From the NCBI RefSeq assembly GCF_005771525.1, contig NZ_VAVZ01000002.1:62001-126000 (forward strand): a stretch of DNA of 64,000 nucleotides, read 5' to 3'. The notes beneath the pieces are model-generated. The model made no database searches. It saw nothing but the letters and a program-made list of their open reading frames with translations, and had not been told where the DNA came from. Positions 1 through 64,000 of the stretch are shown here, one piece after another. This DNA is from Nesterenkonia salmonea. GTDB lineage: Bacteria > Actinomycetota > Actinomycetes > Actinomycetales > Micrococcaceae. Position numbers and translations under genes: made by a program. Position 1 is the first letter of the stretch. Every line of letters starts with the position of its first letter.

Positions 1-823
1 CGAGAACAACATCCTCTGCTTGGGAAAGTTGCTCGGATGCCTCATCCAAGCGCTCCAGAGCCTCGGGATCAACCGGCTCTCCATTCACACCTCGCACCAG
101 GGCAACCTTCACCTGCGAACGCGGAATATACCCGGGAACCAGAAGCGAAGCAGGGTCGCGGACGTCGGGGCCGGCCACCAACTCAAAGTACTGCTTAAGC
201 TTGGCCAGTGTCTTGGCCAATAGGCCTATGACCTGAAAGTCCAGGGCCATAGGAGGGAAGCCGTAGGCACGTGGAACTGCTCCGTTGGTGGGGCGCAACC
301 CATAGATACCGGTCAGCGACGCTGGAGCGCGGATCGAGCCGCCGGAATCGGTACCTACCGCGAATTCTGTAATTCCTGCTGCCACAGAAGCCGATGCGCC
401 GCCGCTGGAACCTCCTGGTGTCAATCCCATGTCCTGAGGGTTACGAGTGACACCGAAGATCAAGTTGTCAGTGTTCGCGCTCATCGCGAACTCCGGAGTG
501 TTTGTTTTTCCCAGGATCACCGCCCCAGCAGCGCGGAGACGTTCCACTACTATGTCGTCCGCCTGCGGAACGAATCCCACCCACTTCTTGGAGCCCCAGG
601 TCGCGGGCATCCCACCCACAAAGAGGTTGTCCTTAATAGAGATAGGCGTGCCGTCGATGGCAGAGAACGGCACCCCGGCGGCCCATCGTTTGTCCGACGC
701 CGCCGCGGCCCGATGTGCGCCTTCGGGGTCGACGTGGCAGAAAGTGTTGAGCTCGGCATAGGTCTCCAGAGCCGCGAGCGCCTGATCAACTTGCTGCGCC
801 GAGGTCGGCTTAGCCCCAGTCAT
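1..823 (-). CDS. Amidase signature family hydrolase, C-terminus cut by window edge
   Basis: Amidase-signature (AS) enzyme, which hydrolyses a C-N amide bond. About 274 N-terminal residues are present; the gene runs off the left edge. The whole Ser-cisSer-Lys triad is visible: Lys64 in SIKDN, the cis-Ser in GGSSGG near residue 139, and the nucleophile Ser163 in GTDSGGSIR. The ATG at 823 lies inside the last codons of the upstream monooxygenase gene (14-nt overlap), so the two are probably translationally coupled and act in one pathway, the monooxygenase first and the amide hydrolysis after. Substrate cannot be read from the sequence. Family assignment is firm. Confidence 0.9.
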   Translation of the reverse strand, partial: MTGAKPTSAQQVDQALAALETYAELNTFCHVDPEGAHRAAAASDKRWAAGVPFSAIDGTPISIKDNLFVGGMPATWGSKKWVGFVPQADDIVVERLRAAGAVILGKTNTPEFAMSANTDNLIFGVTRNPQDMGLTPGGSSGGASASVAAGITEFAVGTDSGGSIRAPASLTGIYGLRPTNGAVPRAYGFPPMALDFQVIGLLAKTLAKLKQYFELVAGPDVRDPASLLVPGYIPRSQVKVALVRGVNGEPVDPEALERLDEASEQLSQAEDVVL

Positions 824-2132
824 TGAGATTCTCCCGGAACGTACCCTTCTTGTACGTGTCGCGAATGTAACCCTTCTTCTTCAGCGAGCCGCACAACCCG
901 TCCGTGACCTCGGCAAGATTCTTCCGTGTGAGCTCGTCTTCAGTTCCATATATAAGGAACCCGTCGGGCCCGTCGGTGGACTCGATGGCGTCGTTCATCT
1001 TGTCAGCCACGGTGTCGGGTGACCCAACGAACTCCAGGCCCTGCATCTGGCCCTTCTCCGTGATGACCTCCCGCAAAGTCTTCTCCTCAGCGCCCTCAGC
1101 GACGTGCTTCATGGTGGAGACCTGGCCATTTCCCAGTTCCTTGGGAAACGGAGCGTCGAGGTCATACTTGCCGTAGTCGATCTCACCACCGGAGAAATAG
1201 GAGAGCATCCACAGCTGCGTGTCGATCCACGCCTTGCTGTGCTTGGCAGCTTCGGCAGCTTCTTTTCGTCCCTGAGCTTCACGGTCGTCGAAGCCCAATA
1301 TCGGCTTGCACATGAAGAAGATGTGAAAGTCTTCCGGGTTGCGGCCATAGGACTTCAGTCGTTTGTTCATATCGGTCCGAAGCTCAGCCATTTGTTCAGG
1401 GGACTTAGCTATGGACAGCATTGAGTCGGCATGCTCAGCCGCTAGCTCGCGTCCCGCAGGAGAGCTGCCTGCCTGAGTGATGACCGGGCGACGCTGCGGG
1501 CCCGGAGGATTGTTGAGCGGTCCCCGGGTCTTGTAGTGCTGACCATCGAAATTCACAGGATGGACTTTGGTGTGGTCTGCGAACCGGGGTTCCTCCATGT
1601 CAAGGAGCAGTGCGCCGTCTTCCCAGGAATTCCACAGCGCGGTGCACGCATCCATCCACTCGTGAGCCATGGCGTAGCGCTCTTCGTGGTCAAGCATTTT
1701 TTCCATCCCAAAGTTTTGGGCAACCCGGTGGCTTACCGAGGTCACTACGTTAAAGCCGATTCGGCCTTCCGTGAGATGGTCCAAGGTTGTACCCAGTCGG
1801 GCCGCTAGGTAGGGGTGGTACTGAAGGGTAGAGATTGTGGACACCACACCAATATGGTTGGTGGCTTGAGCCAGCAATGGCATCAGTGGCATGGGGTCGT
1901 TCTTGGGAGCCTCCAGGCCGTACTTCAGTGGAGCTTCCATCGTGCCGTTGTAGGTGTCGTCGATCATGGAAGTGTCCTCCATGAACAGCATGTCGAAGCC
2001 TCCCCGCTCGAGTGACCGGGCAATATCGACCCAGAACGATGGGCCCATCCACTCCTTGCGGTGATCTCCCGCCCACGAACCCCGCCATGTCTGGGGACGA
2101 TAACCGTCTACGAACCAACCGAGCTTGAACAT
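810..2132 (-). CDS. NtaA/SnaA/DszA-family FMN-dependent monooxygenase (luciferase-like)
   Basis: Class C flavin monooxygenase of the luciferase-like superfamily, about 440 aa. The family uses FMNH2 from a separate reductase to cleave C-N or C-S bonds (nitrilotriacetate, pristinamycin, dibenzothiophene sulfone). Typical features are the start FKLGWFVDGYRPQTWRG, the segment GFDMLFMEDTSM, and GRIGFNVVTS in the middle. The start chosen at 2132 has an AAAGGA ribosome site 8 nt upstream; a longer in-frame extension to 2225 has no family-like sequence. It overlaps the downstream amidase start. A candidate reductase partner is the FMN reductase at 13834-14367. Substrate unknown. Confidence 0.9.
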   Translation of the reverse strand: MFKLGWFVDGYRPQTWRGSWAGDHRKEWMGPSFWVDIARSLERGGFDMLFMEDTSMIDDTYNGTMEAPLKYGLEAPKNDPMPLMPLLAQATNHIGVVSTISTLQYHPYLAARLGTTLDHLTEGRIGFNVVTSVSHRVAQNFGMEKMLDHEERYAMAHEWMDACTALWNSWEDGALLLDMEEPRFADHTKVHPVNFDGQHYKTRGPLNNPPGPQRRPVITQAGSSPAGRELAAEHADSMLSIAKSPEQMAELRTDMNKRLKSYGRNPEDFHIFFMCKPILGFDDREAQGRKEAAEAAKHSKAWIDTQLWMLSYFSGGEIDYGKYDLDAPFPKELGNGQVSTMKHVAEGAEEKTLREVITEKGQMQGLEFVGSPDTVADKMNDAIESTDGPDGFLIYGTEDELTRKNLAEVTDGLCGSLKKKGYIRDTYKKGTFRENLNDWG

Positions 2133-2149
2133 GCAATTGTCCTTTCTCA

Positions 2150-2165
2150 ATCGACTTGCGTCGAT
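2150..2165. promoter_or_regulatory. Palindrome in divergent promoter region, candidate operator
   Basis: Perfect inverted repeat ATCGAC-TTGC-GTCGAT, 18 nt upstream of the monooxygenase start and within the 271-nt divergent gap shared with the amidohydrolase at 2404. A second short palindrome, ACAAGCTTGT, sits at 2227-2236. Position fits an operator near the minus-strand transcription start; no regulator gene lies beside it, so the assignment is inference. Confidence 0.35.
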
Positions 2166-2403
2166 CATTATTGAGGTAGCCGCGTGATATACAAGGAAAC
2201 TACATGGATGGTGATTCACGAACAAGACAAGCTTGTTTCCGCCGCGTTACGCCTTCTAGCGGCAGGCCAAGGCGCAACTTTCACTTCGTATGTGGAGTGC
2301 GAAGGCATTACTTGAATGCAACACATAGGTCATGAATGAGAGACTTTTCCATGTGAAGATGGACTGTCTGCAGAGCACTTGAGAACTGAGAGGGATTCCA
2401 CGA

Positions 2404-3843
2404 ATGAATCAGATTGCCTACCGTGCACCTTGGATCATCGCCTACCAGAACGGCACACACACACTGCTAAAGAACGGCTGCGTGGTGGTTGAAGGAGACA
2501 CCATCACACACGTCGGCCACGGGGTGCCCGAAGACGTCGATGACGTCGTTGAAACCAATTCAGTCATCAGCCCTGGGTTGATCAGTACCCACGCCCACAT
2601 CAACGAATCACCGGTGGACAAGACCATCGTGGAGGACGCAAACAAGCGACAGTTCTGGAACACCAGCCTGATTGAGATCCTCCCGATCCGCGGAGCCGCA
2701 ATGACCGACTCCCACCGAGAGTCCTGCACCAACCTGTCACTGGCCGAGCATCTGCGGACCGGCACCACGACAGTCATGCATATGGGCGCACCTCAGGACT
2801 ATCTGCTTGAAGCCATCGATCGCTCCGGTATCCGCGCGTACACCACCGGGTCCTTCCGGTCTGGACGGTGGCTCACCAACGACGGCAAACAGGTCAGTTA
2901 TGAATGGGCCGACGACGAGGGCTTCAGCGGTCTCCAGCGCGCGCTGGATGAGGTGGAGACGATCCGTTCGATGAAACACCCACGCATCCGACCGTGGCTG
3001 AATCCCTCACAGGTCGACACCTGCAGCGAAAACTTGCTGCGTGAGGCTAAGAAGGCCGCTGACGACTCGGATGTGCCGATCACCATCCACGCTGCACAGA
3101 GCTTCACCGAGTTCAACGAGATGACCCGTCGCTATGGGCGCACCCCCATAGAGTGGCTTGCTGATATCGGGTTCCTCGATGAACGCGTGATGATCGGCCA
3201 CGGCATCTTCTTGGGCGGCACTCCCGCAGTCAATTTCCATGGGGACGACCTGGGACTGCTGGCTGACAGCGGGGCCTCAGTGTCCTATAACGCTTGGACA
3301 TTCGCCCGCGGCGGCCAGAACATGTTCACATACCGCAAATACTTGGAAGCAGGAGTCCGGGTCTGTCTCGGCACGGACAGCGCAACTCAGTCGATGATCG
3401 AGTCGCTGCGCTGGACTGCTGTTCTGGGCAAGGTCGCCGAACAGCGCGCCGACGGAGCCAATTCGGACGAAGTGTTCAATTCCGCTACCGTCGACGCAGC
3501 CAACTACCTGGGCCGGGAAGACCTGGGGCGGATCGCCCCCGGAGCCAAAGCAGACCTCCTGTTCTTCCGCACTGATTCCGCCACAATGGCTCCCACCAGA
3601 GATCCCGTCAAGAGCATCGTCTACTATGCCCAGCCGGAAGACCTCACCGATGTCATGGTGGATGGGAACTTCGCCGTCGAAAATGGAACAGTCAGGGGTA
3701 TCGACGTAGCCCGCGCTGCGGCGGAAGTTCAAGCCGCTGGCGAGCACATCTGGGAAAGCTGGCCCCAGGGCGACTGGGGAGGCCGCACCATAGACGAGCA
3801 CATTCCGGTCAGCTATCCGGCCTTCAAAGAATCCGGCTCCTGA
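2404..3843 (+). CDS. Amidohydrolase, ATZ/TRZ (cytosine deaminase-like) family
   Basis: Metal-dependent amidohydrolase of 479 aa from the branch that includes S-adenosylhomocysteine/guanine deaminases and triazine hydrolases. Visible metal and active-site motifs in order are STHAHINE (HxH), IHAAQS (third His), MIGHG (fourth His) and GTDS (catalytic Asp). The usual Glu of the HxxE segment is less clear: the sequence reads HAAQSFTEF. A GAGAGG sequence precedes the ATG. It is divergent from the monooxygenase-amidase pair and convergent with the peptide-type importer, which suggests it removes an amino or similar group from an imported N-containing compound. Exact substrate unknown. Confidence 0.85.
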   Translation: MNQIAYRAPWIIAYQNGTHTLLKNGCVVVEGDTITHVGHGVPEDVDDVVETNSVISPGLISTHAHINESPVDKTIVEDANKRQFWNTSLIEILPIRGAAMTDSHRESCTNLSLAEHLRTGTTTVMHMGAPQDYLLEAIDRSGIRAYTTGSFRSGRWLTNDGKQVSYEWADDEGFSGLQRALDEVETIRSMKHPRIRPWLNPSQVDTCSENLLREAKKAADDSDVPITIHAAQSFTEFNEMTRRYGRTPIEWLADIGFLDERVMIGHGIFLGGTPAVNFHGDDLGLLADSGASVSYNAWTFARGGQNMFTYRKYLEAGVRVCLGTDSATQSMIESLRWTAVLGKVAEQRADGANSDEVFNSATVDAANYLGREDLGRIAPGAKADLLFFRTDSATMAPTRDPVKSIVYYAQPEDLTDVMVDGNFAVENGTVRGIDVARAAAEVQAAGEHIWESWPQGDWGGRTIDEHIPVSYPAFKESGS

Positions 3844-3863
3844 TTAGATCATCTGCAGGCCAA

Positions 3864-3895
3864 AAGACCGAGCTCCCTAAGGAGGTCCGAGTCTT
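3864..3895. terminator. Imperfect hairpin between convergent genes, candidate bidirectional terminator
   Basis: Arms AAGAC...GTCTT and CTCC...GGAG flank the loop CTAA with small internal bulges, in the 58-nt gap between the convergent amidohydrolase and the ABC ATPase. A-rich on the left and T-rich on the right, as expected for termination from both sides. Weak compared with the other terminators in the window. Confidence 0.45.
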
Positions 3896-3901
3896 CTGGA
3901 T

Positions 3902-4708
3902 CTAGGCAGCAGCTCGGTCTGGCCGGAGGTTGAAGCCAGGCCGGCCAGGGACCGAGTTGAGAAGCTGCCGGGTGTACTCGGCCTGCGGATTGCGGAAGAC
4001 AGCTTCAGCATCACCCTCTTCCATGAGCTCACCATGGAAAAGCACTGCGACCCGGTCAGAGACATGCCGAACGACCGCTAAATTGTGGGAAATGAAGATC
4101 ATGGTCAGTTCCAGCTCCCGACGCAGCTGTCCGAGCAGGTCAAGCACCTCGGCCTGCACAGAAAGGTCCAGGGCGGATGTGATTTCGTCGGCGATGATGA
4201 TCTTTGGATTGATGCACAAAGCACGGGCGATCGCGATCCGCTGACGCTGGCCCCCGGAGAACTCGTATGGGTATTTGTCCGCCGACTCTGGAGGCAGCTC
4301 CACCCGCTCCAGCCACTCAATGACGGTTGCACGATGCTTCTTCGTATCAGCACCCTTCGGGTCCAGCGCCTCGGCGATGGTCTGCCCTGCAGTGCGCCGA
4401 GGACTCAGGGAGGAATAGGGATCCTGCGGAATCATCTGCAGCGCCCTTCTGTCTTTCAGAGGCTTCCGCCGGCCCGGGGTTAGTTCATGGCCAGCAACGA
4501 CCGCGCGGCCCGAATCGAAACCGTAGATTCCGGTGAGCACCTTCGCCAGCGTTGACTTACCCGACCCTGACTCACCCACCAGTCCGAGAGATTCGCCATG
4601 ATGCAGGCTCAGGGAGAGCTTCTTCAATGCGTGCGTGGCGGTCGATCCCGAGCCGAACGTCACGTCGAGGTCCTCTACGAACAACTGGAGTGGGGATTGC
4701 TGCTTCAT
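3902..4708 (-). CDS. Oligopeptide/dipeptide-type ABC importer ATPase (OppF/DppF-like)
   Basis: Nucleotide-binding subunit of a peptide/nickel/opine-type ABC importer, 268 aa, cytoplasmic face of the membrane. Walker A is GESGSGKST (around residue 45), signature FSGGQRQR, Walker B IIIADEITSALD, and H-loop FISHNL. The C-terminus (AEYTRQLLNSVPG) is the family's typical oligopeptide-transport tail. Its start overlaps the stop of the fused permease-ATPase gene by 4 nt. It is the last gene of a four-gene minus-strand operon and supplies the second ATPase beside the one fused to the permease. Confidence 0.93.
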   Translation of the reverse strand: MKQQSPLQLFVEDLDVTFGSGSTATHALKKLSLSLHHGESLGLVGESGSGKSTLAKVLTGIYGFDSGRAVVAGHELTPGRRKPLKDRRALQMIPQDPYSSLSPRRTAGQTIAEALDPKGADTKKHRATVIEWLERVELPPESADKYPYEFSGGQRQRIAIARALCINPKIIIADEITSALDLSVQAEVLDLLGQLRRELELTMIFISHNLAVVRHVSDRVAVLFHGELMEEGDAEAVFRNPQAEYTRQLLNSVPGRPGFNLRPDRAAA

Positions 4709-6444
4709 AGTGCCTCCACATATTCGGCCGCATCAAGTAGCTTACGGGTGTAAGGATGCTCCACTCGTCGCGACCCCAGCTGTTCAGCGGTGAGCTCTTC
4801 GACGATCTCACCGCGGTACATCACAAGGACACGGTCACAGAGCGCTTCCACTACGCCTAAGTCATGGGAGATGAACAGCACGGAGGCGTCCAATTCCTGG
4901 GTGGCGGAGACGAACTGCCTAAGCACCTCCGCTTGCACCGTCACATCCAGAGCGGTTGTGGGTTCGTCGGCCACAATCAGCTTGGCCTCGGCCAGCAGCG
5001 ATGAGGCGATCATGGCACGCTGCAGCATCCCGCCGGAGAGCTCGTGCGGGTGCTGTCCGATACGGTGCTCCGGGCTGGTGATCTTGAGCTGTTCGAAGCG
5101 TTCGATGAGTTTCCTTCGGGCGCGGCTGGGCCGCATTCCGAGATGAGTCCGCGCGACTTCTGTCAGCTGTGTGTTCAGTTTCAGAGCCGGGTTGAAGGTC
5201 GACATCGGATCCTGGTACACCAAGGCAATGTCCTGAGCCAACTCGCGGGAAGAGACGGGTTCGAGCATGTTGTGCCCGGCGGCAACAAGAGTACCTGCAG
5301 TCGCAGTGACGCCTTCAGGGGTCAGACCGCATAGGGTCATCGCAGTCAGAGACTTACCAGAACCGGATTCGCCGACAAGGCCGACGATCTCGCGACGCCT
5401 GACGTCAAAGTCGATGCCTTTTACCAGTTCGGTGCCGTTGGCAGCCGTAACCCGTAGGTCACGAACACGCACGTCTATCTCGTCTTCAGGGTCCTCAGCA
5501 GCCTCCCGAGCTGCCTCCTGCTCTTTTGCCTGCTCGTTCGCAGCTGCCGGTGCCGGGCGCAGTGTTCCGGTGCGCATGGCCCGGCGCTGCCCGCGCGTTC
5601 GGGGGTTGGAGCTGGCGGCCAGACCGTCACCGATCAGCATTGCTCCCAGGCCGGCCAACACGATCATGACCGCAGGGCCAATCACCTGCGTGGGCTGTGC
5701 GTAGATCATGGTGAGCGCGTCGCTGAGCAGCAGTCCGTAGTCGTAGTCCGGGGACTGTACGCCCAGGCCGATGAAGGACAGGCCGGAGAGCTCCACAAGC
5801 GTGACAGCAAAATTGCTGGCGGTCAGGATTAATAGCGGTTCGGCCATATTGGGCAGCACATGTCGGCCGATAAGCTTGTACTTGGACACTCGCAGCAAGT
5901 GCGCGGTAGTGACATAGTCCCGGGCCATGATGGGCGAGGACATATTCACCGTCAGACGGACGAAGGCAGGCACGCTGGCTATACCGACTGCGAATGCAGC
6001 CGTCCAAGCGCCAGGGCCGAGGATCGCTGCAATGATCAGTGCGATCACCAAGTTGGGAAAGGCCACGGCGACAGAATTGGCTCCGACGATGAGCTGGCGG
6101 ACCCTAGGTGGCATGAACCAGACCAGTGTCCCAATCGTCACGCCGATCACGACGGAGATAGCGCTAGCAGCGACAGTGAGCAGCAAAGTCAGACGGGTGG
6201 CGACCAGAGCACGGGAAAAGAGGTCACGTCCAAACTCATCTGTTCCCAGCGGATGATCCGCTGAGATCGGCATCCGCCTGTCATTGCTCTGCACGTTGGC
6301 CGATTCGCTGAACCACATCGGCGCAAAAATCCCGATAAGCACCACTACCGTCATGATGATGAGCCCCGCCAAGAGAATCGGGTGCAGACGGCGTTTCTGC
6401 TTCTTCTGGGTAGGAGCAGCTTGAGCTTCGTTGGCCATGGTCAT
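4705..6444 (-). CDS. Fused DppC-type permease and DppD-type ATPase of a peptide-class ABC importer
   Basis: 579-aa fusion. Residues about 20-290 form the second permease: an N-terminal membrane segment, the signature HPLGTDEFGRDLFSR and further membrane helices with an EAA-like loop. After an Ala/Glu-rich linker (about 290-330) comes a complete ATPase with GESGSGKS Walker A, LSGGMLQR signature and LIVADEPTTALD Walker B. These are normally two proteins. No frameshift was seen and the linker is in frame, so this is a real fusion. It overlaps dppB-like upstream and the dppF-like gene downstream by 4 nt each (ATGA), showing tight coupling. Confidence 0.93.
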   Translation of the reverse strand: MTMANEAQAAPTQKKQKRRLHPILLAGLIIMTVVVLIGIFAPMWFSESANVQSNDRRMPISADHPLGTDEFGRDLFSRALVATRLTLLLTVAASAISVVIGVTIGTLVWFMPPRVRQLIVGANSVAVAFPNLVIALIIAAILGPGAWTAAFAVGIASVPAFVRLTVNMSSPIMARDYVTTAHLLRVSKYKLIGRHVLPNMAEPLLILTASNFAVTLVELSGLSFIGLGVQSPDYDYGLLLSDALTMIYAQPTQVIGPAVMIVLAGLGAMLIGDGLAASSNPRTRGQRRAMRTGTLRPAPAAANEQAKEQEAAREAAEDPEDEIDVRVRDLRVTAANGTELVKGIDFDVRRREIVGLVGESGSGKSLTAMTLCGLTPEGVTATAGTLVAAGHNMLEPVSSRELAQDIALVYQDPMSTFNPALKLNTQLTEVARTHLGMRPSRARRKLIERFEQLKITSPEHRIGQHPHELSGGMLQRAMIASSLLAEAKLIVADEPTTALDVTVQAEVLRQFVSATQELDASVLFISHDLGVVEALCDRVLVMYRGEIVEELTAEQLGSRRVEHPYTRKLLDAAEYVEAL

Positions 6445-7424
6445 GAGAATGCCTTTCCGGCCGTCAGAGTCCGGGGGTCAAATGCCGCAAGTACGATGTC
6501 AATCATGGTGTTGGTCATAATGGCGAAGACACCGATGGTGAGGATGATGCCGCGGATCACCGGATAATCACGGTCCAGGATCGCCCCCACGACGCCGTTG
6601 CCGAGACCTGGCCAGGCGAAGACCGATTCTATGACCACAGCACCGCCGATCATGTTGGCGAAGATCAGGCCTGAGAGCGTCAGCGTCGATGCCATCAGGT
6701 TAGGCAACGCGTACTTCACATACTGCTTGAGGCGACTGATGCGCCAACCGCGGGCAGTACGCATGTAGTCCATCTCCAGGACATTGGCGGTCTCTCGGCG
6801 AACAATGCGCGCCACGGAGAAGACAGCTCCGAAGGATAGTGCGGCGATCGGGAGGATGTAGGACTGCACATTGCTGGCCCCTCCTGCCGGTAACCACCCT
6901 AGCGCCACTGCAAAGATCGCCACGAGGATGGCGCCATAGACATAGGTGGGAAATGCCTGCAGGGTCGCACTTGCCCAGCTGAAGGTCACGTCCAGCCAAC
7001 GGTTGCGATTACCTCGGGTCAGTCCAGCCACTGTCATACCCAGGATTATGGCGCCGATGAACGCCACAACGATGGCACCAAGGGCGATAGTCACTGTGAA
7101 GGGCAGCCGAATAGCAACGATATTCCACACTTCTTCATTTGTTCGGAAGGACTGTCCCAGATCACCGGTGAATATTCCGCTCAGATAGTTCCAGAACTGC
7201 TGCCACACAGGGAGGTCAAGGTCCAGGCGCTGCCGAGTGAACTCGATGTGTTCTTGGCTGGCGTCGGGACCGGCGATCACACGGGCAGGATCGCCGGGTA
7301 TCAGCAGGACGATCAGGAATGTGATCGCAACCAGGACGACGAACGCCACGATCAGTTCAAGCAGCTTCTGACTCAGGAAATAGAGCCAGGGGGACCCCTT
7401 CAGGCCCTGCAGTTTTTCAACCAC
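6441..7424 (-). CDS. Peptide-class ABC importer permease (DppB/OppB-like)
   Basis: Integral membrane subunit, 327 aa, with about six hydrophobic segments. Family features are the N-terminal VLLIPGDPARVIAG followed by the periplasmic segment LDLPVWQQFWNYLSGIFTGDLGQSF, and the cytoplasmic loop DYMRTARGWRISRLKQYVKYALPN that docks with the ATPase. It pairs with the permease half of the next gene. The start at 7424 directly follows the lipoprotein gene (about 80-nt gap). Substrate class is peptides or peptide-like/opine compounds; the neighbouring amidohydrolase and amidase suggest an amide-containing nutrient. Confidence 0.92.
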   Translation of the reverse strand: MVEKLQGLKGSPWLYFLSQKLLELIVAFVVLVAITFLIVLLIPGDPARVIAGPDASQEHIEFTRQRLDLDLPVWQQFWNYLSGIFTGDLGQSFRTNEEVWNIVAIRLPFTVTIALGAIVVAFIGAIILGMTVAGLTRGNRNRWLDVTFSWASATLQAFPTYVYGAILVAIFAVALGWLPAGGASNVQSYILPIAALSFGAVFSVARIVRRETANVLEMDYMRTARGWRISRLKQYVKYALPNLMASTLTLSGLIFANMIGGAVVIESVFAWPGLGNGVVGAILDRDYPVIRGIILTIGVFAIMTNTMIDIVLAAFDPRTLTAGKAFS

Positions 7425-7504
7425 GGCAGTGTCTCTCCTCGTCGAAGAGGTGCCCGGGGCATGGAACGGCCCCGGACACCTCGGGTTATTTCAGCGGGGT
7501 TCCA

Positions 7505-9097
7505 TCAGTCGTGCAGACGCAGGGTGGAGAGATCCTCACGGCCAGCGATGTGCTCGACTGTCACCCCTTCACGGCTGACGACGACGTTGGGGTCGTCGGT
7601 CAGCGGAACGATGAAGATGTCCTCGAGCGCCAACTGTTCGGCTTCTTGGAAGTATCCGCAGGCCTCGTCGATGTCCTCCGCCTGAAGTGCCTGGTTATAG
7701 GCGTCAGTGGCGTCGGTATTCTCCTCATAAGTGAAGCTGGTGCCGCCCTCATCGAGTGCAGGACCGACCACACGGTTGAGACCGTTGACCGTTAGGCCGG
7801 CTACGTTGACCGTGGACCAGATTGTCATGTCCCAATTATTGGCTTCCTCGGGGGACATCACGACGTCCAACCAGGTGCCGACATCGGCATTATTGAGGTC
7901 TACTTCGGTGCCTGCTGAGGCCAAGACGTCTTGCATGTACTCCCCACCTGAGCCGTTGGCACCGATCACATTGGTGGAGACGATGTTGACGGCCTCACCC
8001 TCCAACAGTTCAGCCGCAGCGTCCGGATCCTGGTCGATGAGGAAGGATTCATCCGTGTTGGCGCACTGCACACCGGCATCTGCTGTGGCAGCGATCAGTT
8101 CCGAGGTTGGGTCGACCACCTGTTGGAAGGCTTCACGGTCAATGACCTGAGCCGCGGCTTCGCGCATCTCCACATCGGAGAATACGCCACTGGTGTTGAA
8201 GATGACGTAGTAAGCGCCCACAGCACCCTGGCTGTAGTTCCACTCCTCTTCAGGGAAGCGGTCCACGTCAAAGTGTTCGACGGGGGTCCAATCCATCTCA
8301 CCGGTCAGTACTTGGTTCGGTGAGGTGTCCAGGACTCCGGGGACAAAGGTCAACGTTTCGGCGGGATGGCCTTCAAGCTCCTGGCTCCACTGCGGCCACC
8401 GATCATAATCCTCGTTGAACGTGAACTCGTACTCCACGCCGGACGTGGACTCGGTCATGCTGTAGGGTCCGCTGAATGCCGCGGGGACTTGCCCCTGGTC
8501 CACACCCTCTGGATCGTCTAAGCCTTCGGGACAGATGATGCCCGAGGCAGGATGGGTAAGACCCTGGGTGATCTCTGAGTAAGGTTCCGAAAGCTCAACC
8601 ATGACGGTGCCAGCGTCGTCGTCAACGGTGACAGTGACGTCACCGGAACCAAATATTTGGGCATATTGAGGTGCGCCGGTGTCTGGGTCCGAAAGGTATG
8701 AGAGAGAGTCGGCGACGACGCTGGGGGTGATCTCGGTGCCGTCGGCGCAGTATGCGTCGTCGCGAATGGTGAGTTCGACGCCGTCTTCGCTCTGTTCGAA
8801 GTCAGAGGCGAGCCCGCCAATCACACCTTCTTCTTCGTCAGCGCGGAGCACGGTGTCAAAGCCGAGACGAGCGAGTTGGTAGTCGCTGAGCGAAGATGCG
8901 AGCGCGGGGTTGAACGTTGTTGGGTCGTCATTCAGTGGACCGTTGATGGCTCCTGATGCACCAGGGTTTTCCTGAGAGGCTTCATTGCCGTTGGCGTCAT
9001 CCCCCGCCCCACCATCATCTGTCGTACAAGCGCTGGCAATGAGTGCCACTGCGGCGCCACATCCCAGCAAAGGGGTCCAACGGCTGCGGTGAGTCAT
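7505..9097 (-). CDS. Family 5 extracellular solute-binding lipoprotein of the peptide-class importer
   Basis: Substrate-binding lipoprotein, about 530 aa, anchored outside the membrane. The signal peptide ends in the lipobox ASAC and is followed by an acidic, Gly/Asn-rich linker (TTDDGGAGDDANGNEAS). The segments NGPLNDDPTTFNPA near the N-terminus and WDMTIWSTVN near the C-terminus fit SBP family 5. The ATG at 9097 has AAAGGACGAGGT upstream; the longer reading from 9148 lacks a signal peptide at the right place. First gene of the operon that continues with the permease, permease-ATPase fusion and ATPase genes. Confidence 0.92.
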   Translation of the reverse strand: MTHRSRWTPLLGCGAAVALIASACTTDDGGAGDDANGNEASQENPGASGAINGPLNDDPTTFNPALASSLSDYQLARLGFDTVLRADEEEGVIGGLASDFEQSEDGVELTIRDDAYCADGTEITPSVVADSLSYLSDPDTGAPQYAQIFGSGDVTVTVDDDAGTVMVELSEPYSEITQGLTHPASGIICPEGLDDPEGVDQGQVPAAFSGPYSMTESTSGVEYEFTFNEDYDRWPQWSQELEGHPAETLTFVPGVLDTSPNQVLTGEMDWTPVEHFDVDRFPEEEWNYSQGAVGAYYVIFNTSGVFSDVEMREAAAQVIDREAFQQVVDPTSELIAATADAGVQCANTDESFLIDQDPDAAAELLEGEAVNIVSTNVIGANGSGGEYMQDVLASAGTEVDLNNADVGTWLDVVMSPEEANNWDMTIWSTVNVAGLTVNGLNRVVGPALDEGGTSFTYEENTDATDAYNQALQAEDIDEACGYFQEAEQLALEDIFIVPLTDDPNVVVSREGVTVEHIAGREDLSTLRLHD

Positions 9098-9452
9098 ACC
9101 TCGTCCTTTCGTGAAAGTGCTGCGTACGTCAAGAAGGCCTGGAGACACAAGCTGTTCAGCAGGACGACCCGTGGGGTTCTTGGAAACCCCAACGCTTTAC
9201 TTCCTCATAATTGATGAATGTACATCGACAATATACGACACGTAGCAAGGCAACAAGAAATAGTTGACTTCGCGGAGAAGATTTACACGAAATTTACATT
9301 CATATCTCCAGCAGACCAGGTCTATAGCAGAGCATCGCTTACGAAAGAGCTGAGACATGATTGCCAAGCCGAATCGCATATACATTTGGTCCTCTTAGAA
9401 TGTTTAAATAAAATATAATTTTCTAAGATGACTCAAAATTAATCGGAATAGC
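9098..9452. other. AT-rich intergenic region, promoter region of the peptide-class importer
   Basis: 355 nt without a convincing gene. From about 9200 to 9452 the sequence is clearly more AT-rich than the rest of the window, with runs such as TTTAAATAAAATATAATT. Reading frames here are short, lack ribosome sites and have no recognisable sequence. It should hold the minus-strand promoter for the lipoprotein gene and the end of the transcript of the permease gene at 9453. Confidence 0.5.
9172..9191. promoter_or_regulatory. Inverted repeat upstream of importer operon, candidate operator or attenuator
   Basis: TGGGGTT-CTTGGA-AACCCCA, a perfect 7-bp inverted repeat with 6-nt spacer, 75 nt upstream of the lipoprotein start. 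It could be an operator or an RNA hairpin in the leader. No adjacent regulator gene identifies it. Confidence 0.4.
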
Positions 9453-10346
9453 CTATTTATTGACAGATCCCCAGCGGTTAGCAAACATAAACACTGCTTT
9501 CAGAGTGATATCAGTCAATGTGGCAACGATAGCGAGGATCAAGATCGTGGCGAAGATGCCAGTGATGTTGGTGTTTGCCGCGAAGGTCGAAATCAGTCGA
9601 CCCATCCCCTGCGGTGCCCCCATCAACTCCGCGATGGCCGCAATGCTCCAGCTACCAGCCAGCGCGATGCGCACCCCTCCCAAAATCTCCGGCAAAGTAC
9701 CGCGCAGATACACATCTTTTATCAGCCGGACCCTTCCTACACCGAGCACCAAAGCAGACTGGGCATACACCGGGTCCAGGTTCGTCACGGCTCGTTGGGC
9801 ATAGACATAGATGATGGGCACTGCCACTAATACAAGCAGCAGCAGCTGGCCATTGCGGCTTACCCCGAACCATACGAGGAAGAACGGCATGAGGATCAGC
9901 ACAGGCACCGCGCCGAGAGTCAGCAGGGAAGGGTCAGAGAACATGCGAAGGAACTGAACGCGCGCACTGGCCAAGCCGATCGGCACAGCCACGATAATGG
10001 CTAGGAGGACCGCTAACCATACCGAAGTGGTGGTGTAGATGAGGTTTTCGAGAATACCGCCATCACCGAGATTCTGAGTTTGAACCAGTCGAGACTCGAG
10101 GAAGTGCGCCTCAGCGAAACGAAATACCTGTTCCGGAGCAGGGAGGAACACCGGACGAACCCATCCCTGTTCAGTGACCACGTACCAGGCAGCAAGAATG
10201 ATGATCATGCCTGCCAGAGCTAATGGGTCGCTTGCCTTGACAACGCGTAGTACCGGGTTCTGCCGCCCGGGGGATTTTGGAGCCGCCCCGTGTGTGGCCT
10301 TCTCGGAGGCAGCCGTCGTGCTTTCACCGGCTTTTACAGCAGCCAT
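9453..10346 (-). CDS. Nitrate/sulfonate/taurine-type ABC importer permease (second copy)
   Basis: Membrane subunit of 297 aa in the SsuC/TauC family (BPD_transp_1 fold, about six helices). Family features: hydrophobic core starting near residue 40, the N-terminal helix with AWYVVTEQGWVRPVFLPAP, and a cytoplasmic loop with ALVLGVGRVRLIKDVYLRGTLPEI as the ATPase contact. GAGGGAGCACA precedes the ATG. Last gene of a four-gene minus-strand operon (binding protein, ATPase, two permeases). Having two different permeases implies a heterodimeric channel. Confidence 0.92.
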   Translation of the reverse strand: MAAVKAGESTTAASEKATHGAAPKSPGRQNPVLRVVKASDPLALAGMIIILAAWYVVTEQGWVRPVFLPAPEQVFRFAEAHFLESRLVQTQNLGDGGILENLIYTTTSVWLAVLLAIIVAVPIGLASARVQFLRMFSDPSLLTLGAVPVLILMPFFLVWFGVSRNGQLLLLVLVAVPIIYVYAQRAVTNLDPVYAQSALVLGVGRVRLIKDVYLRGTLPEILGGVRIALAGSWSIAAIAELMGAPQGMGRLISTFAANTNITGIFATILILAIVATLTDITLKAVFMFANRWGSVNK

Positions 10347-10395
10347 TGTGCTCCCTCACGTTGGTTGGACGAGCTACAACACATGATCACAATCC

Positions 10396-11355
10396 TCATC
10401 CCTGCGCATCCGGCATCCATACGACGAGGCGCTTGGTGACCCGACTAACAAGGTAGTAGGTCAGTGAAGCCATGATGACCACAACGATGCCGATCAGAAA
10501 CATGCGGTCCACAAAGCCGAAGTATCGAGCGTGGGTGACGATGTAGCCCAATCCGGACTGCGCTCCGACGAACTCAGAAGCAATGGCAGCGGTCCAAGCC
10601 ATGGCCAACGAAAGTTGAATCGTTGACCGCATTTCCGGAAGGATCGAAGGTAGCACCACAGTGACATACGTACGAATGGGACGAGCACCGAGGGTCTTCG
10701 CGTTCTGGACGTATATGGCGTCCACATTTGCCACCGCGTTGACGACACCAGTAAAGAAGATCACCCCGACCGCGACGGCGATGAAAGTCACCGCTCCGGC
10801 GAATGCCGTGCCGAACCAGAGTTGAAACATCGGGATGAGGCCCAGCAGGGGGAAGGTCCGCAGGAACGCGGTCGGCATAGCGAAGAGGCGGCGGCCCCAT
10901 ACGGAGCCGGACACGACAAGGGCTACCAAGCTGCCGATCACTGCGCCGATGAGAAGGCCGGCGATGATCCGCATCATCGTATCCCACCCATGGCTAACGA
11001 TCGCCAGCAGACCACCGATGTAGGTCCGCTCACCCCCTGCCGAGACTGATTCGACGCCTAGCCCGCCCCTCCAGTAGTCAGCCAGACCGGTGACGGTGTC
11101 TGTCAGCACGATCTGCCACCCCGGGAAGAAGGGTTGACCAGGACGCACTTCTCGAGTGTCAATGATGCCGACCAGCTGCCATAGTCCGGCCAGAACCACC
11201 ACCACCAGGACGCTGCCCAAGGTGTAGAGCCGGGAGTTGAGCTTTGGCCTATTGGCCTTGGGTTTGACAAGCTTCTCCGCCTTGGAGGCACCCGCAACCG
11301 GAGCAGGGTCAGAGCTAAGCTTTTCCTTAGCGCGTTCAGCTACAGGCGCGGTCAT
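10396..11355 (-). CDS. Nitrate/sulfonate/taurine-type ABC importer permease (first copy)
   Basis: 319-aa membrane subunit, SsuC/TauC-like, with a longer N-terminus than usual (about 40 charged residues before the first helix). The ATPase-contact loop reads AKTLGARPIRTYVTVVLPSILPEM. The start overlaps the ATPase stop by 4 nt (ATGA). Together with the 9453 permease it should form the channel of the importer. Confidence 0.92.
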   Translation of the reverse strand: MTAPVAERAKEKLSSDPAPVAGASKAEKLVKPKANRPKLNSRLYTLGSVLVVVVLAGLWQLVGIIDTREVRPGQPFFPGWQIVLTDTVTGLADYWRGGLGVESVSAGGERTYIGGLLAIVSHGWDTMMRIIAGLLIGAVIGSLVALVVSGSVWGRRLFAMPTAFLRTFPLLGLIPMFQLWFGTAFAGAVTFIAVAVGVIFFTGVVNAVANVDAIYVQNAKTLGARPIRTYVTVVLPSILPEMRSTIQLSLAMAWTAAIASEFVGAQSGLGYIVTHARYFGFVDRMFLIGIVVVIMASLTYYLVSRVTKRLVVWMPDAQG

Positions 11356-12179
11356 GCTCCCCCCTCGGTGGGGAGGCCCAAGTGCTGAAGCATCGATGCC
11401 TTGTGCTCAAGCATCGTCGGCGTCGACAACGCTTCCAGGCGCCGAGGGCGCTCTGCGGCGACCCGACGATCATCCACTACACGACCGTTCGTCATCACGA
11501 TAATCCGATCCGCCAGCGTGAGGGCTTCATCGACGTCGTGCGTCACAAACATGACAGTCAGTCGGTGCTCCGCCCAGAGGTCCAGCACGGTCTTTTGCAG
11601 TTGCAAACGAGTCACGTAGTCCACGGAGGCGAAAGGCTCATCCATGAGCAGCAGCTTGGGCGCGTTGGAGAAGGCAGTAGCGATGGCAACCCGCTTGAGC
11701 ATGCCTCCAGATAGTTCCTTGGGCCAAGACTTCTCCACGTGAGTAAGATTCACTTCCGCAAGGAACTTCCGCGCGATCGACATCCGCTCCTCTTTCGGGA
11801 CCCCTCGGCACTTCAATCCGTAGGTCACATTGTCGATGACCTTCATCCAGGGAAAAACACTGTCCTTTTGAAAAACCAGGCCGCGATCCGGCGAAGGGCC
11901 TCTGATCGGTTCACCGTCCAGAGCCAGTTCCCCGTCAGTGGGCTCCAGCAGACCGGTAGCCATGTTCATCATGGTGGACTTCCCGCAACCGGAGGGACCT
12001 ACGATGCAGACAAACTCGCCAGGTTTGATAGTGACAGAGACGTCTTCAACTGCATGGAACTTCTGACCGGCCCGCGAGTAGACCTTGTTGACGTTCGTGG
12101 CCACCAGCTCGGCACCGTGTACCGGACCGCTGTTCTCCACCTGCTCGGTTGTCTTGTGGTTCTCCGTGACTGCAGTCAT
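11352..12179 (-). CDS. Nitrate/sulfonate/taurine-type ABC importer ATPase
   Basis: ATP-binding subunit, about 275 aa. Walker A VGPSGCGKST, Q-loop LVFQKDSVFPW, signature LSGGMLKR, Walker B LLLMDEPFASVD, and H-loop FVTHDVDEAL are the SsuB/TauB type. Two starts are possible: 12179 (MTAVTEN, preceded by GGAAGAG) and 12227 (no ribosome site). The shorter one was chosen. It follows the binding-protein gene and overlaps the permease gene by 4 nt. Confidence 0.9.
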   Translation of the reverse strand: MTAVTENHKTTEQVENSGPVHGAELVATNVNKVYSRAGQKFHAVEDVSVTIKPGEFVCIVGPSGCGKSTMMNMATGLLEPTDGELALDGEPIRGPSPDRGLVFQKDSVFPWMKVIDNVTYGLKCRGVPKEERMSIARKFLAEVNLTHVEKSWPKELSGGMLKRVAIATAFSNAPKLLLMDEPFASVDYVTRLQLQKTVLDLWAEHRLTVMFVTHDVDEALTLADRIIVMTNGRVVDDRRVAAERPRRLEALSTPTMLEHKASMLQHLGLPTEGGA

Positions 12180-12270
12180 TTCGTTTCTCTCTTCCGAAGC
12201 CTGGGGCTGTCGAGCTCGGGAGGTCATGGGGATGACCGCCCGAGCCTTCGCTCAATGGTTCAGCGGTCTA

Positions 12271-13620
12271 TCAGCCTTCCGTAGCCGCGGTGGCCAAACG
12301 CCATGCGTCCAGGAAGTTGTAATTGTCATAGTGCATCTGGGCCTCATCCATGAGCTCCTGCCGCTCAGCGTCGAGGTCCCCGGCGCCGTCCATCATCTCT
12401 TGAGTCTCAGCCTCAAACCGGAGCAGATCCTCATAGATGCCTGCGGCCCATATGAAGCCGTCCGGCGTGACCTGTCCGGGTGTGATGAGTCCCCGCTCCT
12501 CCAGTTCGTCGATCTGAGACTGACCCGAATGCGCGTAGTACTCGGAGTTCTGGTCATCAACGTAGTAACGTTCAGCATCCTCAAAAGTGGTGATTTCGTG
12601 GAAGAGCTCGAAGGAGTCGTAAAGCTCTTCATAACCTTCGAACGAGGTTCCGGAAACGCTATTGAGGTAGGGAACTTGAAGTTCAAAGAGCGACGGATCC
12701 TCCGCTGTCTCTGCGGCGATCCGATAGAGCACAGACACCATGCGCAGAATCGTCTCCTGGTTCTCCGGGTCCTCCATGTAGGTCGCCGAGGAGGCCATGC
12801 CGTTATTGGAAATAAACGGAGCGAACGGTGACTCTGCATCTACTAGCGTGTTTTCCGTGATCTGCCGAGTGTCGTAGACCGGCGTCCACCCGAGTTCCAG
12901 CAGCTCATAGGCAATGGGAGCCCCAGCAGGGCGAAGGAACTCTATCTCTCCAGACTGTGCCAGAAGAAACATTTCAGAGTCTTCCATGGTCACGTAGTTC
13001 GGAGAACCGACGTCAGCGACTTCGAATGGGATCTCGTTGAACGCGATATCACCACTGGTCGGGTTCACGTACACATCTTCGTCCACCAGGGGCTCAAGGG
13101 CGCTGGCCAACGCAGTGTCGAAGTCCTCACCCTCGTCGATGTAGTCCTGCAGAGTGCTGAGCTCCAGATCCGGATGGGCAAACATCACGGACCCATAGAA
13201 GGTGACCGCATGGGCGATGTTCTTCAGCTCGTCATCAGTCTCATAAGTAGGGACCAACATGCTTGATGTAGCAGTGCTTATGTCTACTTCGTGATTCAGT
13301 AAGAGATTTAGGTATTGGCTTTCCTCGACATTGAGACCAGTAGGTTCAGGCGTGATGTTGATTCCAACGTCGTCATACCAGCCTTCTTCCATTCCAATCA
13401 CATAAAACGTGTTGTCTGCGTAAGGTCGCATTGCGAACTCGACGTCAACGTCTGGGATGTCTGTTCCTTCCGAGGGATCAACAGGCTGCCAGCTGTCCCC
13501 ATCTGCCTCATCACCATCCGTGGCATCGGCAGCGTCACCGCCCCCACAAGCGGTAAGACCAAACAAAACCATCACTGAGAGGATTGAGAATGCTCCAGTT
13601 TCACGTGACTTAAATTTCAT
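12271..13620 (-). CDS. Solute-binding lipoprotein, NMT1/THI5 or sulfonate-binding type
   Basis: Lipoprotein of about 449 aa with signal peptide ending LTAC and the acidic linker GGGDAADATDGDEADGD. The mature start (DVEFAMRPYADNTFYVIGMEEGWY) is typical of periplasmic proteins that bind sulfonates, pyrimidines or other small anions. Start 13620 has GGAGGT 7 nt upstream. It is longer than usual (family about 320-350 aa), with an extra acidic C-terminal section. First gene of the importer operon, divergent from the FMN reductase; this suggests a substrate handled by a flavin monooxygenase, as in sulfonate use, but that is inference. Confidence 0.85.
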   Translation of the reverse strand: MKFKSRETGAFSILSVMVLFGLTACGGGDAADATDGDEADGDSWQPVDPSEGTDIPDVDVEFAMRPYADNTFYVIGMEEGWYDDVGINITPEPTGLNVEESQYLNLLLNHEVDISTATSSMLVPTYETDDELKNIAHAVTFYGSVMFAHPDLELSTLQDYIDEGEDFDTALASALEPLVDEDVYVNPTSGDIAFNEIPFEVADVGSPNYVTMEDSEMFLLAQSGEIEFLRPAGAPIAYELLELGWTPVYDTRQITENTLVDAESPFAPFISNNGMASSATYMEDPENQETILRMVSVLYRIAAETAEDPSLFELQVPYLNSVSGTSFEGYEELYDSFELFHEITTFEDAERYYVDDQNSEYYAHSGQSQIDELEERGLITPGQVTPDGFIWAAGIYEDLLRFEAETQEMMDGAGDLDAERQELMDEAQMHYDNYNFLDAWRLATAATEG

Positions 13621-13833
13621 CGTTAAACCTCCAGTCATGAAGTGATTTTCAATTGTGCGAGCGCTGGGACTATGACGTCCCGGACCGAGCGACCAGAGCA
13701 GGCGGTAGACAGAATCCAAACTCTTAGCGTGTCGACAGCTACACTACGGAGCATCTATTTCAGCTGTGTTGCATATTCATTACTAGTGAGGAACGTCGAT
13801 CACATCGGCATTTTGGGCGGTATGCTGACCACC

Positions 13834-14367
13834 ATGGCGAAAATCGGATACATTCTCGGAAGCGCGGCAGATGATTCCATCAACCAGAAGTTGGCCCTAG
13901 TCCTAGAGGAACAGGCCCCGGATAGGGCGGAGTTGAACTATATAGACATTCACCAACTTCCGATTTATAACCGAAATATGGATCAGGACTTCCCGCGTCC
14001 TATGACTGAGTTCAAGGACCTCGTATGGTCGAATGACGGACTTCTTGTGGTGACTCCCGAGCACAACCAAAGCTTCCCCGCGGTCGTCAAGAATGCGCTG
14101 GATATCATGACCCGCCCATGGGGCTCTAGCGTGGAAGGCCTCAAGATGGGCATCACCGGAGCTTCACCGGGACGCTTCGGCACCATCAACAGTCAGGCTC
14201 AGTTGCGACAGTTTCTCCCGCCACTAGGGGTCAAAATTATGGGATCGCCGTTGCTGGCAGTTCACGCCACAAAAGACACCTTCAACACGGACGGCACTGC
14301 CGACGCGACGACGACCCAGCGGGCTAAGGCTTACATGGAGGCCTTTACCCAGTTTGTTGAGCAGTAA
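13834..14367 (+). CDS. NAD(P)H-dependent FMN reductase
   Basis: Flavodoxin-fold flavin reductase, 177 aa, supplying FMNH2 to a partner monooxygenase. Motifs are GYILGSAADDSIN (flavin phosphate loop at the N-terminus) and VVTPEHNQSFPAVVKNALD (the family's PEYNxSxPGxLKNAID). Starts at 13834 (MAKIGYILGS) or 13822 (MLTTMAKIG); neither has a well-spaced ribosome site, and the first matches family length best. It is divergent from the sulfonate-type importer and lies 11.7 kb from the NtaA/DszA-type monooxygenase at 810-2132, its likeliest partner in the window. Confidence 0.88.
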   Translation: MAKIGYILGSAADDSINQKLALVLEEQAPDRAELNYIDIHQLPIYNRNMDQDFPRPMTEFKDLVWSNDGLLVVTPEHNQSFPAVVKNALDIMTRPWGSSVEGLKMGITGASPGRFGTINSQAQLRQFLPPLGVKIMGSPLLAVHATKDTFNTDGTADATTTQRAKAYMEAFTQFVEQ

Positions 14368-14905
14368 AGTCACTGCAGTTAGCCGCCAGGCTGAAACATG
14401 GGCTGGGGGTCAGCCCGTCTCCACTAGACACTCGGCTTGGTCGTCATGGAGCTGTGGAACTTTCCAAGTCAAGTGAGACGTCTGCTGGTTAGCGCCACAG
14501 GGGGCTGCCGCGGCCCCGTAATCGAGAGATTCAGGGTTGTTGCCTTTTGCCATCATCCTTACCCTCTTCGGCGAAAACAAACGGGTGACAATGCCAGTCC
14601 GGCTATTCAACTGTGTCGCGCCATTCGAACCCGCTCTCTCCCAAGGATCGCCACTGCTATCCGTGGCACGGTTCACTCTCCTGCAAACCAAAAATCCAAA
14701 GCCGTTCACTGCTGCACACAGGCAGCGAGTCCCGCTTGACACAGCAGTGGCCTCAACGGCCAAGAACGGACGGCCAATACTCGTTCGCTGTGTTACAACC
14801 TGGTAATACGTTCCTCATAAGTGCGCAATAGTCATCTGCAAACCTGAACAGGTTATTTACCTGTGACAAGGGGCATGCTTTGTGTGCTCAGCGAGGAGGA
14901 GATTC
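14368..14905. other. 538-nt intergenic region without a convincing gene
   Basis: A small hairpin (GGGCTG-GGGGT-CAGCCC, 14400-14416) lies just after the FMN reductase and may terminate it. Several open frames of 60-117 codons occur in the middle but none has a ribosome site, codon usage or sequence I recognise. The last 100 nt hold the promoter of the deacetylase-fold gene with repeated AACCTG/CAGGTT elements. Confidence 0.5.
14841..14854. promoter_or_regulatory. AACCTG-AA-CAGGTT palindrome, candidate operator
   Basis: Perfect 14-bp palindrome 52 nt upstream of the deacetylase-fold gene, with a further ACCTGT at 14859-14864 and another AACCTG near 14798. Clustered half-sites suggest cooperative binding of an unidentified regulator. 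Confidence 0.4.
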
Positions 14906-15754
14906 ATGGCGCTGCCCGCCGGAAAAACTGTGGGATTGGCCATCAGCCCGGACTTCGACGCTCACTCTGCGTGGATGTCTTGGTACGGCGGAGGGAAGCT
15001 AGATCCTGTGGCGATGTCCCGCGGCGAGTTTGCCGCCCGTGCCGGAACTCCCCGGCTGCTGGAGCTTTTCGACAATCTGAACATCAAAACCACCTGGGGC
15101 ATCCCTGGGCACACGATGCTCACCTGGCCGGAGCTAACCCGCGAAGTAGCCAGCAACGGCCATGAGATCTGCGCTCATGGCGTTTATCACGAGAATCTCA
15201 ACGGGATGCACGAACCCATCGAGCGGCAGCTCATGACCCGGCAACTGGAGCAGTACGCTGAGATTATCGGTGGAAAACCCCGTGGGTACCGGGCACCATC
15301 GGGCACCATGACATACAACACGCTGCCGTTAATCGAGGAGTTCGGTTTCGACTGGGTCAGCAGCCTGAAGGGCGATGACCTGACCCCTTATAAGCCGCGC
15401 GAAATCACTAGGATCAGCTACGACCAGGGCAATGCCTTCGGCCGCGAGTACCCCTTCGCCAATTATCCGACCTCCTGGTTCCTCGAAGACTGGGTAGCAT
15501 TCGAATATGTAAGCGGACACGCCCCAGGACTTTCTGACACTGATACCGTACTCAAACGGTGGAAAGATACGCTCGACTACGCACGGACCCGTATGCCGCA
15601 AGCAGTGATGACCATCGTTCTTCACCCTGAATCGATTGGCCGGGCGCATCACATGTTGATGCTGGAAAGCTTCCTCAATTATGCAGTAGCTCAGAAGGAA
15701 GTCTGGATTACTACCATCAGTGACATCCACGACGCCTGGGACTTCGAGAACTAA
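14906..15754 (+). CDS. Polysaccharide deacetylase-fold hydrolase (PuuE/cyclic imidase-like)
   Basis: NodB-fold metal-dependent hydrolase, 282 aa. The motif SPDFDAHSAWM near the N-terminus carries the metal Asp, and ICAHGVYHEN (around residue 90) the HxxxH metal ligands; LHPESIGR is near the C-terminus. No signal peptide is present, so it acts in the cytoplasm. Cytoplasmic members of this branch hydrolyse small cyclic amides (allantoinase PuuE, cyclic imide hydrolase) or deacetylate small molecules. GAGGAGGAG directly precedes the ATG at 14906. It is convergent with the PotABCD-type operon, so both may serve the same nutrient. Confidence 0.8.
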   Translation: MALPAGKTVGLAISPDFDAHSAWMSWYGGGKLDPVAMSRGEFAARAGTPRLLELFDNLNIKTTWGIPGHTMLTWPELTREVASNGHEICAHGVYHENLNGMHEPIERQLMTRQLEQYAEIIGGKPRGYRAPSGTMTYNTLPLIEEFGFDWVSSLKGDDLTPYKPREITRISYDQGNAFGREYPFANYPTSWFLEDWVAFEYVSGHAPGLSDTDTVLKRWKDTLDYARTRMPQAVMTIVLHPESIGRAHHMLMLESFLNYAVAQKEVWITTISDIHDAWDFEN

Positions 15755-15768
15755 TTCGGACGAAGACA

Positions 15769-15812
15769 GCAGTAGGGTGGGCCAGTGGCACTACACTAGT
15801 CCACCCTACTGC
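15769..15812. terminator. Strong hairpin terminator between convergent operons
   Basis: Perfect 12-bp arms GCAGTAGGGTGG and CCACCCTACTGC, followed by TTTCT, in the 72-nt gap between the deacetylase-fold gene and the potA-like gene. The loop can form a further imperfect stem. Works for both directions by position. Confidence 0.85.
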
Positions 15813-15826
15813 TTTCTGAAATTATT

Positions 15827-16906
15827 CTATTTCGCGATCAGCCTCACGTGCTCGACATCTGCCCACGAGACGCCGACGCTATCGCCGGATTTCAGAAGCG
15901 CATTCCTCCCTGCTGACACGCTGAGCTCCACCTCCTCGTGGTTCTCAAGCTTGACGATGTACTTTACCGAGTTGCCCATGTAGACCTTGGTGGAGATTCT
16001 GCCGCGCAATTTGCCCGCCGCCGCGGCGTGATCATCATCGATGCTCAGCTCCTCAGGCCTGATCGAAATGTGCACCTGGCACCCTTCCTCAAGGAGAGTC
16101 TCTCCCCTGAGCGGTACTGAGAGCTCACGTCCCTGCACTGTCTGTACGGTCACGTCGTCCTGACTGAGACTCGTCACTGTGCCGGGAATGAAGTTGTTCT
16201 CCCCGATGAAGTCGGCTACAAAATAGCTGTTCGGCGCCTCATAGAGCTCCCTGGGACTGCCGTACTGGATTAGCTTGGATTCGTTGAGCACAGCAATCCG
16301 GTCCGACATGACCAGTGCCTCTTCCTGGTCGTGGGTGACGAAAATGATGGTGACGTTGGTGATCTCCTGGATGCGCTTGATCTCCAGTTGCACGTGGCCA
16401 CGCAGGTTTTTGTCGAGCGCACCGAGCGGCTCATCCATGAGGATTAGCTCAGGCTGGAAGACCAGAGAACGAGCCAGCGCCACCCGCTGCTGCTGACCGC
16501 CGGAGAGCTCATGCGGCTTTCGGTGGGCGAACTTCTCCAGCTGAACCAGCGCAATCGTCTCCTCCACCGACTTTTTGATCTGTTTGCGAGGACGTTTACG
16601 GATCTTCAGTGGATAGGCGATGTTCTGGAATACCGTCATATGCGGGAAGAGTGCATAGTCCTGGAAGACAAACCCCATGTTTCGTTTATGCGTGGGCATG
16701 CTAGAGATGTCCTGTCCGCGCAGTTGGATAGAGCCCTCGCTGGGGATGTGGAAGCCGGCTATCATCTGCAGGATCGTTGTCTTTCCGGAACCGGAAGGGC
16801 CCAGCAGGGTCACGAACTCGCCGGCCTCAACAGCCAGATCCACCGAATCGACGGCGGTGAAATCGCCGTATTTCTTGGTCAGTCCTTGAAGCTCGAGCAC
16901 TGGCAC
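15827..16906 (-). CDS. potA: Spermidine/putrescine-type ABC importer ATPase
   Basis: 359-aa ATPase with an N-terminal ABC domain (Walker A GPSGSGKTT, signature LSGGQQQR, Walker B LILMDEPLGALD, H-loop FVTHDQEEAL) and a C-terminal TOBE domain (about residues 240-355), as in PotA. The start is GTG at 16906 with GGAGGAA upstream, four bases after the permease stop. Last gene of a five-gene operon: binding protein, guanidino hydrolase, two permeases, ATPase. The enclosed hydrolase suggests a guanidino compound rather than spermidine as the substrate. Confidence 0.92.
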   Translation of the reverse strand: MPVLELQGLTKKYGDFTAVDSVDLAVEAGEFVTLLGPSGSGKTTILQMIAGFHIPSEGSIQLRGQDISSMPTHKRNMGFVFQDYALFPHMTVFQNIAYPLKIRKRPRKQIKKSVEETIALVQLEKFAHRKPHELSGGQQQRVALARSLVFQPELILMDEPLGALDKNLRGHVQLEIKRIQEITNVTIIFVTHDQEEALVMSDRIAVLNESKLIQYGSPRELYEAPNSYFVADFIGENNFIPGTVTSLSQDDVTVQTVQGRELSVPLRGETLLEEGCQVHISIRPEELSIDDDHAAAAGKLRGRISTKVYMGNSVKYIVKLENHEEVELSVSAGRNALLKSGDSVGVSWADVEHVRLIAK

Positions 16907-16909
16907 GGG

Positions 16910-17716
16910 TTACTTTCCTCCCCTTTTCTTCGCCGCTCCCCTGTTCACCGTCTGAGCGATGATCAGCAGGAACGCCATGATGACGATGATGACGGTCGAT
17001 ACCGCCGAGATTGTCTGGTCGTAGTTGAAATGCAGCGTGCTCCATATCTGCGTGGGTAGGGTCACGATACCGACGCCGCCCAGGAAAAGCGGAATGAGCA
17101 ACTCATCGAAGGAGAGCAGGAAGCTGAACAGCGCTCCGCTAACCATGCCCGGCACCATTAGAGGCAGCACGATGCGGAAAAAAGTCATCAGCCGGGAGGC
17201 ACCCAGGCTCCTCGAGGCCAACTCCAGGTTCTCACTGACTCCCTGCAGGCTTGCTGAGATCGTCACTAGCACGATGGGGAAGGTGATGATCGTATGACCC
17301 AAAACCACAGCGAAGATGTTCCCTGTCATCTGCAAACTGGAATAAAAGAAATAGAACGCAATGGCAAGCACCATCGTGGGCACAACGAGCGGAGTGATGA
17401 GTAGGATATAGGCGATATCCTTCCCCTGGAAAGTGCCACGGCTCAGCGCATAGGCGGCCAGCGTGGCGAGTGCGGTGGTGAACAGAGCAGTCAACGATCC
17501 AATCTGCAGGCTGGTGAACGTGGCCTCCATCCAGCGGCCAGAGCTGAAGTAGCGCTCATACCAGTCCAGGGTGATCCCGCTGGGAGGGAACCGCATCGAC
17601 GCCGCGGTATTCACCGACATGACCATTACAGTCAGGATCGGTATCGCAATAAAACCGATAACGCCCCACATGGCGAGATGGAAGAGGAATTTGAGGAATC
17701 GATTCTCGATAAGCAT
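16910..17716 (-). CDS. potC: Spermidine/putrescine-type ABC importer permease (PotC-like)
   Basis: Membrane subunit of 268 aa with about six helices. Segments typical of PotC: MSVNTAASMRFPPSGITLDWYERYF after the first helix and the loop LASRSLGASRLMTFFRIVLPLMVPG contacting the ATPase. GGGGAGGGC in the end of the preceding permease gene serves as ribosome site; only 4 nt separate the two genes. Confidence 0.92.
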   Translation of the reverse strand: MLIENRFLKFLFHLAMWGVIGFIAIPILTVMVMSVNTAASMRFPPSGITLDWYERYFSSGRWMEATFTSLQIGSLTALFTTALATLAAYALSRGTFQGKDIAYILLITPLVVPTMVLAIAFYFFYSSLQMTGNIFAVVLGHTIITFPIVLVTISASLQGVSENLELASRSLGASRLMTFFRIVLPLMVPGMVSGALFSFLLSFDELLIPLFLGGVGIVTLPTQIWSTLHFNYDQTISAVSTVIIVIMAFLLIIAQTVNRGAAKKRGGK

Positions 17717-17720
17717 CAGA

Positions 17721-18554
17721 TCAGCGCCCTCCCCACAACAGTTTCAGCGGGACAAACCGGGAGCAGATCAGCAACGAAACCGCGGTGATCACAAGCAGCG
17801 TGGCAGCTAGTGCCGAGGCGAAAGGCCAGTTCAGAAGGTCCCGGACCTGCAGCTCAATGAGCTGGGCGATCATGACCTCGCTGCGCCCTCCGATCAACGC
17901 CGGAGTCACATAGAAACCTATCGACTGGATGAAAACAAGCAAGCAGCCTGCCAGGATACCTGGCATGCTCAGCGGCACATAGATCTTCAGGAAGGTGTAG
18001 AAGTTCCTCGCGCCCAAGCTCTTGGACGCCATAAGCACGTTGTCTGGGATGGAGCGCATCACGGCGAATAGAGGCAGCACCATATAGGGCATCAGGATAT
18101 GAACCATACCGATGACCACGGCGGAGCGGTTGTAGAGCCAGGTAGAGGTGTCCTCAGTGAGGAAGCCGATGAAATAGTTCAGTACGCCGCCGTCTCCTAG
18201 GACTCCCATCCAGCCGTAGCTGCGGATGATAATTCCCAGCCACATGGACATGGCCACCACGCCGAAGAGTAACAGCGTGTACTTTGAGTAAACTGCGAAG
18301 TAGGCAAAGGGGTAGCTGATGAGCAAACTGATCAACGTCACCCAGAACGAGATCTCCAAGCTGCGCAGAAAAACCCGGAGATACAAATCGGAGTCGAATA
18401 TCGCTCTATATTCGGCTAGTGTGAAGCCCCCCTCGTCGCCTTCAAAGCTGCCAGCCAACATGTTCAAGAGTGGATAGGCGTAGAAGACCGCCATAAACAT
18501 GAAGACCGGCATGATGAGCCAGAGTTCAGGAGAGCGGCGCAGGAACTGCTTCAC
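17721..18554 (-). CDS. potB: Spermidine/putrescine-type ABC importer permease (PotB-like)
   Basis: 277-aa membrane subunit with an N-terminal helix, the external segment GGFTLAEYRAIFDSDLYLRVF and the ATPase-contact loop ASKSLGARNFYTFLKIYVPLSMPG. The start is GTG at 18554, with GGAG 9 nt upstream. Forms the channel with the PotC-like protein. Confidence 0.92.
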   Translation of the reverse strand: MKQFLRRSPELWLIMPVFMFMAVFYAYPLLNMLAGSFEGDEGGFTLAEYRAIFDSDLYLRVFLRSLEISFWVTLISLLISYPFAYFAVYSKYTLLLFGVVAMSMWLGIIIRSYGWMGVLGDGGVLNYFIGFLTEDTSTWLYNRSAVVIGMVHILMPYMVLPLFAVMRSIPDNVLMASKSLGARNFYTFLKIYVPLSMPGILAGCLLVFIQSIGFYVTPALIGGRSEVMIAQLIELQVRDLLNWPFASALAATLLVITAVSLLICSRFVPLKLLWGGR

Positions 18555-18608
18555 GGCGCAGACTCCTCTCTCCCCCGACGGCGTAAACTGTACTCACGGG
18601 AGTGCAGG

Positions 18609-19604
18609 TCAATGCACCGAATCCCGGACCAGCGGGTTGGTGGTGCAGTGAAGACCGCCACCGTTCTTCTGGACCTCGTCGTATTCCAACGGGACTACCT
18701 CGAGCCCTGCTTTGACCATCCGTTCGATGGAAACCTCAGCTTCGGCCGGAACGATGACTTTACCCGGGCTTACCGTGAGACTGTTGACGGCCCAACGTTC
18801 CTTGGGGTCGACTTCGATGCCCTGGATGCCCAAGTCCTCCATCTTCTCCAAGAACCACCAAGGGAGTCGGCCGGGGATGTACAGTGCCTTGTCGACGTCA
18901 GCCATGGTGAAGGCGCTGTCGGTATGCAGGGAATGGCCAACCAGCGGGATGATGACCAGTTCAATGCCTAAAGACTGCAGTGTGGACTCGATCTGGCGCA
19001 GGGCTTCCCAGTTGCCACGTTTGGAATGGCCCGCGTAGGCGACCGTGGGGCTGAGAAAGCCGAAACTGCCACCTTCAAAGACGCCTTCGCCGATGATGGT
19101 GCCGGCGATAGGCATGTTGAGTTCTGCCAATTTTTTCTGGACCCACTGCTCTTCGCCAAAGCGGAAAGCGGGGGCCATGCGGCAGATCACTGCGCCCCCG
19201 GGCACGGAAAACATCACGTCGCGCACGTTGGTCATGCCCCGGAAGTCATGGTCAATGTCGAGGCCCTCATCGACGTAGATGACCTCTGCCCCCTCTTCGC
19301 GGAGAATCTGGGCGAAGCTGTCGTGTTGCGCCTGCATTTTGTCCATGTCCGGCATGGCCCTATCCGGGGAGATCCAGTAACCCCTAAGATCCTTATTGAC
19401 CCAGGCACCGTATTCATCTTCGAACTTGCAGACGTCAGTGTTGATGAGGTTTGTCACCTCCTGGCCGGGGCGCTTCATGAGTACGGTCCGTATCTGACCG
19501 ACGTCGTTGTTCAGCCCCCAGGTACGCCCGCGCCATTGGCGCAGATAGTCAGGATCGTCGCTTCTGACCGGTTTGACCGGGAACAGCTCGTGGATGTTTT
19601 TCAT
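18609..19604 (-). CDS. Amidinotransferase/dimethylarginine hydrolase-family guanidino-modifying enzyme
   Basis: 331-aa member of the guanidino-group-modifying superfamily (arginine and agmatine deiminases, dimethylargininase, amidinotransferases). The catalytic Cys is at about residue 320 in GGGLHCTTNPL, with the His/Asp pair in SLHTDSAF and the acidic segment FEGGSFGF. Acts on an arginine-like side chain, releasing ammonia, an amine or transferring the amidino group; which one cannot be told. CGGAGG precedes the ATG at 19604. It sits between the binding protein and permease genes of a polyamine-type importer, implying hydrolysis of the imported compound. Confidence 0.85.
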   Translation of the reverse strand: MKNIHELFPVKPVRSDDPDYLRQWRGRTWGLNNDVGQIRTVLMKRPGQEVTNLINTDVCKFEDEYGAWVNKDLRGYWISPDRAMPDMDKMQAQHDSFAQILREEGAEVIYVDEGLDIDHDFRGMTNVRDVMFSVPGGAVICRMAPAFRFGEEQWVQKKLAELNMPIAGTIIGEGVFEGGSFGFLSPTVAYAGHSKRGNWEALRQIESTLQSLGIELVIIPLVGHSLHTDSAFTMADVDKALYIPGRLPWWFLEKMEDLGIQGIEVDPKERWAVNSLTVSPGKVIVPAEAEVSIERMVKAGLEVVPLEYDEVQKNGGGLHCTTNPLVRDSVH

Positions 19605-19717
19605 GCATTGCCTCCGGCAGGGGGTCAGGATGGGCACAGGCCGTGTTCGCTCGCGAAAACATTCGCGGTCGAACACGATTCAGGAATGCGAGATGTCACA
19701 GCGTCGGCTAGGCAGAC

Positions 19718-20845
19718 TTACTCCATCCCCAGCTTCCACTCCTCCCACTGGACGTCCATATCATCCCGGTTTTCGCCCCACCAGTCGCCGTAGTCATACT
19801 CGACCGCGTTTTCAATATTGTCCGGGTGGGTGACCATGTACTGGACCATGTCGTCGTCAACGAAATCCAAGGAATCCTCATGGACCGGACCTGCGGATAC
19901 AGCGTTGGAGTAGTTCGCCTGCTGCTCCGGGGCGGAGATGAACTCGAGGAACTCGATGACCTCGTCGCTCATCTGGCCCGCCGGCACCGAGAAGAAGTCC
20001 ATCGAGTAGATGGCCTCGTCCCAGACGATATCCAGCGGTGCACCGTCGAGTATGTGCGGCACCACCTGGTTGATAAAGACCTGGCCGATCACAGCTTCCT
20101 CATCCACCATCAGCTGGGCTCCCTCGGCACCTGCGCTCCAATAGGTAGCAATATCGGGGTCGATCTCACCAAGCCGGTCGAAGGATGCGTCGATGTCTGG
20201 CGGGTAAAGGGAGTCTGGTGAGATACCCATTGACATCTGGGCAGCCTCAAAGGTGCTGCGCGGCTGGTCCGGCATGGTCCGCGCCCCTGGGAAGGCTTCG
20301 GTGTCGTAGAAGTCTTCCCAGTCCTGGGGTGCTTCATCGAAGACCTCGGTGTTGTACACCTGGGCCCAACCCCAATAGTAGGCACCAACACCGTACTCGT
20401 GTTGTGCCTCCTCGGGGATACCGGAGATCAGGTCCTGATCGAAGTCATCCCACGGGATGGGATCCAGATAGTCGCCGCCCTGCATAAGGAGCTGGTCGAT
20501 CTGGGTACCGTCAAAGAGGGCCACATCCCATTCCACATTGTTAGTGTCGACTTGAGAGATCAGCTGGGATCCTTCGGGCGGACTCACATCCACTACTTCA
20601 ATGCCGGTGGCTTCCGTGAACGGGTCATACCAGACGTCCCGCTGGGCTTCACCTGTGGTGCCACCCCAGTTGACGACTACCAATTCTCCCTCGCCGCCGA
20701 CCACCTCGGCAGATTCGTCGTTACCTGAACCCCCGTTATCAGCATCACCCCCATTGCCATTTTCGACTGCGTCTTCAGCATCGTCACATGCGGCAATCAG
20801 CAGCAGAACCGCTACCGCAGGGATGGCCGCGTACGTCTTCTTCAT
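19718..20845 (-). CDS. potD: Spermidine/putrescine-type solute-binding lipoprotein (PotD-like)
   Basis: About 375 aa; signal peptide ending in lipobox LIAAC, then an acidic Asn/Gly-rich linker. Mature part has GELVVVNWGGTTGEAQRDVWY, the usual start of PotD/PotF-type proteins. AAGGGG precedes the ATG at 20845; the longer frame to 20971 lacks a proper signal. First gene of the operon, with the promoter region beyond 20845. Confidence 0.9.
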   Translation of the reverse strand: MKKTYAAIPAVAVLLLIAACDDAEDAVENGNGGDADNGGSGNDESAEVVGGEGELVVVNWGGTTGEAQRDVWYDPFTEATGIEVVDVSPPEGSQLISQVDTNNVEWDVALFDGTQIDQLLMQGGDYLDPIPWDDFDQDLISGIPEEAQHEYGVGAYYWGWAQVYNTEVFDEAPQDWEDFYDTEAFPGARTMPDQPRSTFEAAQMSMGISPDSLYPPDIDASFDRLGEIDPDIATYWSAGAEGAQLMVDEEAVIGQVFINQVVPHILDGAPLDIVWDEAIYSMDFFSVPAGQMSDEVIEFLEFISAPEQQANYSNAVSAGPVHEDSLDFVDDDMVQYMVTHPDNIENAVEYDYGDWWGENRDDMDVQWEEWKLGME

Positions 20846-21408
20846 GTGGCCCCTTAGTGTCTGCCCAATTGTCGAGTGCGTCATTAATTGCTTTACCGGC
20901 GCGAGCGGCAGAAGCATGGGACTTATCAAACATGGTGAGTGTTTCGGAAACGTAAACAGAAAGTAAGGCACCCTTTACATCTTCTAGGTACAACTATCAT
21001 TAATGAGGGACGATCTTTCATTACCACCCCGTCCTGATCAATCAGATGCAACGGCTGCTCTCAAGAGAGGATGTCAAAGAGATTCTGCAGTCCGTTCGAT
21101 AGCATGATGTAGCCAATCCACGCGATGTTGGACGCTTGGTACCGAGGACGATCCCAGCAGCTAATTCCCAAATCGTGGAAGGGAGCCGAAATCATGGTTC
21201 TGCGGCACGCAGTCTCGTGCCCCACACCCGTCTTAGCGCTCTGGACCAGAATCATCATTGTCCAAAGCCATGCCAGTAAGAAATTGGCAATAGAAGAATC
21301 TTTGTCAAGTCCTTCAACTATGTGTTCTAGTTCCCCATCTCCACTCAGCGGACGAATGACGAATACCGGCGAAGATTCGTCGCGGGTGCTGAGATAGACG
21401 CACACTTA
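20846..21408. other. Intergenic region, promoter side of the PotD-type operon
   Basis: 563 nt. The first 160 nt should hold the minus-strand promoter and contain a TCATTAATGA palindrome at 20997-21006. From 21061 to 21405 an open minus-strand frame of 114 codons exists, but it shows no recognisable domain and no good ribosome site; I do not call it a gene. The region leads directly into the transposase remnant and may be scarred by past insertions. Confidence 0.4.
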
Positions 21409-22264
21409 TTGCGCCGCGCGGAGAACGCGGTCTGCCAGATAGCTTTCAAATGTCCGCCTCTTCCAGTGCGGCCCGAAAAGCTAGATGGGCGTGTGCAGCC
21501 AACTATCATTGGGCCTCTCGTCGCACCGGGGGCAGACCTGGAGGCTCTCTGGGTAGCTGAAGGCGCGGGAAGCTATGGTGCCCAGCTGGCCCGAGCCGCC
21601 TCAGCAACGGGATATCAAGTCGTCGAGGCTTCTCCTATGCTGCGCCGCGGCAGAGGCGCCGAAGGAAAGTCTGACGCGATTGATGCTCGTCATATCGCCA
21701 CCGCCACACTGACTCTGACCACAGATCAGTTACGACATCGACACCGAGAAGACGGCACCAGGGCAGCGGTGCAGGTGCTGCTGACTTCCCGGGACCATCT
21801 CACCAACGAACGCACCAGGCCAGTGAATGCTCTGACTGCGCTGCGGCGGATCAACGCCCTCGGCATCGATGCTCGTAAGCCGCTTGGAGCTGCGAAAATC
21901 ACTGAAGTCGTACGTTGGAGGACCCGGGGCGAGAAACCTTCAGCGGCCGTAGCTCGCGCGGAGGCGGTCCGTCTGGCCAAGCGAATCCACGCCACCGATA
22001 CCGAACTCAAGAAAACCATGCTCATCTGACTGAGTTCGTGGCCGCAAGTCCCGCTGCGGCCTCTTCGACTGGACCGGGGTCGGCCCAGTGACTGCGGCCA
22101 AAGCACTGGTGGTCTAGTCCCACCCCGGACGCATTAAGAACGAGGCCGCCTTCGCAGCGATCGCCGGAGTCAACCCGATCCCTGCGGCCTCCGGCAACAC
22201 GGTTCGGTACCGCCTTAACCGTCGCGGGGACCGGCAGCTCAATCGTGCGCTCAACGTCATCTGA
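21409..22264 (+). pseudogene. IS110-family transposase remnant
   Basis: Decayed transposase. From about 21500 the frame shows the IS110 middle region (WVAEGAGSYGAQLARAA, EGKSDAIDARHIA). It meets a stop at 22027-22029. The C-terminal Transposase_20 part continues in another frame (GVGPVTAAKAL, a TAG stop, then HPGRIKNEAAFAAIAGVNPI, and RLNRRGDRQLNRALNVI). The N-terminal DEDD catalytic start is missing and no terminal repeats were seen. At least one frameshift, one internal stop and truncation of both ends show it is dead. Its right end runs into the ornithine-cyclodeaminase-family gene. Confidence 0.85.
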
Positions 22265-23240
22265 TGCCACCGCTATTGCGTACGTCCTCCCCGTGCACAT
22301 CTGCCGGCAGGTTGATGGCTCGTACGACGGCCAGATCCTGCCAAGACATACCTGTGCCTTTGAAGACATTCGGCTTATCTTCCCGTCGTCGAACTGTGCC
22401 TCGCACCAGCGCACTGAGGTCATGGAAGTTACGTCCCTCAGGGACGATGAAGCCTTCTTCTGCGGCGAGGATGATGTCGCCCGCTTCCCGGAAAGCCGTA
22501 TCCCGGTCCTCAACGAAGACCTCTGAACGGCCCAATAGTTCTCCCGGCAGCTCCCGACGTGTGGGCTCATGAGACCCAATGGCGGCAACACAGGCACCAT
22601 TCCCGACGAGGTCATGGGCAAACAACGGCGAGGCAGCGGAAGTAGCGCACACGACGATGTCCGCCTTCTCGACATCCTGGATGCGCCCCGGAGCAGCGTC
22701 ATGGCCGCGGGCAGCCAAGTCATTCAAAGCCCCCCGAGTTTTTTCCGGGGTCCGGCCGACCAGTCGAATGTCGGAAAGTGGACGGATTAGGGTCATCGCA
22801 ACAATGTGCTCCACGGCCTGGGGGCCAGTACCGAAGACCACCATACGCTCAGCATCTTCGGCAGCAAGCTGGTCACACGCCACCGCTGTGACCGCTGGTG
22901 TGCGCAGGGCGGTCAGCACACCTCCATCTAGCACGGCCCGGGGCGTTAGTGTCTCCGAATCCAACAGCAGATACAGAGCCTGAATGCGAGGCGCACCGCG
23001 CGCGGGGTTGCCCGGTGTCACAGTCGCAATCTTCACTCCCACCGCGTCCCCCAGAATCGAGGGCATCAGCAACAAGTGTCCTTCTCCCGCCGGGACATGT
23101 GAGCGAGCGGGATCCTCGGCAGGGTCGAAGTCTGACAGCAGAGCACTCTCGATCAACCGACGCGCTTGGTCTGGACCAATCTGGCGCCGAACCTCCGCAG
23201 CAGAGAGGAAGGGCAGGGCAGGTGTATCAGCTTTACTCAA
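22257..23240 (-). CDS. Ornithine cyclodeaminase/mu-crystallin-family NAD(P)-dependent enzyme
   Basis: About 327 aa. The family includes ornithine cyclodeaminase, archaeal alanine dehydrogenase, Delta1-pyrroline-2-carboxylate reductase and ketimine reductases. The nucleotide-binding part holds VVFGTGPQAVEHI; the N-terminal part has VKIATVTPGNP, and DGGVLTALRTPAVTAVA is the conserved arm. TTG at 23240 has AGAGGA about 9 nt upstream and was chosen; GTG at 23279 is an alternative. Last gene of the sugar-acid operon after a 155-nt gap with its own palindrome. The stop lies inside the IS110 remnant, so the last few residues may not be original. Confidence 0.82.
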   Translation of the reverse strand: MSKADTPALPFLSAAEVRRQIGPDQARRLIESALLSDFDPAEDPARSHVPAGEGHLLLMPSILGDAVGVKIATVTPGNPARGAPRIQALYLLLDSETLTPRAVLDGGVLTALRTPAVTAVACDQLAAEDAERMVVFGTGPQAVEHIVAMTLIRPLSDIRLVGRTPEKTRGALNDLAARGHDAAPGRIQDVEKADIVVCATSAASPLFAHDLVGNGACVAAIGSHEPTRRELPGELLGRSEVFVEDRDTAFREAGDIILAAEEGFIVPEGRNFHDLSALVRGTVRRREDKPNVFKGTGMSWQDLAVVRAINLPADVHGEDVRNSGGIR

Positions 23241-23294
23241 TGGGCTTTTCCTCTTCTGTCGCTGAAGATGATCGCACACACGACTCCGATGCTA

Positions 23295-23321
23295 GGTACA
23301 TTTGGTCTCTTCAAATGAACC
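23295..23321. promoter_or_regulatory. Inverted repeat before the ornithine-cyclodeaminase-family gene, candidate operator
   Basis: Arms GGTACATTTG and CAAATGAACC (9 of 10 positions pair) with a 7-nt spacer GTCTCTT. It lies 55 nt upstream of the TTG start, in the only sizeable gap within the distal part of the operon. The spacer-proximal core resembles sites bound by FCD-type GntR proteins, and such a regulator is encoded at 30408-31262; this link is inference. Confidence 0.45.
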
Positions 23322-23395
23322 GTACATAGCGGGTCTTGCTGATTCGGCAGTAACTTCCACCAATACTCTCACTACCCCGCATGGTGGGTCAGGGC

Positions 23396-24142
23396 TTAGT
23401 CAGGACGCAGCCTGAGGGCCTCCATGCCGCCGTCTACAGGCAGACAGACGCCGACTGTGGAACGGTTTTCTGGGTCTGCCAGGTACGCCACGGCTCTGGC
23501 CACCTCCGCGGCACTGACCAACCTGCGGTGCGGCTGGCGCGATTCAAGAGCGGCACGTTCCTCTTCAGGCGCGTCAGACTGTTCAAGCAACCTTTGAATC
23601 CATGGAGTGTCCGCCGTGCCAGGGGCTACGCAGTTGACCCGAATCCCTTCGCGCACATGATCAGCGGCCATGGCTTTGGTCATGGCCATAACCGCCCCCT
23701 TAGTCGCTGAGTAGAGCACGCGCTGAGGTAATCCCGCCAGCGAAGCGACAGAGGCAGTATTCGTGATGGATGCGGCTGAAGATTCTCGTAGGTGGGGCAG
23801 AGCGGCTCGGGAAACCCGCGCCATGCCCACCACATTCACCTCCCACGCACGACTCCACTCGGCATCGGAATTTGCTGAAACATCACCTTGTGCGCCGATA
23901 CCAGCATTATTGACGACTACATCTAGTCGGCCGAAGCGCGCTGCAGCAGCGGCCACGGCAGCCTCCACCGAGTCAGTGTCAGCAAGATCGCATTCCTGCC
24001 AGTAGTGATCGGGGTGTGATTGGACAACGTCTAAGACAGTGACATCTGCACCCTCTCGGGAGAGCAGCTCGGCGACAGCCGCACCGATACCTGAAGCCCC
24101 GCCGGTGACGAGCGCCGCGAGACCTTCGAAACGTGCTGACAT
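23396..24142 (-). CDS. SDR-family dehydrogenase, probable 2-keto-3-deoxy-L-fuconate dehydrogenase
   Basis: 248-aa short-chain dehydrogenase: TGGASGIG cofactor loop, NNAG, YSATK catalytic pair and a C-terminal PVDGGM. GGAGGAAATAGT precedes the ATG. It is packed against an L-fuconate dehydratase and an FAH-family hydrolase. In the non-phosphorylating L-fucose route this position is filled by an SDR oxidising 2-keto-3-deoxy-L-fuconate to the 2,4-diketo acid. Function is by context; the fold is certain. Confidence 0.85.
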   Translation of the reverse strand: MSARFEGLAALVTGGASGIGAAVAELLSREGADVTVLDVVQSHPDHYWQECDLADTDSVEAAVAAAAARFGRLDVVVNNAGIGAQGDVSANSDAEWSRAWEVNVVGMARVSRAALPHLRESSAASITNTASVASLAGLPQRVLYSATKGAVMAMTKAMAADHVREGIRVNCVAPGTADTPWIQRLLEQSDAPEEERAALESRQPHRRLVSAAEVARAVAYLADPENRSTVGVCLPVDGGMEALRLRPD

Positions 24143-24143
24143 A

Positions 24144-24995
24144 CTATTTCCTCCATGCTCGATAGGTCTGGCGCTGCCGGCCGAGGCCGTCGATCTCAAC
24201 CTCCACCACATCTCCGGGTTTGAGATAGCTAAACCGGCCGGAGACCGCTACGCCCTCGGGTGTTCCCGTCGATAGGACATCGCCGGGTTCCAGCTGCATG
24301 TACTGGGACAGATCGTAGACGATCTCGGCGCAGCTAAATATCATGTCTGAGGTCCGCGAATTCTGGCGCGGCTCACCGTTCACCCAAGACCGAAGGCCCA
24401 AATCAGCGGGGTCCAACTCATCACCGGTGACGATCCATGGCCCCAACGGCATATAGCCTGGGCTGCACTTACCTTTGCTCCACTGGCCGCCAGAGACCTC
24501 GAGCTGAAAGTGCCGCTCGGAGAGATCGTTGGCCAACACGTAGCCTCCGATGTGCTGGGCAGCAGCATCCACTGACTCGCAGTATGCGGTGGTCTTGCCA
24601 ATAACTATTCCCAGCTCTACCTCCCAGTCGGTCTTCTCTGAGCCGCGGGCTATAGTCACATCATCGTTGGGGCCGGCGATAGTATTCGGCGTCTTCAGAA
24701 AGACAATCGGATTTTCCGGGGGCTCAGCGCCGGATTCAGCGGCATGGGCGGCATAGTTCTGACCGATGCAGATCACCGCTGAGGACGACGCAACCGGAGA
24801 TCCGTAACGCACCTGCTCAGCCAGCTCAATGGGAGTCAAACGGCCCTCTTCAGCAAGCTTCTGGAGCTTCTGCACTCCACCTGCCGCCCAAAAACTCGGT
24901 CCAAAATCTCCTACGGTAGAGGCGTCATAGAGGACGCCGTCAATCTCAGCGACCGGAATTTCTTGACCGGTTTCACCGCGACGGGTTAACTTCAT
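24144..24995 (-). CDS. Fumarylacetoacetate hydrolase-family enzyme, probable 2,4-diketo-3-deoxy-L-fuconate hydrolase
   Basis: 283 aa, FAH fold. Motifs: CIGQNYAAHAAE, metal-binding EVELGIVIGK (ExE), ANDLSERHFQ and TGTPEGVA. KGKCSPGYMPLGPWIVT is typical of the bacterial group that cleaves 2,4-diketo-3-deoxy sugar acids into pyruvate and a hydroxy acid. AAGGAG precedes the ATG at 24995; one base separates its stop from the SDR start. In the L-fucose pathway the product pair is pyruvate and L-lactate. Confidence 0.87.
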   Translation of the reverse strand: MKLTRRGETGQEIPVAEIDGVLYDASTVGDFGPSFWAAGGVQKLQKLAEEGRLTPIELAEQVRYGSPVASSSAVICIGQNYAAHAAESGAEPPENPIVFLKTPNTIAGPNDDVTIARGSEKTDWEVELGIVIGKTTAYCESVDAAAQHIGGYVLANDLSERHFQLEVSGGQWSKGKCSPGYMPLGPWIVTGDELDPADLGLRSWVNGEPRQNSRTSDMIFSCAEIVYDLSQYMQLEPGDVLSTGTPEGVAVSGRFSYLKPGDVVEVEIDGLGRQRQTYRAWRK

Positions 24996-25058
24996 ATCAG
25001 CTCCTTGGGCTATGGGGTCCGCAATGCATGTTGGCACTCAGTGAGGTGCCAGTCTCGC

Positions 25059-26396
25059 TCAGTGATGCTTGTGCTCGGCACCGGAGACCGCCGCCCGGCC
25101 GCCGACTTCCTGCCAACCTTCACCTTCGGGAAATGTCCATTGCGCACGCGAGTTGGCATGCATCTCTGCGCCGATCCCTGGCTTCTTGGGCGCCTGGTAT
25201 CGGGCGTTGCGGATCACCACCGGCTCGGCGAAGTGCTCGTGAAGGTGATCCACATACTCGATGTATCTGTTCTCGAAGCTTCCTGAGACTGCGGCGTAAT
25301 CAAAGAAGGAGAAATGCTGAACCAGTTCACACAACCCCACGCCGCCAGCGTGCGGGCACACCGGGATATCGAATTTTTTCGCCAACAACAGATTCGCCAA
25401 GTTCTCGTTGACACCGGCGACCCGAGTCGAATCGATCTGCAGCACATCGATTGCTTGAGCTTGCAAAAGCTGCTTAACAATAATCCGGTTGTGGACCGCC
25501 TCGCCTGTGGCAACTTTCATCGGTGAGATCGCCTTGCGGATAGTGGCATGACCGAGCACGTCATCGGTGCTCGTCGCTTCCTCGATCCACCACGGGTTGA
25601 ATTCGGAGAGCTGCTGCAGCCATTCGATTGCGTCGGGCACATCCCAGCGTTGATTCGCGTCGATCGCGACCTTGATGTCTTCACCGACAGCTTCTCTAAC
25701 GATCCTCATTCGACGCCGATCACTCTCGACCTCGCCCCCGACTTTGAGCTTGATGAGGTCGAAGCCGTTGTCCACAGCCTCTTTGCTGAGCCGGACCATT
25801 TTCTCATCGCTGTAACCCAACCAGCCTGGTGACGTGGTGTACGCCGGAAATCCGTCCTGCTCCAGTTCACGCAGCCGCTCTTCCTTACCCCGTTGGCCTG
25901 CCTGAAGGATCTCCAGGGCTTCCTGCGGTGAGAGCGCATCGGAAATATGGGTGAAGTCGATAGCTCTGACGATCTCCTCAGGGGAAAGCTCCGCGAGATA
26001 CCTCCACAGCGGCTTGCCCTCCCGGCGGGCGGCTATATCCCACAGCGCATTGATCACAGCTCCAGCCGCCATGTGGCTCACGCCCTTTTCTGGGCCCAAC
26101 CAGCGCATTTGGGAGTCGTGGACCAAAAGTCGCGATGCCGCGCCCAAGTCGGCGACTAGGTCATCCAACTCACGTCCTACGAGAAGTTCTCCATACGATT
26201 CGATGGCGCTGACAATCACCTCATTGCCTCGTCCGCAGGAGAAGACGAAGCCGTGGCCCACTTCACCGTTATCGGCTGTCACCATCACATAGGCAGCCGA
26301 GTAATCGGGGTCCACGTTGACCGCATCGGATCCATCAAGCTCCAACGAAGTGGGGAAACGGACATCCTGTACCGTCACGTTACTGATAATAGGCAT
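25059..26396 (-). CDS. fucD: L-fuconate dehydratase (enolase superfamily)
   Basis: 445-aa enolase-superfamily acid-sugar dehydratase. The marker segment AYTTSPGWLGYSDEKM is present. Lys216/Lys218 form KxK, metal ligands are Asp246, Glu272 and Glu299, and His349 lies in CPHAGGVGLCE. From memory the Xanthomonas enzyme uses Lys220, Asp248, Glu274, Glu301 and His351, a constant offset of two. It dehydrates L-fuconate to 2-keto-3-deoxy-L-fuconate; the known enzyme also accepts D-arabinonate and L-galactonate. Located between the TRAP transporter genes and the downstream FAH and SDR genes. Confidence 0.93.
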   Translation of the reverse strand: MPIISNVTVQDVRFPTSLELDGSDAVNVDPDYSAAYVMVTADNGEVGHGFVFSCGRGNEVIVSAIESYGELLVGRELDDLVADLGAASRLLVHDSQMRWLGPEKGVSHMAAGAVINALWDIAARREGKPLWRYLAELSPEEIVRAIDFTHISDALSPQEALEILQAGQRGKEERLRELEQDGFPAYTTSPGWLGYSDEKMVRLSKEAVDNGFDLIKLKVGGEVESDRRRMRIVREAVGEDIKVAIDANQRWDVPDAIEWLQQLSEFNPWWIEEATSTDDVLGHATIRKAISPMKVATGEAVHNRIIVKQLLQAQAIDVLQIDSTRVAGVNENLANLLLAKKFDIPVCPHAGGVGLCELVQHFSFFDYAAVSGSFENRYIEYVDHLHEHFAEPVVIRNARYQAPKKPGIGAEMHANSRAQWTFPEGEGWQEVGGRAAVSGAEHKHH

Positions 26397-26438
26397 ATAG
26401 TGTTCCTTTCGAGAAGTAAAGGTATTTATTGTTCTTTT

Positions 26439-27713
26439 TTAGCTTATTATGCTCGGGAGCCAGGTGCTGAAGAACGGGAAGAACGTGATCAGGACCAGGA
26501 CCAGCAGAAGGATCCCGTAGAAGGGCGCGACGCCGCGGATCACCTTGGTCACCGAGTAGTTCGTCACCGACGACAGCACATAGAGCACCAGTCCTACAGG
26601 TGGTGTGAGGAGCCCAAGCATGAGATTGAAGATGACGATCACAGCCACATGTAGCGGCTCGAGACCGAACATGGTCGCGACCGGGGATAGAACGGGCACC
26701 AGGATGAGAATCGCAGCTGTCGGCTCCAGAACGGCGCCCACAATGAGCAGGGCGATGTTCAGCAGGATCAGAAACGCGATCGGGTTAGTGGTGATTTCGA
26801 AGATCAGGTCGGCGACTACTTGGGGGGCCTGCTCTCGGGAGAGCACCCAACCGAACAGTGCCGCTGCGCATACGATCAGCAGCACCGAACCGCCAGTCTC
26901 AACGGAATTGGTCAATGCCCGTTTGAGCTGGTGCCACTTGATGGAGCGGTAGCAGAGCGCCAACAGCAGCATATATAGGACGGCCACCCCGGCTGCCTCC
27001 GTCGGAGTGAAGAAACCGCCGAGGATGCCGCCCAACACAATCACTGCAGTACCGAAGCTCGGCAGAGCCGTCAGCACCGGCATCCACCGTTCGCGACCGC
27101 TCACCCGCTCCAAACGCAGATCATCCCGCTTACGCAGCTTCAAAAACACGACCACGCAGAGCGCAAACATCAGCAGCAGCGCCGGGATGATTCCCGCTAC
27201 GAAGAGCGCGCCGACCGAGATCCCGGCAGTGACCGCGTAAATAATGGCTGGAATCGACGGCGGCAGAATGGGCGCGATCAGCGACGACGACGCGGTGAGA
27301 CCCAGGGTGAAGCCCTCCGGATATCCACGCTTGACCATCGCCGGGACCTGGACTCGGCCCATAGCGGCTGCATCGGAGATTGCCGCCCCCGACATCCAGG
27401 CAAAACCGAAGCTCGTGGCCACGTTGACATATCCGAGGCTTCCGCGGAGGCGTCCGAAAATCGCCGTTGCGGCATCAAAGAGCCTGTCCGAGATGCCGGA
27501 GACATTGGCGATGTTGCCCATCAGGATGAACAGGGGCACCGCCAACAGGGGAAAGGTATTGACCCCCGACATGGTCTGCTGGGCCGCCGTTCCCAGACCG
27601 ACAGTGGCATCAATCAAGATATAGACCAGCGACGGCACCAACAAGGCGATCGCAGCCGGTACACGCAGGAGCAGCAGCACCAACAGAGCCATGACCATCA
27701 GAAGTAGCGTCAT
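26439..27713 (-). CDS. dctM: TRAP transporter large membrane subunit
   Basis: 424-aa DctM-type protein with about twelve hydrophobic segments; MTLLLMVMALLVLLLLRVPAAIAL starts it and PLFILMGNIANVSGISDRLFD is the conserved segment after the second helices. The start at 27713 is one base after the DctQ stop. It drives Na+- or H+-coupled uptake of the organic acid captured by the binding protein. Confidence 0.93.
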   Translation of the reverse strand: MTLLLMVMALLVLLLLRVPAAIALLVPSLVYILIDATVGLGTAAQQTMSGVNTFPLLAVPLFILMGNIANVSGISDRLFDAATAIFGRLRGSLGYVNVATSFGFAWMSGAAISDAAAMGRVQVPAMVKRGYPEGFTLGLTASSSLIAPILPPSIPAIIYAVTAGISVGALFVAGIIPALLLMFALCVVVFLKLRKRDDLRLERVSGRERWMPVLTALPSFGTAVIVLGGILGGFFTPTEAAGVAVLYMLLLALCYRSIKWHQLKRALTNSVETGGSVLLIVCAAALFGWVLSREQAPQVVADLIFEITTNPIAFLILLNIALLIVGAVLEPTAAILILVPVLSPVATMFGLEPLHVAVIVIFNLMLGLLTPPVGLVLYVLSSVTNYSVTKVIRGVAPFYGILLLVLVLITFFPFFSTWLPSIIS

Positions 27714-27714
27714 A

Positions 27715-28263
27715 TCACAAACCTGCCGTTTCGATTTCTTTTTCCCCGGCAAATTGGCGGGGGTGACGCAACGCCAGAGCAAGGTTCAGCGAGGAGTGGA
27801 TGGCAATCAGTGCAAACCCGATCGGCAGAGCGGAGTACACAAACCGAAGGGGAAGTCCCGTCCCGGGGGACGAGACATTCCACGTGCTTTGGACCATGAG
27901 AATCCCCCCGATGACCATCGCCACGCTGACCGCGATCATCACCAAGTAGGCAAAGGCCTCGATCCCTGCGACGAGCTTTCCGGTGCTCCCTCCGCTGTAG
28001 AGCTGCACGATAATGTGCTTACGCCTCGCGGAGACGAAAGCCGCAGCCGCAAAGGTGAACCAGATGAAGGTGAATCGTGCCAGTTCTTCGGTTCCACTGA
28101 TTGGTGCGCTGAAGCCGTGCCGCGCGGTGACCTGAATAATGATGAGCAGGAACAGCGTCACCAGCAGCAGCATCGCCAGGATCTGCTCAACCCGGACCAA
28201 GCCCCGGTAGATCACAGATTTCGATTCTAGGAACTGTTCGTCCTGAGGCCCCACCGTCGTCAT
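27715..28263 (-). CDS. dctQ: TRAP transporter small membrane subunit
   Basis: 182-aa DctQ-type protein with four membrane segments and the family segment EELARFTFIWFTFAAAAF. ATG at 28263 overlaps the binding-protein stop by one base (TAATG), and its stop abuts dctM. Confidence 0.92.
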   Translation of the reverse strand: MTTVGPQDEQFLESKSVIYRGLVRVEQILAMLLLVTLFLLIIIQVTARHGFSAPISGTEELARFTFIWFTFAAAAFVSARRKHIIVQLYSGGSTGKLVAGIEAFAYLVMIAVSVAMVIGGILMVQSTWNVSSPGTGLPLRFVYSALPIGFALIAIHSSLNLALALRHPRQFAGEKEIETAGL

Positions 28264-29273
28264 TAGTCTTCCTGGATCTCGAGGTAGATATCGCCCCACT
28301 CGAACTCATTCGGAATGAGCTCAGCAGCGCGCTCTCGGAAGTGGTCGGTATCGACACCATCGTTGATCTCGATCTCGCCGCTTTCTTCCCATTCCTCCAG
28401 GTAAGATTCCTCTTCGTCTTCGATGCATTCGCGCACCTCGTCTGCGGCCTCCTGCGAGGCATCGCGCAGTGCCTGCTGCTGGTCATCCGGCAGACCGGAG
28501 AGTGCCTCTTCATTGCCTACCACCATGACCCCTTGGATCACATGGTCAGTCAGGTTGATGTAGTCCTGAACCTCTTCGAAGCTGTTGCTGGCGATCGTTG
28601 GTATGGGATTCTCTTGACCGTCGATCGTTCCCTGCTGGAGGCCGAGGTACACCTCGCCCAACGCCATGGAGGTCGGGGATCCGCCCAGGATCTCAGCCAT
28701 CGTCTGGTACAACGGTGCCTCTGGGACTCGGAGAGTTTGGCCAGAAAGGTCATCAGATGTCGTCACCTCGACATCAGAAGTGACCTGACGGGTGCCGTAG
28801 TACCAGGACGAGATGACATCCAGGCCTGAGGATTCACGCAGATCGCCCCAGATGTCCTCAGCAATTTCGCCGTTCAGGGTCTCCTCGAAATGATCGACGT
28901 CGGAGAACAGGTAGGTGGCATCAAACAGCTCTGCGTTTTCCTCCCACACACCCAGGAAGGAGGGGCCAGCCACCGCAAGGTCCAATGCGCCAGACTGGAC
29001 CTGCTCGAGAAGCTCCTCCTCATTTCCGAGTTGCCCCGCGGCGTAGGAATTAATCTGAAGTCCGGAGTCCTCCATCGCGTCATTGATGGCTGGGACACCA
29101 CAGGTCTCCACCGGGTGGTCCGGATCATAGACGTGAGCGAAGCGCAGTTCGTCACTGTCTGCGGCCTCGGCCTCACCATCGTCGACCTCTGCCTCATCAC
29201 CGACGCAGGCAGTCAGGCCCAAAGCAATGGCTGCACCGGCAGCCAGGAATGTCGTGGCTCGTGAGTTTTTCAT
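28263..29273 (-). CDS. dctP: TRAP transporter solute-binding lipoprotein (DctP-type)
   Basis: 336 aa; signal peptide ends in LTAC, then an acidic linker. Family segments include LQINSYAAGQLGNEEELLEQVQSG and the substrate-arginine region LSGQTLRVPEAPLYQ, with QEN(P) before the hinge (GTIDGQENPIPTI). GGAG precedes the ATG. Binds a carboxylate outside the cell, here probably an aldonic acid. Confidence 0.92.
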   Translation of the reverse strand: MKNSRATTFLAAGAAIALGLTACVGDEAEVDDGEAEAADSDELRFAHVYDPDHPVETCGVPAINDAMEDSGLQINSYAAGQLGNEEELLEQVQSGALDLAVAGPSFLGVWEENAELFDATYLFSDVDHFEETLNGEIAEDIWGDLRESSGLDVISSWYYGTRQVTSDVEVTTSDDLSGQTLRVPEAPLYQTMAEILGGSPTSMALGEVYLGLQQGTIDGQENPIPTIASNSFEEVQDYINLTDHVIQGVMVVGNEEALSGLPDDQQQALRDASQEAADEVRECIEDEEESYLEEWEESGEIEINDGVDTDHFRERAAELIPNEFEWGDIYLEIQED

Positions 29274-29359
29274 GGTGTTCTCCTTTGAACTAGTGGTTGC
29301 AATATTCGATTTTTCAAAGCCGTGAGTATTGCGAAATCGCTTTAAACCTGAAGAGACGA

Positions 29360-30415
29360 TCAGGAGAGCGTGGGTGCGGCGACTTTCCAGCGTGCTGCGG
29401 CGCTGCGCAGCAGCTCCGCTGTGCTGGGACTGAGATCTATGTACGCGGAGTACTTGTCTCGGTTGCGTGCCTCGAGGTCTCCAGGCGCGAAGACTTTCTC
29501 CCCAGAGGTGCGGACCCTGTCACGCAGCTGCGTGAAGCGATCACGGGTGTGTTCCACCCCACCGAAGAACTCTGGGTTGATAGCAAAGAGTGTGTGTCCT
29601 ACATTCATTCTTGAACGCGGATCAACCCAGATATCGACTGTCTCGTAGGCGTACGACGCCTGGCTGAGCGCGGCCGAGAGCCCCTCGAGGGCGATCGAGA
29701 GTCCGGAGCCTTTATGGCCGCCAAATGCAGTCAATGCGCCGTCGAGAGCCTTCTGCGGATCAGTGGTGGAGGCTCCCTGAGAATCGACCGCCCATCCCTC
29801 AGGAAGCGCGGTGTTCGAGTTTCGCGCGGCAATGACCTTTCCGTAGGCGCCGGTGCTGGTTGCCATGTCCACCGTCATACTGTGTCCATCTGCTGTGGGC
29901 ATACCGATCGACAGCGGGTTGGTCCCCAATACCTTGCCTGATCCTCCGAATGCCGCAACTGCAGGTCCTGTAGTGGAACTGGCCATTCCGATGTAGCCGT
30001 GTTCAGCAAGCTTGTCCACCCAAAAGGCGCCCGCACCAAAGTGCACACTGTTCTGCACCGACACCACAGTGCACGCGGTCCGACCGAGCTCCTCGACGCT
30101 GAAACGCACCGCCTCCTGCATAGCGACTTGGCCGAATGCGCCGTCCGCATCAAGCAGGCCCCCTCCCGGCGACTGGCGAATCCAACTCATCTGCGGGGAG
30201 GTGTTGATACCTCCGGCTGCGGCCGCCTCCGCGTAGAGCGGCAGACGAAGAAGGCCATGGGAGGCGATTCCACTCCTGTCTGCGAAGACGAGGTTCTCTG
30301 CCGTGATGGCAGCATCCTCGGCGCGAGCTCCGACCTCGGTAAGGACTCGGCGAGCAAAGTCTTCTGCCTCTGCAACAGAGATCTGCCGGGTTTCTTCGAC
30401 CGAATTCTCAGTCAT
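29360..30415 (-). CDS. Malate/L-lactate dehydrogenase (Ldh2/YlbC) family oxidoreductase
   Basis: 351-aa NAD(P)-dependent oxidoreductase of the Ldh2 family, which includes malate, sulfolactate, ureidoglycolate and Delta1-pyrroline-2-carboxylate reductases. Conserved motifs: ADRSGIASHGLLRLPLY, SVQNSVHFGAGAFW, LGTNPLSIGMP and FGGHKGSGLSI. GGGAGG precedes the ATG, which overlaps the GntR stop by 8 nt. In a pathway that yields L-lactate from L-fuconate, oxidation of that lactate to pyruvate is an attractive role but is not proven by sequence. Confidence 0.88.
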   Translation of the reverse strand: MTENSVEETRQISVAEAEDFARRVLTEVGARAEDAAITAENLVFADRSGIASHGLLRLPLYAEAAAAGGINTSPQMSWIRQSPGGGLLDADGAFGQVAMQEAVRFSVEELGRTACTVVSVQNSVHFGAGAFWVDKLAEHGYIGMASSTTGPAVAAFGGSGKVLGTNPLSIGMPTADGHSMTVDMATSTGAYGKVIAARNSNTALPEGWAVDSQGASTTDPQKALDGALTAFGGHKGSGLSIALEGLSAALSQASYAYETVDIWVDPRSRMNVGHTLFAINPEFFGGVEHTRDRFTQLRDRVRTSGEKVFAPGDLEARNRDKYSAYIDLSPSTAELLRSAAARWKVAAPTLS

Positions 30416-31262
30416 GACGCCTCCCTAAGGTGCCGTCCGAACCTGTTGACTGGCTCGGAGCTGGCACGTGATTGGTCTGGCCGGAACCTGGTGCGCCCAA
30501 AACGTGAGAACGCACAGCTCCGAGGCTGGTCAACGTGTCTTTTCCCCGCACACCGAGGGAGAATCTGTCCATGGCGGCGAAGAGGTGTGCTCGCATGGCC
30601 TCTTCGGCTGCGTGCGGATCAGCCCGGCTGATAGCTTCGGCAATCACCTTGTGCTCCTCAATCGTGTGTGTGCCGTCCAAATCCGCCGGGTAGAGACGGA
30701 AGAGATGGAGGTGAGCATGCAGCTGGCGAAAAGCATTGTGGAGGAACGAATTCCCGACGGCGTAGAAGATCATGTCGTGGAAGGCGACATCGTGGGAAGC
30801 TAACGCGTACCCTTCGTTCTTTCGCTCATTTAGCGCAACGAATCGGTCAATTTCAGCGAGCATCTCCCGGCCAGGGTTCGACGCTCGGTCATTTGCAGCA
30901 GCGCTGGCGGACCACGGTTCCAGAAGCAGCCGCACTTCGATCAGCTCTCGAAGCTGACCCTCGTCCAGAAGAGGGCTTGTCCAGAGGCCTCGCGGTTTCT
31001 TACCGACCACCAACTTGTCACCCTCAAGGCGCTGCAGCGCTTCACGCACCGGAGTTTGAGAAACACCAAGTTCACGAGCCAACTTGTCAATGTTGAGCTT
31101 CGTGTCCGGTGGTATGGCCTTGGAGAGGATCATTGCTTTGATCCGGTCATAGGGCGGCTGGGTCTCCCGCTGGACCCTGCTCGTCTCACCCTCGGCCTGT
31201 CCAGGTTCGACGAACGGAATCTGATGTCCATCGCTTTCCCCGACTTGGGAACCACCGGTCAT
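30408..31262 (-). CDS. GntR-family (FCD domain) transcriptional regulator
   Basis: 284 aa: an N-terminal winged helix-turn-helix (ILSKAIPPDTKLNIDKLARELGVSQTPVREALQRLE, split here in the middle of the family consensus) and a C-terminal FCD domain with the metal-site residues (HDVAFHDMIF, EEHKVIAEAI). The N-terminus carries about 40 extra polar residues. It overlaps the upstream gene by 4 nt and the downstream gene by 8 nt, so it is made only with the operon. FCD regulators typically sense sugar acids or their keto-deoxy products and repress their operon. Confidence 0.9.
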   Translation of the reverse strand: MTGGSQVGESDGHQIPFVEPGQAEGETSRVQRETQPPYDRIKAMILSKAIPPDTKLNIDKLARELGVSQTPVREALQRLEGDKLVVGKKPRGLWTSPLLDEGQLRELIEVRLLLEPWSASAAANDRASNPGREMLAEIDRFVALNERKNEGYALASHDVAFHDMIFYAVGNSFLHNAFRQLHAHLHLFRLYPADLDGTHTIEEHKVIAEAISRADPHAAEEAMRAHLFAAMDRFSLGVRGKDTLTSLGAVRSHVLGAPGSGQTNHVPAPSQSTGSDGTLGRRHD

Positions 31263-32437
31263 GGCTTCTCTCGCGACTGTTCGAGCCGGGCGATGTCACG
31301 GCAGAGGCTGCGGATCCCGTATGTCCACGGGGGCAGTTCCTCTGTCTTTCCGACCTGATTGACCAATGATCCGAGCTTGTCGGTGGCGATGGTGACGATG
31401 TCGCCGACCTTGTGAGTGAATCCTTCCCCCGGAACGTCTCGGTCCTGCTTGGGAGCGAACAGTGTTCCCGTGAAGAGGACGAATCCGTCTGGGTACTGGT
31501 GGTGATCTCCTCGGGTTGCTTCGACAAGATCATCAAAGGTTCGGCTCAGCGCTGAGACCACGTTCATTCCGTTGAGCGTGTACCCCTCGGGACCATCCAC
31601 GGTGAGCGATATCTCCAGCTGGTGAGCGTCCTGAAGACTGAAGGCATCATCGATGAGCCGGATGAATGGCCCAATAGCTGTTGACCGATTGTTGTCCTTA
31701 GCCATCCCCAATAGGAGGGCGCTTCTGCCCTCTACATCGCGCAGATTCACATCATTGCCGAGAGTGACACCTACCGTGCGACCCTGCGAGTCAACGACCA
31801 GAACCAGCTCCGGTTCGGGGTTGTTCCACGAGGAGAACGCTGGGATGCCAATTGAGCTTCCGCTGCCCACGGCTGCCAGCACCGGGGCTTTGGTGAACAC
31901 CTCGGGATCTGGCCCGAGGCCGACTTCTAGGTATTGTGACCACCAATTGCGTTCCAGAAGTGCCTGCTTGACGGCTTCGGCCTCTTTACCGCCCGGTACG
32001 ACAGTGGCGAGGTCGACGCCGAGCTCACTCTGCATTTGTTCTCGGACCTTCGCTGCAGCGCTGGGATCTCCACCACTGCGTTCCTCTATGACGCGTTCAA
32101 TCATGGAACCGACGAAAGTGACCCCACAGGCCTTGATGACTTGGGCGTCCAAGGGAGCCAGGAGCATCGGCACATTTGAGTTCCCCTGACTCTCCAGATA
32201 GATATCTTCGACGTTCCACGTGGGGCGGTCCTGCCGCAACTGTGAAAGGTGCCCATTGAGATCTTGGAGCTCCAGGAGATCTGCGGTGGTCGAAGCAAGG
32301 GAGGATGCGTCCCAGACCTTGCCGTCCGCGTAGAGCACGGGCACAGGCAGTTCGCGGGACGGATCCCATACCCGGCCAATGTAGATACCAGAGGTATCAG
32401 CTGGAAGAACGTCGGAGATCGTGTGATTCATCGTCAT
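31259..32437 (-). CDS. FAH-family protein, probable 2-keto-3-deoxy-pentonate dehydratase
   Basis: 392 aa, longer than the hydrolase at 24144. C-terminal FAH fold has NNPEPELVLVVDSQG (ExE), GVTLGNDVNLRDVEGRSAL and KDNNRSTAIGPFI. Members of this long group next to alpha-ketoglutarate semialdehyde dehydrogenases dehydrate 2-keto-3-deoxy-D-arabinonate (or related) to 2,5-dioxopentanoate. GAGG precedes the ATG at 32437 (another Met lies two codons later). It is followed by the GntR gene with 4-nt overlap. Specific reaction inferred from its neighbour. Confidence 0.8.
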   Translation of the reverse strand: MTMNHTISDVLPADTSGIYIGRVWDPSRELPVPVLYADGKVWDASSLASTTADLLELQDLNGHLSQLRQDRPTWNVEDIYLESQGNSNVPMLLAPLDAQVIKACGVTFVGSMIERVIEERSGGDPSAAAKVREQMQSELGVDLATVVPGGKEAEAVKQALLERNWWSQYLEVGLGPDPEVFTKAPVLAAVGSGSSIGIPAFSSWNNPEPELVLVVDSQGRTVGVTLGNDVNLRDVEGRSALLLGMAKDNNRSTAIGPFIRLIDDAFSLQDAHQLEISLTVDGPEGYTLNGMNVVSALSRTFDDLVEATRGDHHQYPDGFVLFTGTLFAPKQDRDVPGEGFTHKVGDIVTIATDKLGSLVNQVGKTEELPPWTYGIRSLCRDIARLEQSREKP

Positions 32438-32448
32438 TGGGGGTTGCC

Positions 32449-33888
32449 TCAGTTCTTCCAGTTGCCATCGACCCGGCGACGCAGACCCAGCGGATTATTG
32501 TCTTGGAGAGCCTCCGGCAGGTCCGCTTCGGCGAAGTCTTGGTAGGCCACGGCCCGCAGGAATCGGGAGACGGCCGCAGTGCCGACTGAGGTGCCCAGTG
32601 TTGTTGTCGCCGGGTATGGACCGCCGTGGTGCTGTGCGTAGGAGACAGTCACCCCGGTAGGCCAGCCGTTCTTCAGCAGGCGGCCGCACCGCTGGGCGAG
32701 GGCAGCCATGAGCTGATCAATGTTCTCTTCAGACTCGGCGTGAATTGTTCCCGTCAGTTGGCCTGGCAGATGGTCAAGCACGCCCAGCAGCTCCTCCGAG
32801 CTTTCATAGCTGATCACGACGGCCGCGGGACCGAACATTTCGGTGTGCAGGACTTCGGCGTCCGGGGCAAGCTCCCCAGCCCGAGCGTGGAAGACTGTCG
32901 GCTCCGGCGGGTCCGCACTAGCGCTGTCATTGCCGGAGATCCGCTCGACGCCCGCGATCTCGGCAACGTGCCGCCGGGACTCTGTAAAGCCTTCGGCGAT
33001 GCGGTCATTAAGCATCTTTCCAGGCAGTTCAACGCCTTGGAGAGATTCGGCGACTGCGTCCTTTACCTGCTCTGCCACCACAGTCGGCACAAATACCAGC
33101 CCAGGCTTGGTGCAGAACTGTCCGATTCCCATGGTCATTGAACCGACGAAGCCCTCGGCTATTTCACCACCCCTGGCCTGCCATGCCTGCTCGGTGATCA
33201 CCACCGGGTTGATGGATCCAAGCTCACCGTAGAACGGAATCGGCTCCGGACGGGATGCTGCCCGGTCGAACAGCGCACGCCCTCCCGGAACAGAACCCGT
33301 GAATCCGATGGCTTTCACTTTCGGGTGCTCCACCATCTGGATACCGGCTTCACGGCCAGTGATCGCTGAGAACATTCCCTCCGGGGCGCCAGCCTTCTGC
33401 AGGCCCTCGATGATGATCTGGGCCGTCAGTTCGCCAAGTTCAACGTGGCCCCCATGAATCTTGTGCACTACCGGGCAGCCCGCAGCCCACGCGGAAGCTG
33501 TGTCGCCGCCAGCAACGGAGAACGCAAATGGGAAGTTCGAAGCCCCGAATACCCCTACGACGCCGATCGGCACGTTGAGGCGGCGGATATCTGGCCGAGG
33601 ACCCATACCCCAATCAGGGTCATGATGGTCAACAGTGGCATCCAGGAATTCACCTCGCCGCACCTCGTCTGCAAGCAGCTTCAGCTGGAAGACGGTTCGA
33701 GTCAGCTCGTTATTGAGGCGAGCCGCGGGCAGGTTGGTGTCCTTCTGACCAACCTCCACGAGTCGCTCACGATGGTCTTCGAGGGCATCAGCTGCCGCAT
33801 CAAGCCAACCAGCACGCTCCTCGAGTCCATGGTCCTGGATCGCAAGAAACGCCTCATGGGCTTTCGTCACTTTCGAATCGACTGACAT
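32449..33888 (-). CDS. Aldehyde dehydrogenase, alpha-ketoglutarate (2,5-dioxovalerate) semialdehyde type
   Basis: 479-aa NAD(P)+-dependent aldehyde dehydrogenase. FTGSVPGGRALFDRAA, the Glu loop GELGSINPVV and catalytic Cys in GQFCTKPGLV are the group III alpha-ketoglutarate semialdehyde dehydrogenase type, which oxidises 2,5-dioxopentanoate to 2-oxoglutarate. AAAGGTG precedes the ATG. First gene of the sugar-acid operon; pairs with the FAH-family dehydratase to make the route from pentonates to the TCA cycle. Confidence 0.9.
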   Translation of the reverse strand: MSVDSKVTKAHEAFLAIQDHGLEERAGWLDAAADALEDHRERLVEVGQKDTNLPAARLNNELTRTVFQLKLLADEVRRGEFLDATVDHHDPDWGMGPRPDIRRLNVPIGVVGVFGASNFPFAFSVAGGDTASAWAAGCPVVHKIHGGHVELGELTAQIIIEGLQKAGAPEGMFSAITGREAGIQMVEHPKVKAIGFTGSVPGGRALFDRAASRPEPIPFYGELGSINPVVITEQAWQARGGEIAEGFVGSMTMGIGQFCTKPGLVFVPTVVAEQVKDAVAESLQGVELPGKMLNDRIAEGFTESRRHVAEIAGVERISGNDSASADPPEPTVFHARAGELAPDAEVLHTEMFGPAAVVISYESSEELLGVLDHLPGQLTGTIHAESEENIDQLMAALAQRCGRLLKNGWPTGVTVSYAQHHGGPYPATTTLGTSVGTAAVSRFLRAVAYQDFAEADLPEALQDNNPLGLRRRVDGNWKN

Positions 33889-34152
33889 GTGTTTTCACCT
33901 TTCGCTGGAGACCACCGGGACGTGAGCATTCTTCACTGACGACTGTCCAAGCCGTGTGACTCAAGCAACAGAGACAAGGTCTTGGACTTCAATTTCCTAT
34001 AGCTTCTAGAAAAAACCTATACCAATTAACACTGTGTTGCAACTCACATCTGCTTGTTCTCCCTAGTCAGCTGCTTTCGCCCCAAAGCATGAACGGTGAC
34101 AGAGAGGCAGTGGGAACGCTGAGCCTGACTCTCGAGCAGCCACTGATGCAGC

Positions 34153-34213
34153 ACACATCCTCGAAAGCAGCTTTGACGACGACGCCGACTGTGGCCTTGG
34201 TGACGACCAGCTG
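34153..34213 (-). pseudogene. Fragment resembling the C-terminal tail of an amidase
   Basis: The minus strand reads QLVVTKATVGVVVKAAF. The tail of the amidase at 52496-54493 reads VLVVTKAAVGGIVKAAV, and the underlying DNA is similar too. Nothing amidase-like lies upstream of the fragment. It is most simply a leftover of a lost paralogue or a partial duplication; too short to be sure. Confidence 0.5.
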
Positions 34214-34255
34214 ACCCCCATTGGGGGACCTGCTCAATCAGGCGCACCCTTGCAA

Positions 34256-34275
34256 CATACCGCGCAGTCGGTATG
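34256..34275. promoter_or_regulatory. TetR-type operator, copy 1
   Basis: CATACCG-CGCAGT-CGGTATG, perfect 7-bp arms, 38 nt upstream of the SDR start at 34314. One of four copies of the same 20-bp element in the window (others at 39245, 48058, 51245). Probably bound by the TetR protein encoded at 49900-50484. Confidence 0.75.
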
Positions 34276-34313
34276 CTTCTAGGAACTGAACAGATCGACG
34301 AGAGGACACCCGT

Positions 34314-35075
34314 ATGAAACCCACAACCCCACGCGTTGCGATGGTGACCGGAGGTGCGCGCGGAATCGGCGCAGCCACCGCCCGTCGCCTTGCCGAGGAA
34401 GGGCACGCTGTGGCGGTGCTTGACCTCCTTGAAGAGCAGGCAATCGCCACTGCCGAGGAGATTCGAACCGCGGGCGGTTCGGCCCTGGCCTTAGGAGTCG
34501 ACGTCGCCGATGAACTGGCCGTGGAGAAGGCGACTGAGCGCGTCGCCCAGGAGCTCGGAGGTCCCACTATCCTGATCAACAACGCCGGGATACTGCGCGA
34601 CAACTTGCTGTTCAAAATGAGCACCGAAGACTGGGATCAGGTACTTTCGGTACATCTGCGTGGTGCGTTTCTCATGTCCCGGGCTGTGCAGAAACACATG
34701 GTCGACGCCGGTTGGGGCCGCATCGTCAACATGTCCAGCACCTCGGCTCTGGGCAACCGAGGTCAGGCAAACTACTCTGCGGCCAAGGCAGGAATACAAG
34801 GGCTGACAAAGACTTTGGCCACCGAGCTGGGCAGGTTCGGCATCACTTCTAACGCGGTAGCTCCCGGATTTGTCCAGACAGACATGACGCGCACCACGGC
34901 GGAGCGGGTGGGGATGGAATTCGATGAGTTCGTCGCCGCCGCCACCGCCCAGATTCCGGTTGGCCGACCCGGAGTTCCGGAGGACATCGCCGCTGCTGCA
35001 GCCTTCTTCTGCTCGGAGGAGGCGGGGTTCACCTCGGGACAGGTGCTCTACGTGGCGGGAGGGCCGGCGGCATGA
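34314..35075 (+). CDS. SDR-family 3-oxoacyl reductase/3-hydroxyacyl-CoA dehydrogenase (FabG-like)
   Basis: 253 aa. TGGARGIGAA cofactor loop, NNAGILRDNLLFKM, catalytic Ser in MSSTSALGNRGQ, YSAAK pair, and AGGPAA end, all close to FabG-type reductases. AGAGGA lies 8 nt before the ATG. Overlaps the MaoC gene by 4 nt. Under operator copy 1. With a MaoC hydratase it can process enoyl-/3-hydroxyacyl-CoA in a beta-oxidation-like sequence. Confidence 0.9.
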   Translation: MKPTTPRVAMVTGGARGIGAATARRLAEEGHAVAVLDLLEEQAIATAEEIRTAGGSALALGVDVADELAVEKATERVAQELGGPTILINNAGILRDNLLFKMSTEDWDQVLSVHLRGAFLMSRAVQKHMVDAGWGRIVNMSSTSALGNRGQANYSAAKAGIQGLTKTLATELGRFGITSNAVAPGFVQTDMTRTTAERVGMEFDEFVAAATAQIPVGRPGVPEDIAAAAAFFCSEEAGFTSGQVLYVAGGPAA

Positions 35076-35551
35076 GCGCAGCAAAGAACTCACGCGTCAT
35101 CTCCGCAGCGTCCCCGGCCGAACTCGCCGATTGCGTTGGCCTGACGGCAACCGGGCAGTGGTTCACCATCGACCAGGAACGTATCCAACTCTTCGCCGAC
35201 GCAACCATGGACCATCAGTGGATCCACCTGGACGCTGAGCGTGCAGCATCCGGACCCTTCGGAGCGACGGTGGCGCACGGCTATCTGACACTTTCACTGC
35301 TGCCCCATTTGGCCGCGTCACTGATTGAGGTGGGGAATGTGTCCTTGGCGATGAACTACGGACTGGACAAGGTGCGCTTCATTGCGCCGGTGACTGCCGG
35401 CTCACGGGTGCGTGCCAGCACCGAATTGACCGCAACGGAGCAAACAACCTTGGGAGTGCGCGCAAACTCGACGGTGACGATCGAGCTGGAGGGTTCCTCC
35501 AAGCCGGCGGTAGTGGCGGAGACCATCTCGATCTACGTGCCTGAGCGCTAA
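35072..35551 (+). CDS. MaoC-family (R)-specific enoyl-CoA hydratase
   Basis: 159-aa single hot-dog domain. FADATMDHQWIHLD carries the hydratase Asp/His pair and FGATVAHGYLTLSLLPHL the conserved second motif. The length is typical of stand-alone NodN/MaoC proteins. Starts at the ATGA overlap with the SDR gene; the pair probably acts in sequence on a CoA thioester. Confidence 0.9.
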   Translation: MSAAKNSRVISAASPAELADCVGLTATGQWFTIDQERIQLFADATMDHQWIHLDAERAASGPFGATVAHGYLTLSLLPHLAASLIEVGNVSLAMNYGLDKVRFIAPVTAGSRVRASTELTATEQTTLGVRANSTVTIELEGSSKPAVVAETISIYVPER

Positions 35552-35553
35552 GG

Positions 35554-35586
35554 GGCCTCCTCCCCTTGTGGGACGGGGAGGAGGCC
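35554..35586. terminator. GC-rich hairpin between convergent genes
   Basis: Perfect 12-bp arms GGCCTCCTCCCC and GGGGAGGAGGCC with a 9-nt loop, directly after the MaoC stop and before the thiolase stop of the other strand. No T-run, so termination efficiency is uncertain. Confidence 0.8.
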
Positions 35587-35621
35587 AGCCGCTGAGTACA
35601 CGCTCTCGCGGTCTGGAGTCC

Positions 35622-36839
35622 TCAGACCCGCTCGAGCACCATCGCCATGCCCTGTCCCCCGCCGACGCACATCGTCTCCAGTCCATAGCGTCCCCCGGTC
35701 TTTGCCAGACCGCCGATAAGCGTCGAGGTGATGCGTGCCCCAGTCATTCCGAAGGGGTGGCCGACCGCGATCGCGCCGCCATGGACGTTGAGCTTGTCCT
35801 CCTCAACGCCGAGCTCACGCGCCGAGGGAATGACCTGTGCGGCGAATGCCTCGTTGATCTCAACAAGATCCATGTCTGCGATCGTCAGATTCGCCCGGGC
35901 CAGCGCAGACCGACTCGCATCGACAGGCCCCAGGCCCATAATTTCAGGCGAGAGCCCGCTGACACCTGTGGAGACAATTCGGGCAAGGGGCTGGAGCCCG
36001 AGCTCGGCTACGACGCGGTCGGAGACGACGACCAGAGCCGCCGCACCGTCGTTCAGCGGGCAGGAGTTGCCCGCGGTCACAGTACCGTCGGGACGGAAGA
36101 CAGGCTCCAGGGTGGCCAGCTTCTCGACAGTGGTCCCCGCACGTGGGCTGTCATCACCAGAGACGATGGTGCCGTCTGGAAGCGTGACGGGTCGGATGTC
36201 CTGCTGCCAGAAGTCAGCCGCCTGCTCAGTGCGCTGTTGGCTGCGCGCAGCAAACGCATCCTGTTCGTCCCGAGTGATCCCAAAGAGTTCAGCGACGTTC
36301 TCAGCCGTCTGCCCCATGGAGATGTAGGCGTCTGGCAGCGTCCCCTCCTGCCTGGGATCTGTCCACCGCGCTGAGCCGGACTGGGAACGTTCCAATGTCC
36401 GAGCCGTCGCCTCAGCGAAGACCGGATTGGTGAGGTCGTGGCCGGGAATGTAATCGCTGGAACCGATCGCCATTCCGCTGACTGACTCGACTCCTGCGGA
36501 GATGAAAATATCTCCTTCCCCAGCCTTGATGGCGTGGAACGCCATACGAGTGGACTGCAGACTGGAGGCACAGTATCGGGTCACCGTGGTGCCGGGGACA
36601 TTGTCCAAACCCAGCAGCACAGTGATGATGCGGGCCAGGTTGTGCCCTTGGTAGCCACCGGGGAGGCCGCAGCCGAGGATGAGGTCCTCGACCCGGGCGG
36701 GATCCAAGCCGGGCACACTATCCAGGGCGGCCTGGACGGTACCTGCTGCTAGGTCGTCAGAACGGAGGTCTTTCAGAGACCCTTTATAGGCGCGTCCGAT
36801 GGGGGATCGGACGGCGGAAACAATATATGCCTCGGGCAT
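35622..36839 (-). CDS. Thiolase (acetyl-CoA acyltransferase)
   Basis: 405 aa. The acyl-accepting Cys90 is in RYCASSLQS; the second His is in AIAVGHPFGMTGAR and the second Cys in CVGGGQGMA, all as in degradative thiolases. AAGGAG precedes the ATG at 36839; the longer frame to 37004 is out of family. Forms a two-gene operon with the acyl-CoA dehydrogenase (9-nt gap) under the palindrome at 38102-38127. Removes acetyl- or propionyl-CoA in the last step of a beta-oxidation cycle. Confidence 0.92.
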   Translation of the reverse strand: MPEAYIVSAVRSPIGRAYKGSLKDLRSDDLAAGTVQAALDSVPGLDPARVEDLILGCGLPGGYQGHNLARIITVLLGLDNVPGTTVTRYCASSLQSTRMAFHAIKAGEGDIFISAGVESVSGMAIGSSDYIPGHDLTNPVFAEATARTLERSQSGSARWTDPRQEGTLPDAYISMGQTAENVAELFGITRDEQDAFAARSQQRTEQAADFWQQDIRPVTLPDGTIVSGDDSPRAGTTVEKLATLEPVFRPDGTVTAGNSCPLNDGAAALVVVSDRVVAELGLQPLARIVSTGVSGLSPEIMGLGPVDASRSALARANLTIADMDLVEINEAFAAQVIPSARELGVEEDKLNVHGGAIAVGHPFGMTGARITSTLIGGLAKTGGRYGLETMCVGGGQGMAMVLERV

Positions 36840-36847
36840 TTTTCTCC

Positions 36848-38068
36848 TTAGACGAACGCCGAGTGGCCGGTCACCGACCGTGCGACGATGAGTTGATTCA
36901 TGTCCTTCGTGCCTTCGAACGTGTAGACAGCCTCTGCGTCGGCAAAGAATCGGGCCACTCCGTAATCGAGGGTAATGCCGTTGCCGCCAACGACTTCGCG
37001 GCACAGCGCCACCGTTTCGCGCATCCGTGTAGTGACGAATGATTTGGCCATCGCCGCGTGCTCATCGCGCTGAGTGCCCTCGTCTCCCATCTGGGAGACA
37101 CGGACGCACAGGCCGAAACTGGCGGTGATGTTTGCGATTGCTGTGGCCATCTTGTCCTGCACCAGCTGAAATGATGCGATCGGCCGGCCGAACTGCTCCC
37201 GCTGCCCCACATACTTCAGTGCCGCTTCGTAGGCGCCGATCATGGTTCCCAGCGCCTGCCAGGCCACTCCGTCACGGGTGATGCGCAGCACCTTGGCCAG
37301 GTCGCGGAAACTGTCGATCTTCTGCAGCCGGTCGGTCTCTGCGACTTCGACGTTCTCGAGGGTGATGTCGGCATTCTGCACGATCCGCAGCGACTGCTTA
37401 CGTTCGATCTTCGTGGCGCTGAACCCGGGGGTGCCTTGGCGCACGATGAAGCCCTTGACCCGGTCATCAGCGGTGTCCTTGGCCCAGATGACGACGACGT
37501 CGGCGAACGTGGCGTTGCCGATCCAGCGTTTGGCACCGTTGAGGACCCAGGTATCACCCTTCCGCGTTGCAGTGGTGCGCATACCGCGGGCCGTGTCCGA
37601 ACCTGCCAGTGGTTCAGTCAGCCCGAAGGCGCCGATCATCGATCCGTCCGCGAGCTGCGGCAGCCATTGGGCCCGCTGCTGGTCGGAACCGCCGAGGGCA
37701 ATGGAGGTCATCGCCAGGCCACTGGAGACTCCGATAAAGGTGCAGAATGAGGAGTCAACACGCGCCAGCTCCATACCGATCCATCCGCGGTGAACTGCAG
37801 AGGACTCCAGCGTGGAGGTTTCTTTCCATCCAGCGCCCATCGTGCCGATTTCCGCAAAGGGGCGGAAGAGGTGCACCGGACATTCAGCCCGTTCCCAGTA
37901 GTCGTCGGCGATCGGCCGCACCTCGCGCTCCATGAACTCGCGCACGGCGTGGACGGACTCCTGTTGGCGCGGTGTGAGCAGCTTCTGGAATCCGTAGAAG
38001 TCGGACTCGAGCAGCGGCATCGGCTCGCTGAGCTCTTCGGCGGTCGGGGTCTTCTCAACAGTGGACAT
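36848..38068 (-). CDS. Acyl-CoA dehydrogenase, glutaryl-CoA dehydrogenase-like
   Basis: 406-aa FAD enzyme: N-terminal helical domain, GLTEPLAGSD in the middle and the C-terminal FADAEAVYTFEGTKDMN, which carries the Glu base at the position used by glutaryl-/short-chain acyl-CoA dehydrogenases. GGAGGAACA precedes tandem ATGs (38071, 38068); the second has better spacing. Needs an electron-transfer flavoprotein, not present here. Divergent from the QsdR-like regulator. Confidence 0.88.
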   Translation of the reverse strand: MSTVEKTPTAEELSEPMPLLESDFYGFQKLLTPRQQESVHAVREFMEREVRPIADDYWERAECPVHLFRPFAEIGTMGAGWKETSTLESSAVHRGWIGMELARVDSSFCTFIGVSSGLAMTSIALGGSDQQRAQWLPQLADGSMIGAFGLTEPLAGSDTARGMRTTATRKGDTWVLNGAKRWIGNATFADVVVIWAKDTADDRVKGFIVRQGTPGFSATKIERKQSLRIVQNADITLENVEVAETDRLQKIDSFRDLAKVLRITRDGVAWQALGTMIGAYEAALKYVGQREQFGRPIASFQLVQDKMATAIANITASFGLCVRVSQMGDEGTQRDEHAAMAKSFVTTRMRETVALCREVVGGNGITLDYGVARFFADAEAVYTFEGTKDMNQLIVARSVTGHSAFV

Positions 38069-38101
38069 CATTGTTCCTCCATTCGATGGGATGCCACCAG
38101 T

Positions 38102-38127
38102 GTGCATCATTTTTCAAAATGTTGCAC
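38102..38127. promoter_or_regulatory. 26-bp palindrome between acyl-CoA dehydrogenase and QsdR-like regulator
   Basis: Arms of 12 bp (GTGCATCATTTT and AAAATGTTGCAC, one mismatch) around a 2-nt centre. It fills the 90-nt divergent gap, overlapping the likely promoters on both sides. Expected operator for the regulator encoded immediately to the right; different in sequence from the four ACCGAC-type operators. Confidence 0.75.
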
Positions 38128-38158
38128 CCCTGTCTCGTCGAGCGGTTACGCTACGGCT

Positions 38159-38779
38159 ATGTCAGAAATCGGATCAGTCGGGTTGGCGGCAGCCCCCACG
38201 CCGCTTTCGAAGAAGCTCGCCGCGGAGCACATCGACGCGCAGCGGGCCTTCGTGGCCGCGCGTGAGACCTTCGTCCGCGGTGAGCGCATCGATATGGGGC
38301 GCCTGGCCATGTCCCTCGGCGTCGACCGGACATCGTTGTTTCGGTGGGTCGGAAACCGGGATGCTCTGCTGACAGAAGTCCTGTGGTCACTGGCGGTCCC
38401 CACGCTCGTGCAGGCTCAGCAGGCCGTCGCTGCGCTGCCGGGGCGCGCCTCGTTGGCCGCGCTGCTGACTCACTTCGCGCAGGACCTCATCGAAGCGCCC
38501 TATTTCCGCGCATTTCTCCGCCGCGAACCTGCCCGTGCACTGCGACTGCTGACGACTGCGGCAAGTCCCATTCAGCAGCGCTACGTGGCCACCGTCGAGT
38601 GGCTGCTCCTGGTCCGGCTCAACAACGAGGACGGGATCGGCGCGCTGACTCACCATGCCTTGGCCTATCTGCTGGTGAGGGTTTCCGAATCTTTCACCTA
38701 CGCCGACCTGATCGCCGGAGAGACTCCGAGCATTGATCAGGCGCGGGCCGCGTTCAACCATCTGCTGCGCGTCGACTGA
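38159..38779 (+). CDS. TetR-family regulator, QsdR-like
   Basis: 206 aa. Helix-turn-helix at about residues 35-75 (MGRLAMSLGVDRTSLFRWVGNRDALL), in which the second helix ends in FRWVGNRDALLTEVLW, typical of the QsdR group rather than classical TetR. QsdR proteins in related actinobacteria control gamma-lactone degradation. The ATG at 38159 follows the 26-bp palindrome by 31 nt, suggesting self-control together with the divergent dehydrogenase-thiolase pair. QsdR placement is from memory of the family. Confidence 0.82.
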   Translation: MSEIGSVGLAAAPTPLSKKLAAEHIDAQRAFVAARETFVRGERIDMGRLAMSLGVDRTSLFRWVGNRDALLTEVLWSLAVPTLVQAQQAVAALPGRASLAALLTHFAQDLIEAPYFRAFLRREPARALRLLTTAASPIQQRYVATVEWLLLVRLNNEDGIGALTHHALAYLLVRVSESFTYADLIAGETPSIDQARAAFNHLLRVD

Positions 38780-38804
38780 CGCCCCCGACCTCGAAGGAGA
38801 CGCT

Positions 38805-39206
38805 GTGCCACCAGCTCGCCAACGGTTCCCGCTGCGCTGGAACGACAATGACCAGTATGGCCATATGAACAACACCACCTACTACGAGGCCATGGACACC
38901 GCGATCAACACGTGGCTGATTCGATCAGCGGGCCTCGACCCCGCCGGCGAGACGATCGGACTGTGCGTGGCCTCCAGCTGCGAGTTCCATGCGCCGGCTT
39001 CGTACCCGGAGGAACTGGTGGTCGAAGTGGGCACAGAGCGGGTGGGCCGGACCAGCATCGCCTGGCGGCTGCGTATCCTGCGCTCCGGCGGCGCAGAAGT
39101 GATTGCGGTGGGATCGTTCACCCACGTCTTCGTCGACTCAACTACTCGCCGGCCGACTCCCATCCCGGAGAGTATCCGGCAGGCCGTCGCTGAACTGCAC
39201 GCCTGA
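38805..39206 (+). CDS. Acyl-CoA thioesterase, 4-hydroxybenzoyl-CoA thioesterase-like
   Basis: 133-aa hot-dog protein. RWNDNDQYGHMNNTTYYEAMDTAIN contains the Asp of the 4HBT active site (motif starting at residue 10). GTG at 38805 has AAGGAG 5 nt upstream and fits family length; a frame extending into the regulator gene was rejected. Probably releases CoA from a stalled or final acyl-CoA. Follows the QsdR-like gene by 25 nt, likely one transcript. Confidence 0.88.
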   Translation: MPPARQRFPLRWNDNDQYGHMNNTTYYEAMDTAINTWLIRSAGLDPAGETIGLCVASSCEFHAPASYPEELVVEVGTERVGRTSIAWRLRILRSGGAEVIAVGSFTHVFVDSTTRRPTPIPESIRQAVAELHA

Positions 39207-39244
39207 CCCGCACAGATCAGGACAGGGGGCGACCAGCACCCCAA

Positions 39245-39264
39245 CAAACCGACCACGCGGTATG
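39245..39264. promoter_or_regulatory. TetR-type operator, copy 2
   Basis: CAAACCG-ACCACG-CGGTATG, matching copies 1, 3 and 4. Lies 36 nt upstream of the ATG at 39300 and overlaps TATGCTAAT, a possible -10 region. Controls the kinase/dehydrogenase/ligase operon by position. Confidence 0.72.
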
Positions 39265-39299
39265 CTAATGTGAGTGGCATCACGAAAGGTAGGTTACTC

Positions 39300-40346
39300 A
39301 TGACTGAGGTGCCGGGATTAGACAGGGCCGGACTGACCCACTGGCTCGAAGCGACTCACCCGGAACTCGCCGGGGACGTGTTGACTGCCAGTGTGATAGC
39401 CGGCGGTCGGAGCAACCTCACCTACCGCATAGACGGTGCTACACGCCCCCTGGTGCTGCGCCGACCGCCATTGGGGCACGTGCTCTCCAGCGCCCACGAT
39501 ATGCATCGAGAGCACAAGGTGATTCACGCACTGTACGACTCGGCTGTCCCGGTGCCGGCAACTATCGACGTGGTTGATGACACGGAGACCAAACAGGTGA
39601 CCGGCACCCCCTTCTTTCTCATGGAGCGCGTCGAGGGCGTCGTCCTATCCTCGCCGGAGCAGAACCGCCGGTTCACCCCGGAGGCACTGTACGGTCTGGG
39701 CATTCAGCTCGCCGAGACTCTGGCGGACCTGCACGGCGTCGTTCCTGCTGACGTGGGGCTGGAGACGTTCGGCCGTCCCGAGGGGTACCTCGAGCGGCAA
39801 CTGGCCACCTGGCGGCGGCAGCTCAATGCCTCCCAGTCCAGACCTCAGCCGGAGCTGCACGCTCTGCAGGACCGGCTGAGCGCCGGACGCCCCGCGAGCC
39901 CTGCGCCTGCTGTGGTCCACGGCGACTTCCGGCTCGACAACGTGCTGGTCACTGAGGACGCGAAGCAGCCGAAGATCGCGGCCGTGCTCGACTGGGAAAT
40001 GGCGACGCTCGGGGATCCGCTGGTGGACCTCGGAATTCTCGGTCTGTACTGGCAGATCGGCTCCCTGATCGACGGGCCCCCGGCGCAGAGCTCGATCGTG
40101 CCCGGCGCCGGATATCCGGAGTTTGCGGAGATCGTCGACGCCTACGCCGCGCGCCGAGGCGTACTGATCGGTGACCTCTCGTGGTACCGGGCCTTCGCCG
40201 CCTATAAGCTCGCCGTCATTCTCGAGGGAGTCCATTTTCGCTACCGCTCAGGAGAGACCGTCGGCACGGGATTCGACCACATCGGCGAACTAGTCGCACC
40301 GCTGGCCGAGGACGGCCTGGCCCACATCAACGCCCTCAGGAGCTGA
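39300..40346 (+). CDS. APH-family phosphotransferase, ACAD10/11- or LvaA-like
   Basis: 348-aa aminoglycoside-phosphotransferase-fold kinase. Catalytic Asp209 in VVHGDFRLDN and metal Asp231 in VLDWEMATLGDP are present. Members beside acyl-CoA dehydrogenases phosphorylate the 4-hydroxyl of 4-hydroxyacyl-CoA (LvaA in levulinate use; the kinase domain of ACAD10/11). AAAGGTAGG precedes the ATG. The following genes encode an acyl-CoA dehydrogenase and CoA ligase, the same set as in the levulinate operon. Substrate is inferred from context; antibiotic resistance is unlikely. Confidence 0.85.
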   Translation: MTEVPGLDRAGLTHWLEATHPELAGDVLTASVIAGGRSNLTYRIDGATRPLVLRRPPLGHVLSSAHDMHREHKVIHALYDSAVPVPATIDVVDDTETKQVTGTPFFLMERVEGVVLSSPEQNRRFTPEALYGLGIQLAETLADLHGVVPADVGLETFGRPEGYLERQLATWRRQLNASQSRPQPELHALQDRLSAGRPASPAPAVVHGDFRLDNVLVTEDAKQPKIAAVLDWEMATLGDPLVDLGILGLYWQIGSLIDGPPAQSSIVPGAGYPEFAEIVDAYAARRGVLIGDLSWYRAFAAYKLAVILEGVHFRYRSGETVGTGFDHIGELVAPLAEDGLAHINALRS

Positions 40347-40349
40347 ACG

Positions 40350-41552
40350 ATGGACTTCTCACACGAACCGCACGTGGTGGACCTTGCGGAACGAGTTCGG
40401 ACATTCGTGGATGATCACGTGCTGCCGGCAGAACCCATTCTCGACGAACAGCTCGCCGCCACCCCCGAGGAATGGTCCTTCCGCCCGATCGTGACTGAGC
40501 TGCGCGCACGGGCGCGGGCTGCCGGACTGTGGAACCTGTTTCTCCCAGGTGCGCAGGGCGCCGGACTGACCAATCTGCAGTACGCACCGCTGGCGGAGAT
40601 CACCGGCTGGAGTCCACGACTGGGACCGGTCGCCTTCAACTGTGCGGCGCCTGATACCGGCAATATGGAGCTGCTTTCCGACTTCGGCACGCCAGAGCAG
40701 AAAAGCCAATGGCTCGAACCGCTGCTGGAGGCGCAGATGCGTTCGGCCTTCTGTATGACCGAACCTGATTCGCCGTCCTCTGATGCCTCACAGATCTCCA
40801 CCCGGATCCGCCGGGAGGGCTCCGAGCTCGTCATCAACGGCCGCAAATGGTGGTCCACAGGTGCCATGAACCCCGAGGCGAAGCTGCTGATCGTGATGGG
40901 CAAGACCGATCCCGAAGCAGCCCGCCATCAGCAGCAGTCGATGGTGATCGTTCCCCGGGAGACTCCTGGGGTGCGGATCGTCCGGCCACTGACAGTCTTC
41001 GGGTACGACGATCGCGACCATGGTGGACATGCCGAGATCGTCTTCGACGAGGTCAGGGTTCCTGCCGGAAACCTTATCGGCGGGGAGGGTGCCGGATTCG
41101 CGATCGCCCAGGCTCGGCTCGGCCCCGGCCGAATCCACCACTGCATGCGCACCCTGGGGATGGCTGAGCGGGCATTGGCGCTGGCCGGCAGCCGCGCTCG
41201 GGAGCGCAGCCCATTCGGCCGGCCGTTGGCTGAGCAGCCGGTGATCCGGGAGTGGATCGCTGAGTCCCGCATTGAGCTTGAGTCGCTCCGGCTGTTGGTG
41301 CTCAAGACAGCCTGGCTGATGGACACCGTCGGAAATCGGCAGGCAATGACTGAAATCCAGTCAATCAAGATCGCCGTGCCCCGTGCGGCCCAGCGAATCC
41401 TCGATCGGGTGATCCAGCTCTTCGGCGGTGCGGGACTCTCAGGCGACCACCCCGTGGCCGAGATGTTCGCCGGCGCCCGGGCGCTGCGCCTGGCTGACGG
41501 ACCCGACGAGGTGCATCTGTCGTCACTTGGAAAAGCTGAACTTCGACCATGA
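40350..41552 (+). CDS. Acyl-CoA dehydrogenase, ACAD11/LvaC-like
   Basis: 400-aa acyl-CoA dehydrogenase fold. FCMTEPDSPSSDASQISTRI replaces the usual T(E)xxAGSD, RKWWSTGAMNPEAKL follows, and LFGGAGLSGDHPVAEM and RLADGPDEVH lie near the C-terminus, all typical of the ACAD10/11 group. In that group the dehydrogenase fold eliminates phosphate from 4-phosphoacyl-CoA to rearrange it to 3-hydroxyacyl-CoA. The ATG is three bases after the kinase stop. Confidence 0.88.
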   Translation: MDFSHEPHVVDLAERVRTFVDDHVLPAEPILDEQLAATPEEWSFRPIVTELRARARAAGLWNLFLPGAQGAGLTNLQYAPLAEITGWSPRLGPVAFNCAAPDTGNMELLSDFGTPEQKSQWLEPLLEAQMRSAFCMTEPDSPSSDASQISTRIRREGSELVINGRKWWSTGAMNPEAKLLIVMGKTDPEAARHQQQSMVIVPRETPGVRIVRPLTVFGYDDRDHGGHAEIVFDEVRVPAGNLIGGEGAGFAIAQARLGPGRIHHCMRTLGMAERALALAGSRARERSPFGRPLAEQPVIREWIAESRIELESLRLLVLKTAWLMDTVGNRQAMTEIQSIKIAVPRAAQRILDRVIQLFGGAGLSGDHPVAEMFAGARALRLADGPDEVHLSSLGKAELRP

Positions 41553-41624
41553 ACACGCTCCCACGGGCCACTTCGTCCCAGCCGGGAGAAAGATCTACTC
41601 GATGAGGAGAGAAGAGGACACACC

Positions 41625-43214
41625 ATGACGAAAAGACCAGACGAAGCCATTGACGGCGCAGGGTTCGCCACCCTGTCTATGGCCAACATTCTGTCCGAGA
41701 CCGCCCGCCGCTTTCCAGAGCGTCCCGCACTGCATTTTGCAGGAGCGACGGTGAGCTACGGCGACCTGTGGGAAGAGACCCGCGCTTACGCCGGAGCACT
41801 GCGGGACCGCGGTATCGGTCGAGGATCCCGCGTGGCCATGATTGTGCCCAACGTGCCCGACTTTCCCCGCGTCTATTTCGCAGTGCTGAGCCTCGGTGCT
41901 GTGGTGGTGCCGATCCACCTGCTGTTCAAGGCACGTGAGATTGAGTACGTGCTCCAAGACAGTGAGGCTGACCTGGTGGTCGCCGCCGCGCCGATGCTCG
42001 GCGAAGCTGTGCCGGCGACCCAGGCAGCAGGCCTTCCGCTGCTCACGGTGCTCCAGCCCTCCCCGGAGGAGACAGACCTGCCGTATCAGCGCCTGGAGGA
42101 GGAAGCTGCAGCTGCAGAGCCGCTCGATCGGAACGTGCAGGTGCACCCCACGGATGCCGCGACGATTCTTTACACCAGCGGCACCACTGGTCAGCCCAAG
42201 GGCGCGGTAGTCTCCCACGTCTCTGGCGTGGAGCAGGTGCACTGTTCGCTCATTGACGCATTCGACTTGGGTCCGGACGACGTCGTGTTCGGGGGCCTTC
42301 CGCTCTTCCACGCTTTTGGGCAGATGGCGGTGATGAACATGTCTTTCCGCTGCGGAGCCTCCATTATCCTGCTGCCGGTTTTCGACCCCGACGAGGTCCT
42401 GGCGCAGTTGGACTCCTACCGGGCGACGGTATTCACCGCAGTGCCGACTATGTACGTCGGAATGCTGGAAGCTGCCAAGCGCAGCGGCGCACGACCACCC
42501 CTGCGTTACGCAGTCTCCGGTGGGGCCGCGCTTCCCGAGCCGGTGCTGGAAGAGTTCAGCTCTGTCTACGGAGCACAGGTGCATGAAGGGTACGGACTGA
42601 CCGAGACCGCACCCACGGTCTCATTCAACTCCATCTACCAACCGATCCGGCCCGGCACCGCTGGCCGGCCGATTTGGGGGGTCGACGTCGCGGTCGCTGA
42701 CCCTCACCAGGAAGATGAGATCCGGCTGTTGGCCCCTGGGGATCTCGGCGAGCTCGTAGTCCGCGGGCACAATCTGATGAAGGGCTACCTCGGGCGGCCG
42801 GAAGCCTCTCAGGCGGCGGTGCAGGACGGGTGGTTCCGCACCGGTGACTTGGGCACCGTGGGTGAGCATGACGTCGTCACTATTGTGGATCGCAAGAAAG
42901 ACATGATCATTCGCAATGGGTACAACGTTTACCCAACAGAGGTCGAGGCCGTGCTTGCTGGCCATCCGGACGTCGCGATGGGTTCCGTATTCGGTGTCAG
43001 CCATCCCGCCCACGGCCAAGAGGTTCACGCCGCAGTGGTTCTTGAGGAGTCCAGTCGTGTGGACCCGGACAGTATTGTCGCGTACGTGAAGGAACGTGTC
43101 GCCGCGTACAAGTACCCCCGTGTGGTCCACATCGTCGACGAGCTGCCGATGGGACCCAGCGGAAAGATCCGCAAGCGAGAGCTCCCAGAGATGTTCGCCC
43201 CGGCGCAGAGATAG
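41625..43214 (+). CDS. Acyl-CoA ligase (AMP-forming), fatty acid type
   Basis: 529-aa ANL-superfamily enzyme that makes acyl-CoA through an acyl-AMP. P-loop YTSGTTGQPKGAV (about residues 184-196), EGYGLTET, WFRTGDLG and the C-terminal catalytic Lys in GPSGKIRKRELP are all present. GAGGAC and upstream GA-rich sequence precede the ATG. Third gene of the operon under operator copy 2. Substrate probably a medium or short oxo-/hydroxy-acid, by context. Confidence 0.92.
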   Translation: MTKRPDEAIDGAGFATLSMANILSETARRFPERPALHFAGATVSYGDLWEETRAYAGALRDRGIGRGSRVAMIVPNVPDFPRVYFAVLSLGAVVVPIHLLFKAREIEYVLQDSEADLVVAAAPMLGEAVPATQAAGLPLLTVLQPSPEETDLPYQRLEEEAAAAEPLDRNVQVHPTDAATILYTSGTTGQPKGAVVSHVSGVEQVHCSLIDAFDLGPDDVVFGGLPLFHAFGQMAVMNMSFRCGASIILLPVFDPDEVLAQLDSYRATVFTAVPTMYVGMLEAAKRSGARPPLRYAVSGGAALPEPVLEEFSSVYGAQVHEGYGLTETAPTVSFNSIYQPIRPGTAGRPIWGVDVAVADPHQEDEIRLLAPGDLGELVVRGHNLMKGYLGRPEASQAAVQDGWFRTGDLGTVGEHDVVTIVDRKKDMIIRNGYNVYPTEVEAVLAGHPDVAMGSVFGVSHPAHGQEVHAAVVLEESSRVDPDSIVAYVKERVAAYKYPRVVHIVDELPMGPSGKIRKRELPEMFAPAQR

Positions 43215-43243
43215 CAGCTCAGCTAAGCCGTTGGAGACGGTAA

Positions 43244-43280
43244 AGGGGCGGGCACCGAGTGAGTCTCGATGCCCGCCCCT
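43244..43280. terminator. Strong hairpin terminator between convergent operons
   Basis: Arms AGGGGCGGGCA and TGCCCGCCCCT extended by CGAG/CTCG, followed by CTTAT and preceded by TAAA. Lies between the CoA ligase and the importer binding-protein gene and can serve both strands. Confidence 0.88.
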
Positions 43281-43296
43281 CTTATGTCTGTTCGGT

Positions 43297-44574
43297 TCAG
43301 TGGGAGGGTATACCTTCATTCTCCAGCGGGACTGGATCAGGCTCGACTGCTTCCGGCTCGCCGTCTGTGACCTGGTAGGCGTAGTCGATGAAGTCCTGGA
43401 CCTCATCCTCAACGACAGCGATCTGCACCGTGCGATTGCCGAAGTGGTCGTCCTCGGCGTAGGTGAGCGGCACAATGCCGTTGCCGACCACCTCTCCTGA
43501 GGCGAGCGTCTCCACGATGGCCTCGCGGGTGGGCTCCTCACCTGTGCGGGCCAGGGTTTCCGCGAACACGTAGGCCACGCTCATGCCGTAGGTGGTATTA
43601 CCGGTGAACGCGGCTCCGCCGTTGTATTCCTCGTTGACGTCTTCGAACAGCTCGTACCAGTCGCTTTCCGGGGTGTTCTGCAGATAGTTGACCGAAATCA
43701 GCCCCTCAAGCAGCGGCGCGGCGTCACCCAGATGGTCGACCAGCGTCGGGTAGTCGCCGCCGGAGCTTGAGGCGTACCAGTTCGGCTCATACTGCAGTTG
43801 CGCGGCGGTCCCCAGGGCGAGCGCAGTGAAGCCGTTGATCGTTGCAAGGATGTTGGCGTCACACCCTGCCGACTGCATCGCGCCTATTTGGGCCGTGACG
43901 TCCTCGTTCGCTGTTGAGTACCACTGGACTTCCGCGACACCATCGTCCCCGACGGCGCCTTCCACGCCCTCGAGCATGCTTTCGCCGAAATCGTCGTCCT
44001 GGCCCAGCAGGCAAATGGTGGGGTCGTCTTCGCTGTCGAGGATGTACTGTCCCAGGGCCGCGCCCTCGGTCACGTAGTCAGCGTTGTACCCGAACGTGTT
44101 GGGAAACTCGTCAGGCTGGTTCCACACCAGCGACCCGGAGGAGACGAACAGGTCGGGGACGTCATTCTGATCGAGGTATTCCAGCACCGAAGAGTGGGTC
44201 GGTGTGCCGAGGCCGTTGACCAGGGCGAAGATGTCCTCCTGCTGAACCAGCTCGCGCACCACCGACTGCGTGTTCGAGGGGCTGTAGGCATCGTCCCGCA
44301 CGATGTATTCGATGTCCCGACCGTGGATGCCGCCATTGTCATTGATGTACTCGAAGTAGGCGCTGGTCGCCGCTGAGATCGAGGCGAAACCGCCTGCGGC
44401 GGGACCCGTCAGTGGATGGTGTGTGCCGATCGTCACGGTGTCATCCGTGACTCCTGGCGTGTTCTCGGTCTCCGCCGCGCCGCACGCAGCAGTCGCCGAA
44501 CCGAGCAGCACCGCTGCAGTGAGCGCCGTGACGCGCCGCCCGCGCGGCGCTGCTGCTTTCTGGGTGTTTCCCAT
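43297..44574 (-). CDS. livK: Branched-chain amino acid-type solute-binding lipoprotein (LivK-like)
   Basis: 425 aa; basic N-terminus, lipobox TAAC, mature start VTDDTVTIGTHHPLTGPAAGGF and INDNGGIHGRDIEYIVRDD as in family 1/LivK proteins. ATG at 44574 has AGAGAGG 9 nt upstream. Last gene of a five-gene importer operon. This family binds amino acids but also many carboxylates, aromatic acids and amides; the regulatory link to acyl-CoA genes argues for a carboxylate. Confidence 0.9.
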   Translation of the reverse strand: MGNTQKAAAPRGRRVTALTAAVLLGSATAACGAAETENTPGVTDDTVTIGTHHPLTGPAAGGFASISAATSAYFEYINDNGGIHGRDIEYIVRDDAYSPSNTQSVVRELVQQEDIFALVNGLGTPTHSSVLEYLDQNDVPDLFVSSGSLVWNQPDEFPNTFGYNADYVTEGAALGQYILDSEDDPTICLLGQDDDFGESMLEGVEGAVGDDGVAEVQWYSTANEDVTAQIGAMQSAGCDANILATINGFTALALGTAAQLQYEPNWYASSSGGDYPTLVDHLGDAAPLLEGLISVNYLQNTPESDWYELFEDVNEEYNGGAAFTGNTTYGMSVAYVFAETLARTGEEPTREAIVETLASGEVVGNGIVPLTYAEDDHFGNRTVQIAVVEDEVQDFIDYAYQVTDGEPEAVEPDPVPLENEGIPSH

Positions 44575-44607
44575 TGTTGTCACCTCTCTGTGATGGAGTG
44601 TCGCGAA

Positions 44608-45654
44608 TTATGAAGTAGTGGCATGCTCGGGTTTATCCGCAGTGCGGGTGCGCCGTCGGCGACGGCGAACAAACCGGCTCTGAACGGCCCCGGCGAGGCC
44701 GCCGGGCCACATGATCGTGACGACGATCACGAGGATGCCGAATATCAGCAGGGTGAGATTGCCGGACAGGCGGTGCTGCAGAGCAGAGGAGATGTCGGCT
44801 GCGGAGATGGCGGTGTCGATCAGCCACGGCAGCAGCACGATCAGGGCTGATCCGACGGCGGCGCCAGAGATGCTCCCGAGCCCACCGACCACCGCGGCGA
44901 CCAGCAGCAGCAGCGAAAATGCCAGGTCATATCCGCCGGGGGTGACCGACTGGGTGATGATGCACAAGGCCGCACCTCCCATACCGGCCGCCAGCGAGCT
45001 GGCGATGAAGGCTCCGACTTTGACCCGACCAGGAACCACACCGCTGAGCCGTGCGGCCGTCTCATCACCGTGGACTGCGCGCATTCGCAGGCCTGCCCGG
45101 CCTGCGCGCATCACGGCAAGGGGGGTCACCGTCAGGGCAGCGATCAGAACAGCGATCCAAGCATGCCACTGCTCGGGTGCGATGAATGACTGCAGAAGCT
45201 CAGGAACTGCCACATAGGGCGCGGAGAGGCCCTGCTCACCTCCGAGGATTCTGAGCTGACTGGCGAACGCGGGCAGTGCAATGACAAGCGCCAACGTCAG
45301 GCCTGCCAAATACGGTCCCCTTAGCCGTGCGCTGGCCAATCCCAGCAAGGTGCCCACTGCACCCGAGAGCATGATCGCACCAAGTATCCCGATCAGCACC
45401 AGGGCTGACCCGTCGACTCCCGCATCAGCTGCTGGGCCGGCGGACAACGCGTAGCCGTAGCCCCCGGATGCCATCAGCACAGCGTGCCCCAGCGAGAGCT
45501 GCCCGGTCAGTCCGATGAGCAGGCTCAGGCCTGCGACGGTGCAGAAGGTCGCGGCAATCACCGCAAGCTGATAGTTCCGGAATGAATCGAACAAAAACGT
45601 CAGTGCCAGAAGCAGCACCGTGATCAGCGCCGCCCGGAGGAAGATGTTCTTCAT
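44608..45654 (-). CDS. livM: Branched-chain amino acid-type ABC importer permease (LivM-like)
   Basis: 348-aa membrane protein with eight to ten helices. GLTGQLSLGHAVLMASGGYGYAL and RGPYLAGLTLALVIALP are the LivM signatures. The C-terminus is Arg-rich (RRRRRRTRTADK). Starts in the ATGA overlap with livH. Confidence 0.92.
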   Translation of the reverse strand: MKNIFLRAALITVLLLALTFLFDSFRNYQLAVIAATFCTVAGLSLLIGLTGQLSLGHAVLMASGGYGYALSAGPAADAGVDGSALVLIGILGAIMLSGAVGTLLGLASARLRGPYLAGLTLALVIALPAFASQLRILGGEQGLSAPYVAVPELLQSFIAPEQWHAWIAVLIAALTVTPLAVMRAGRAGLRMRAVHGDETAARLSGVVPGRVKVGAFIASSLAAGMGGAALCIITQSVTPGGYDLAFSLLLLVAAVVGGLGSISGAAVGSALIVLLPWLIDTAISAADISSALQHRLSGNLTLLIFGILVIVVTIMWPGGLAGAVQSRFVRRRRRRTRTADKPEHATTS

Positions 45655-46529
45655 GCTGTTCTCGCTTCCTTAAGGGCGAAGATTCCGCCCGGACGTATGA
45701 GCAGAACTGCGGTGAGCAGCGCGAGTACTGCCAGGGGTGCGTATCCCGCGCCCAGGTAGCCGGTCACCATAGTGATGAGCACGCCGACGATGAGTCCTCC
45801 CAGAAGCGCGCCGATCGGCGAATCCAGGCCGCCGAGCACGGCCACAGTGAAGGCTTGGACGAACAGGATGTCGGCGGAGTGAGCGCTCAGTCCGAGTTCT
45901 GTCGGTACCAGCAGCAGGGCTGCCAGGGCAGCGACCGATGCCGAGAGCATCCATCCAATGGTCACCATTCGCGGTACACGCACGCCCAGAAGTCGCGAGA
46001 CTTCCGGTGCTACGGCCGAAGCGCGCAGCTGCAGTCCGAGTGTGGACCGGTTGAACAGCAGTCCCAATCCGACCAATACAGCCAGGGCAACGACCAGGAC
46101 AAACAGATCGTAGGGCGAGAGCACCGGGATGCCGGCCACCACGAAGGGAGATTCCGAGAACGGCGCCTGCACTGGTCGATGCTCCGGTCCGAACAGGATC
46201 CCGAGGCCAGCCTGCAGGACCATCACGAGTCCGATCGCGACGATCATCCCGGGCAGGGGCGTCACGTGGGGCACTCGGCGGATGAGGCCGCGCTCGATGA
46301 TCGCTCCGAGCAGAGCGCCGGTGGCCAGCGCGGCGATCAGCCCCGCCCAGTAGGAGCCCGTCAGCCCCACCACGGTGAAGGCGACGAACACTGCCACGAT
46401 CGCCATGGCGGCTTGGGCGAAGTTGATGATCCTCGCGGCGCGCCAGATGATGACCAGAGACAGCGCGAAGAGCGCAATGACCAGACCCCGGGAGACCCCG
46501 GTGGCGAAGAGAAAGACAAAAGTTTCCAT
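45651..46529 (-). CDS. livH: Branched-chain amino acid-type ABC importer permease (LivH-like)
   Basis: 292-aa membrane protein. INFAQAAMAIVAVFVAF near the N-terminus and AVLGGLDSPIGALLGGLIVG are LivH signatures. One-base overlap with livF (TGATG) and four-base overlap with livM, so all subunits are coupled. Confidence 0.92.
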   Translation of the reverse strand: METFVFLFATGVSRGLVIALFALSLVIIWRAARIINFAQAAMAIVAVFVAFTVVGLTGSYWAGLIAALATGALLGAIIERGLIRRVPHVTPLPGMIVAIGLVMVLQAGLGILFGPEHRPVQAPFSESPFVVAGIPVLSPYDLFVLVVALAVLVGLGLLFNRSTLGLQLRASAVAPEVSRLLGVRVPRMVTIGWMLSASVAALAALLLVPTELGLSAHSADILFVQAFTVAVLGGLDSPIGALLGGLIVGVLITMVTGYLGAGYAPLAVLALLTAVLLIRPGGIFALKEARTA

Positions 46530-47287
46530 CAGAACCCCAAATACGCTTGTCGTAGTGCCGGATCGGCAGCGAGGTCGGCTGCGGGTGCGTCGACGACGAT
46601 CTCGCCCAGGCCCAGCACCACGCCCCGATCAGCGATGGACAGCGCGCTGGTGACGTTCTGTTCCGCCAGCAGCACCGTCAGCCCGGTGCGGTCTGCGGTC
46701 TCCCGCAGCAGCGTCATCAGCTGGGCCACCACGCGCGGGGCCAGTCCGAGGGAAGGCTCGTCCAGGAGCAGGACCCGCGGTTCAGAGATGAGTGCGCGCG
46801 CCAGGGAAAGCATCTGCCGCTCGCCGCCGGAGAGTTCGTGTCCCAGACTCATGCGCCGTCGCCAGAGTGGTTCGAACATCTCATACATCTGGTCAACCGC
46901 CGCGTTGCGATCACTGCGGTCCCGGTATCGCCACAGCCCTCCCAAGTGCAGATTCTCATCAACGCTGAGTTCGGTGACGACGCTGCGCCCTTCCGGAACT
47001 TGGGCAAGTCCCAGCCGCACCCGGTTCTCCACTGCGACGGAGGTGAGATCCTGTCCGTCCAGCTGCACACGTCCGGCACGGGGAGCCAGCAGGCCGGAGG
47101 CGGTTCGCAGCAGCGTTGACTTACCTGCTCCATTGGCACCGAGAAGGGCTACGACTGCCCCGTCTTGAATGTCGAGGTTGAGCTCATCGATCACGGGGGA
47201 GCCGGTGTAGGCGACAGTCAGCGACTGGAAGGAGAGCATCGGTGGACTGGTACGCCGGGGCTGGTTCTCGGTGACCACCTCAGTCAT
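46529..47287 (-). CDS. livF: Branched-chain amino acid-type ABC importer ATPase (LivF-like)
   Basis: 252-aa ATPase: Walker A GANGAGKST, LAQVPEGRSVVTELSVDENL typical of LivF, signature LSGGERQM, Walker B VLLLDEPSLGLAP. Starts with one-base overlap to livG (TAATG). Confidence 0.93.
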   Translation of the reverse strand: MTEVVTENQPRRTSPPMLSFQSLTVAYTGSPVIDELNLDIQDGAVVALLGANGAGKSTLLRTASGLLAPRAGRVQLDGQDLTSVAVENRVRLGLAQVPEGRSVVTELSVDENLHLGGLWRYRDRSDRNAAVDQMYEMFEPLWRRRMSLGHELSGGERQMLSLARALISEPRVLLLDEPSLGLAPRVVAQLMTLLRETADRTGLTVLLAEQNVTSALSIADRGVVLGLGEIVVDAPAADLAADPALRQAYLGF

Positions 47288-48015
47288 TACGCGGCCTCCA
47301 ATCCCAGATAGGCAGCTTCAACGGCAGGGTCTGATCGGACCTCATCGGGCGTGCCTATGGCGACAACCTCCCCGAAGTCCAGGACCACGACTCGGTCTGC
47401 GACCTCCATCACGAAGTCCACGTGGTGCTCCACCAACAGGACGGCATTTCCCTGGGTTCTGAGCGAGCGGACGAGATCGGCCAAATCGCTGATGTCTTCC
47501 CGACTGAGTCCACCTGCTGGCTCGTCGAGCAGGAGCAGGCTCGGGTTGGTCACCAAAGCTCGTGCCAGAGCCACGCGCTTGCGCATCGCGTAGGGCAGGG
47601 AATCCACCGGCGCCTGCGCATAGCTTCCCAGACTTAAGCGTTCCAGCATCGCCGCGGCGGTCTGAGCGGCTGCAGTGCGCTGTCGCAGGCTGGTCAGCGG
47701 GACGAGGACGTTCTCCAGGACAGTCAGACCGGAGAACAGTCCCAGCCCCTGCAGGGTGCGGGAGACGCCCTGCTCCAGCAGGGCGCTTGTGGAATCGGGA
47801 GCCGGCCGGCCGTTGATGCTGATGCTCCCAGACTTCGGCCGCACCAAAGAGCACACGGCGTTGAATACCGTGGTCTTGCCTGCGCCATTCGGCCCGATCA
47901 GGGCCACAGTTTCATCGGCTTCTACGGTGAAGCTCACGTTCTTGAGCGCAGTCAGTCCGCCGAAGGCCACGGTGAGCGCAGAGACGGTGAGTCTTGGAGA
48001 TGCGTTGCCGGACAT
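47287..48015 (-). CDS. livG: Branched-chain amino acid-type ABC importer ATPase (LivG-like)
   Basis: 242-aa ATPase: Walker A GPNGAGKTT, GVSRTLQGLGLFSGLTVLENV typical of LivG, Walker B LLLDEPAGGLS. AAGGAGGG precedes the ATG at 48015. A longer frame to 48087 would run through operator copy 3 and is rejected. The usual LSGGQ signature is degenerate (DSLPYAMRKRVALARAL), a feature found in some LivG proteins. First gene of the importer operon. Confidence 0.9.
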   Translation of the reverse strand: MSGNASPRLTVSALTVAFGGLTALKNVSFTVEADETVALIGPNGAGKTTVFNAVCSLVRPKSGSISINGRPAPDSTSALLEQGVSRTLQGLGLFSGLTVLENVLVPLTSLRQRTAAAQTAAAMLERLSLGSYAQAPVDSLPYAMRKRVALARALVTNPSLLLLDEPAGGLSREDISDLADLVRSLRTQGNAVLLVEHHVDFVMEVADRVVVLDFGEVVAIGTPDEVRSDPAVEAAYLGLEAA

Positions 48016-48057
48016 CGCCACCCTCCTTGTGATGTAGGTTACTTCCACCGTAGCGTA

Positions 48058-48077
48058 TAAACCGACTGGACGGTATG
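48058..48077. promoter_or_regulatory. TetR-type operator, copy 3
   Basis: TAAACCGACTGGACGGTATG, 43 nt upstream of livG on the minus strand, with TTGACC about 20 nt further upstream. Same element as at 34256, 39245 and 51245. Confidence 0.75.
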
Positions 48078-48126
48078 TTTTGGTCAAAAGTCGCCCAACT
48101 TCTTGAAGGGTTGATGCTCGGACGCC

Positions 48127-48876
48127 TCAGCGGCGACCGATACCGACAGTCATTCCGCCGTCGATGACCAGCTCCGCCCCCGTGATGTACCGCGAGGCAT
48201 CACTTGCCAGGAAAACTACAGCCTCCGCGACGTCGTCCGGAACGCCTCCGCGGCCCAGCGGGATCGGAAGGACCGCTGGATCGATGCGGGGGGTCATCTC
48301 AGTGTGGATGAAGCCAGGATGAACCGAGTTGACGCGAATGCCGGCTGCTCCGAGTTCCACCGCCAGCGACTTGGTCAGACCGCTCACGCCAAACTTCGCT
48401 GCAGTGTAGCCGTGCAGCCGCGCGCTTCCGCGCAGGCCTTCGACTGAGGAGATATTGATGATCGCTCCGTGGCCGGCTTGCTTCATGGCAGGCACGACTG
48501 CCCGGCCACCCAGAAAGGTTCCGGTGAGATTGACGCCGAGGACTGCGTCCCATTTTGCGCGGGTGAAGTGTTCAATCGGAGCCGCGTTGGCGATCCCGGC
48601 GTTGTTCACCAGCACATCAAGCCTGCCCCACTCGGCGATCGTGTCTTCGACCAGTTGGTCCCAGGCTTGCTCATCAGTGACATCCAGGTAGGCGAACTGT
48701 GCACGCTCGCCCAGCTCCTGCGCCAGCGAGCCCCCGAGGTCTTCCAAGATGTCAGCGATCACTACCTTGGCTCCTGTCGCGTGCAGGGCGCGCGCGTAGG
48801 CCTCGCCGAGTCCGCGCGCTGCGCCGGTGACGATCGCCACAGACCCGGCGAGGCTGGAAACTTCGCTCTGCGTCAT
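48127..48876 (-). CDS. SDR-family oxidoreductase
   Basis: 249 aa: TGAARGLGEAYARAL cofactor loop, NNAG, NISSVEGLRGSARLHG and YTAAK pair, ending IDGGMTVG. GAGGCGGA precedes the ATG. Last of a four-gene unit (SDR, TetR, quinone-oxidoreductase-like, SDR). Probably a hydroxyacyl-CoA or alcohol dehydrogenase; substrate unknown. Confidence 0.9.
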   Translation of the reverse strand: MTQSEVSSLAGSVAIVTGAARGLGEAYARALHATGAKVVIADILEDLGGSLAQELGERAQFAYLDVTDEQAWDQLVEDTIAEWGRLDVLVNNAGIANAAPIEHFTRAKWDAVLGVNLTGTFLGGRAVVPAMKQAGHGAIINISSVEGLRGSARLHGYTAAKFGVSGLTKSLAVELGAAGIRVNSVHPGFIHTEMTPRIDPAVLPIPLGRGGVPDDVAEAVVFLASDASRYITGAELVIDGGMTVGIGRR

Positions 48877-48889
48877 TGCACAGTCCGCC

Positions 48890-49903
48890 TCAGTCGCTGA
48901 CTGCGATCACGACTCGTCCGACAGTGTCACCGGTGGCTAACCGCGCGATGGCGCTCGGCGCCTCAGCGAAGGCGACGATGTCGTCGATCACCGGGTTGAT
49001 GGATCCGGCCTCGGCCAGAGCTACCAGGTCCTCGTGGGCGGCGTCGACGAGCTCGGGCAGTCGCTGCTGATAGAGCGCCCAATGCAGCCCAAGCACCCCG
49101 TAGTTCTTCACCAGCGCGTGGTTCGCCCGGGCTGCGGGTATCTCACCGCTGGCGAAGCCGACTACGACGATCCGCCCCTCGAAGGCGACACACTTGGTTG
49201 ACTGCTCGAACGCGGTGCCGCCCACCGGATCAAAGACAACATCTGCGCCGGCGCCTTTGGTGAGCTCCTTGACCCGCTTGGCCAGGCCGTCGCCGATCTC
49301 GGCGCGCACGATCACCTCTGAAGCACCGGCGGCTCGTGCCGTGTCGGCTTTGGCAGCGGAGCCGACGACCCCGATGACGCGTGCCCCTGCTGCCGCGCCG
49401 AGCTGCACTGCGGCGGTGCCTACTCCACCGGCAGCCGCATGGACCAGGAGCGTCTCTGCCTGCTGAAGCTGGGCGCGGCGGTGGAGTCCGAACCAGGCGG
49501 TCTGGTAGGCGATTGTCAGGGCAGCCGACTGTGCATCATCCAGCGAAGCCGGTGCGGAACGCACACCGGAGGCGGGCACTGCGGCGTATTCGGACAGGAC
49601 CCCGATCTCGGAGGCAACTACGCGATCCCCCAGTGCCACGCGGGTCACTCCCCCACCGACGGCGACCACATCGCCGCACAGCTCGATTCCGGGGGTGAAC
49701 GGCAGCTCCGGCTGCACCTGGTACTGCCCACGGGCGAGCAGCACGTCGGGGAAGTTCACAGCTACCGCCCGCACGCGCAGAAGCACCTGATCGGGACCTG
49801 GGGAGGGCACCGGGACGTCATCCAGGCGCATCACCTCCTGCGGTTCGCCATGTTCGGTGACTCGCCATGTGCGCATGGTCCCTGGGATGGACGAATCGGT
49901 CAT
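48890..49903 (-). CDS. NADPH:quinone oxidoreductase-like, zinc-independent MDR-family enzyme
   Basis: 337 aa, medium-chain reductase. NFPDVLLARGQYQVQPELPF is the QOR hallmark, the Rossmann loop is AAAGGVGTAAVQL, and no zinc-ligand cysteines are present. May reduce an enoyl-CoA or quinone. Overlaps the TetR gene by 4 nt (ATGA). Confidence 0.9.
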   Translation of the reverse strand: MTDSSIPGTMRTWRVTEHGEPQEVMRLDDVPVPSPGPDQVLLRVRAVAVNFPDVLLARGQYQVQPELPFTPGIELCGDVVAVGGGVTRVALGDRVVASEIGVLSEYAAVPASGVRSAPASLDDAQSAALTIAYQTAWFGLHRRAQLQQAETLLVHAAAGGVGTAAVQLGAAAGARVIGVVGSAAKADTARAAGASEVIVRAEIGDGLAKRVKELTKGAGADVVFDPVGGTAFEQSTKCVAFEGRIVVVGFASGEIPAARANHALVKNYGVLGLHWALYQQRLPELVDAAHEDLVALAEAGSINPVIDDIVAFAEAPSAIARLATGDTVGRVVIAVSD

Positions 49904-50484
49904 GATGCTTCCTTCCGTATGCCGCTCAGGAACAGATCAGTGAGGTGCTGAGCCACCTCTTGCTTAGTCTCCGGGCCTTCGGGGGAGTACCAGTGCGAGA
50001 GGTAGTGCAGGTCGCTGAAGAAGTGCGCGATGAGCACTGATCGTGGGATGTCGGTCCGGAAGGAACCCTCGTCCTGACCGCGCTCGATCAGAGCTGCGAT
50101 GCGGTCGTGATACTCACGACGACGCCGGGTCACCTCAGCGCGCCGGGGTTCGCTGAGCAGGTGCATGCTTCGGAAAAACACGGTACCTTCGGGCAGGAAA
50201 TCGATCGAGGTCTCGATCACATCCACGCAGACCTCCCGCAGCACCTCTTCAGCGCTGCCGCCTTTGCTCAGCGCCGCTTCCAGATGGGAGCGCTGCAGCG
50301 AGAGCAGGCGCTCATAGATGCCGAAGAGCAGGTCGTCCTTCGACTGAAAATAGTGGTACATCGCCCCCTTGGTCACACCTGCGGCCGCGACGATCTGCTG
50401 CACGCTGGTGTTGGCGAATCCTTGGCTGGCGAACAGATCTACGGCCACGCGGGTGACTCGGTCAGCAACATTTGAGTTCTTCAT
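49900..50484 (-). CDS. TetR-family regulator, candidate controller of the ACCGAC operators
   Basis: 194 aa. N-terminal helix-turn-helix (SVQQIVAAAGVTKGAMYHYFQSKDDLL) and a C-terminal ligand domain with EGTVFFRSMHLLSEPRR and SDLHYLSHWYSPEG, similar to acyl-CoA-responsive regulators such as KstR2/FadR types. It lies in the unit driven from operator copy 4, so it likely represses itself, and it is the only regulator next to any of the four sites. An acyl-CoA ligand is likely from the controlled genes. Confidence 0.88.
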   Translation of the reverse strand: MKNSNVADRVTRVAVDLFASQGFANTSVQQIVAAAGVTKGAMYHYFQSKDDLLFGIYERLLSLQRSHLEAALSKGGSAEEVLREVCVDVIETSIDFLPEGTVFFRSMHLLSEPRRAEVTRRRREYHDRIAALIERGQDEGSFRTDIPRSVLIAHFFSDLHYLSHWYSPEGPETKQEVAQHLTDLFLSGIRKEAS

Positions 50485-50489
50485 GGTGT

Positions 50490-51236
50490 CTAGTCTGACT
50501 CCCCGGAGGTGATGCTTGCACCGCCGTCGATCTTTATGGTCTGGCCGGTGATCCAGGAGGCGTCGTCGGAGAGCAGGAATGCCACTGGGCCGGCCACGTC
50601 CTCGGGCTCGCCGAGACGTCCCAGTGGGTAGGCGCTCCCAGCCTGGTCTTCTCGACCTTCGTAGAGCGCTCGAGCCAATTGGGTCTTCACCACTGCAGGT
50701 GCGACGGCGTTGACCCGCACCGCAGGTGCCAATTCGTGGGAGAGCTGTTGCGTGAGGTTGATCAGCGCTGCTTTGGAGACGCCGTAGAAAGCGATGTTGG
50801 GGCTAGCTGTTGTGCCGGCGAACGAGGCGATGTTGACCACCGAGCGTTCAAGTCCCGCCGCCACGGCGTCACGGGTCCACTCGAATGCCGCCAGCACGTT
50901 GACCTCGAAGATCTTCCGCACCACGTCCGGATCAACATCGAACGCTGGCCCATAGGCGGGGTTGATGCCGGCGTTGTTGACCAGATGGTCCAGGCGGCCG
51001 AAACGCTCGAATGCATGCAAGATTGCTGCGGCGCGGTGATCAGGGTCATCGGCCTTGCCCGCCACTGCTGAGGCCCGCTCTGCCCCGAGATCCGCCACGG
51101 CCTCATCCAACGCGGTCTGACCGCGTCCGGTGAGCACCACAGCGCCTCCTTCAGCAACGAGCCGACGCGCCGTCGCCAAACCGATACCTCTGCTGGCACC
51201 GGTGATCAGTGCCACCTTGCCGTCGAATGTCTGCAA
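50490..51236 (-). CDS. SDR-family oxidoreductase
   Basis: 248 aa: TGASRGIGLATARRL loop, NNAGINPAYG, YGVSK pair, IDGGASIT end. Starts at TTG (51236) with GGAG 5 nt upstream; no ATG fits. First gene of the unit under operator copy 4, which ends only 9 nt upstream of the start codon. Probably reduces or oxidises a hydroxy/keto acyl intermediate. Confidence 0.88.
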   Translation of the reverse strand: MQTFDGKVALITGASRGIGLATARRLVAEGGAVVLTGRGQTALDEAVADLGAERASAVAGKADDPDHRAAAILHAFERFGRLDHLVNNAGINPAYGPAFDVDPDVVRKIFEVNVLAAFEWTRDAVAAGLERSVVNIASFAGTTASPNIAFYGVSKAALINLTQQLSHELAPAVRVNAVAPAVVKTQLARALYEGREDQAGSAYPLGRLGEPEDVAGPVAFLLSDDASWITGQTIKIDGGASITSGESD

Positions 51237-51244
51237 AATATCTC

Positions 51245-51264
51245 CATACCGTCTGGTCGGTTTA
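51245..51264. promoter_or_regulatory. TetR-type operator, copy 4
   Basis: Minus-strand reading TAAACCGACCAGACGGTATG, differing from copy 3 at two positions. It sits between the start codon at 51236 and a TATTAA stretch, i.e. over the probable transcription start of the SDR-TetR unit. It is also 124 nt upstream of the plus-strand alcohol dehydrogenase. Confidence 0.78.
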
Positions 51265-51387
51265 ATAGGTGTAGACTAGCACTTGCTTGGCGACCTTGGC
51301 CAGCAGTTCGGGACGGCGAACCTCAGCGAAGGCTTCTGTCACCAGCCCCCGCGCGAGCACTGTCCGCAATACCTATGGAGCGAAACG

Positions 51388-52524
51388 ATGACGACACGGA
51401 GAATTCGCGGAGCTGTCCTGACCGCTTCAGGAGCTGAAGCCCCCTATCAGGACAGCCTGCCGCTGCAGGTCCGTGATGATCTCGCACTGTCCGAACCGGG
51501 TCATGACGAGCTGCTTATCCGCATAGAAGCGGCAAGTGTGTGCCACTCTGATCTCTCGGTGATCAATGGCGATAGGCCCAGACCAATACCTATGCTGCTG
51601 GGACACGAATCGGCCGGAATTGTTGAGCAGGTAGGTCCAGGCAGCGAGGATATCTCGGTCGGGCAGCGCGTGGTGATGACGTTCCTCCCCCGGTGCGGCG
51701 ACTGTGCAGGGTGCTCCTCCGAAGGGGTAATTCCCTGCACCAGCGGAAGTCGCGCGAACGAGAACGGCACCCTGCTCAACGGTGACCGGAGACTGGCTGA
51801 CTCCATGGGCAATGAGATTCACCACCATATGGGTGTCTCAGCTTTTGCCACATACGCGGTGGTTTCCAAACGTTCGGTTGTCCCGGTGGCAGATGATGTC
51901 CCGCCTGAGATTGCTGCTCTACTTGGCTGCGCCATGCTCACCGGCGGTGGAGCGGTGTTGAACGTGGCGAAACCTCAGCCTCAGGACCATGTGGCTGTCA
52001 TCGGCCTGGGCGGCGTCGGAGCGAGCGCTCTGCTGACTGCCCTGGCATTGGACGTCAAGCGGGTCACGGCAATCGACACCAATGAGAGCAAGCTCAACTT
52101 CGCCCGCAGGCTCGGCGCCCACGAAGTGCTGACCCCCAATCAGGCTGAAGACCAGAATATGGCCTTCGACGTCGTGATCGAGGCAGTTGGACACCCTCAA
52201 GCGTTTGAGGCCGGATACCGGCTCCTAGGCAGCGGCGGCCGCCTCGTCACGGTGGGGCTGCCGCGGCCCGGAAGCCAGGCAGTGATTGACCCGCTCACCC
52301 TGACTGCGGGCAATCGCTCGGTCCTGGGAAGCTACCTCGGCACCTCCGTCCCTGATCGGGACATCCCCATCTTTGAACAGCTCTGGCGTCAAGGACGCCT
52401 CAATCTCGAAGCTCTCATCACCAGCACGAAGACTCTGGACGAGATAAATGAGGCCATGGATCTGTTGGACCAGGCCCGTGAAGTTCGTCAGATCATCAGT
52501 TTTGGTCAGCGGCTGCCGAGCTGA
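51388..52524 (+). CDS. Zinc-dependent alcohol dehydrogenase, class III-like
   Basis: 378-aa MDR-family enzyme. Catalytic zinc ligands: Cys in SVCHSD and HE in GHESAG; structural zinc: four Cys in RCGDCAGCSSEGVIPC. Rossmann loop GLGGVGASAL. GGAG precedes the ATG at 51388. Divergent from the SDR unit across operator copy 4, so possibly co-controlled. Its last 29 nt overlap the end of the convergent amidase gene. Confidence 0.9.
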   Translation: MTTRRIRGAVLTASGAEAPYQDSLPLQVRDDLALSEPGHDELLIRIEAASVCHSDLSVINGDRPRPIPMLLGHESAGIVEQVGPGSEDISVGQRVVMTFLPRCGDCAGCSSEGVIPCTSGSRANENGTLLNGDRRLADSMGNEIHHHMGVSAFATYAVVSKRSVVPVADDVPPEIAALLGCAMLTGGGAVLNVAKPQPQDHVAVIGLGGVGASALLTALALDVKRVTAIDTNESKLNFARRLGAHEVLTPNQAEDQNMAFDVVIEAVGHPQAFEAGYRLLGSGGRLVTVGLPRPGSQAVIDPLTLTAGNRSVLGSYLGTSVPDRDIPIFEQLWRQGRLNLEALITSTKTLDEINEAMDLLDQAREVRQIISFGQRLPS

Positions 52525-54493
52525 CGGCCGCTTTGACGATGCCGCCGACTGCGGCCTTGGTGACCACGAGCACCTCCTCGGTGCTGCGTTTGCGCCGGGC
52601 GGAGACTCTGCCGCGGAACGTATGCGGGGCAGAGTCTGCGGGAACCAAGATATGGCCATCGGCCCAGACCTGAACCCTGGGATCCTCGGCATCGGTGTGT
52701 ACGCGGACGGTCAGCTCCCAGTGGGCGTCTGCGCGTTCGACCAGAACGTCGTGGGAGACCGTGAACTCGATCATCTGCCTCGCTGCAGGCACCCGGACCT
52801 GATTGCTCGGCAGGGTCGGCGTCAAGAACGGTGTGACCCGGCGCTTAGCCGTCCGCTCATAGGCCCACGCAAAGTTCAGCAGCGTGTCATCTTTATAGGC
52901 CGCCCCGGCAAAGGTCAGCCCCACCGGCATCTGCAGATCCGCCATGGCCCCCATAGGCACGGTCACCGTCGGAATCCCCAGGTGGCGGATCACCCGGTTA
53001 CCGGTGGAATAGACCACACCGTTTTGGCTGGCAGCCGCTTTCGACTCCGGACGCACAAACAGGTCGTCCCGCCCAACGTCACCCGCGGCGGGAAAGACCA
53101 CTGCGTCCAATCCCCGCTGACGCATCCAGTCCTCGAAGTCCCGCTTGCGCGCCTCCTCAAGTCCGCGCAGCAAAGCGTCAAGGCCGTCGACCTCGTCGAA
53201 TGTCTGCGGCAGGCCTGCTTTGGCGAGCTCGACTATACGCTGCCAGTCGAAGCCGCCGCGGGCCCGCTCGATCCAGACCGGCACCGGGGCGTCTTCAGTG
53301 GGGAAGACGGCATCGCCGTCCACATCGGCCCACGTGTTCAGCCTGGGATCAGCGTTGAGGCGCAGGAACTGCTCCATGGCGATAGCGGTGACCGGACCGC
53401 CCTCCAGCTCCCGCCAGTTGGCCGGAAGCATCCCGCGCTCCACCAGTGACTCCGCGCTGGGCCGGTCCTCCTCGTAGTTGGAGACTACGGGGAAGTCGAC
53501 TTCCACGACCTCTGCCCCGAGGGCCTCCAAATCCGTGCGAGCCCGCCGCCACAGAGCTTTGACCGAGTCGCGCACCGCCGGCGGAACGGCAGCCTCAGCG
53601 TCCTCACCGATGAACATTCGGGGTACCCCGAGGCGAACGCCGTCGAGCCGCTCGGTCCGTTCATGCACAAAGGTTGCCGGGCGCACCGATTCAGGGCTGG
53701 GCAGCTCCACTGCCCTCTGTTGGCGCCAGAAGTCTCCTGCGGGGTCCGGATCGTCAACCACCAGCACATCGAGCAGCCGCAGCAGATCTGCCACCGTTCG
53801 GGTATGCGGTACGACGACGTCGCAGGAGGGTCGCAGCGGCCAGTTCCCGCGGATGGAGATCAGTCCGCGCGAGGGGGTATAGGCCACCAGCGAATTGTTC
53901 GACGCCGGCGAGCGCCCGGAGGAGACCGTCTCCTCCCCCATGCCGAAGGCACTGAAGCTCGCAGTGGTGCCGGTGCCCGAGCCGCTGGAGGAGCCCGAGC
54001 CGTAGGCCGCAGTGAGATAGTCCGGATGGTACGGGCTGCGGGCATACCCGTAGACCCCGGGCTGGATGCCGCCGGCGGCCATCGGCGGCATATTGGTCTT
54101 GCCCAGCAGCACCGCCCCGGCCCTGCGAAGTGCTTCCACAGCAGCGGCGTCCTTGGTCGCCACCAGGTCTTTGAACGCCACCGAGCCGGAGGCCACCGTG
54201 AGGTTTTTGACCATATAGCTGTCCTTCACGGTGAACGGCACCCCCTCCAGGGGGCGCACGGGGTCACCTCGGCGCCGACGCGCGTCGGAGGCCTCCGCCT
54301 CGGTGAGGCATTCTGGGTTGATGATCGGCACCGCGTTGAGGCACCACCCGGTGCGGTCGTAGTAGCCGATGCGGTTCAGATAGGCGCACACCAGGTCCAC
54401 GCTGGTCAGCCTGCCGGCCTCCAGCTCGTGGAGCATCTGGCCAATGCCCAGCTCGACCACATCCAGCACCTCAGCTGCGGCACGCTCATTCAC
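52496..54493 (-). CDS. Amidase signature-family hydrolase with extra C-terminal domain
   Basis: About 665 aa. The AS core has the Lys in FTVKDSYMV and a Ser-rich segment GSGSSSGSGTG in place of GGSSGG. The nucleophile region GEETVSSGRSP stands in place of GTDxGGSIR; the Ser at the nucleophile position is kept. About 90-100 residues after the core look like an added beta-rich domain. GTG at 54493 has GGGAG about 9 nt upstream, 13 nt after the binding-protein stop. Last gene of the F420-linked operon; likely hydrolyses an open-chain amide formed by upstream steps. Unusual motifs make substrate guesses unsafe. Confidence 0.85.
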   Translation of the reverse strand: MNERAAAEVLDVVELGIGQMLHELEAGRLTSVDLVCAYLNRIGYYDRTGWCLNAVPIINPECLTEAEASDARRRRGDPVRPLEGVPFTVKDSYMVKNLTVASGSVAFKDLVATKDAAAVEALRRAGAVLLGKTNMPPMAAGGIQPGVYGYARSPYHPDYLTAAYGSGSSSGSGTGTTASFSAFGMGEETVSSGRSPASNNSLVAYTPSRGLISIRGNWPLRPSCDVVVPHTRTVADLLRLLDVLVVDDPDPAGDFWRQQRAVELPSPESVRPATFVHERTERLDGVRLGVPRMFIGEDAEAAVPPAVRDSVKALWRRARTDLEALGAEVVEVDFPVVSNYEEDRPSAESLVERGMLPANWRELEGGPVTAIAMEQFLRLNADPRLNTWADVDGDAVFPTEDAPVPVWIERARGGFDWQRIVELAKAGLPQTFDEVDGLDALLRGLEEARKRDFEDWMRQRGLDAVVFPAAGDVGRDDLFVRPESKAAASQNGVVYSTGNRVIRHLGIPTVTVPMGAMADLQMPVGLTFAGAAYKDDTLLNFAWAYERTAKRRVTPFLTPTLPSNQVRVPAARQMIEFTVSHDVLVERADAHWELTVRVHTDAEDPRVQVWADGHILVPADSAPHTFRGRVSARRKRSTEEVLVVTKAAVGGIVKAAVSSAAADQN

Positions 54494-54506
54494 GGTGGAG
54501 ACTCCC

Positions 54507-55679
54507 TCAGTCGGCTTCGTTCTCGAAGCTGACCTCGATGGGCTCCCAGTTCTCGCCAGTGAGGTCGAGGTCCTCATCCTCCAGGTCAGCCAGTGCCTGT
54601 TCAATATACTCGTTGGTCCAGGCGTCGTCGCTGGGTTCTTCGGTGATCGGGGAGTCGTCCTGCTCGTTGACTGCCTCCAGGGCTGCGGCGACCGTGTCAT
54701 CCCAGGCGGCCTCGTCAATCGTGGCGAAGCCGTCCTCGGCCGGCCAGATCAGCGCATTGGTCTCGTTGACCATCCACAGCTCATGGTCGTACTCCCAGCC
54801 GGAGCCGGCGTTGATGGTGATCTCGGCGGCTTCCTCCGGGTTCTCCGCCGCCCACGCCCAACCACGGGTCACCGCACGCAGGAAGGCGACGGTGGTCTCC
54901 TCATAGTCGGCGTCGTCGGCCAACCGTTCGCCGTCGGCCCAGATGGCATCCTGCAGCATGGCGCCGCCGGTCTCCTCGTATTCGATGACGGTGAAGTCAT
55001 CCTCGGTGTAGAGCTCGCCGGTGTCCGGGTCGGTGGCCTGCAGAAGCTGGGCGTATTCGTTGTAGGTCATGGCCTGGGCGGCGTCGATATCGCCCTCCAG
55101 GAAGGCGTTCATGTTGAAGTCCTGGGTGATGATGTCCACCGTGGTGGAGTCCAGGTCGTATTCGGCCATGGCAGCGAAGATCTCCCACTCATTGCCGAAT
55201 CCCCACGAGCCGATGCTGCGACCTTCGAAGTCTTCGACGCCTTCAATGTCGCTGTCGGCCCAGGCGACCTGCAGGGTGCCGGAGCGCTGGAATACCTGGG
55301 CGATGTTCACCAGATCGGCTTCGGTGGCCTCCATAGTCTCCAGGACCTTCGGCACCCAGGCGATGGCGTAGTCAACCTCGCCATTGGCCAGGGCGTCCTG
55401 CGGGACGATGTCGCCGCCGGATTCGATGATCTCGACCTCCAGGCCCTCTTCCTCGAAGAAGCCCTGTTCGGCGGCGGCGAAGTAGCCGGCGAACTGCCCC
55501 TGGGGCAGCCACTGCAGCTGCAGGCTGACCTCGGTCAGCTCACCGTTGTCCCCGCCTGCCTCGGCGTCGTCGCCGGTGTCTGCCTCGTCGGCTCCACAGG
55601 CGCTCAGCGCCAGTGCGCCTGCGGCGAGGGTGCCCAGTGCTGCACTGCGGAAGGAGTGCCTTCTGATGGTGTGCTTCAT
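54507..55679 (-). CDS. NMT1/THI5-type solute-binding lipoprotein
   Basis: 390 aa; signal peptide with lipobox LSAC, acidic linker, and mature start EVSLQLQWLPQGQFAGYFAAAEQGFFEEEGLEVEI, the pyrimidine-binding NMT1/THI5 type (hydroxymethylpyrimidine, formylaminopyrimidine and hydantoin-like ligands). No thiamine riboswitch was seen upstream. In this operon a pyrimidine- or hydantoin-like ring is the expected ligand. Confidence 0.9.
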   Translation of the reverse strand: MKHTIRRHSFRSAALGTLAAGALALSACGADEADTGDDAEAGGDNGELTEVSLQLQWLPQGQFAGYFAAAEQGFFEEEGLEVEIIESGGDIVPQDALANGEVDYAIAWVPKVLETMEATEADLVNIAQVFQRSGTLQVAWADSDIEGVEDFEGRSIGSWGFGNEWEIFAAMAEYDLDSTTVDIITQDFNMNAFLEGDIDAAQAMTYNEYAQLLQATDPDTGELYTEDDFTVIEYEETGGAMLQDAIWADGERLADDADYEETTVAFLRAVTRGWAWAAENPEEAAEITINAGSGWEYDHELWMVNETNALIWPAEDGFATIDEAAWDDTVAAALEAVNEQDDSPITEEPSDDAWTNEYIEQALADLEDEDLDLTGENWEPIEVSFENEAD

Positions 55680-55730
55680 GGTGTTTCCTGCTTTCTCATC
55701 GGTGGTGCGGGTGGGGGAGTCTGCGGTGAG

Positions 55731-56549
55731 TCAGCCGGCGGCGGCCCGGCGTGATCGGTTGGCCAGCCACTCCAGCAGCAGCGTGGTCAGGTAGAACATC
55801 AGGCCCAGCACGATGGAGGCCAACACATAAGCCCAGGCACGCGGATACTGACTCGACGCCGCGGCGGTGGAGATGATGCCGCCGAGTCCGCCGCGTGGGC
55901 CCCCGAAGTATTCGGCCACCAGTGCGGATATCACTGCCAGGGACGAGGCCAGCCGGACCCCGGTGAAGACATAGGGAACCGCGGTGGGCAGTGTGATGGT
56001 GAAGAAGATCTGTATGGGGGTGGCCGCGTAGGTGTGCATGAGATCGCGCAGCTCGGGGTTGGTCTGCCGCAGACCGCGCAGCGTGGAGACGAAGACCGGC
56101 ACAAAGCTGGCCAGGGCTGCGATGGCCTGGCGCGGGAACTGCGTGGAGCCGAACATGGTGTTCAGGATCGGTGCCAGCGCCACGATCGGGATCACAGCAA
56201 GGGCTGCGACCAGCGGGTTGACCATCGCATTGGCAGATTTCGACGCCGCCGCCAGCGCGGCGAAGAACACTCCGAGCAGGGTGCCGGCCACGAGCCCGGC
56301 CAGGGAGTTCCAGCCGGTGATCAGTGCCGCACTCCAGATGTGCTCAAAAGCTCGGTTGGCCTCGGCGAAGATCGCCGTGGGGGCCGGCAGCAGGTAGCTG
56401 GAGATCCCGAAGACCCCCACGAGCAGCTGCCAGAGCAGCAGGCCCAGCACACCCACCAGCACCGGGGCGAGAACCCGACCGGTGGTCAATCGGCGCGCCG
56501 AGAGTGTCCCTGGCCCGACCACCGGCGAATCCGTCAGCTGTTTGCCCAT
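55731..56549 (-). CDS. ABC importer permease of the pyrimidine/hydantoin-type system
   Basis: 272-aa SsuC/ThiX-type membrane subunit, about six helices; ATPase-contact loop LMHTYAATPIQIFFTITLPTAVPYVFTG is split typical family sequence. One-base overlap with the ATPase gene (stop/start at 56549). Confidence 0.9.
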   Translation of the reverse strand: MGKQLTDSPVVGPGTLSARRLTTGRVLAPVLVGVLGLLLWQLLVGVFGISSYLLPAPTAIFAEANRAFEHIWSAALITGWNSLAGLVAGTLLGVFFAALAAASKSANAMVNPLVAALAVIPIVALAPILNTMFGSTQFPRQAIAALASFVPVFVSTLRGLRQTNPELRDLMHTYAATPIQIFFTITLPTAVPYVFTGVRLASSLAVISALVAEYFGGPRGGLGGIISTAAASSQYPRAWAYVLASIVLGLMFYLTTLLLEWLANRSRRAAAG

Positions 56550-57433
56550 CAGCGGTTCTCCACGCCGTGTCCAGTCGAGGTGCGCCCGGACCCCTGTGTG
56601 CCGCCCTGGCCCGACCTGCCGTGGAGTGATTCCCGCACAGCGGTGATCATGTCGAAGTAGGAGGTGTCCTCCCGCAGCTCATCGGTCCGTTCATCGGTGC
56701 TCTGCAGCTTCATGTCGATCACTTCAGCGATCCGGCCCGGCCGCGGGGACATCACCACCACTCGGTCCGAGAGGTAGACCGCCTCGGGTATCGAGTGGGT
56801 GACGAAGACGACGGTGGCGGAGGTCTCCGCGCAGATCCGCAGCAGCTCAGTCTGCATCCGTTCCCGGGTCATCTCATCGAGCGCCCCGAACGGCTCATCC
56901 ATCAGCAGCAGTCGAGGTTTCTCAGCAAGCGACCTGGCGATCGCCACGCGCTGCTGCATGCCTCCGGAAAGCTGGTCGGGGTGACGGTCGGCGAAGTCGG
57001 CGAGCCCGACCATCTCCAGCAGCTCTGCCACGCGAGCCTTGCGGTCCGCAGTCGAGGACTTGTGCAGCTGCAGCGGCAGTCCAACGTTGTCCGCCACCGT
57101 CCGCCACGGCAGAAGCCCTGCCTTCTGGAAGGCGATGCCGTAGTCCTGGTCCCGCCGCGCCCGGTCCGGGCTCTTGCCGAAGACACTCAGCTGGCCGCCG
57201 GTGGGAGCCTCCAGGTCGGCAATGAGCCGCATCAGCGTGGACTTGCCGCAGCCGGAGGGGCCGATCAGTGAGACGAACTCCCCCGGCGCCACGGTCAGGC
57301 TGACGTCGGAGAGTGCGTGCACCTGCCCCGAAGAGGTCGAAAAGACCTTCTCCACATTGGTGGCCTGGACTGCCGTCGGGGCTGCAGCCTCCGGTGCCGG
57401 CGTCGTCGAACCTGCTGTATCCGGAGTAGTCAT
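56549..57433 (-). CDS. ABC importer ATPase of the pyrimidine/hydantoin-type system
   Basis: 294 aa: Walker A GPSGCGKST, signature LSGGMQQR, Walker B LLLMDEPFGALD, H-loop FVTHSIPEAV, SsuB/ThiZ type. AGGAGGAG precedes the ATG at 57433, which overlaps the preceding permease stop by 4 nt. The N-terminal 30 residues are Ala/Pro/Thr-rich and variable. Confidence 0.92.
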   Translation of the reverse strand: MTTPDTAGSTTPAPEAAAPTAVQATNVEKVFSTSSGQVHALSDVSLTVAPGEFVSLIGPSGCGKSTLMRLIADLEAPTGGQLSVFGKSPDRARRDQDYGIAFQKAGLLPWRTVADNVGLPLQLHKSSTADRKARVAELLEMVGLADFADRHPDQLSGGMQQRVAIARSLAEKPRLLLMDEPFGALDEMTRERMQTELLRICAETSATVVFVTHSIPEAVYLSDRVVVMSPRPGRIAEVIDMKLQSTDERTDELREDTSYFDMITAVRESLHGRSGQGGTQGSGRTSTGHGVENR

Positions 57434-58338
57434 GAACTCTCCTCCTGTCGTCGGTAGGTGCGCAGCGTCAGGCCAAGCAGGGCTACTGATCCAGCTGCGA
57501 CGAGGCCGAGGGCCACTGCGCCGAAGACCGGGCCCCACGCTTTGGCCGGATCATTGGAGGCCTGTCCCGCCCATTGGATGAGCAGACGTCCGATGCCGCC
57601 GCGCAGACCGGTGGAGACCTCGGCCACCACCGCCCCGATCACCGCGTTCGCTGCGGCTAAGCGCATAGCGGCCAGCAGAAAGGGCACCGCCGCCGGCAGC
57701 CGGAGCCGCAGCAGCATGGTCCACCAGCCCACCGCATAGGTGCGCATCAGTTCGGTGTGGCTGGTCTCTGGCGACTGCAGTCCTTTGAGCACGCCCACAG
57801 CGATCGGGAAGAACGCCAGCCAGGAGGCGATCAGCGCCACCGACATCCAGTCGCGCCACTCGAAGAACGGCGGGTCCAGTTGGATCCCCCAGTTGCGCAC
57901 CACCGGAGCGAAGGCGATGATCGGCACCGTCTGCGAGAGCACGATCCAGGGCAGCAGACCCCACTCAGCCAGCCGCCAGCGCAGCATGATCAAAGCCAGA
58001 CCGAAACCGACGACGACGCCCACCACCCAGCCCGCGGCCGCGATGCCTAAGCTGAATGCCGCTGCAGTGACCACGGCCACCCACAGTGGGTCCGCATTGG
58101 GCGCACCGGTCTCGCCTTCGAACATCCGGGTCACCATGTCCCAGGTGTGCGGCATGGCCAGATCCGAAGTCCGCGGCAGGATCCGGGTGTCGAACACCAT
58201 GACCCCGTCGCTCGGGCCCAGAAATTTGTAGACTTCCCAGAGCACCAGCAGCGCCAGGAGTCCGGCCGCTCCTCCCAGCCAGGCACGGCGAGCACCGGAG
58301 CGGTCTTTGAGCTTGACGGTGGTAGGTGCCGCGCTCAT
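57430..58338 (-). CDS. ABC importer permease of the pyrimidine/hydantoin-type system (second)
   Basis: 302-aa membrane subunit, SsuC/ThiX-like, about six helices with ATPase-contact loop ELMRTYAVGWWTMLLRLRLP. Two distinct permeases again imply a heterodimer. Start overlaps the F420-dependent dehydrogenase stop by one base (TGATG). Confidence 0.9.
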   Translation of the reverse strand: MSAAPTTVKLKDRSGARRAWLGGAAGLLALLVLWEVYKFLGPSDGVMVFDTRILPRTSDLAMPHTWDMVTRMFEGETGAPNADPLWVAVVTAAAFSLGIAAAGWVVGVVVGFGLALIMLRWRLAEWGLLPWIVLSQTVPIIAFAPVVRNWGIQLDPPFFEWRDWMSVALIASWLAFFPIAVGVLKGLQSPETSHTELMRTYAVGWWTMLLRLRLPAAVPFLLAAMRLAAANAVIGAVVAEVSTGLRGGIGRLLIQWAGQASNDPAKAWGPVFGAVALGLVAAGSVALLGLTLRTYRRQEESS

Positions 58339-59432
58339 CAGGGAGTCTCCGGCACGATCTGCGGCACCGAAGCTTTCAGCTGACGCAGCCGGGGAGCGAG
58401 GTCTCGCTCAAAGAGCTGCATGAACCGGCGCTGATCGTTACCCGGTGCGTGGAAGACCAGATGGTTGAAGCCGGCGTCGACGTAGCGGCTGATCTGGTCC
58501 ACCGTTTCGTCAGCGTCGGAGGAGACGATCCAGCGCGAGGCGATCTGCTCAATGGGCAGCGCATCTGCGGCGCGCTCCATCTCCACCGGGTCGTCGATGG
58601 TGTACTTGGCTTCCTTGGACAGTGACAGCGGCGCCCAGAACCTGGTGTTCTCCAGGGCGGCCTGCGGATCCGGGTCATAGGAGAGTTTGATCTCTATCAT
58701 CCGGTCGATCTGGGAGAAGTCCCGGCCATTGGCAGCCGCCCCTGCGGCTACCGCCGGCATGAGCTTCTCGGTGTAGAGCTCCATCCCCTTGCCGGAGGTG
58801 CAGATGAAACCCTCCCCCGCCCGGCCGGCGTATTTGGCCACCGTGGGTCCGCCTGCGGCGATGTAGACCGGGACCGGGGAGTCCGGCTTGTCGTAGATGG
58901 AGGCATCAACGGTGCTGTAGTAGTCCCCGGAGAAGCTCACCCGGTCCTCTCCCCAGAGCGCACGAATCAGCCGGACGGCCTCGCGGAACCTGGCGAAGCG
59001 TTCCTTGAACGCCGGCCACTCCAGCCTCTGGGCTCCGGACCAGCCGGTGGCAGTCTCATTGAGCGCTTCCCCGGAGCCGACGCCGAGAATCACCCGGCCC
59101 GGGTAGAGCGCACCGAGGGTGCCGAAGGCCTGGGCGATGACGGCGGGGTTGTACCGGTAGTGCGGTGTCATCACCGAGGTGCCCAGGGTGATCTGACTGG
59201 TGCGTTCGCCCGCGGCGGTCAGCCAGGCCAGGGAGAAGGGCGCATGTCCTCCGGTGTGCCGCCAGGGTTGGAAGTGGTCGGAGGCGAACGCGGAGTCGAA
59301 GCCGGCGTGCTCCGCGGCCACGGCCAGTTCGACCAGCTCGCGGGCACCGAACTGCTCGGCTGAGGCTTTGTAGCCCAGGGTCAGCGGCACAGTGTGCGGG
59401 GGTGCGTCAGCGGGATTCGGCATGTTCGTCAT
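58338..59432 (-). CDS. fgd: F420-dependent glucose-6-phosphate dehydrogenase
   Basis: 364-aa luciferase-like F420 enzyme closely following mycobacterial FGD1: [54 protein letters not shown] and [10 protein letters not shown]-type end. Active-site His53, Trp57 and Glu122 correspond to FGD1 His40, Trp44 and Glu109. The phosphate-binding Lys198, Lys259 and Arg283 of FGD1 correspond to Lys215, Lys276 and Arg300 here (FGD1 numbers from memory), with a 4-residue insertion near 133-137. All are kept, so it should oxidise glucose-6-phosphate and make F420H2. Overlaps the next F420-type gene by 4 nt. Confidence 0.92.
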
Positions 59433-60457
59433 GATGCGGCGATGATCTGTTCCTGCAGCGCAGGGATGATCTTCTGCCCGTAGCGCAGCATAGTGGTGTC
59501 CTCGTTGTCGTGGCCGAGGTAGCCGGCGAATTGGGTCATGCCCAGTGCGGCGAGCTTTTCGAGCTTGGCGATGTGCTCCTCCACGGTGCCGATGAGGCAG
59601 AACCGTTCGACAATCTCATCGGGCACGAAGTCCACGTGGTCGTTGCCGGAGCGGCCGTGCTGGTTGTAGTCATAACCCTGCCGGCCGGCGATGTAGTCGG
59701 TCAGCGCTGTAGGCACCTTGGAGTCGGTGCCGTAGCGGTCGACGATATCGGCCACATGGTTTCCGACCATCCCACCGAACCAGCGGCACTGCTCGACCGC
59801 GCGGCGGTGATCCGCCTCGCTGCCGTCGGTGACGTAGAAGGGTGCGGCGACGCAGAATTTGATGGTGTCGGGATCTCGTCCAGCCTCCTGGGCGGCTTCA
59901 CGGACGGTGGTGATCATCCATTCGGCGATGTCCACATCGGCGCACTGCAGGATGAACCCGTCGCCGACCTCGCCGGTGATCTGCAGCGCCTTGGGCCCAT
60001 AGGCGGCGACCCACATCTGAAGCTCAGAGCCGCGGCTCCAGGGAAACTGGATGGTGGCATCGTTGATCTGGGCGGGCCGAGAGTTGGCCAGTTCGCGGAT
60101 GGTCTCGATGGACTCCTTGAACTCCCGCAGCCTCACCGGCTTATCGCCTTTGACCCGAACCGCGGAGTCCCCGCGGCCGATTCCGCATATGGTGCGGTTG
60201 CCGAAATGCGCGTTCAGCGTGGCGTAGATGGAGGCGGTCACCGTCCAGTCCCGGGTGGCTGGGTTGGTCACCATCGGTCCGACTTTGATGCTGGTGGTCT
60301 GCGACAGGATCTGCGAGTAGATGACATACGGCTCCTGCCAAAGAATGTGGGAGTCGAAGGTCCAGAAGCAGTCGAAGGCGAATTCCTCTGCCCTGCGGGC
60401 CAGCGCGATGGTGCGCGCAGCCGGGGGATTCGTCTGAGCGACGACACCAAATTCCAT
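59429..60457 (-). CDS. F420-type luciferase-like oxidoreductase (CPS_4043-like family)
   Basis: 342-aa luciferase-like enzyme. [53 protein letters not shown] and [26 protein letters not shown] place it in the F420-associated family found next to hydantoinase/dihydropyrimidinase genes. GAGAGGAAA precedes the ATG. Its 4-nt overlap with fgd suggests it uses the F420H2 made by that enzyme, probably to reduce a ring bond before hydrolysis. Reaction not established by sequence; FMN use cannot be excluded. Confidence 0.82.
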
Positions 60458-60473
60458 CGGGGTTTCCTCTCGT

Positions 60474-61889
60474 TCAGATCAGGTACTGGGACAGGCCGCG
60501 CTTGACGAACTGTCCGTGAGACTTCAGTCCGTGGTATTCGCCGTCCTCGACCAGCACCTTGCCGCGGGAGAGGGTGAGGTCCACATGGCCGTCGATCTCG
60601 AAGCCCTCCCAGGCGGAGTAGTCCATGTTCATGTGATGGGTCTTGTCCACCCCGATCGATGTCCTCCCCTTGGGGTCGTAGATGACGATGTCGGCATCAG
60701 CCCCGGGCTGGATCACGCCCTTCTTGCCGTACATGCCGAACATGCGTGCCGGGGTGGTGGAGATCAGCTCCACCCAGCGGGGCAGTGAGATCCGGCCGTC
60801 GACCACGCCTTGGTAGAGCAGGTCAACCCGGTGCTCCACGGAGCCGATCCCGTTGGGGATGGCCCGGAAGTCGTCCTTGCCGAGCTCCTTCTGGTCCTTC
60901 ATGCAGAAGGGGCAGTGGTCGGTGGAGACCATCTGCAGGTCGTTGGTGCGCAGACCCTGCCACATGGCCTCAAGGTGACCGTCCTGTTCGCTGCGCAGTG
61001 GGGTGGAGCAGACCCACTTGGCAGCTTCGAAATCACCCCATTCCTCCGACGTCGCGCCCAGCTGCTTCTCCAACGACAGATAGAGGTACTGCGGGCAGGT
61101 CTCACCGAAGACGTTCTTTGCCTTGTCGCGGGCCCAGGCGACCTGTTCCACGGCCTGTTTGGCGCTCATATGCACGATGTACAGAGGTGCATCGGTGAGG
61201 TCTGCGAGCATGATGGCCCGGTGCGTGGCCTCCTCCTCCATCTGCCAGGCGCGGGCGATGCCGTGGTAGTACGGCGCGGTTTTGCCCTGGGCGGCGAGCT
61301 GCTCAGCCAGCACATCGATGGCGGGCCCGTTCTCCGCGTGCATCATGGTCATCAGCCCGAGTTCACGGGCCTTCTGCATTGCTCTGAGGATCTGCGCGTC
61401 ATCGGCGTAGAAGACACCGGGATAGGCCATGAACATCTTGTAGCTGGTGACGCCCTCATCGGCGAGGGACTCCATGGCTTTCAGGGAGTCGTCGTCTACC
61501 CCTCCGATGATCTGATGGAAGCTGTAGTCGATGGCGCAGTTGCCGGCGGCCAACTGGTGCCAGGTCTCCAGGCCGTCCTGCACGCGTTCGCCCTGCTTCT
61601 GGATCGCGAAGTCGATGATCGTGGTGGTCCCGCCCCATGCGGCCGCCCGGGTGCCGGTCTCGAAGGTGTCGGAGGCATTGGTGCCGCCGAAGGGCATCTG
61701 CATATGGGTGTGGGCGTCGATGCCACCGGGGATGACGTATTTGCCGGCCGCGTCGATGACTTTCTCCGCGGCCACCTCTTGGCTGCCGGGGCTGAAGAGC
61801 GCGACGACGGTCTCATCTTCGATCAGCACATCCGCCTGCGCGGTGCCTGTGGCGTTGATGACGGTTCCATTGATGATCAGAGTCTTCAT
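60474..61889 (-). CDS. hydA: Dihydropyrimidinase/hydantoinase
   Basis: 471-aa cyclic amidohydrolase. Metal ligands His60 and His62 (AHTHMQMPFGG), the carboxylated Lys151 (TSYKMFMAYPG), His184 (MMHAENG) and the Asp in VSTDHCPF are all present. It opens 5,6-dihydropyrimidines or hydantoins to N-carbamoyl amino acids. AGGAG precedes the ATG. It stands between the nitrilase-family carbamoyl hydrolase and the F420-type oxidoreductase, the order expected of a reductive pyrimidine-type route. Confidence 0.93.
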   Translation of the reverse strand: MKTLIINGTVINATGTAQADVLIEDETVVALFSPGSQEVAAEKVIDAAGKYVIPGGIDAHTHMQMPFGGTNASDTFETGTRAAAWGGTTTIIDFAIQKQGERVQDGLETWHQLAAGNCAIDYSFHQIIGGVDDDSLKAMESLADEGVTSYKMFMAYPGVFYADDAQILRAMQKARELGLMTMMHAENGPAIDVLAEQLAAQGKTAPYYHGIARAWQMEEEATHRAIMLADLTDAPLYIVHMSAKQAVEQVAWARDKAKNVFGETCPQYLYLSLEKQLGATSEEWGDFEAAKWVCSTPLRSEQDGHLEAMWQGLRTNDLQMVSTDHCPFCMKDQKELGKDDFRAIPNGIGSVEHRVDLLYQGVVDGRISLPRWVELISTTPARMFGMYGKKGVIQPGADADIVIYDPKGRTSIGVDKTHHMNMDYSAWEGFEIDGHVDLTLSRGKVLVEDGEYHGLKSHGQFVKRGLSQYLI

Positions 61890-61922
61890 CGGTCTGTCTC
61901 CTACCGGGTTCGTGGGGTCAGG

Positions 61923-62771
61923 TCAGGGAGCGACGATGGCGCCGTAGCCGTCAGGGCGGCGGTCGCGGTAGAACTGCCAGCTGTCGCGGGCCTGGTAGAT
62001 GAGGTCCATGTCAAGGTCACGGACCAGCAGCTGCTCGGTCTCGGATGAGCCGACCTCGCCCACATAGTTGCCGCGGGGGTCGACCACGTAGCTGGTGCCG
62101 TAGAAGTCCACGGCGAGTTCGCCGTACTCGTTGTCCTCTTTGCCGACTCGATTCGGCACCACCACGAAGTAGCCGTTGGCTGCTGCAGCGGTGGGCTGCT
62201 CGATCTCCCAGAGCCGGTTGGACAGGCCAGGTTTGGAGGCGTTGGGATTGAAGACGATCTCTGCGCCGGCCAATCCCAGCATCCGCCAGCCCTCGGGGAA
62301 ATGCCGGTCGTAACAGATGGTCACACCGATGGTGCCGATGGAAGTTTTGAAGACCGGCCAACCGAGGTTGCCGGGTCGGAAGTAGAACTTCTCATAGAAC
62401 TTGTCCACATGCGGGATATGCATCTTCCGATAGCTGCCGACCGTGGAGCCGTCGGAATCGACCACCACGGCAGTGTTGTAATAGACCCCGGGCATCTCTT
62501 CTTCATAGATGGGCAGGATCATCACCATCCGGAGCTCCTTGGCCAGGGCGGCGAACCGCTGGACGATGGGACCGTCGGCGGGTTCGGCGAAGCGGTAGTA
62601 CTTAGACTCCTCGGTGATGCCGAAGTACGGACCGTAGAAGAGTTCCTGGAAGCAGATGGCCTGCGCCCCCTGGGCCGCGGCGTCGCGGGCGAACCCCTCG
62701 TGCTTGTCCAACATGGACTCTTTGTCGCCGGTCCATGTGGTCTGACTCAGCGCAACTCGAACGTCGACCAT
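61923..62771 (-). CDS. Nitrilase-superfamily N-carbamoyl amidohydrolase (beta-ureidopropionase-like)
   Basis: 282-aa carbon-nitrogen hydrolase with the Glu43-Lys116-Cys153 triad (FQELFYGPYF, SYRKMHIP, ICYDRHFPE). The surrounding residues match beta-ureidopropionase/N-carbamoylputrescine-type enzymes, which release CO2 and NH3 from N-carbamoyl compounds. GGGGGA lies 6 nt before the ATG. First gene of the nine-gene operon, divergent from cofC. Confidence 0.9.
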   Translation of the reverse strand: MVDVRVALSQTTWTGDKESMLDKHEGFARDAAAQGAQAICFQELFYGPYFGITEESKYYRFAEPADGPIVQRFAALAKELRMVMILPIYEEEMPGVYYNTAVVVDSDGSTVGSYRKMHIPHVDKFYEKFYFRPGNLGWPVFKTSIGTIGVTICYDRHFPEGWRMLGLAGAEIVFNPNASKPGLSNRLWEIEQPTAAAANGYFVVVPNRVGKEDNEYGELAVDFYGTSYVVDPRGNYVGEVGSSETEQLLVRDLDMDLIYQARDSWQFYRDRRPDGYGAIVAP

Positions 62772-62859
62772 CAGGTCCCCCTCTTCCGTCCGCTTCTATT
62801 ACCTAGGACATGCCCGCGGGCGAGTCTTGAACCTATGTGAGGTGTGTAAGGGCGAGAAC

Positions 62860-62880
62860 ACGCAGCTGTTACAGCTGCGT
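62860..62880. promoter_or_regulatory. Perfect palindrome between catabolic operon and F420 biosynthesis genes
   Basis: ACGCAGCTG-TTA-CAGCTGCGT, 9-bp perfect arms, in the 195-nt divergent gap, 89 nt from the nitrilase start and 87 nt from the cofC start. Central position suits one operator controlling both directions. A cofC-side leader hairpin is the other option. No regulator gene is visible within the window beside it. Confidence 0.6.
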
Positions 62881-62966
62881 AAACAAAAACTCCCGTTCTG
62901 CGGTGCGGTCAGGTATACGATGAGCCGTTCAGGACAAGCGACCATTCGACCTCGGGAATTGGGGAG

Positions 62967-63629
62967 ATGAACACGGTGTCAGTGCGGGCGGTGTCAGTGC
63001 GGGATGCGCATCCGGTGTCCTGGACTCTCATCGTCCCCGTCCGCCATCCCGGAACGGGCAAGACCCGGCTGCGGCTCGGCCGGCAGCACAGTCTGGCAGC
63101 CGCCATAGCCCGGGACACACTGAGCGCTGTCACCTCGTGTGCGCGGGTGCGGCGGGTGGTGCTGGTGACCGACGACGCCGCCTGGACCCCTTTGGTCACC
63201 GCCGGACTGACGGTAGAGATCGCCGTTCAGCAGCAGGCTGGCTTGGACGCTGCAATAGCGGAGGGACTCCGGTGTGCTGGCAGCGGACCGACAGCGGTGC
63301 TGCTGGGTGATCTTCCCGCGGTGCGCGCAGAACACCTCGACAGCGCCCTGGGTGAAGCAGCTTCAGTGCCGAGGGGTTTCGTGCCCGATCACTGGGGAAC
63401 CGGCACCACGCTGATCACCGCACTGGTAGCGGCTGAGCATCGGCCCCAATTCGGTCCGGGATCAGCGGCCCGGCACTCGGCGGCGGGCTACCGTGAGCTG
63501 GCAGCTGCCCCGGCACTGCGGGCAGATGTGGACACCGCCGAGGACTTGGACGCGGCCAGCGCGCTGGGACTGGGCGAGGCGACGTCGCTGGCCGTCTCCG
63601 GTATCTCTGCCGAGAGAGCACTCCGATGA
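62967..63629 (+). CDS. cofC: 2-phospho-L-lactate/phosphoenolpyruvate guanylyltransferase of F420 synthesis
   Basis: 220-aa nucleotidyltransferase (CofC/FbiD). It starts WTLIVPVRHPGTGKTRL (the family's VPVKxxxxxKSRL), has VVLVTDDA, VLLGDLPAV (metal Asp) and PDHWGTGT. It activates phospholactate or PEP with GTP for F420 side-chain assembly. The start is uncertain: ATG 62967 has GGGGAG directly adjacent, while GTG 62976 has better spacing, and a 15-bp tandem repeat spans the region. Overlaps fbiC by 4 nt. Confidence 0.9.
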   Translation: MNTVSVRAVSVRDAHPVSWTLIVPVRHPGTGKTRLRLGRQHSLAAAIARDTLSAVTSCARVRRVVLVTDDAAWTPLVTAGLTVEIAVQQQAGLDAAIAEGLRCAGSGPTAVLLGDLPAVRAEHLDSALGEAASVPRGFVPDHWGTGTTLITALVAAEHRPQFGPGSAARHSAAGYRELAAAPALRADVDTAEDLDAASALGLGEATSLAVSGISAERALR

Positions 63630-64000
63630 CGAAGATTCCGGTGAGCATCAGTCCCGCAGCTGCCAGACCGGCGGACGCTGCACCGCAGGTCGAACACTCC
63701 CGCACCGCCGAAATTCTGGCCCGGGTTGCTGCCGGCATCCCCCTGACTGTGGATGATGCTGCTGCTCTGCTGGCCGTCCGGGGCGAGCAGTTGGAGCAGC
63801 TGCTGAGCCTCGCCGCGCAGTCGCGCGACAGCGGCCACGGACGGCGAATCACCTATTCCCGCAAAGTTTTCATCCCACTGACCACGCTGTGCCGGGACCG
63901 CTGTCACTACTGCACGTTTGTCGACACTCCCGGTCAGCTTCGCGCCGACGGGCGAGCACCGTATCTCAGCCGCGAGGAGGTGGTGGAGATCGCCCGGCAG
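63626..64000 (+). CDS. fbiC: FO synthase (radical SAM), N-terminal part, cut by window edge
   Basis: First 125 residues of the 7,8-didemethyl-8-hydroxy-5-deazariboflavin synthase. The radical-SAM cluster motif CRDRCHYCTF holds Cys89, Cys93 and Cys96 (CxxxCxxC), preceded by RRITYSRKVFIPLTTL, the CofG-domain start. It makes the FO chromophore of F420 from tyrosine and a pyrimidinedione. In actinobacteria it is usually a CofG-CofH fusion; the rest lies outside the window. ATGA overlap with cofC. Confidence 0.92.
   Translation, partial: MTKIPVSISPAAARPADAAPQVEHSRTAEILARVAAGIPLTVDDAAALLAVRGEQLEQLLSLAAQSRDSGHGRRITYSRKVFIPLTTLCRDRCHYCTFVDTPGQLRADGRAPYLSREEVVEIARQ

Follow-up and report, generated by a model that had tools for sequence, protein, structure and literature searches.

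A luciferase-fold oxidoreductase as a probable F420H2-dependent replacement of dihydropyrimidine dehydrogenase in a Nesterenkonia salmonea operon and its relatives

Dihydropyrimidinase needs a reduced ring, and a minus-strand operon of Nesterenkonia salmonea raises the question of which enzyme would supply it. The operon lies in the window, i.e., the whole stretch of 64,000 nucleotides analysed here. An earlier, sequence-only reading had described a nitrilase, a dihydropyrimidinase, a CPS_4043-like oxidoreductase (TIGR03842), an F420-dependent glucose-6-phosphate dehydrogenase (FGD), an importer, and an amidase on this strand, and all of them were recovered where it had placed them, including the 4-nt overlap of FGD and TIGR03842 at 59429-59432. 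The genes of the locus are as follows:

61923..62771, minus strand: CN-hydrolase (PF00795), candidate beta-ureidopropionase
60474..61889, minus strand: HydA dihydropyrimidinase (TIGR02033, 550.8 bits, cut-off 393.25)
59429..60457, minus strand: TIGR03842 luciferase-fold oxidoreductase (546.8 bits, cut-off 295.45), putative F420H2-dependent uracil/thymine 5,6-reductase
58338..59432, minus strand: FGD, for F420H2 regeneration (TIGR03554, 602.1 bits, cut-off 420)
57430..58338, minus strand: importer ABC permease (PF00528)
56549..57538, minus strand: importer ABC ATPase (PF00005), start codon uncertain
55731..56549, minus strand: second ABC permease (PF00528)
54507..55679, minus strand: NMT1/THI5-type substrate-binding protein (PF09084)
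52496..54718, minus strand: amidase (NF005127, 721.3 bits, cut-off 575), start codon uncertain, probably near 54500
62967..63629, plus strand: CofC, 2-phospho-L-lactate guanylyltransferase of F420 biosynthesis (TIGR03552, 116.5 bits, cut-off 105), divergent from the operon
63626..64000, plus strand: start of fbiC (FO synthase), which runs on to ~65929 (CofG domain 483.7 bits, cut-off 213.35)
past the window end, next after fbiC in the order of open reading frames: FMO-like gene
then, beyond the window: cofD (by its own sequence and a match to Leisingera cofD)
then, beyond the window, minus strand: cofE (CofE model, 243.1 bits, cut-off 180.65)
then, beyond the window, minus strand: PucR-type regulator (PucR domains)
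~70929-72449, beyond the window: MmsA-type (semialdehyde) dehydrogenase (MMSDH, 681.2 bits, cut-off 448.5)
~72471-73880, beyond the window: class III aminotransferase (NF004718, 720.7 bits, cut-off 472)

The CofH domain of fbiC reached 334.3 bits in the family-model scan, below its cut-off of 374.1. The F420 biosynthesis genes, divergent neighbours of the operon, were absent from the earlier account. Its statement that no aminotransferase is present holds for the window but not for the locus, as one sits ~8.5 kb beyond the window, adjoined by the semialdehyde dehydrogenase; a pathway incomplete for want of this enzyme was therefore rejected.

The TIGR03842 protein has PF00296 as its sole Pfam match and is thus not a member of the PydA/PreA/DPD (DHO_dh) family. 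Its closest solved relative, by sequence as well as by structure, is the F420-dependent methylene-tetrahydromethanopterin reductase Mer. With the AF2 model (pLDDT 90.2), structural matches at ranks 1-14 all belonged to F420-enzyme families, with Z scores between 35.1 and 28.8. An FMN enzyme, SfnG, appeared first at rank 15 with a Z of 28.4, level with the lowest F420 enzymes and well under Mer at 35, and in the Foldseek order a luciferase stood as high as rank 14. These ties mean that the fold by itself leaves the cofactor undecided, and the words “F420-dependent” in the NCBI name of TIGR03842 are a hypothetical-equivalog label only. A function as Mer itself was rejected, the score against TIGR03555 being 112.8 bits with a cut-off of 348.7; the gene context differs from that of Mer, and at the position of Mer Glu6, which is mutated in 8qq8, all 37 aligned TIGR03842 proteins have V, T, or C. 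Residues N233, H234, D237, R259, Y262, D263, Y264, and H267 of TIGR03842 are invariant and are predicted to surround the pocket for the ring. The pyrimidine monooxygenase RutA shares the luciferase fold and acts on uracil, as proposed here for TIGR03842, but is an FMN-dependent ring-opening oxygenase, for which dihydropyrimidinase is not needed. A RutA-type activity was rejected because TIGR03842 occurs together with dihydropyrimidinase and because RutA (Z ~24.7) ranked under the F420 enzymes.

PydA was not found in the host genome (98.5% complete), where the single DHO_dh-family match has a translation that looks, by eye, like an ordinary PyrD. In a sample of 296 Actinomycetota genomes, 62 with TIGR03842 and 234 without, PreA over the cut-off was found in none of the 62 carriers, nor was it found in any of 45 named carriers. 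PreA occurred in only two of the 296 genomes (matches at E 1e-80 or better), a rarity that gives its absence from the 62 carriers little weight on its own. Dihydropyrimidinase over the cut-off, by comparison, was present in 59 of the 62 genomes with TIGR03842 and in 28 of the 234 without it (Fisher test, ignoring relatedness). Neither TIGR03842 nor PreA was present in 27 of the 87 dihydropyrimidinase genomes, which means that dihydropyrimidinase-type genes serve other ends too.

The neighbourhood of TIGR03842 was compared in 80 named close loci, the top-ranking ones among at least 592 relatives, and in 61 loci of the broad sample, with one TIGR03842 locus per genome; genome G130 holds a second full copy, outside these counts. 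Neighbours were called by the best tblastn match of at least 60 bits on either strand, which defines families rather than exact functions, and many fetched stretches end at contig ends. Among these best 80 close loci, HydA was found in 75, a CN- or Zn-type hydrolase in 78, and an aminotransferase in 51; the corresponding figures were 45, 55, and 42 of the 61 broad-sample loci, and 28, 33, and 26 of the 34 stretches near full length, while PreA was found in 0/80 and 0/61 loci. The set of HydA, ureidopropionase-type hydrolase, and TIGR03842 is thus widely conserved in relatives. Around TIGR03842, CN-hydrolase and Zn-hydrolase replace one another, as do the NMT1 ABC importer and an NCS1 symporter; an ABC permease follows TIGR03842 in many relatives, and Brevibacterium jeotgali carries an NCS2 permease as transporter, with the pyrimidine transporter RutG as its top model, below the cut-off. 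Such swaps of partners for non-homologous equivalents are expected if selection acts on the pathway as a whole rather than on a single pair of genes. At the single PreA locus fetched, HydA and a Zn-hydrolase accompany PreA and PreT, the company that TIGR03842 keeps at other loci. In four loci of Brevibacterium (L008, L009, L011, and L013), TIGR03842 comes after a CN-hydrolase, with no HydA at the locus. As far as gene content can tell, these comparisons, of the kind that the earlier reading had called for, support its suggestion that a second F420-type enzyme takes the step before HydA and the nitrilase-family enzyme, in place of NAD(P)H-dependent dihydropyrimidine dehydrogenase, and we consider it likely that TIGR03842 is such a non-homologous replacement, acting as an F420H2-dependent uracil/thymine 5,6-reductase.

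Judged by its sequence, the 58338-59432 protein is a true F420-dependent glucose-6-phosphate dehydrogenase. It shares 73% identity with FGD1 of M. tuberculosis, and 23 of 27 checked sites are identical in the alignment to 3b4y_A, including E13, D39, H40, W44, S73, V74, E109, N112, K198, K259, and R283; sites 107, 255, 256, and 260 differ. All seven residues that we take to form the catalytic centre (Glu13, His40, Trp44, and Glu109) and the phosphate site (Lys198, Lys259, and Arg283) are therefore present, in agreement with the sequence-only reading. That reading had also seen in FGD a dedicated recharging module, for which the overlap with TIGR03842 in the host speaks, as does the order CN-hydrolase, HydA, TIGR03842, FGD, repeated on a 4.7-kb contig of the Corynebacterium-like bacterium B27 (L010). 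Elsewhere FGD proved a rare neighbour: with more than 50% identity it was found in the fetched stretches of five of the 80 top-ranking close relatives (out of at least 592) and of none of the 61 broad-sample loci, which makes the coupling lineage-specific, and in G268 and G225 it stands beside cofE and cofC instead. Moreover, it is the only FGD over the cut-off in a genome with 14 luciferase-family matches and may thus serve several F420 enzymes. We regard it as unlikely that FGD is specifically required for the pathway across the family. Other F420 reductases near TIGR03842 are NpdG over the cut-off in Brevibacterium jeotgali (L008) and NpdG in Leisingera and Paracoccus.

Hydantoins are also opened by HydA-family enzymes, and the operon might act on another ring, such as a hydantoin, a substituted dihydropyrimidine, or a modified base, which TIGR03842 would reduce or oxidise. 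The HydA model is named D-hydantoinase/dihydropyrimidinase, the closest solved relatives of HydA are D-hydantoinases/dihydropyrimidinases, and the NMT1 importer and the amidase come without a defined substrate. The CN-hydrolase is proposed to be a beta-ureidopropionase, its closest solved sequences being CG3027-PA (184.1 bits), N-carbamoylputrescine amidohydrolase (179.5), and beta-ureidopropionase (171.6); its top NCBIfam model is N-carbamoylputrescine amidase (245.1 bits, below the cut-off of 410.25). Against another ring, the nearby aminotransferase and MmsA-type dehydrogenase fit beta-alanine and 3-aminoisobutyrate, the NCS1 symporters and the RutG-like NCS2 permease stand in for the importer elsewhere, and the PreA locus has like partners, so that we hold such a substrate to be quite improbable.

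F420 biosynthesis genes were near TIGR03842 in 43 of the best 80 close loci (of at least 592) and in none of the 61 broad-sample loci. CofG or CofE over the cut-off was present in 60 of the 62 sample carriers; CofG was not found in ten, and neither was found in two draft genomes (G119 and G160). The 45 named carriers, which we chose from the 80 loci and which are mostly isolates on longer contigs, with contigs under 3 kb left out, all have CofE over the cut-off, and CofG, the FO-synthase part, was missing over the cut-off in 28 of them. In carriers without CofG, F420 must be made from FO that is taken up, unless the enzyme works with something other than F420; the presence of CofE in all 45 suggests that F420 is finished from scavenged FO. 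Sampled chromosomes were all from Actinomycetota, and outside this phylum the F420 link rests on plasmid records: all 11 Leisingera/Paracoccus plasmid records with TIGR03842 also have cof/npdG genes, with cofGHDCE-npdG, npdG being the NADPH:F420 reductase, joined to it. On the one Leisingera plasmid inspected, a nucleobase symporter, hydA, a Zn-hydrolase, and an aminotransferase are also beside TIGR03842; at the Paracoccus locus, no HydA was found within the 29 kb fetched. It is very unlikely that TIGR03842 reduces the pyrimidine ring with FMN/NADH and that F420 genes are nearby by chance or through shared regulation: FMN is common in luciferase-fold enzymes, and the missing CofG, the structural tie with an FMN enzyme, and the merely hypothetical label would all suit this, but the top matches in sequence and structure, the CofE and CofG counts, and the plasmid blocks stand against it.

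With F420H2 as the putative cofactor of TIGR03842, the cluster would carry out reductive pyrimidine degradation. The importer would bring in uracil, thymine, or a relative; TIGR03842, taking the place of PydA/DPD, would reduce the ring at its 5,6 double bond by hydride transfer from F420H2, giving dihydrouracil or dihydrothymine; HydA would open the ring; and the CN-hydrolase would remove the carbamoyl group to yield beta-alanine or 3-aminoisobutyrate. From these, the class III aminotransferase may form the semialdehyde of malonate or methylmalonate, for conversion to an acyl-CoA by the MmsA-type dehydrogenase. FGD would recharge F420 with electrons of glucose 6-phosphate, and the divergent neighbours cofC-fbiC-cofD and cofE would make the coenzyme. 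This scheme has dihydropyrimidinase, a ureidopropionase-type hydrolase, a class III aminotransferase, and a nucleobase transporter in common with the Pyd pathway (PydA/PreTA), while its ring reductase is luciferase-fold, probably F420H2-dependent, and unrelated to PydA/PreA.

In the open-access literature, no paper was found that gives TIGR03842 a role in F420-dependent uracil reduction, nor was anything found under CPS_4043, TIGR03842, or FGD with dihydropyrimidinase, or on FO synthase with F420 and salvage. Two described systems come close, both likened here by description only. In uric-acid clusters of Chloroflexota, a putative F420-dependent PF00296 reductase is proposed in place of the PydA homologue UacX (PMC12507026), also a PydA-type stand-in within a reductive N-heterocycle pathway, but with yanthine as the substrate and in purine breakdown of anaerobes. 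SSGG-03002/NpsU of mureidomycin/napsamycin is a putative F420/FMN oxidoreductase that gene disruption ties to uracil C5-C6 reduction, although the in vitro assay failed; unlike TIGR03842, it belongs to antibiotic biosynthesis and a uridyl peptide (PMC10714638).

On a wider scale, TIGR03842 might be a third, non-homologous, F420H2-using class of dihydropyrimidine dehydrogenase and the main reductive pyrimidine route in Actinomycetota, form one block with F420 biosynthesis on the Leisingera and Paracoccus plasmids, and run in over half of the named carriers on FO from other microbes, making pyrimidine use dependent on a shared cofactor precursor; this we put forward tentatively, as somewhat short of an even chance. 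Soil and marine bacteria have many F420-dependent enzymes that are, to our knowledge, without an assigned role. With the proposed function, a widespread family would gain a concrete step in central nitrogen recycling and uracil reduction a further enzyme class; it would also explain why F420 biosynthesis is found on Leisingera and Paracoccus plasmids, and FO may be an exchanged metabolite.

The minus-strand operon running downward from position 62771 of the Nesterenkonia salmonea window is real. Open reading frames and profile scans recovered all of the genes assigned to it by the sequence-only reading, namely a CN-hydrolase, the dihydropyrimidinase HydA, TIGR03842, the F420-dependent glucose-6-phosphate dehydrogenase FGD, a permease, an ATPase, a second permease, an NMT1-type binding protein and an amidase. 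TIGR03842 and FGD, whose genes overlap by 4 nt, are its only oxidoreductases. What the amidase at the operon end (NF005127 family, 52496-54718) would contribute to the pathway is not obvious.

59429-60457, minus strand, luciferase-fold oxidoreductase TIGR03842
62967 (start), plus strand, cofC, neighbour of the operon (profile match)

Past the window end, cofC is followed by fbiC and cofD, with a flavin monooxygenase-like gene between these two. Then come two minus-strand genes, cofE and one for a PucR-type regulator, and after them two on the plus strand, of which the first encodes a semialdehyde dehydrogenase of the MmsA type (681 bits to TIGR01722, whose cut-off is 448.5) and the second a class III aminotransferase. 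Within fbiC, the CofG half scored above its cut-off and the CofH half just under (334 of 374). With this gene set, the locus brings the making and recharging of F420 together with ring opening and the breakdown of beta-alanine. The reductive pyrimidine pathway proceeds through ring reduction, ring opening, decarbamoylation, transamination and oxidation to acyl-CoA, and ring reduction is the one expected step without a known enzyme at the locus. The flavin monooxygenase-like gene lies at about 65926-67455 (5927-7456 of the continuing stretch L005), its ends overlapping; stretches L015, L016 and L038 have a comparable gene, at 47-48% identity, close to fbiC too.

From a scan of named genomes that gave at least 592 relatives, we took the best 80, which were 65-73% identical and, judging by titles, all actinobacteria. 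Their stretches carried HydA (75), a CN- or Zn-hydrolase (78), an aminotransferase (51), an MmsA type (27), an NMT1 protein (53), an F420 biosynthesis gene (43), FGD at more than 50% identity (5) and NpdG (4), and PreA in none of the 80. Four Brevibacterium loci without HydA between CN-hydrolase and TIGR03842 count against the proposed pathway. So as not to rely on close relatives alone, 296 genomes were drawn across the Actinomycetota, to which our chromosome sampling refers; TIGR03842 was over cut-off in 62, HydA in 87 and CofG in 148. HydA occurred in 59 of the 62 TIGR03842 carriers versus 28 of the 234 others, and CofG in 52 versus 96; the Fisher tests on these counts ignore relatedness. 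Since 27 of the 87 HydA genomes had neither TIGR03842 nor PreA, the HydA model also picks up genes of other pathways.

For the remaining 61 carriers, one locus per genome was fetched, many stretches stopping at a contig end. These held HydA (45), a CN- or Zn-hydrolase (55), an aminotransferase (42), NMT1 (17) and NCS1 (28), with no PreA, F420 biosynthesis gene or FGD in any of them; the 34 nearly full-length stretches gave 28, 33 and 26 for the first three. One locus (L100) reads HydA, aminotransferase, Zn-hydrolase, NCS1 symporter, TIGR03842. Non-homologous transporters and hydrolases swap around HydA and TIGR03842, which is the look of a conserved pathway. In the single-contig genome G225, where CofG was not seen, TIGR03842 is split across two frames (G225:C1:2193491-2194476), possibly by decay or sequencing error.

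The only DHO_dh-family match of the N. salmonea genome looks, by eye from its translation, like an ordinary dihydroorotate dehydrogenase, so no PydA was found there. PreA was over cut-off in none of 45 named carriers, all of which gave weak partial matches (best 103 bits versus a cut-off of 335). Phylum-wide, it occurred in 2 of the 296 genomes, never together with TIGR03842; one of these loci (G208) carries HydA, a Zn-hydrolase, PreA and PreT. PreA is rare across the phylum anyway, so that its absence from the carriers, taken alone, gives weak support.

FGD is a genuine member of its family (602 bits versus a cut-off of 420), the single one over cut-off in the genome, with 73% identity to M. 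tuberculosis FGD1 and 23 of 27 checked sites identical, including E13, D39, H40, W44, E109, K198, K259 and R283. The proposal that FGD is a dedicated recharging module holds locally in this host but not family-wide, FGD being near TIGR03842 in 5 of the 80 close and 0 of the 61 broad loci. F420H2 would hand hydride to the pyrimidine ring, and F420 could be recharged by FGD from G6P in N. salmonea; in Brevibacterium jeotgali and Leisingera, NpdG could do this with NADPH (TIGR01915, 219 and 187 bits, cut-off 149.8).

Eleven plasmid records, 10 from Leisingera and 1 from Paracoccus, carry TIGR03842 at 43-44% identity, and all 11 matched a cof/npdG block around it (one record being cut by its own start). 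Two of these plasmids were inspected. On that of Leisingera aquaemixtae, genes for a nucleobase symporter, hydA, a Zn-hydrolase, an aminotransferase and a transhydrogenase diverge from cofGHDCE-npdG-TIGR03842; on that of Paracoccus alcaliphilus the same block precedes an ABC importer, with HydA absent from the inspected stretch. Against the proposed pathway, adjacency of F420 genes is limited to close relatives and this plasmid group. The predicted structure of TIGR03842 (pLDDT 90.2) had F420 enzymes as top matches (Mer, Z 35; alcohol dehydrogenase Adf, 32; FGD1, 30; 28.8 at rank 14), an FMN enzyme at rank 15 (28.4) being tied with the last F420 enzyme and RutA reaching about 24.7; in the Foldseek order, F420 enzymes filled ranks 1-13 and a luciferase came next at rank 14. 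A common fold by itself proves no function. A sister luciferase-fold protein on a Variovorax sp. PBL-E5 plasmid (202.7 bits to TIGR03842, under cut-off) neighbours npdG, RidA, cofGHDCE, a CN-hydrolase and an allantoinase/hydantoinase-like gene; of the invariant residues, it retains 25 of the 35 that precede position 200 and 8 of the 21 that come later, so its ring substrate probably differs.

CofG was not seen in 10 of the 62 carriers (threshold 1e-60), 8 of which have CofE over cut-off, the other 2 (G119, G160) being draft genomes. Because CofH was over cut-off in G280, just under in G290 (344 bits) and a fragment in G119, these assemblies may be incomplete; the CofH search gave nothing convincing in the remaining 7. 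Two of these 7, G268 and G225 (100% completeness, 4 and 1 contigs), group cofE, cofC and FGD at 73% identity. In the 45 named carriers, chosen out of the 80 and judged for FO synthase by CofG alone, 17 had CofG over cut-off and all 45 had CofE over its own. Thus 28 of the 45 seem to finish F420 yet be unable to make its deazaflavin core FO; examples keeping CofE are the genomes of L007, L008, L020 and L052. L162 and L163 (G268 and G225 in the phylum sample) likewise keep CofE and show no CofG over cut-off. Uptake of FO made by others is the simplest reading, making these carriers candidate users of scavenged FO, and we found no paper on such uptake in the open-access literature. That these genomes retain the F420-specific ligase strengthens the F420 link.

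Precedents exist in part. In mureidomycin biosynthesis, gene disruption implicated a putative F420/FMN oxidoreductase in uracil C5-C6 reduction, and the in vitro assay failed (PMC10714638); for Chloroflexota uric-acid clusters, a PF00296 protein was proposed as substitute for a PydA homologue (PMC12507026). The passages concerned in both papers leave TIGR03842 unmentioned.

Co-occurrence with HydA, the conserved neighbourhood and the failure to find PydA support the earlier suggestion of an F420-type ring reductase ahead of HydA. We put forward tentatively, at somewhat less than even chances, the joint reading that TIGR03842 is a third non-homologous, F420H2-using class of dihydropyrimidine dehydrogenase and the main reductive route of Actinomycetota, that Leisingera and Paracoccus plasmids move F420 biosynthesis with it, and that more than half of the named carriers examined use scavenged FO; the reliance on CofG in those carriers keeps us from rating it higher. 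Taken together, the evidence supports reductive pyrimidine degradation with a putative F420-type ring reductase.
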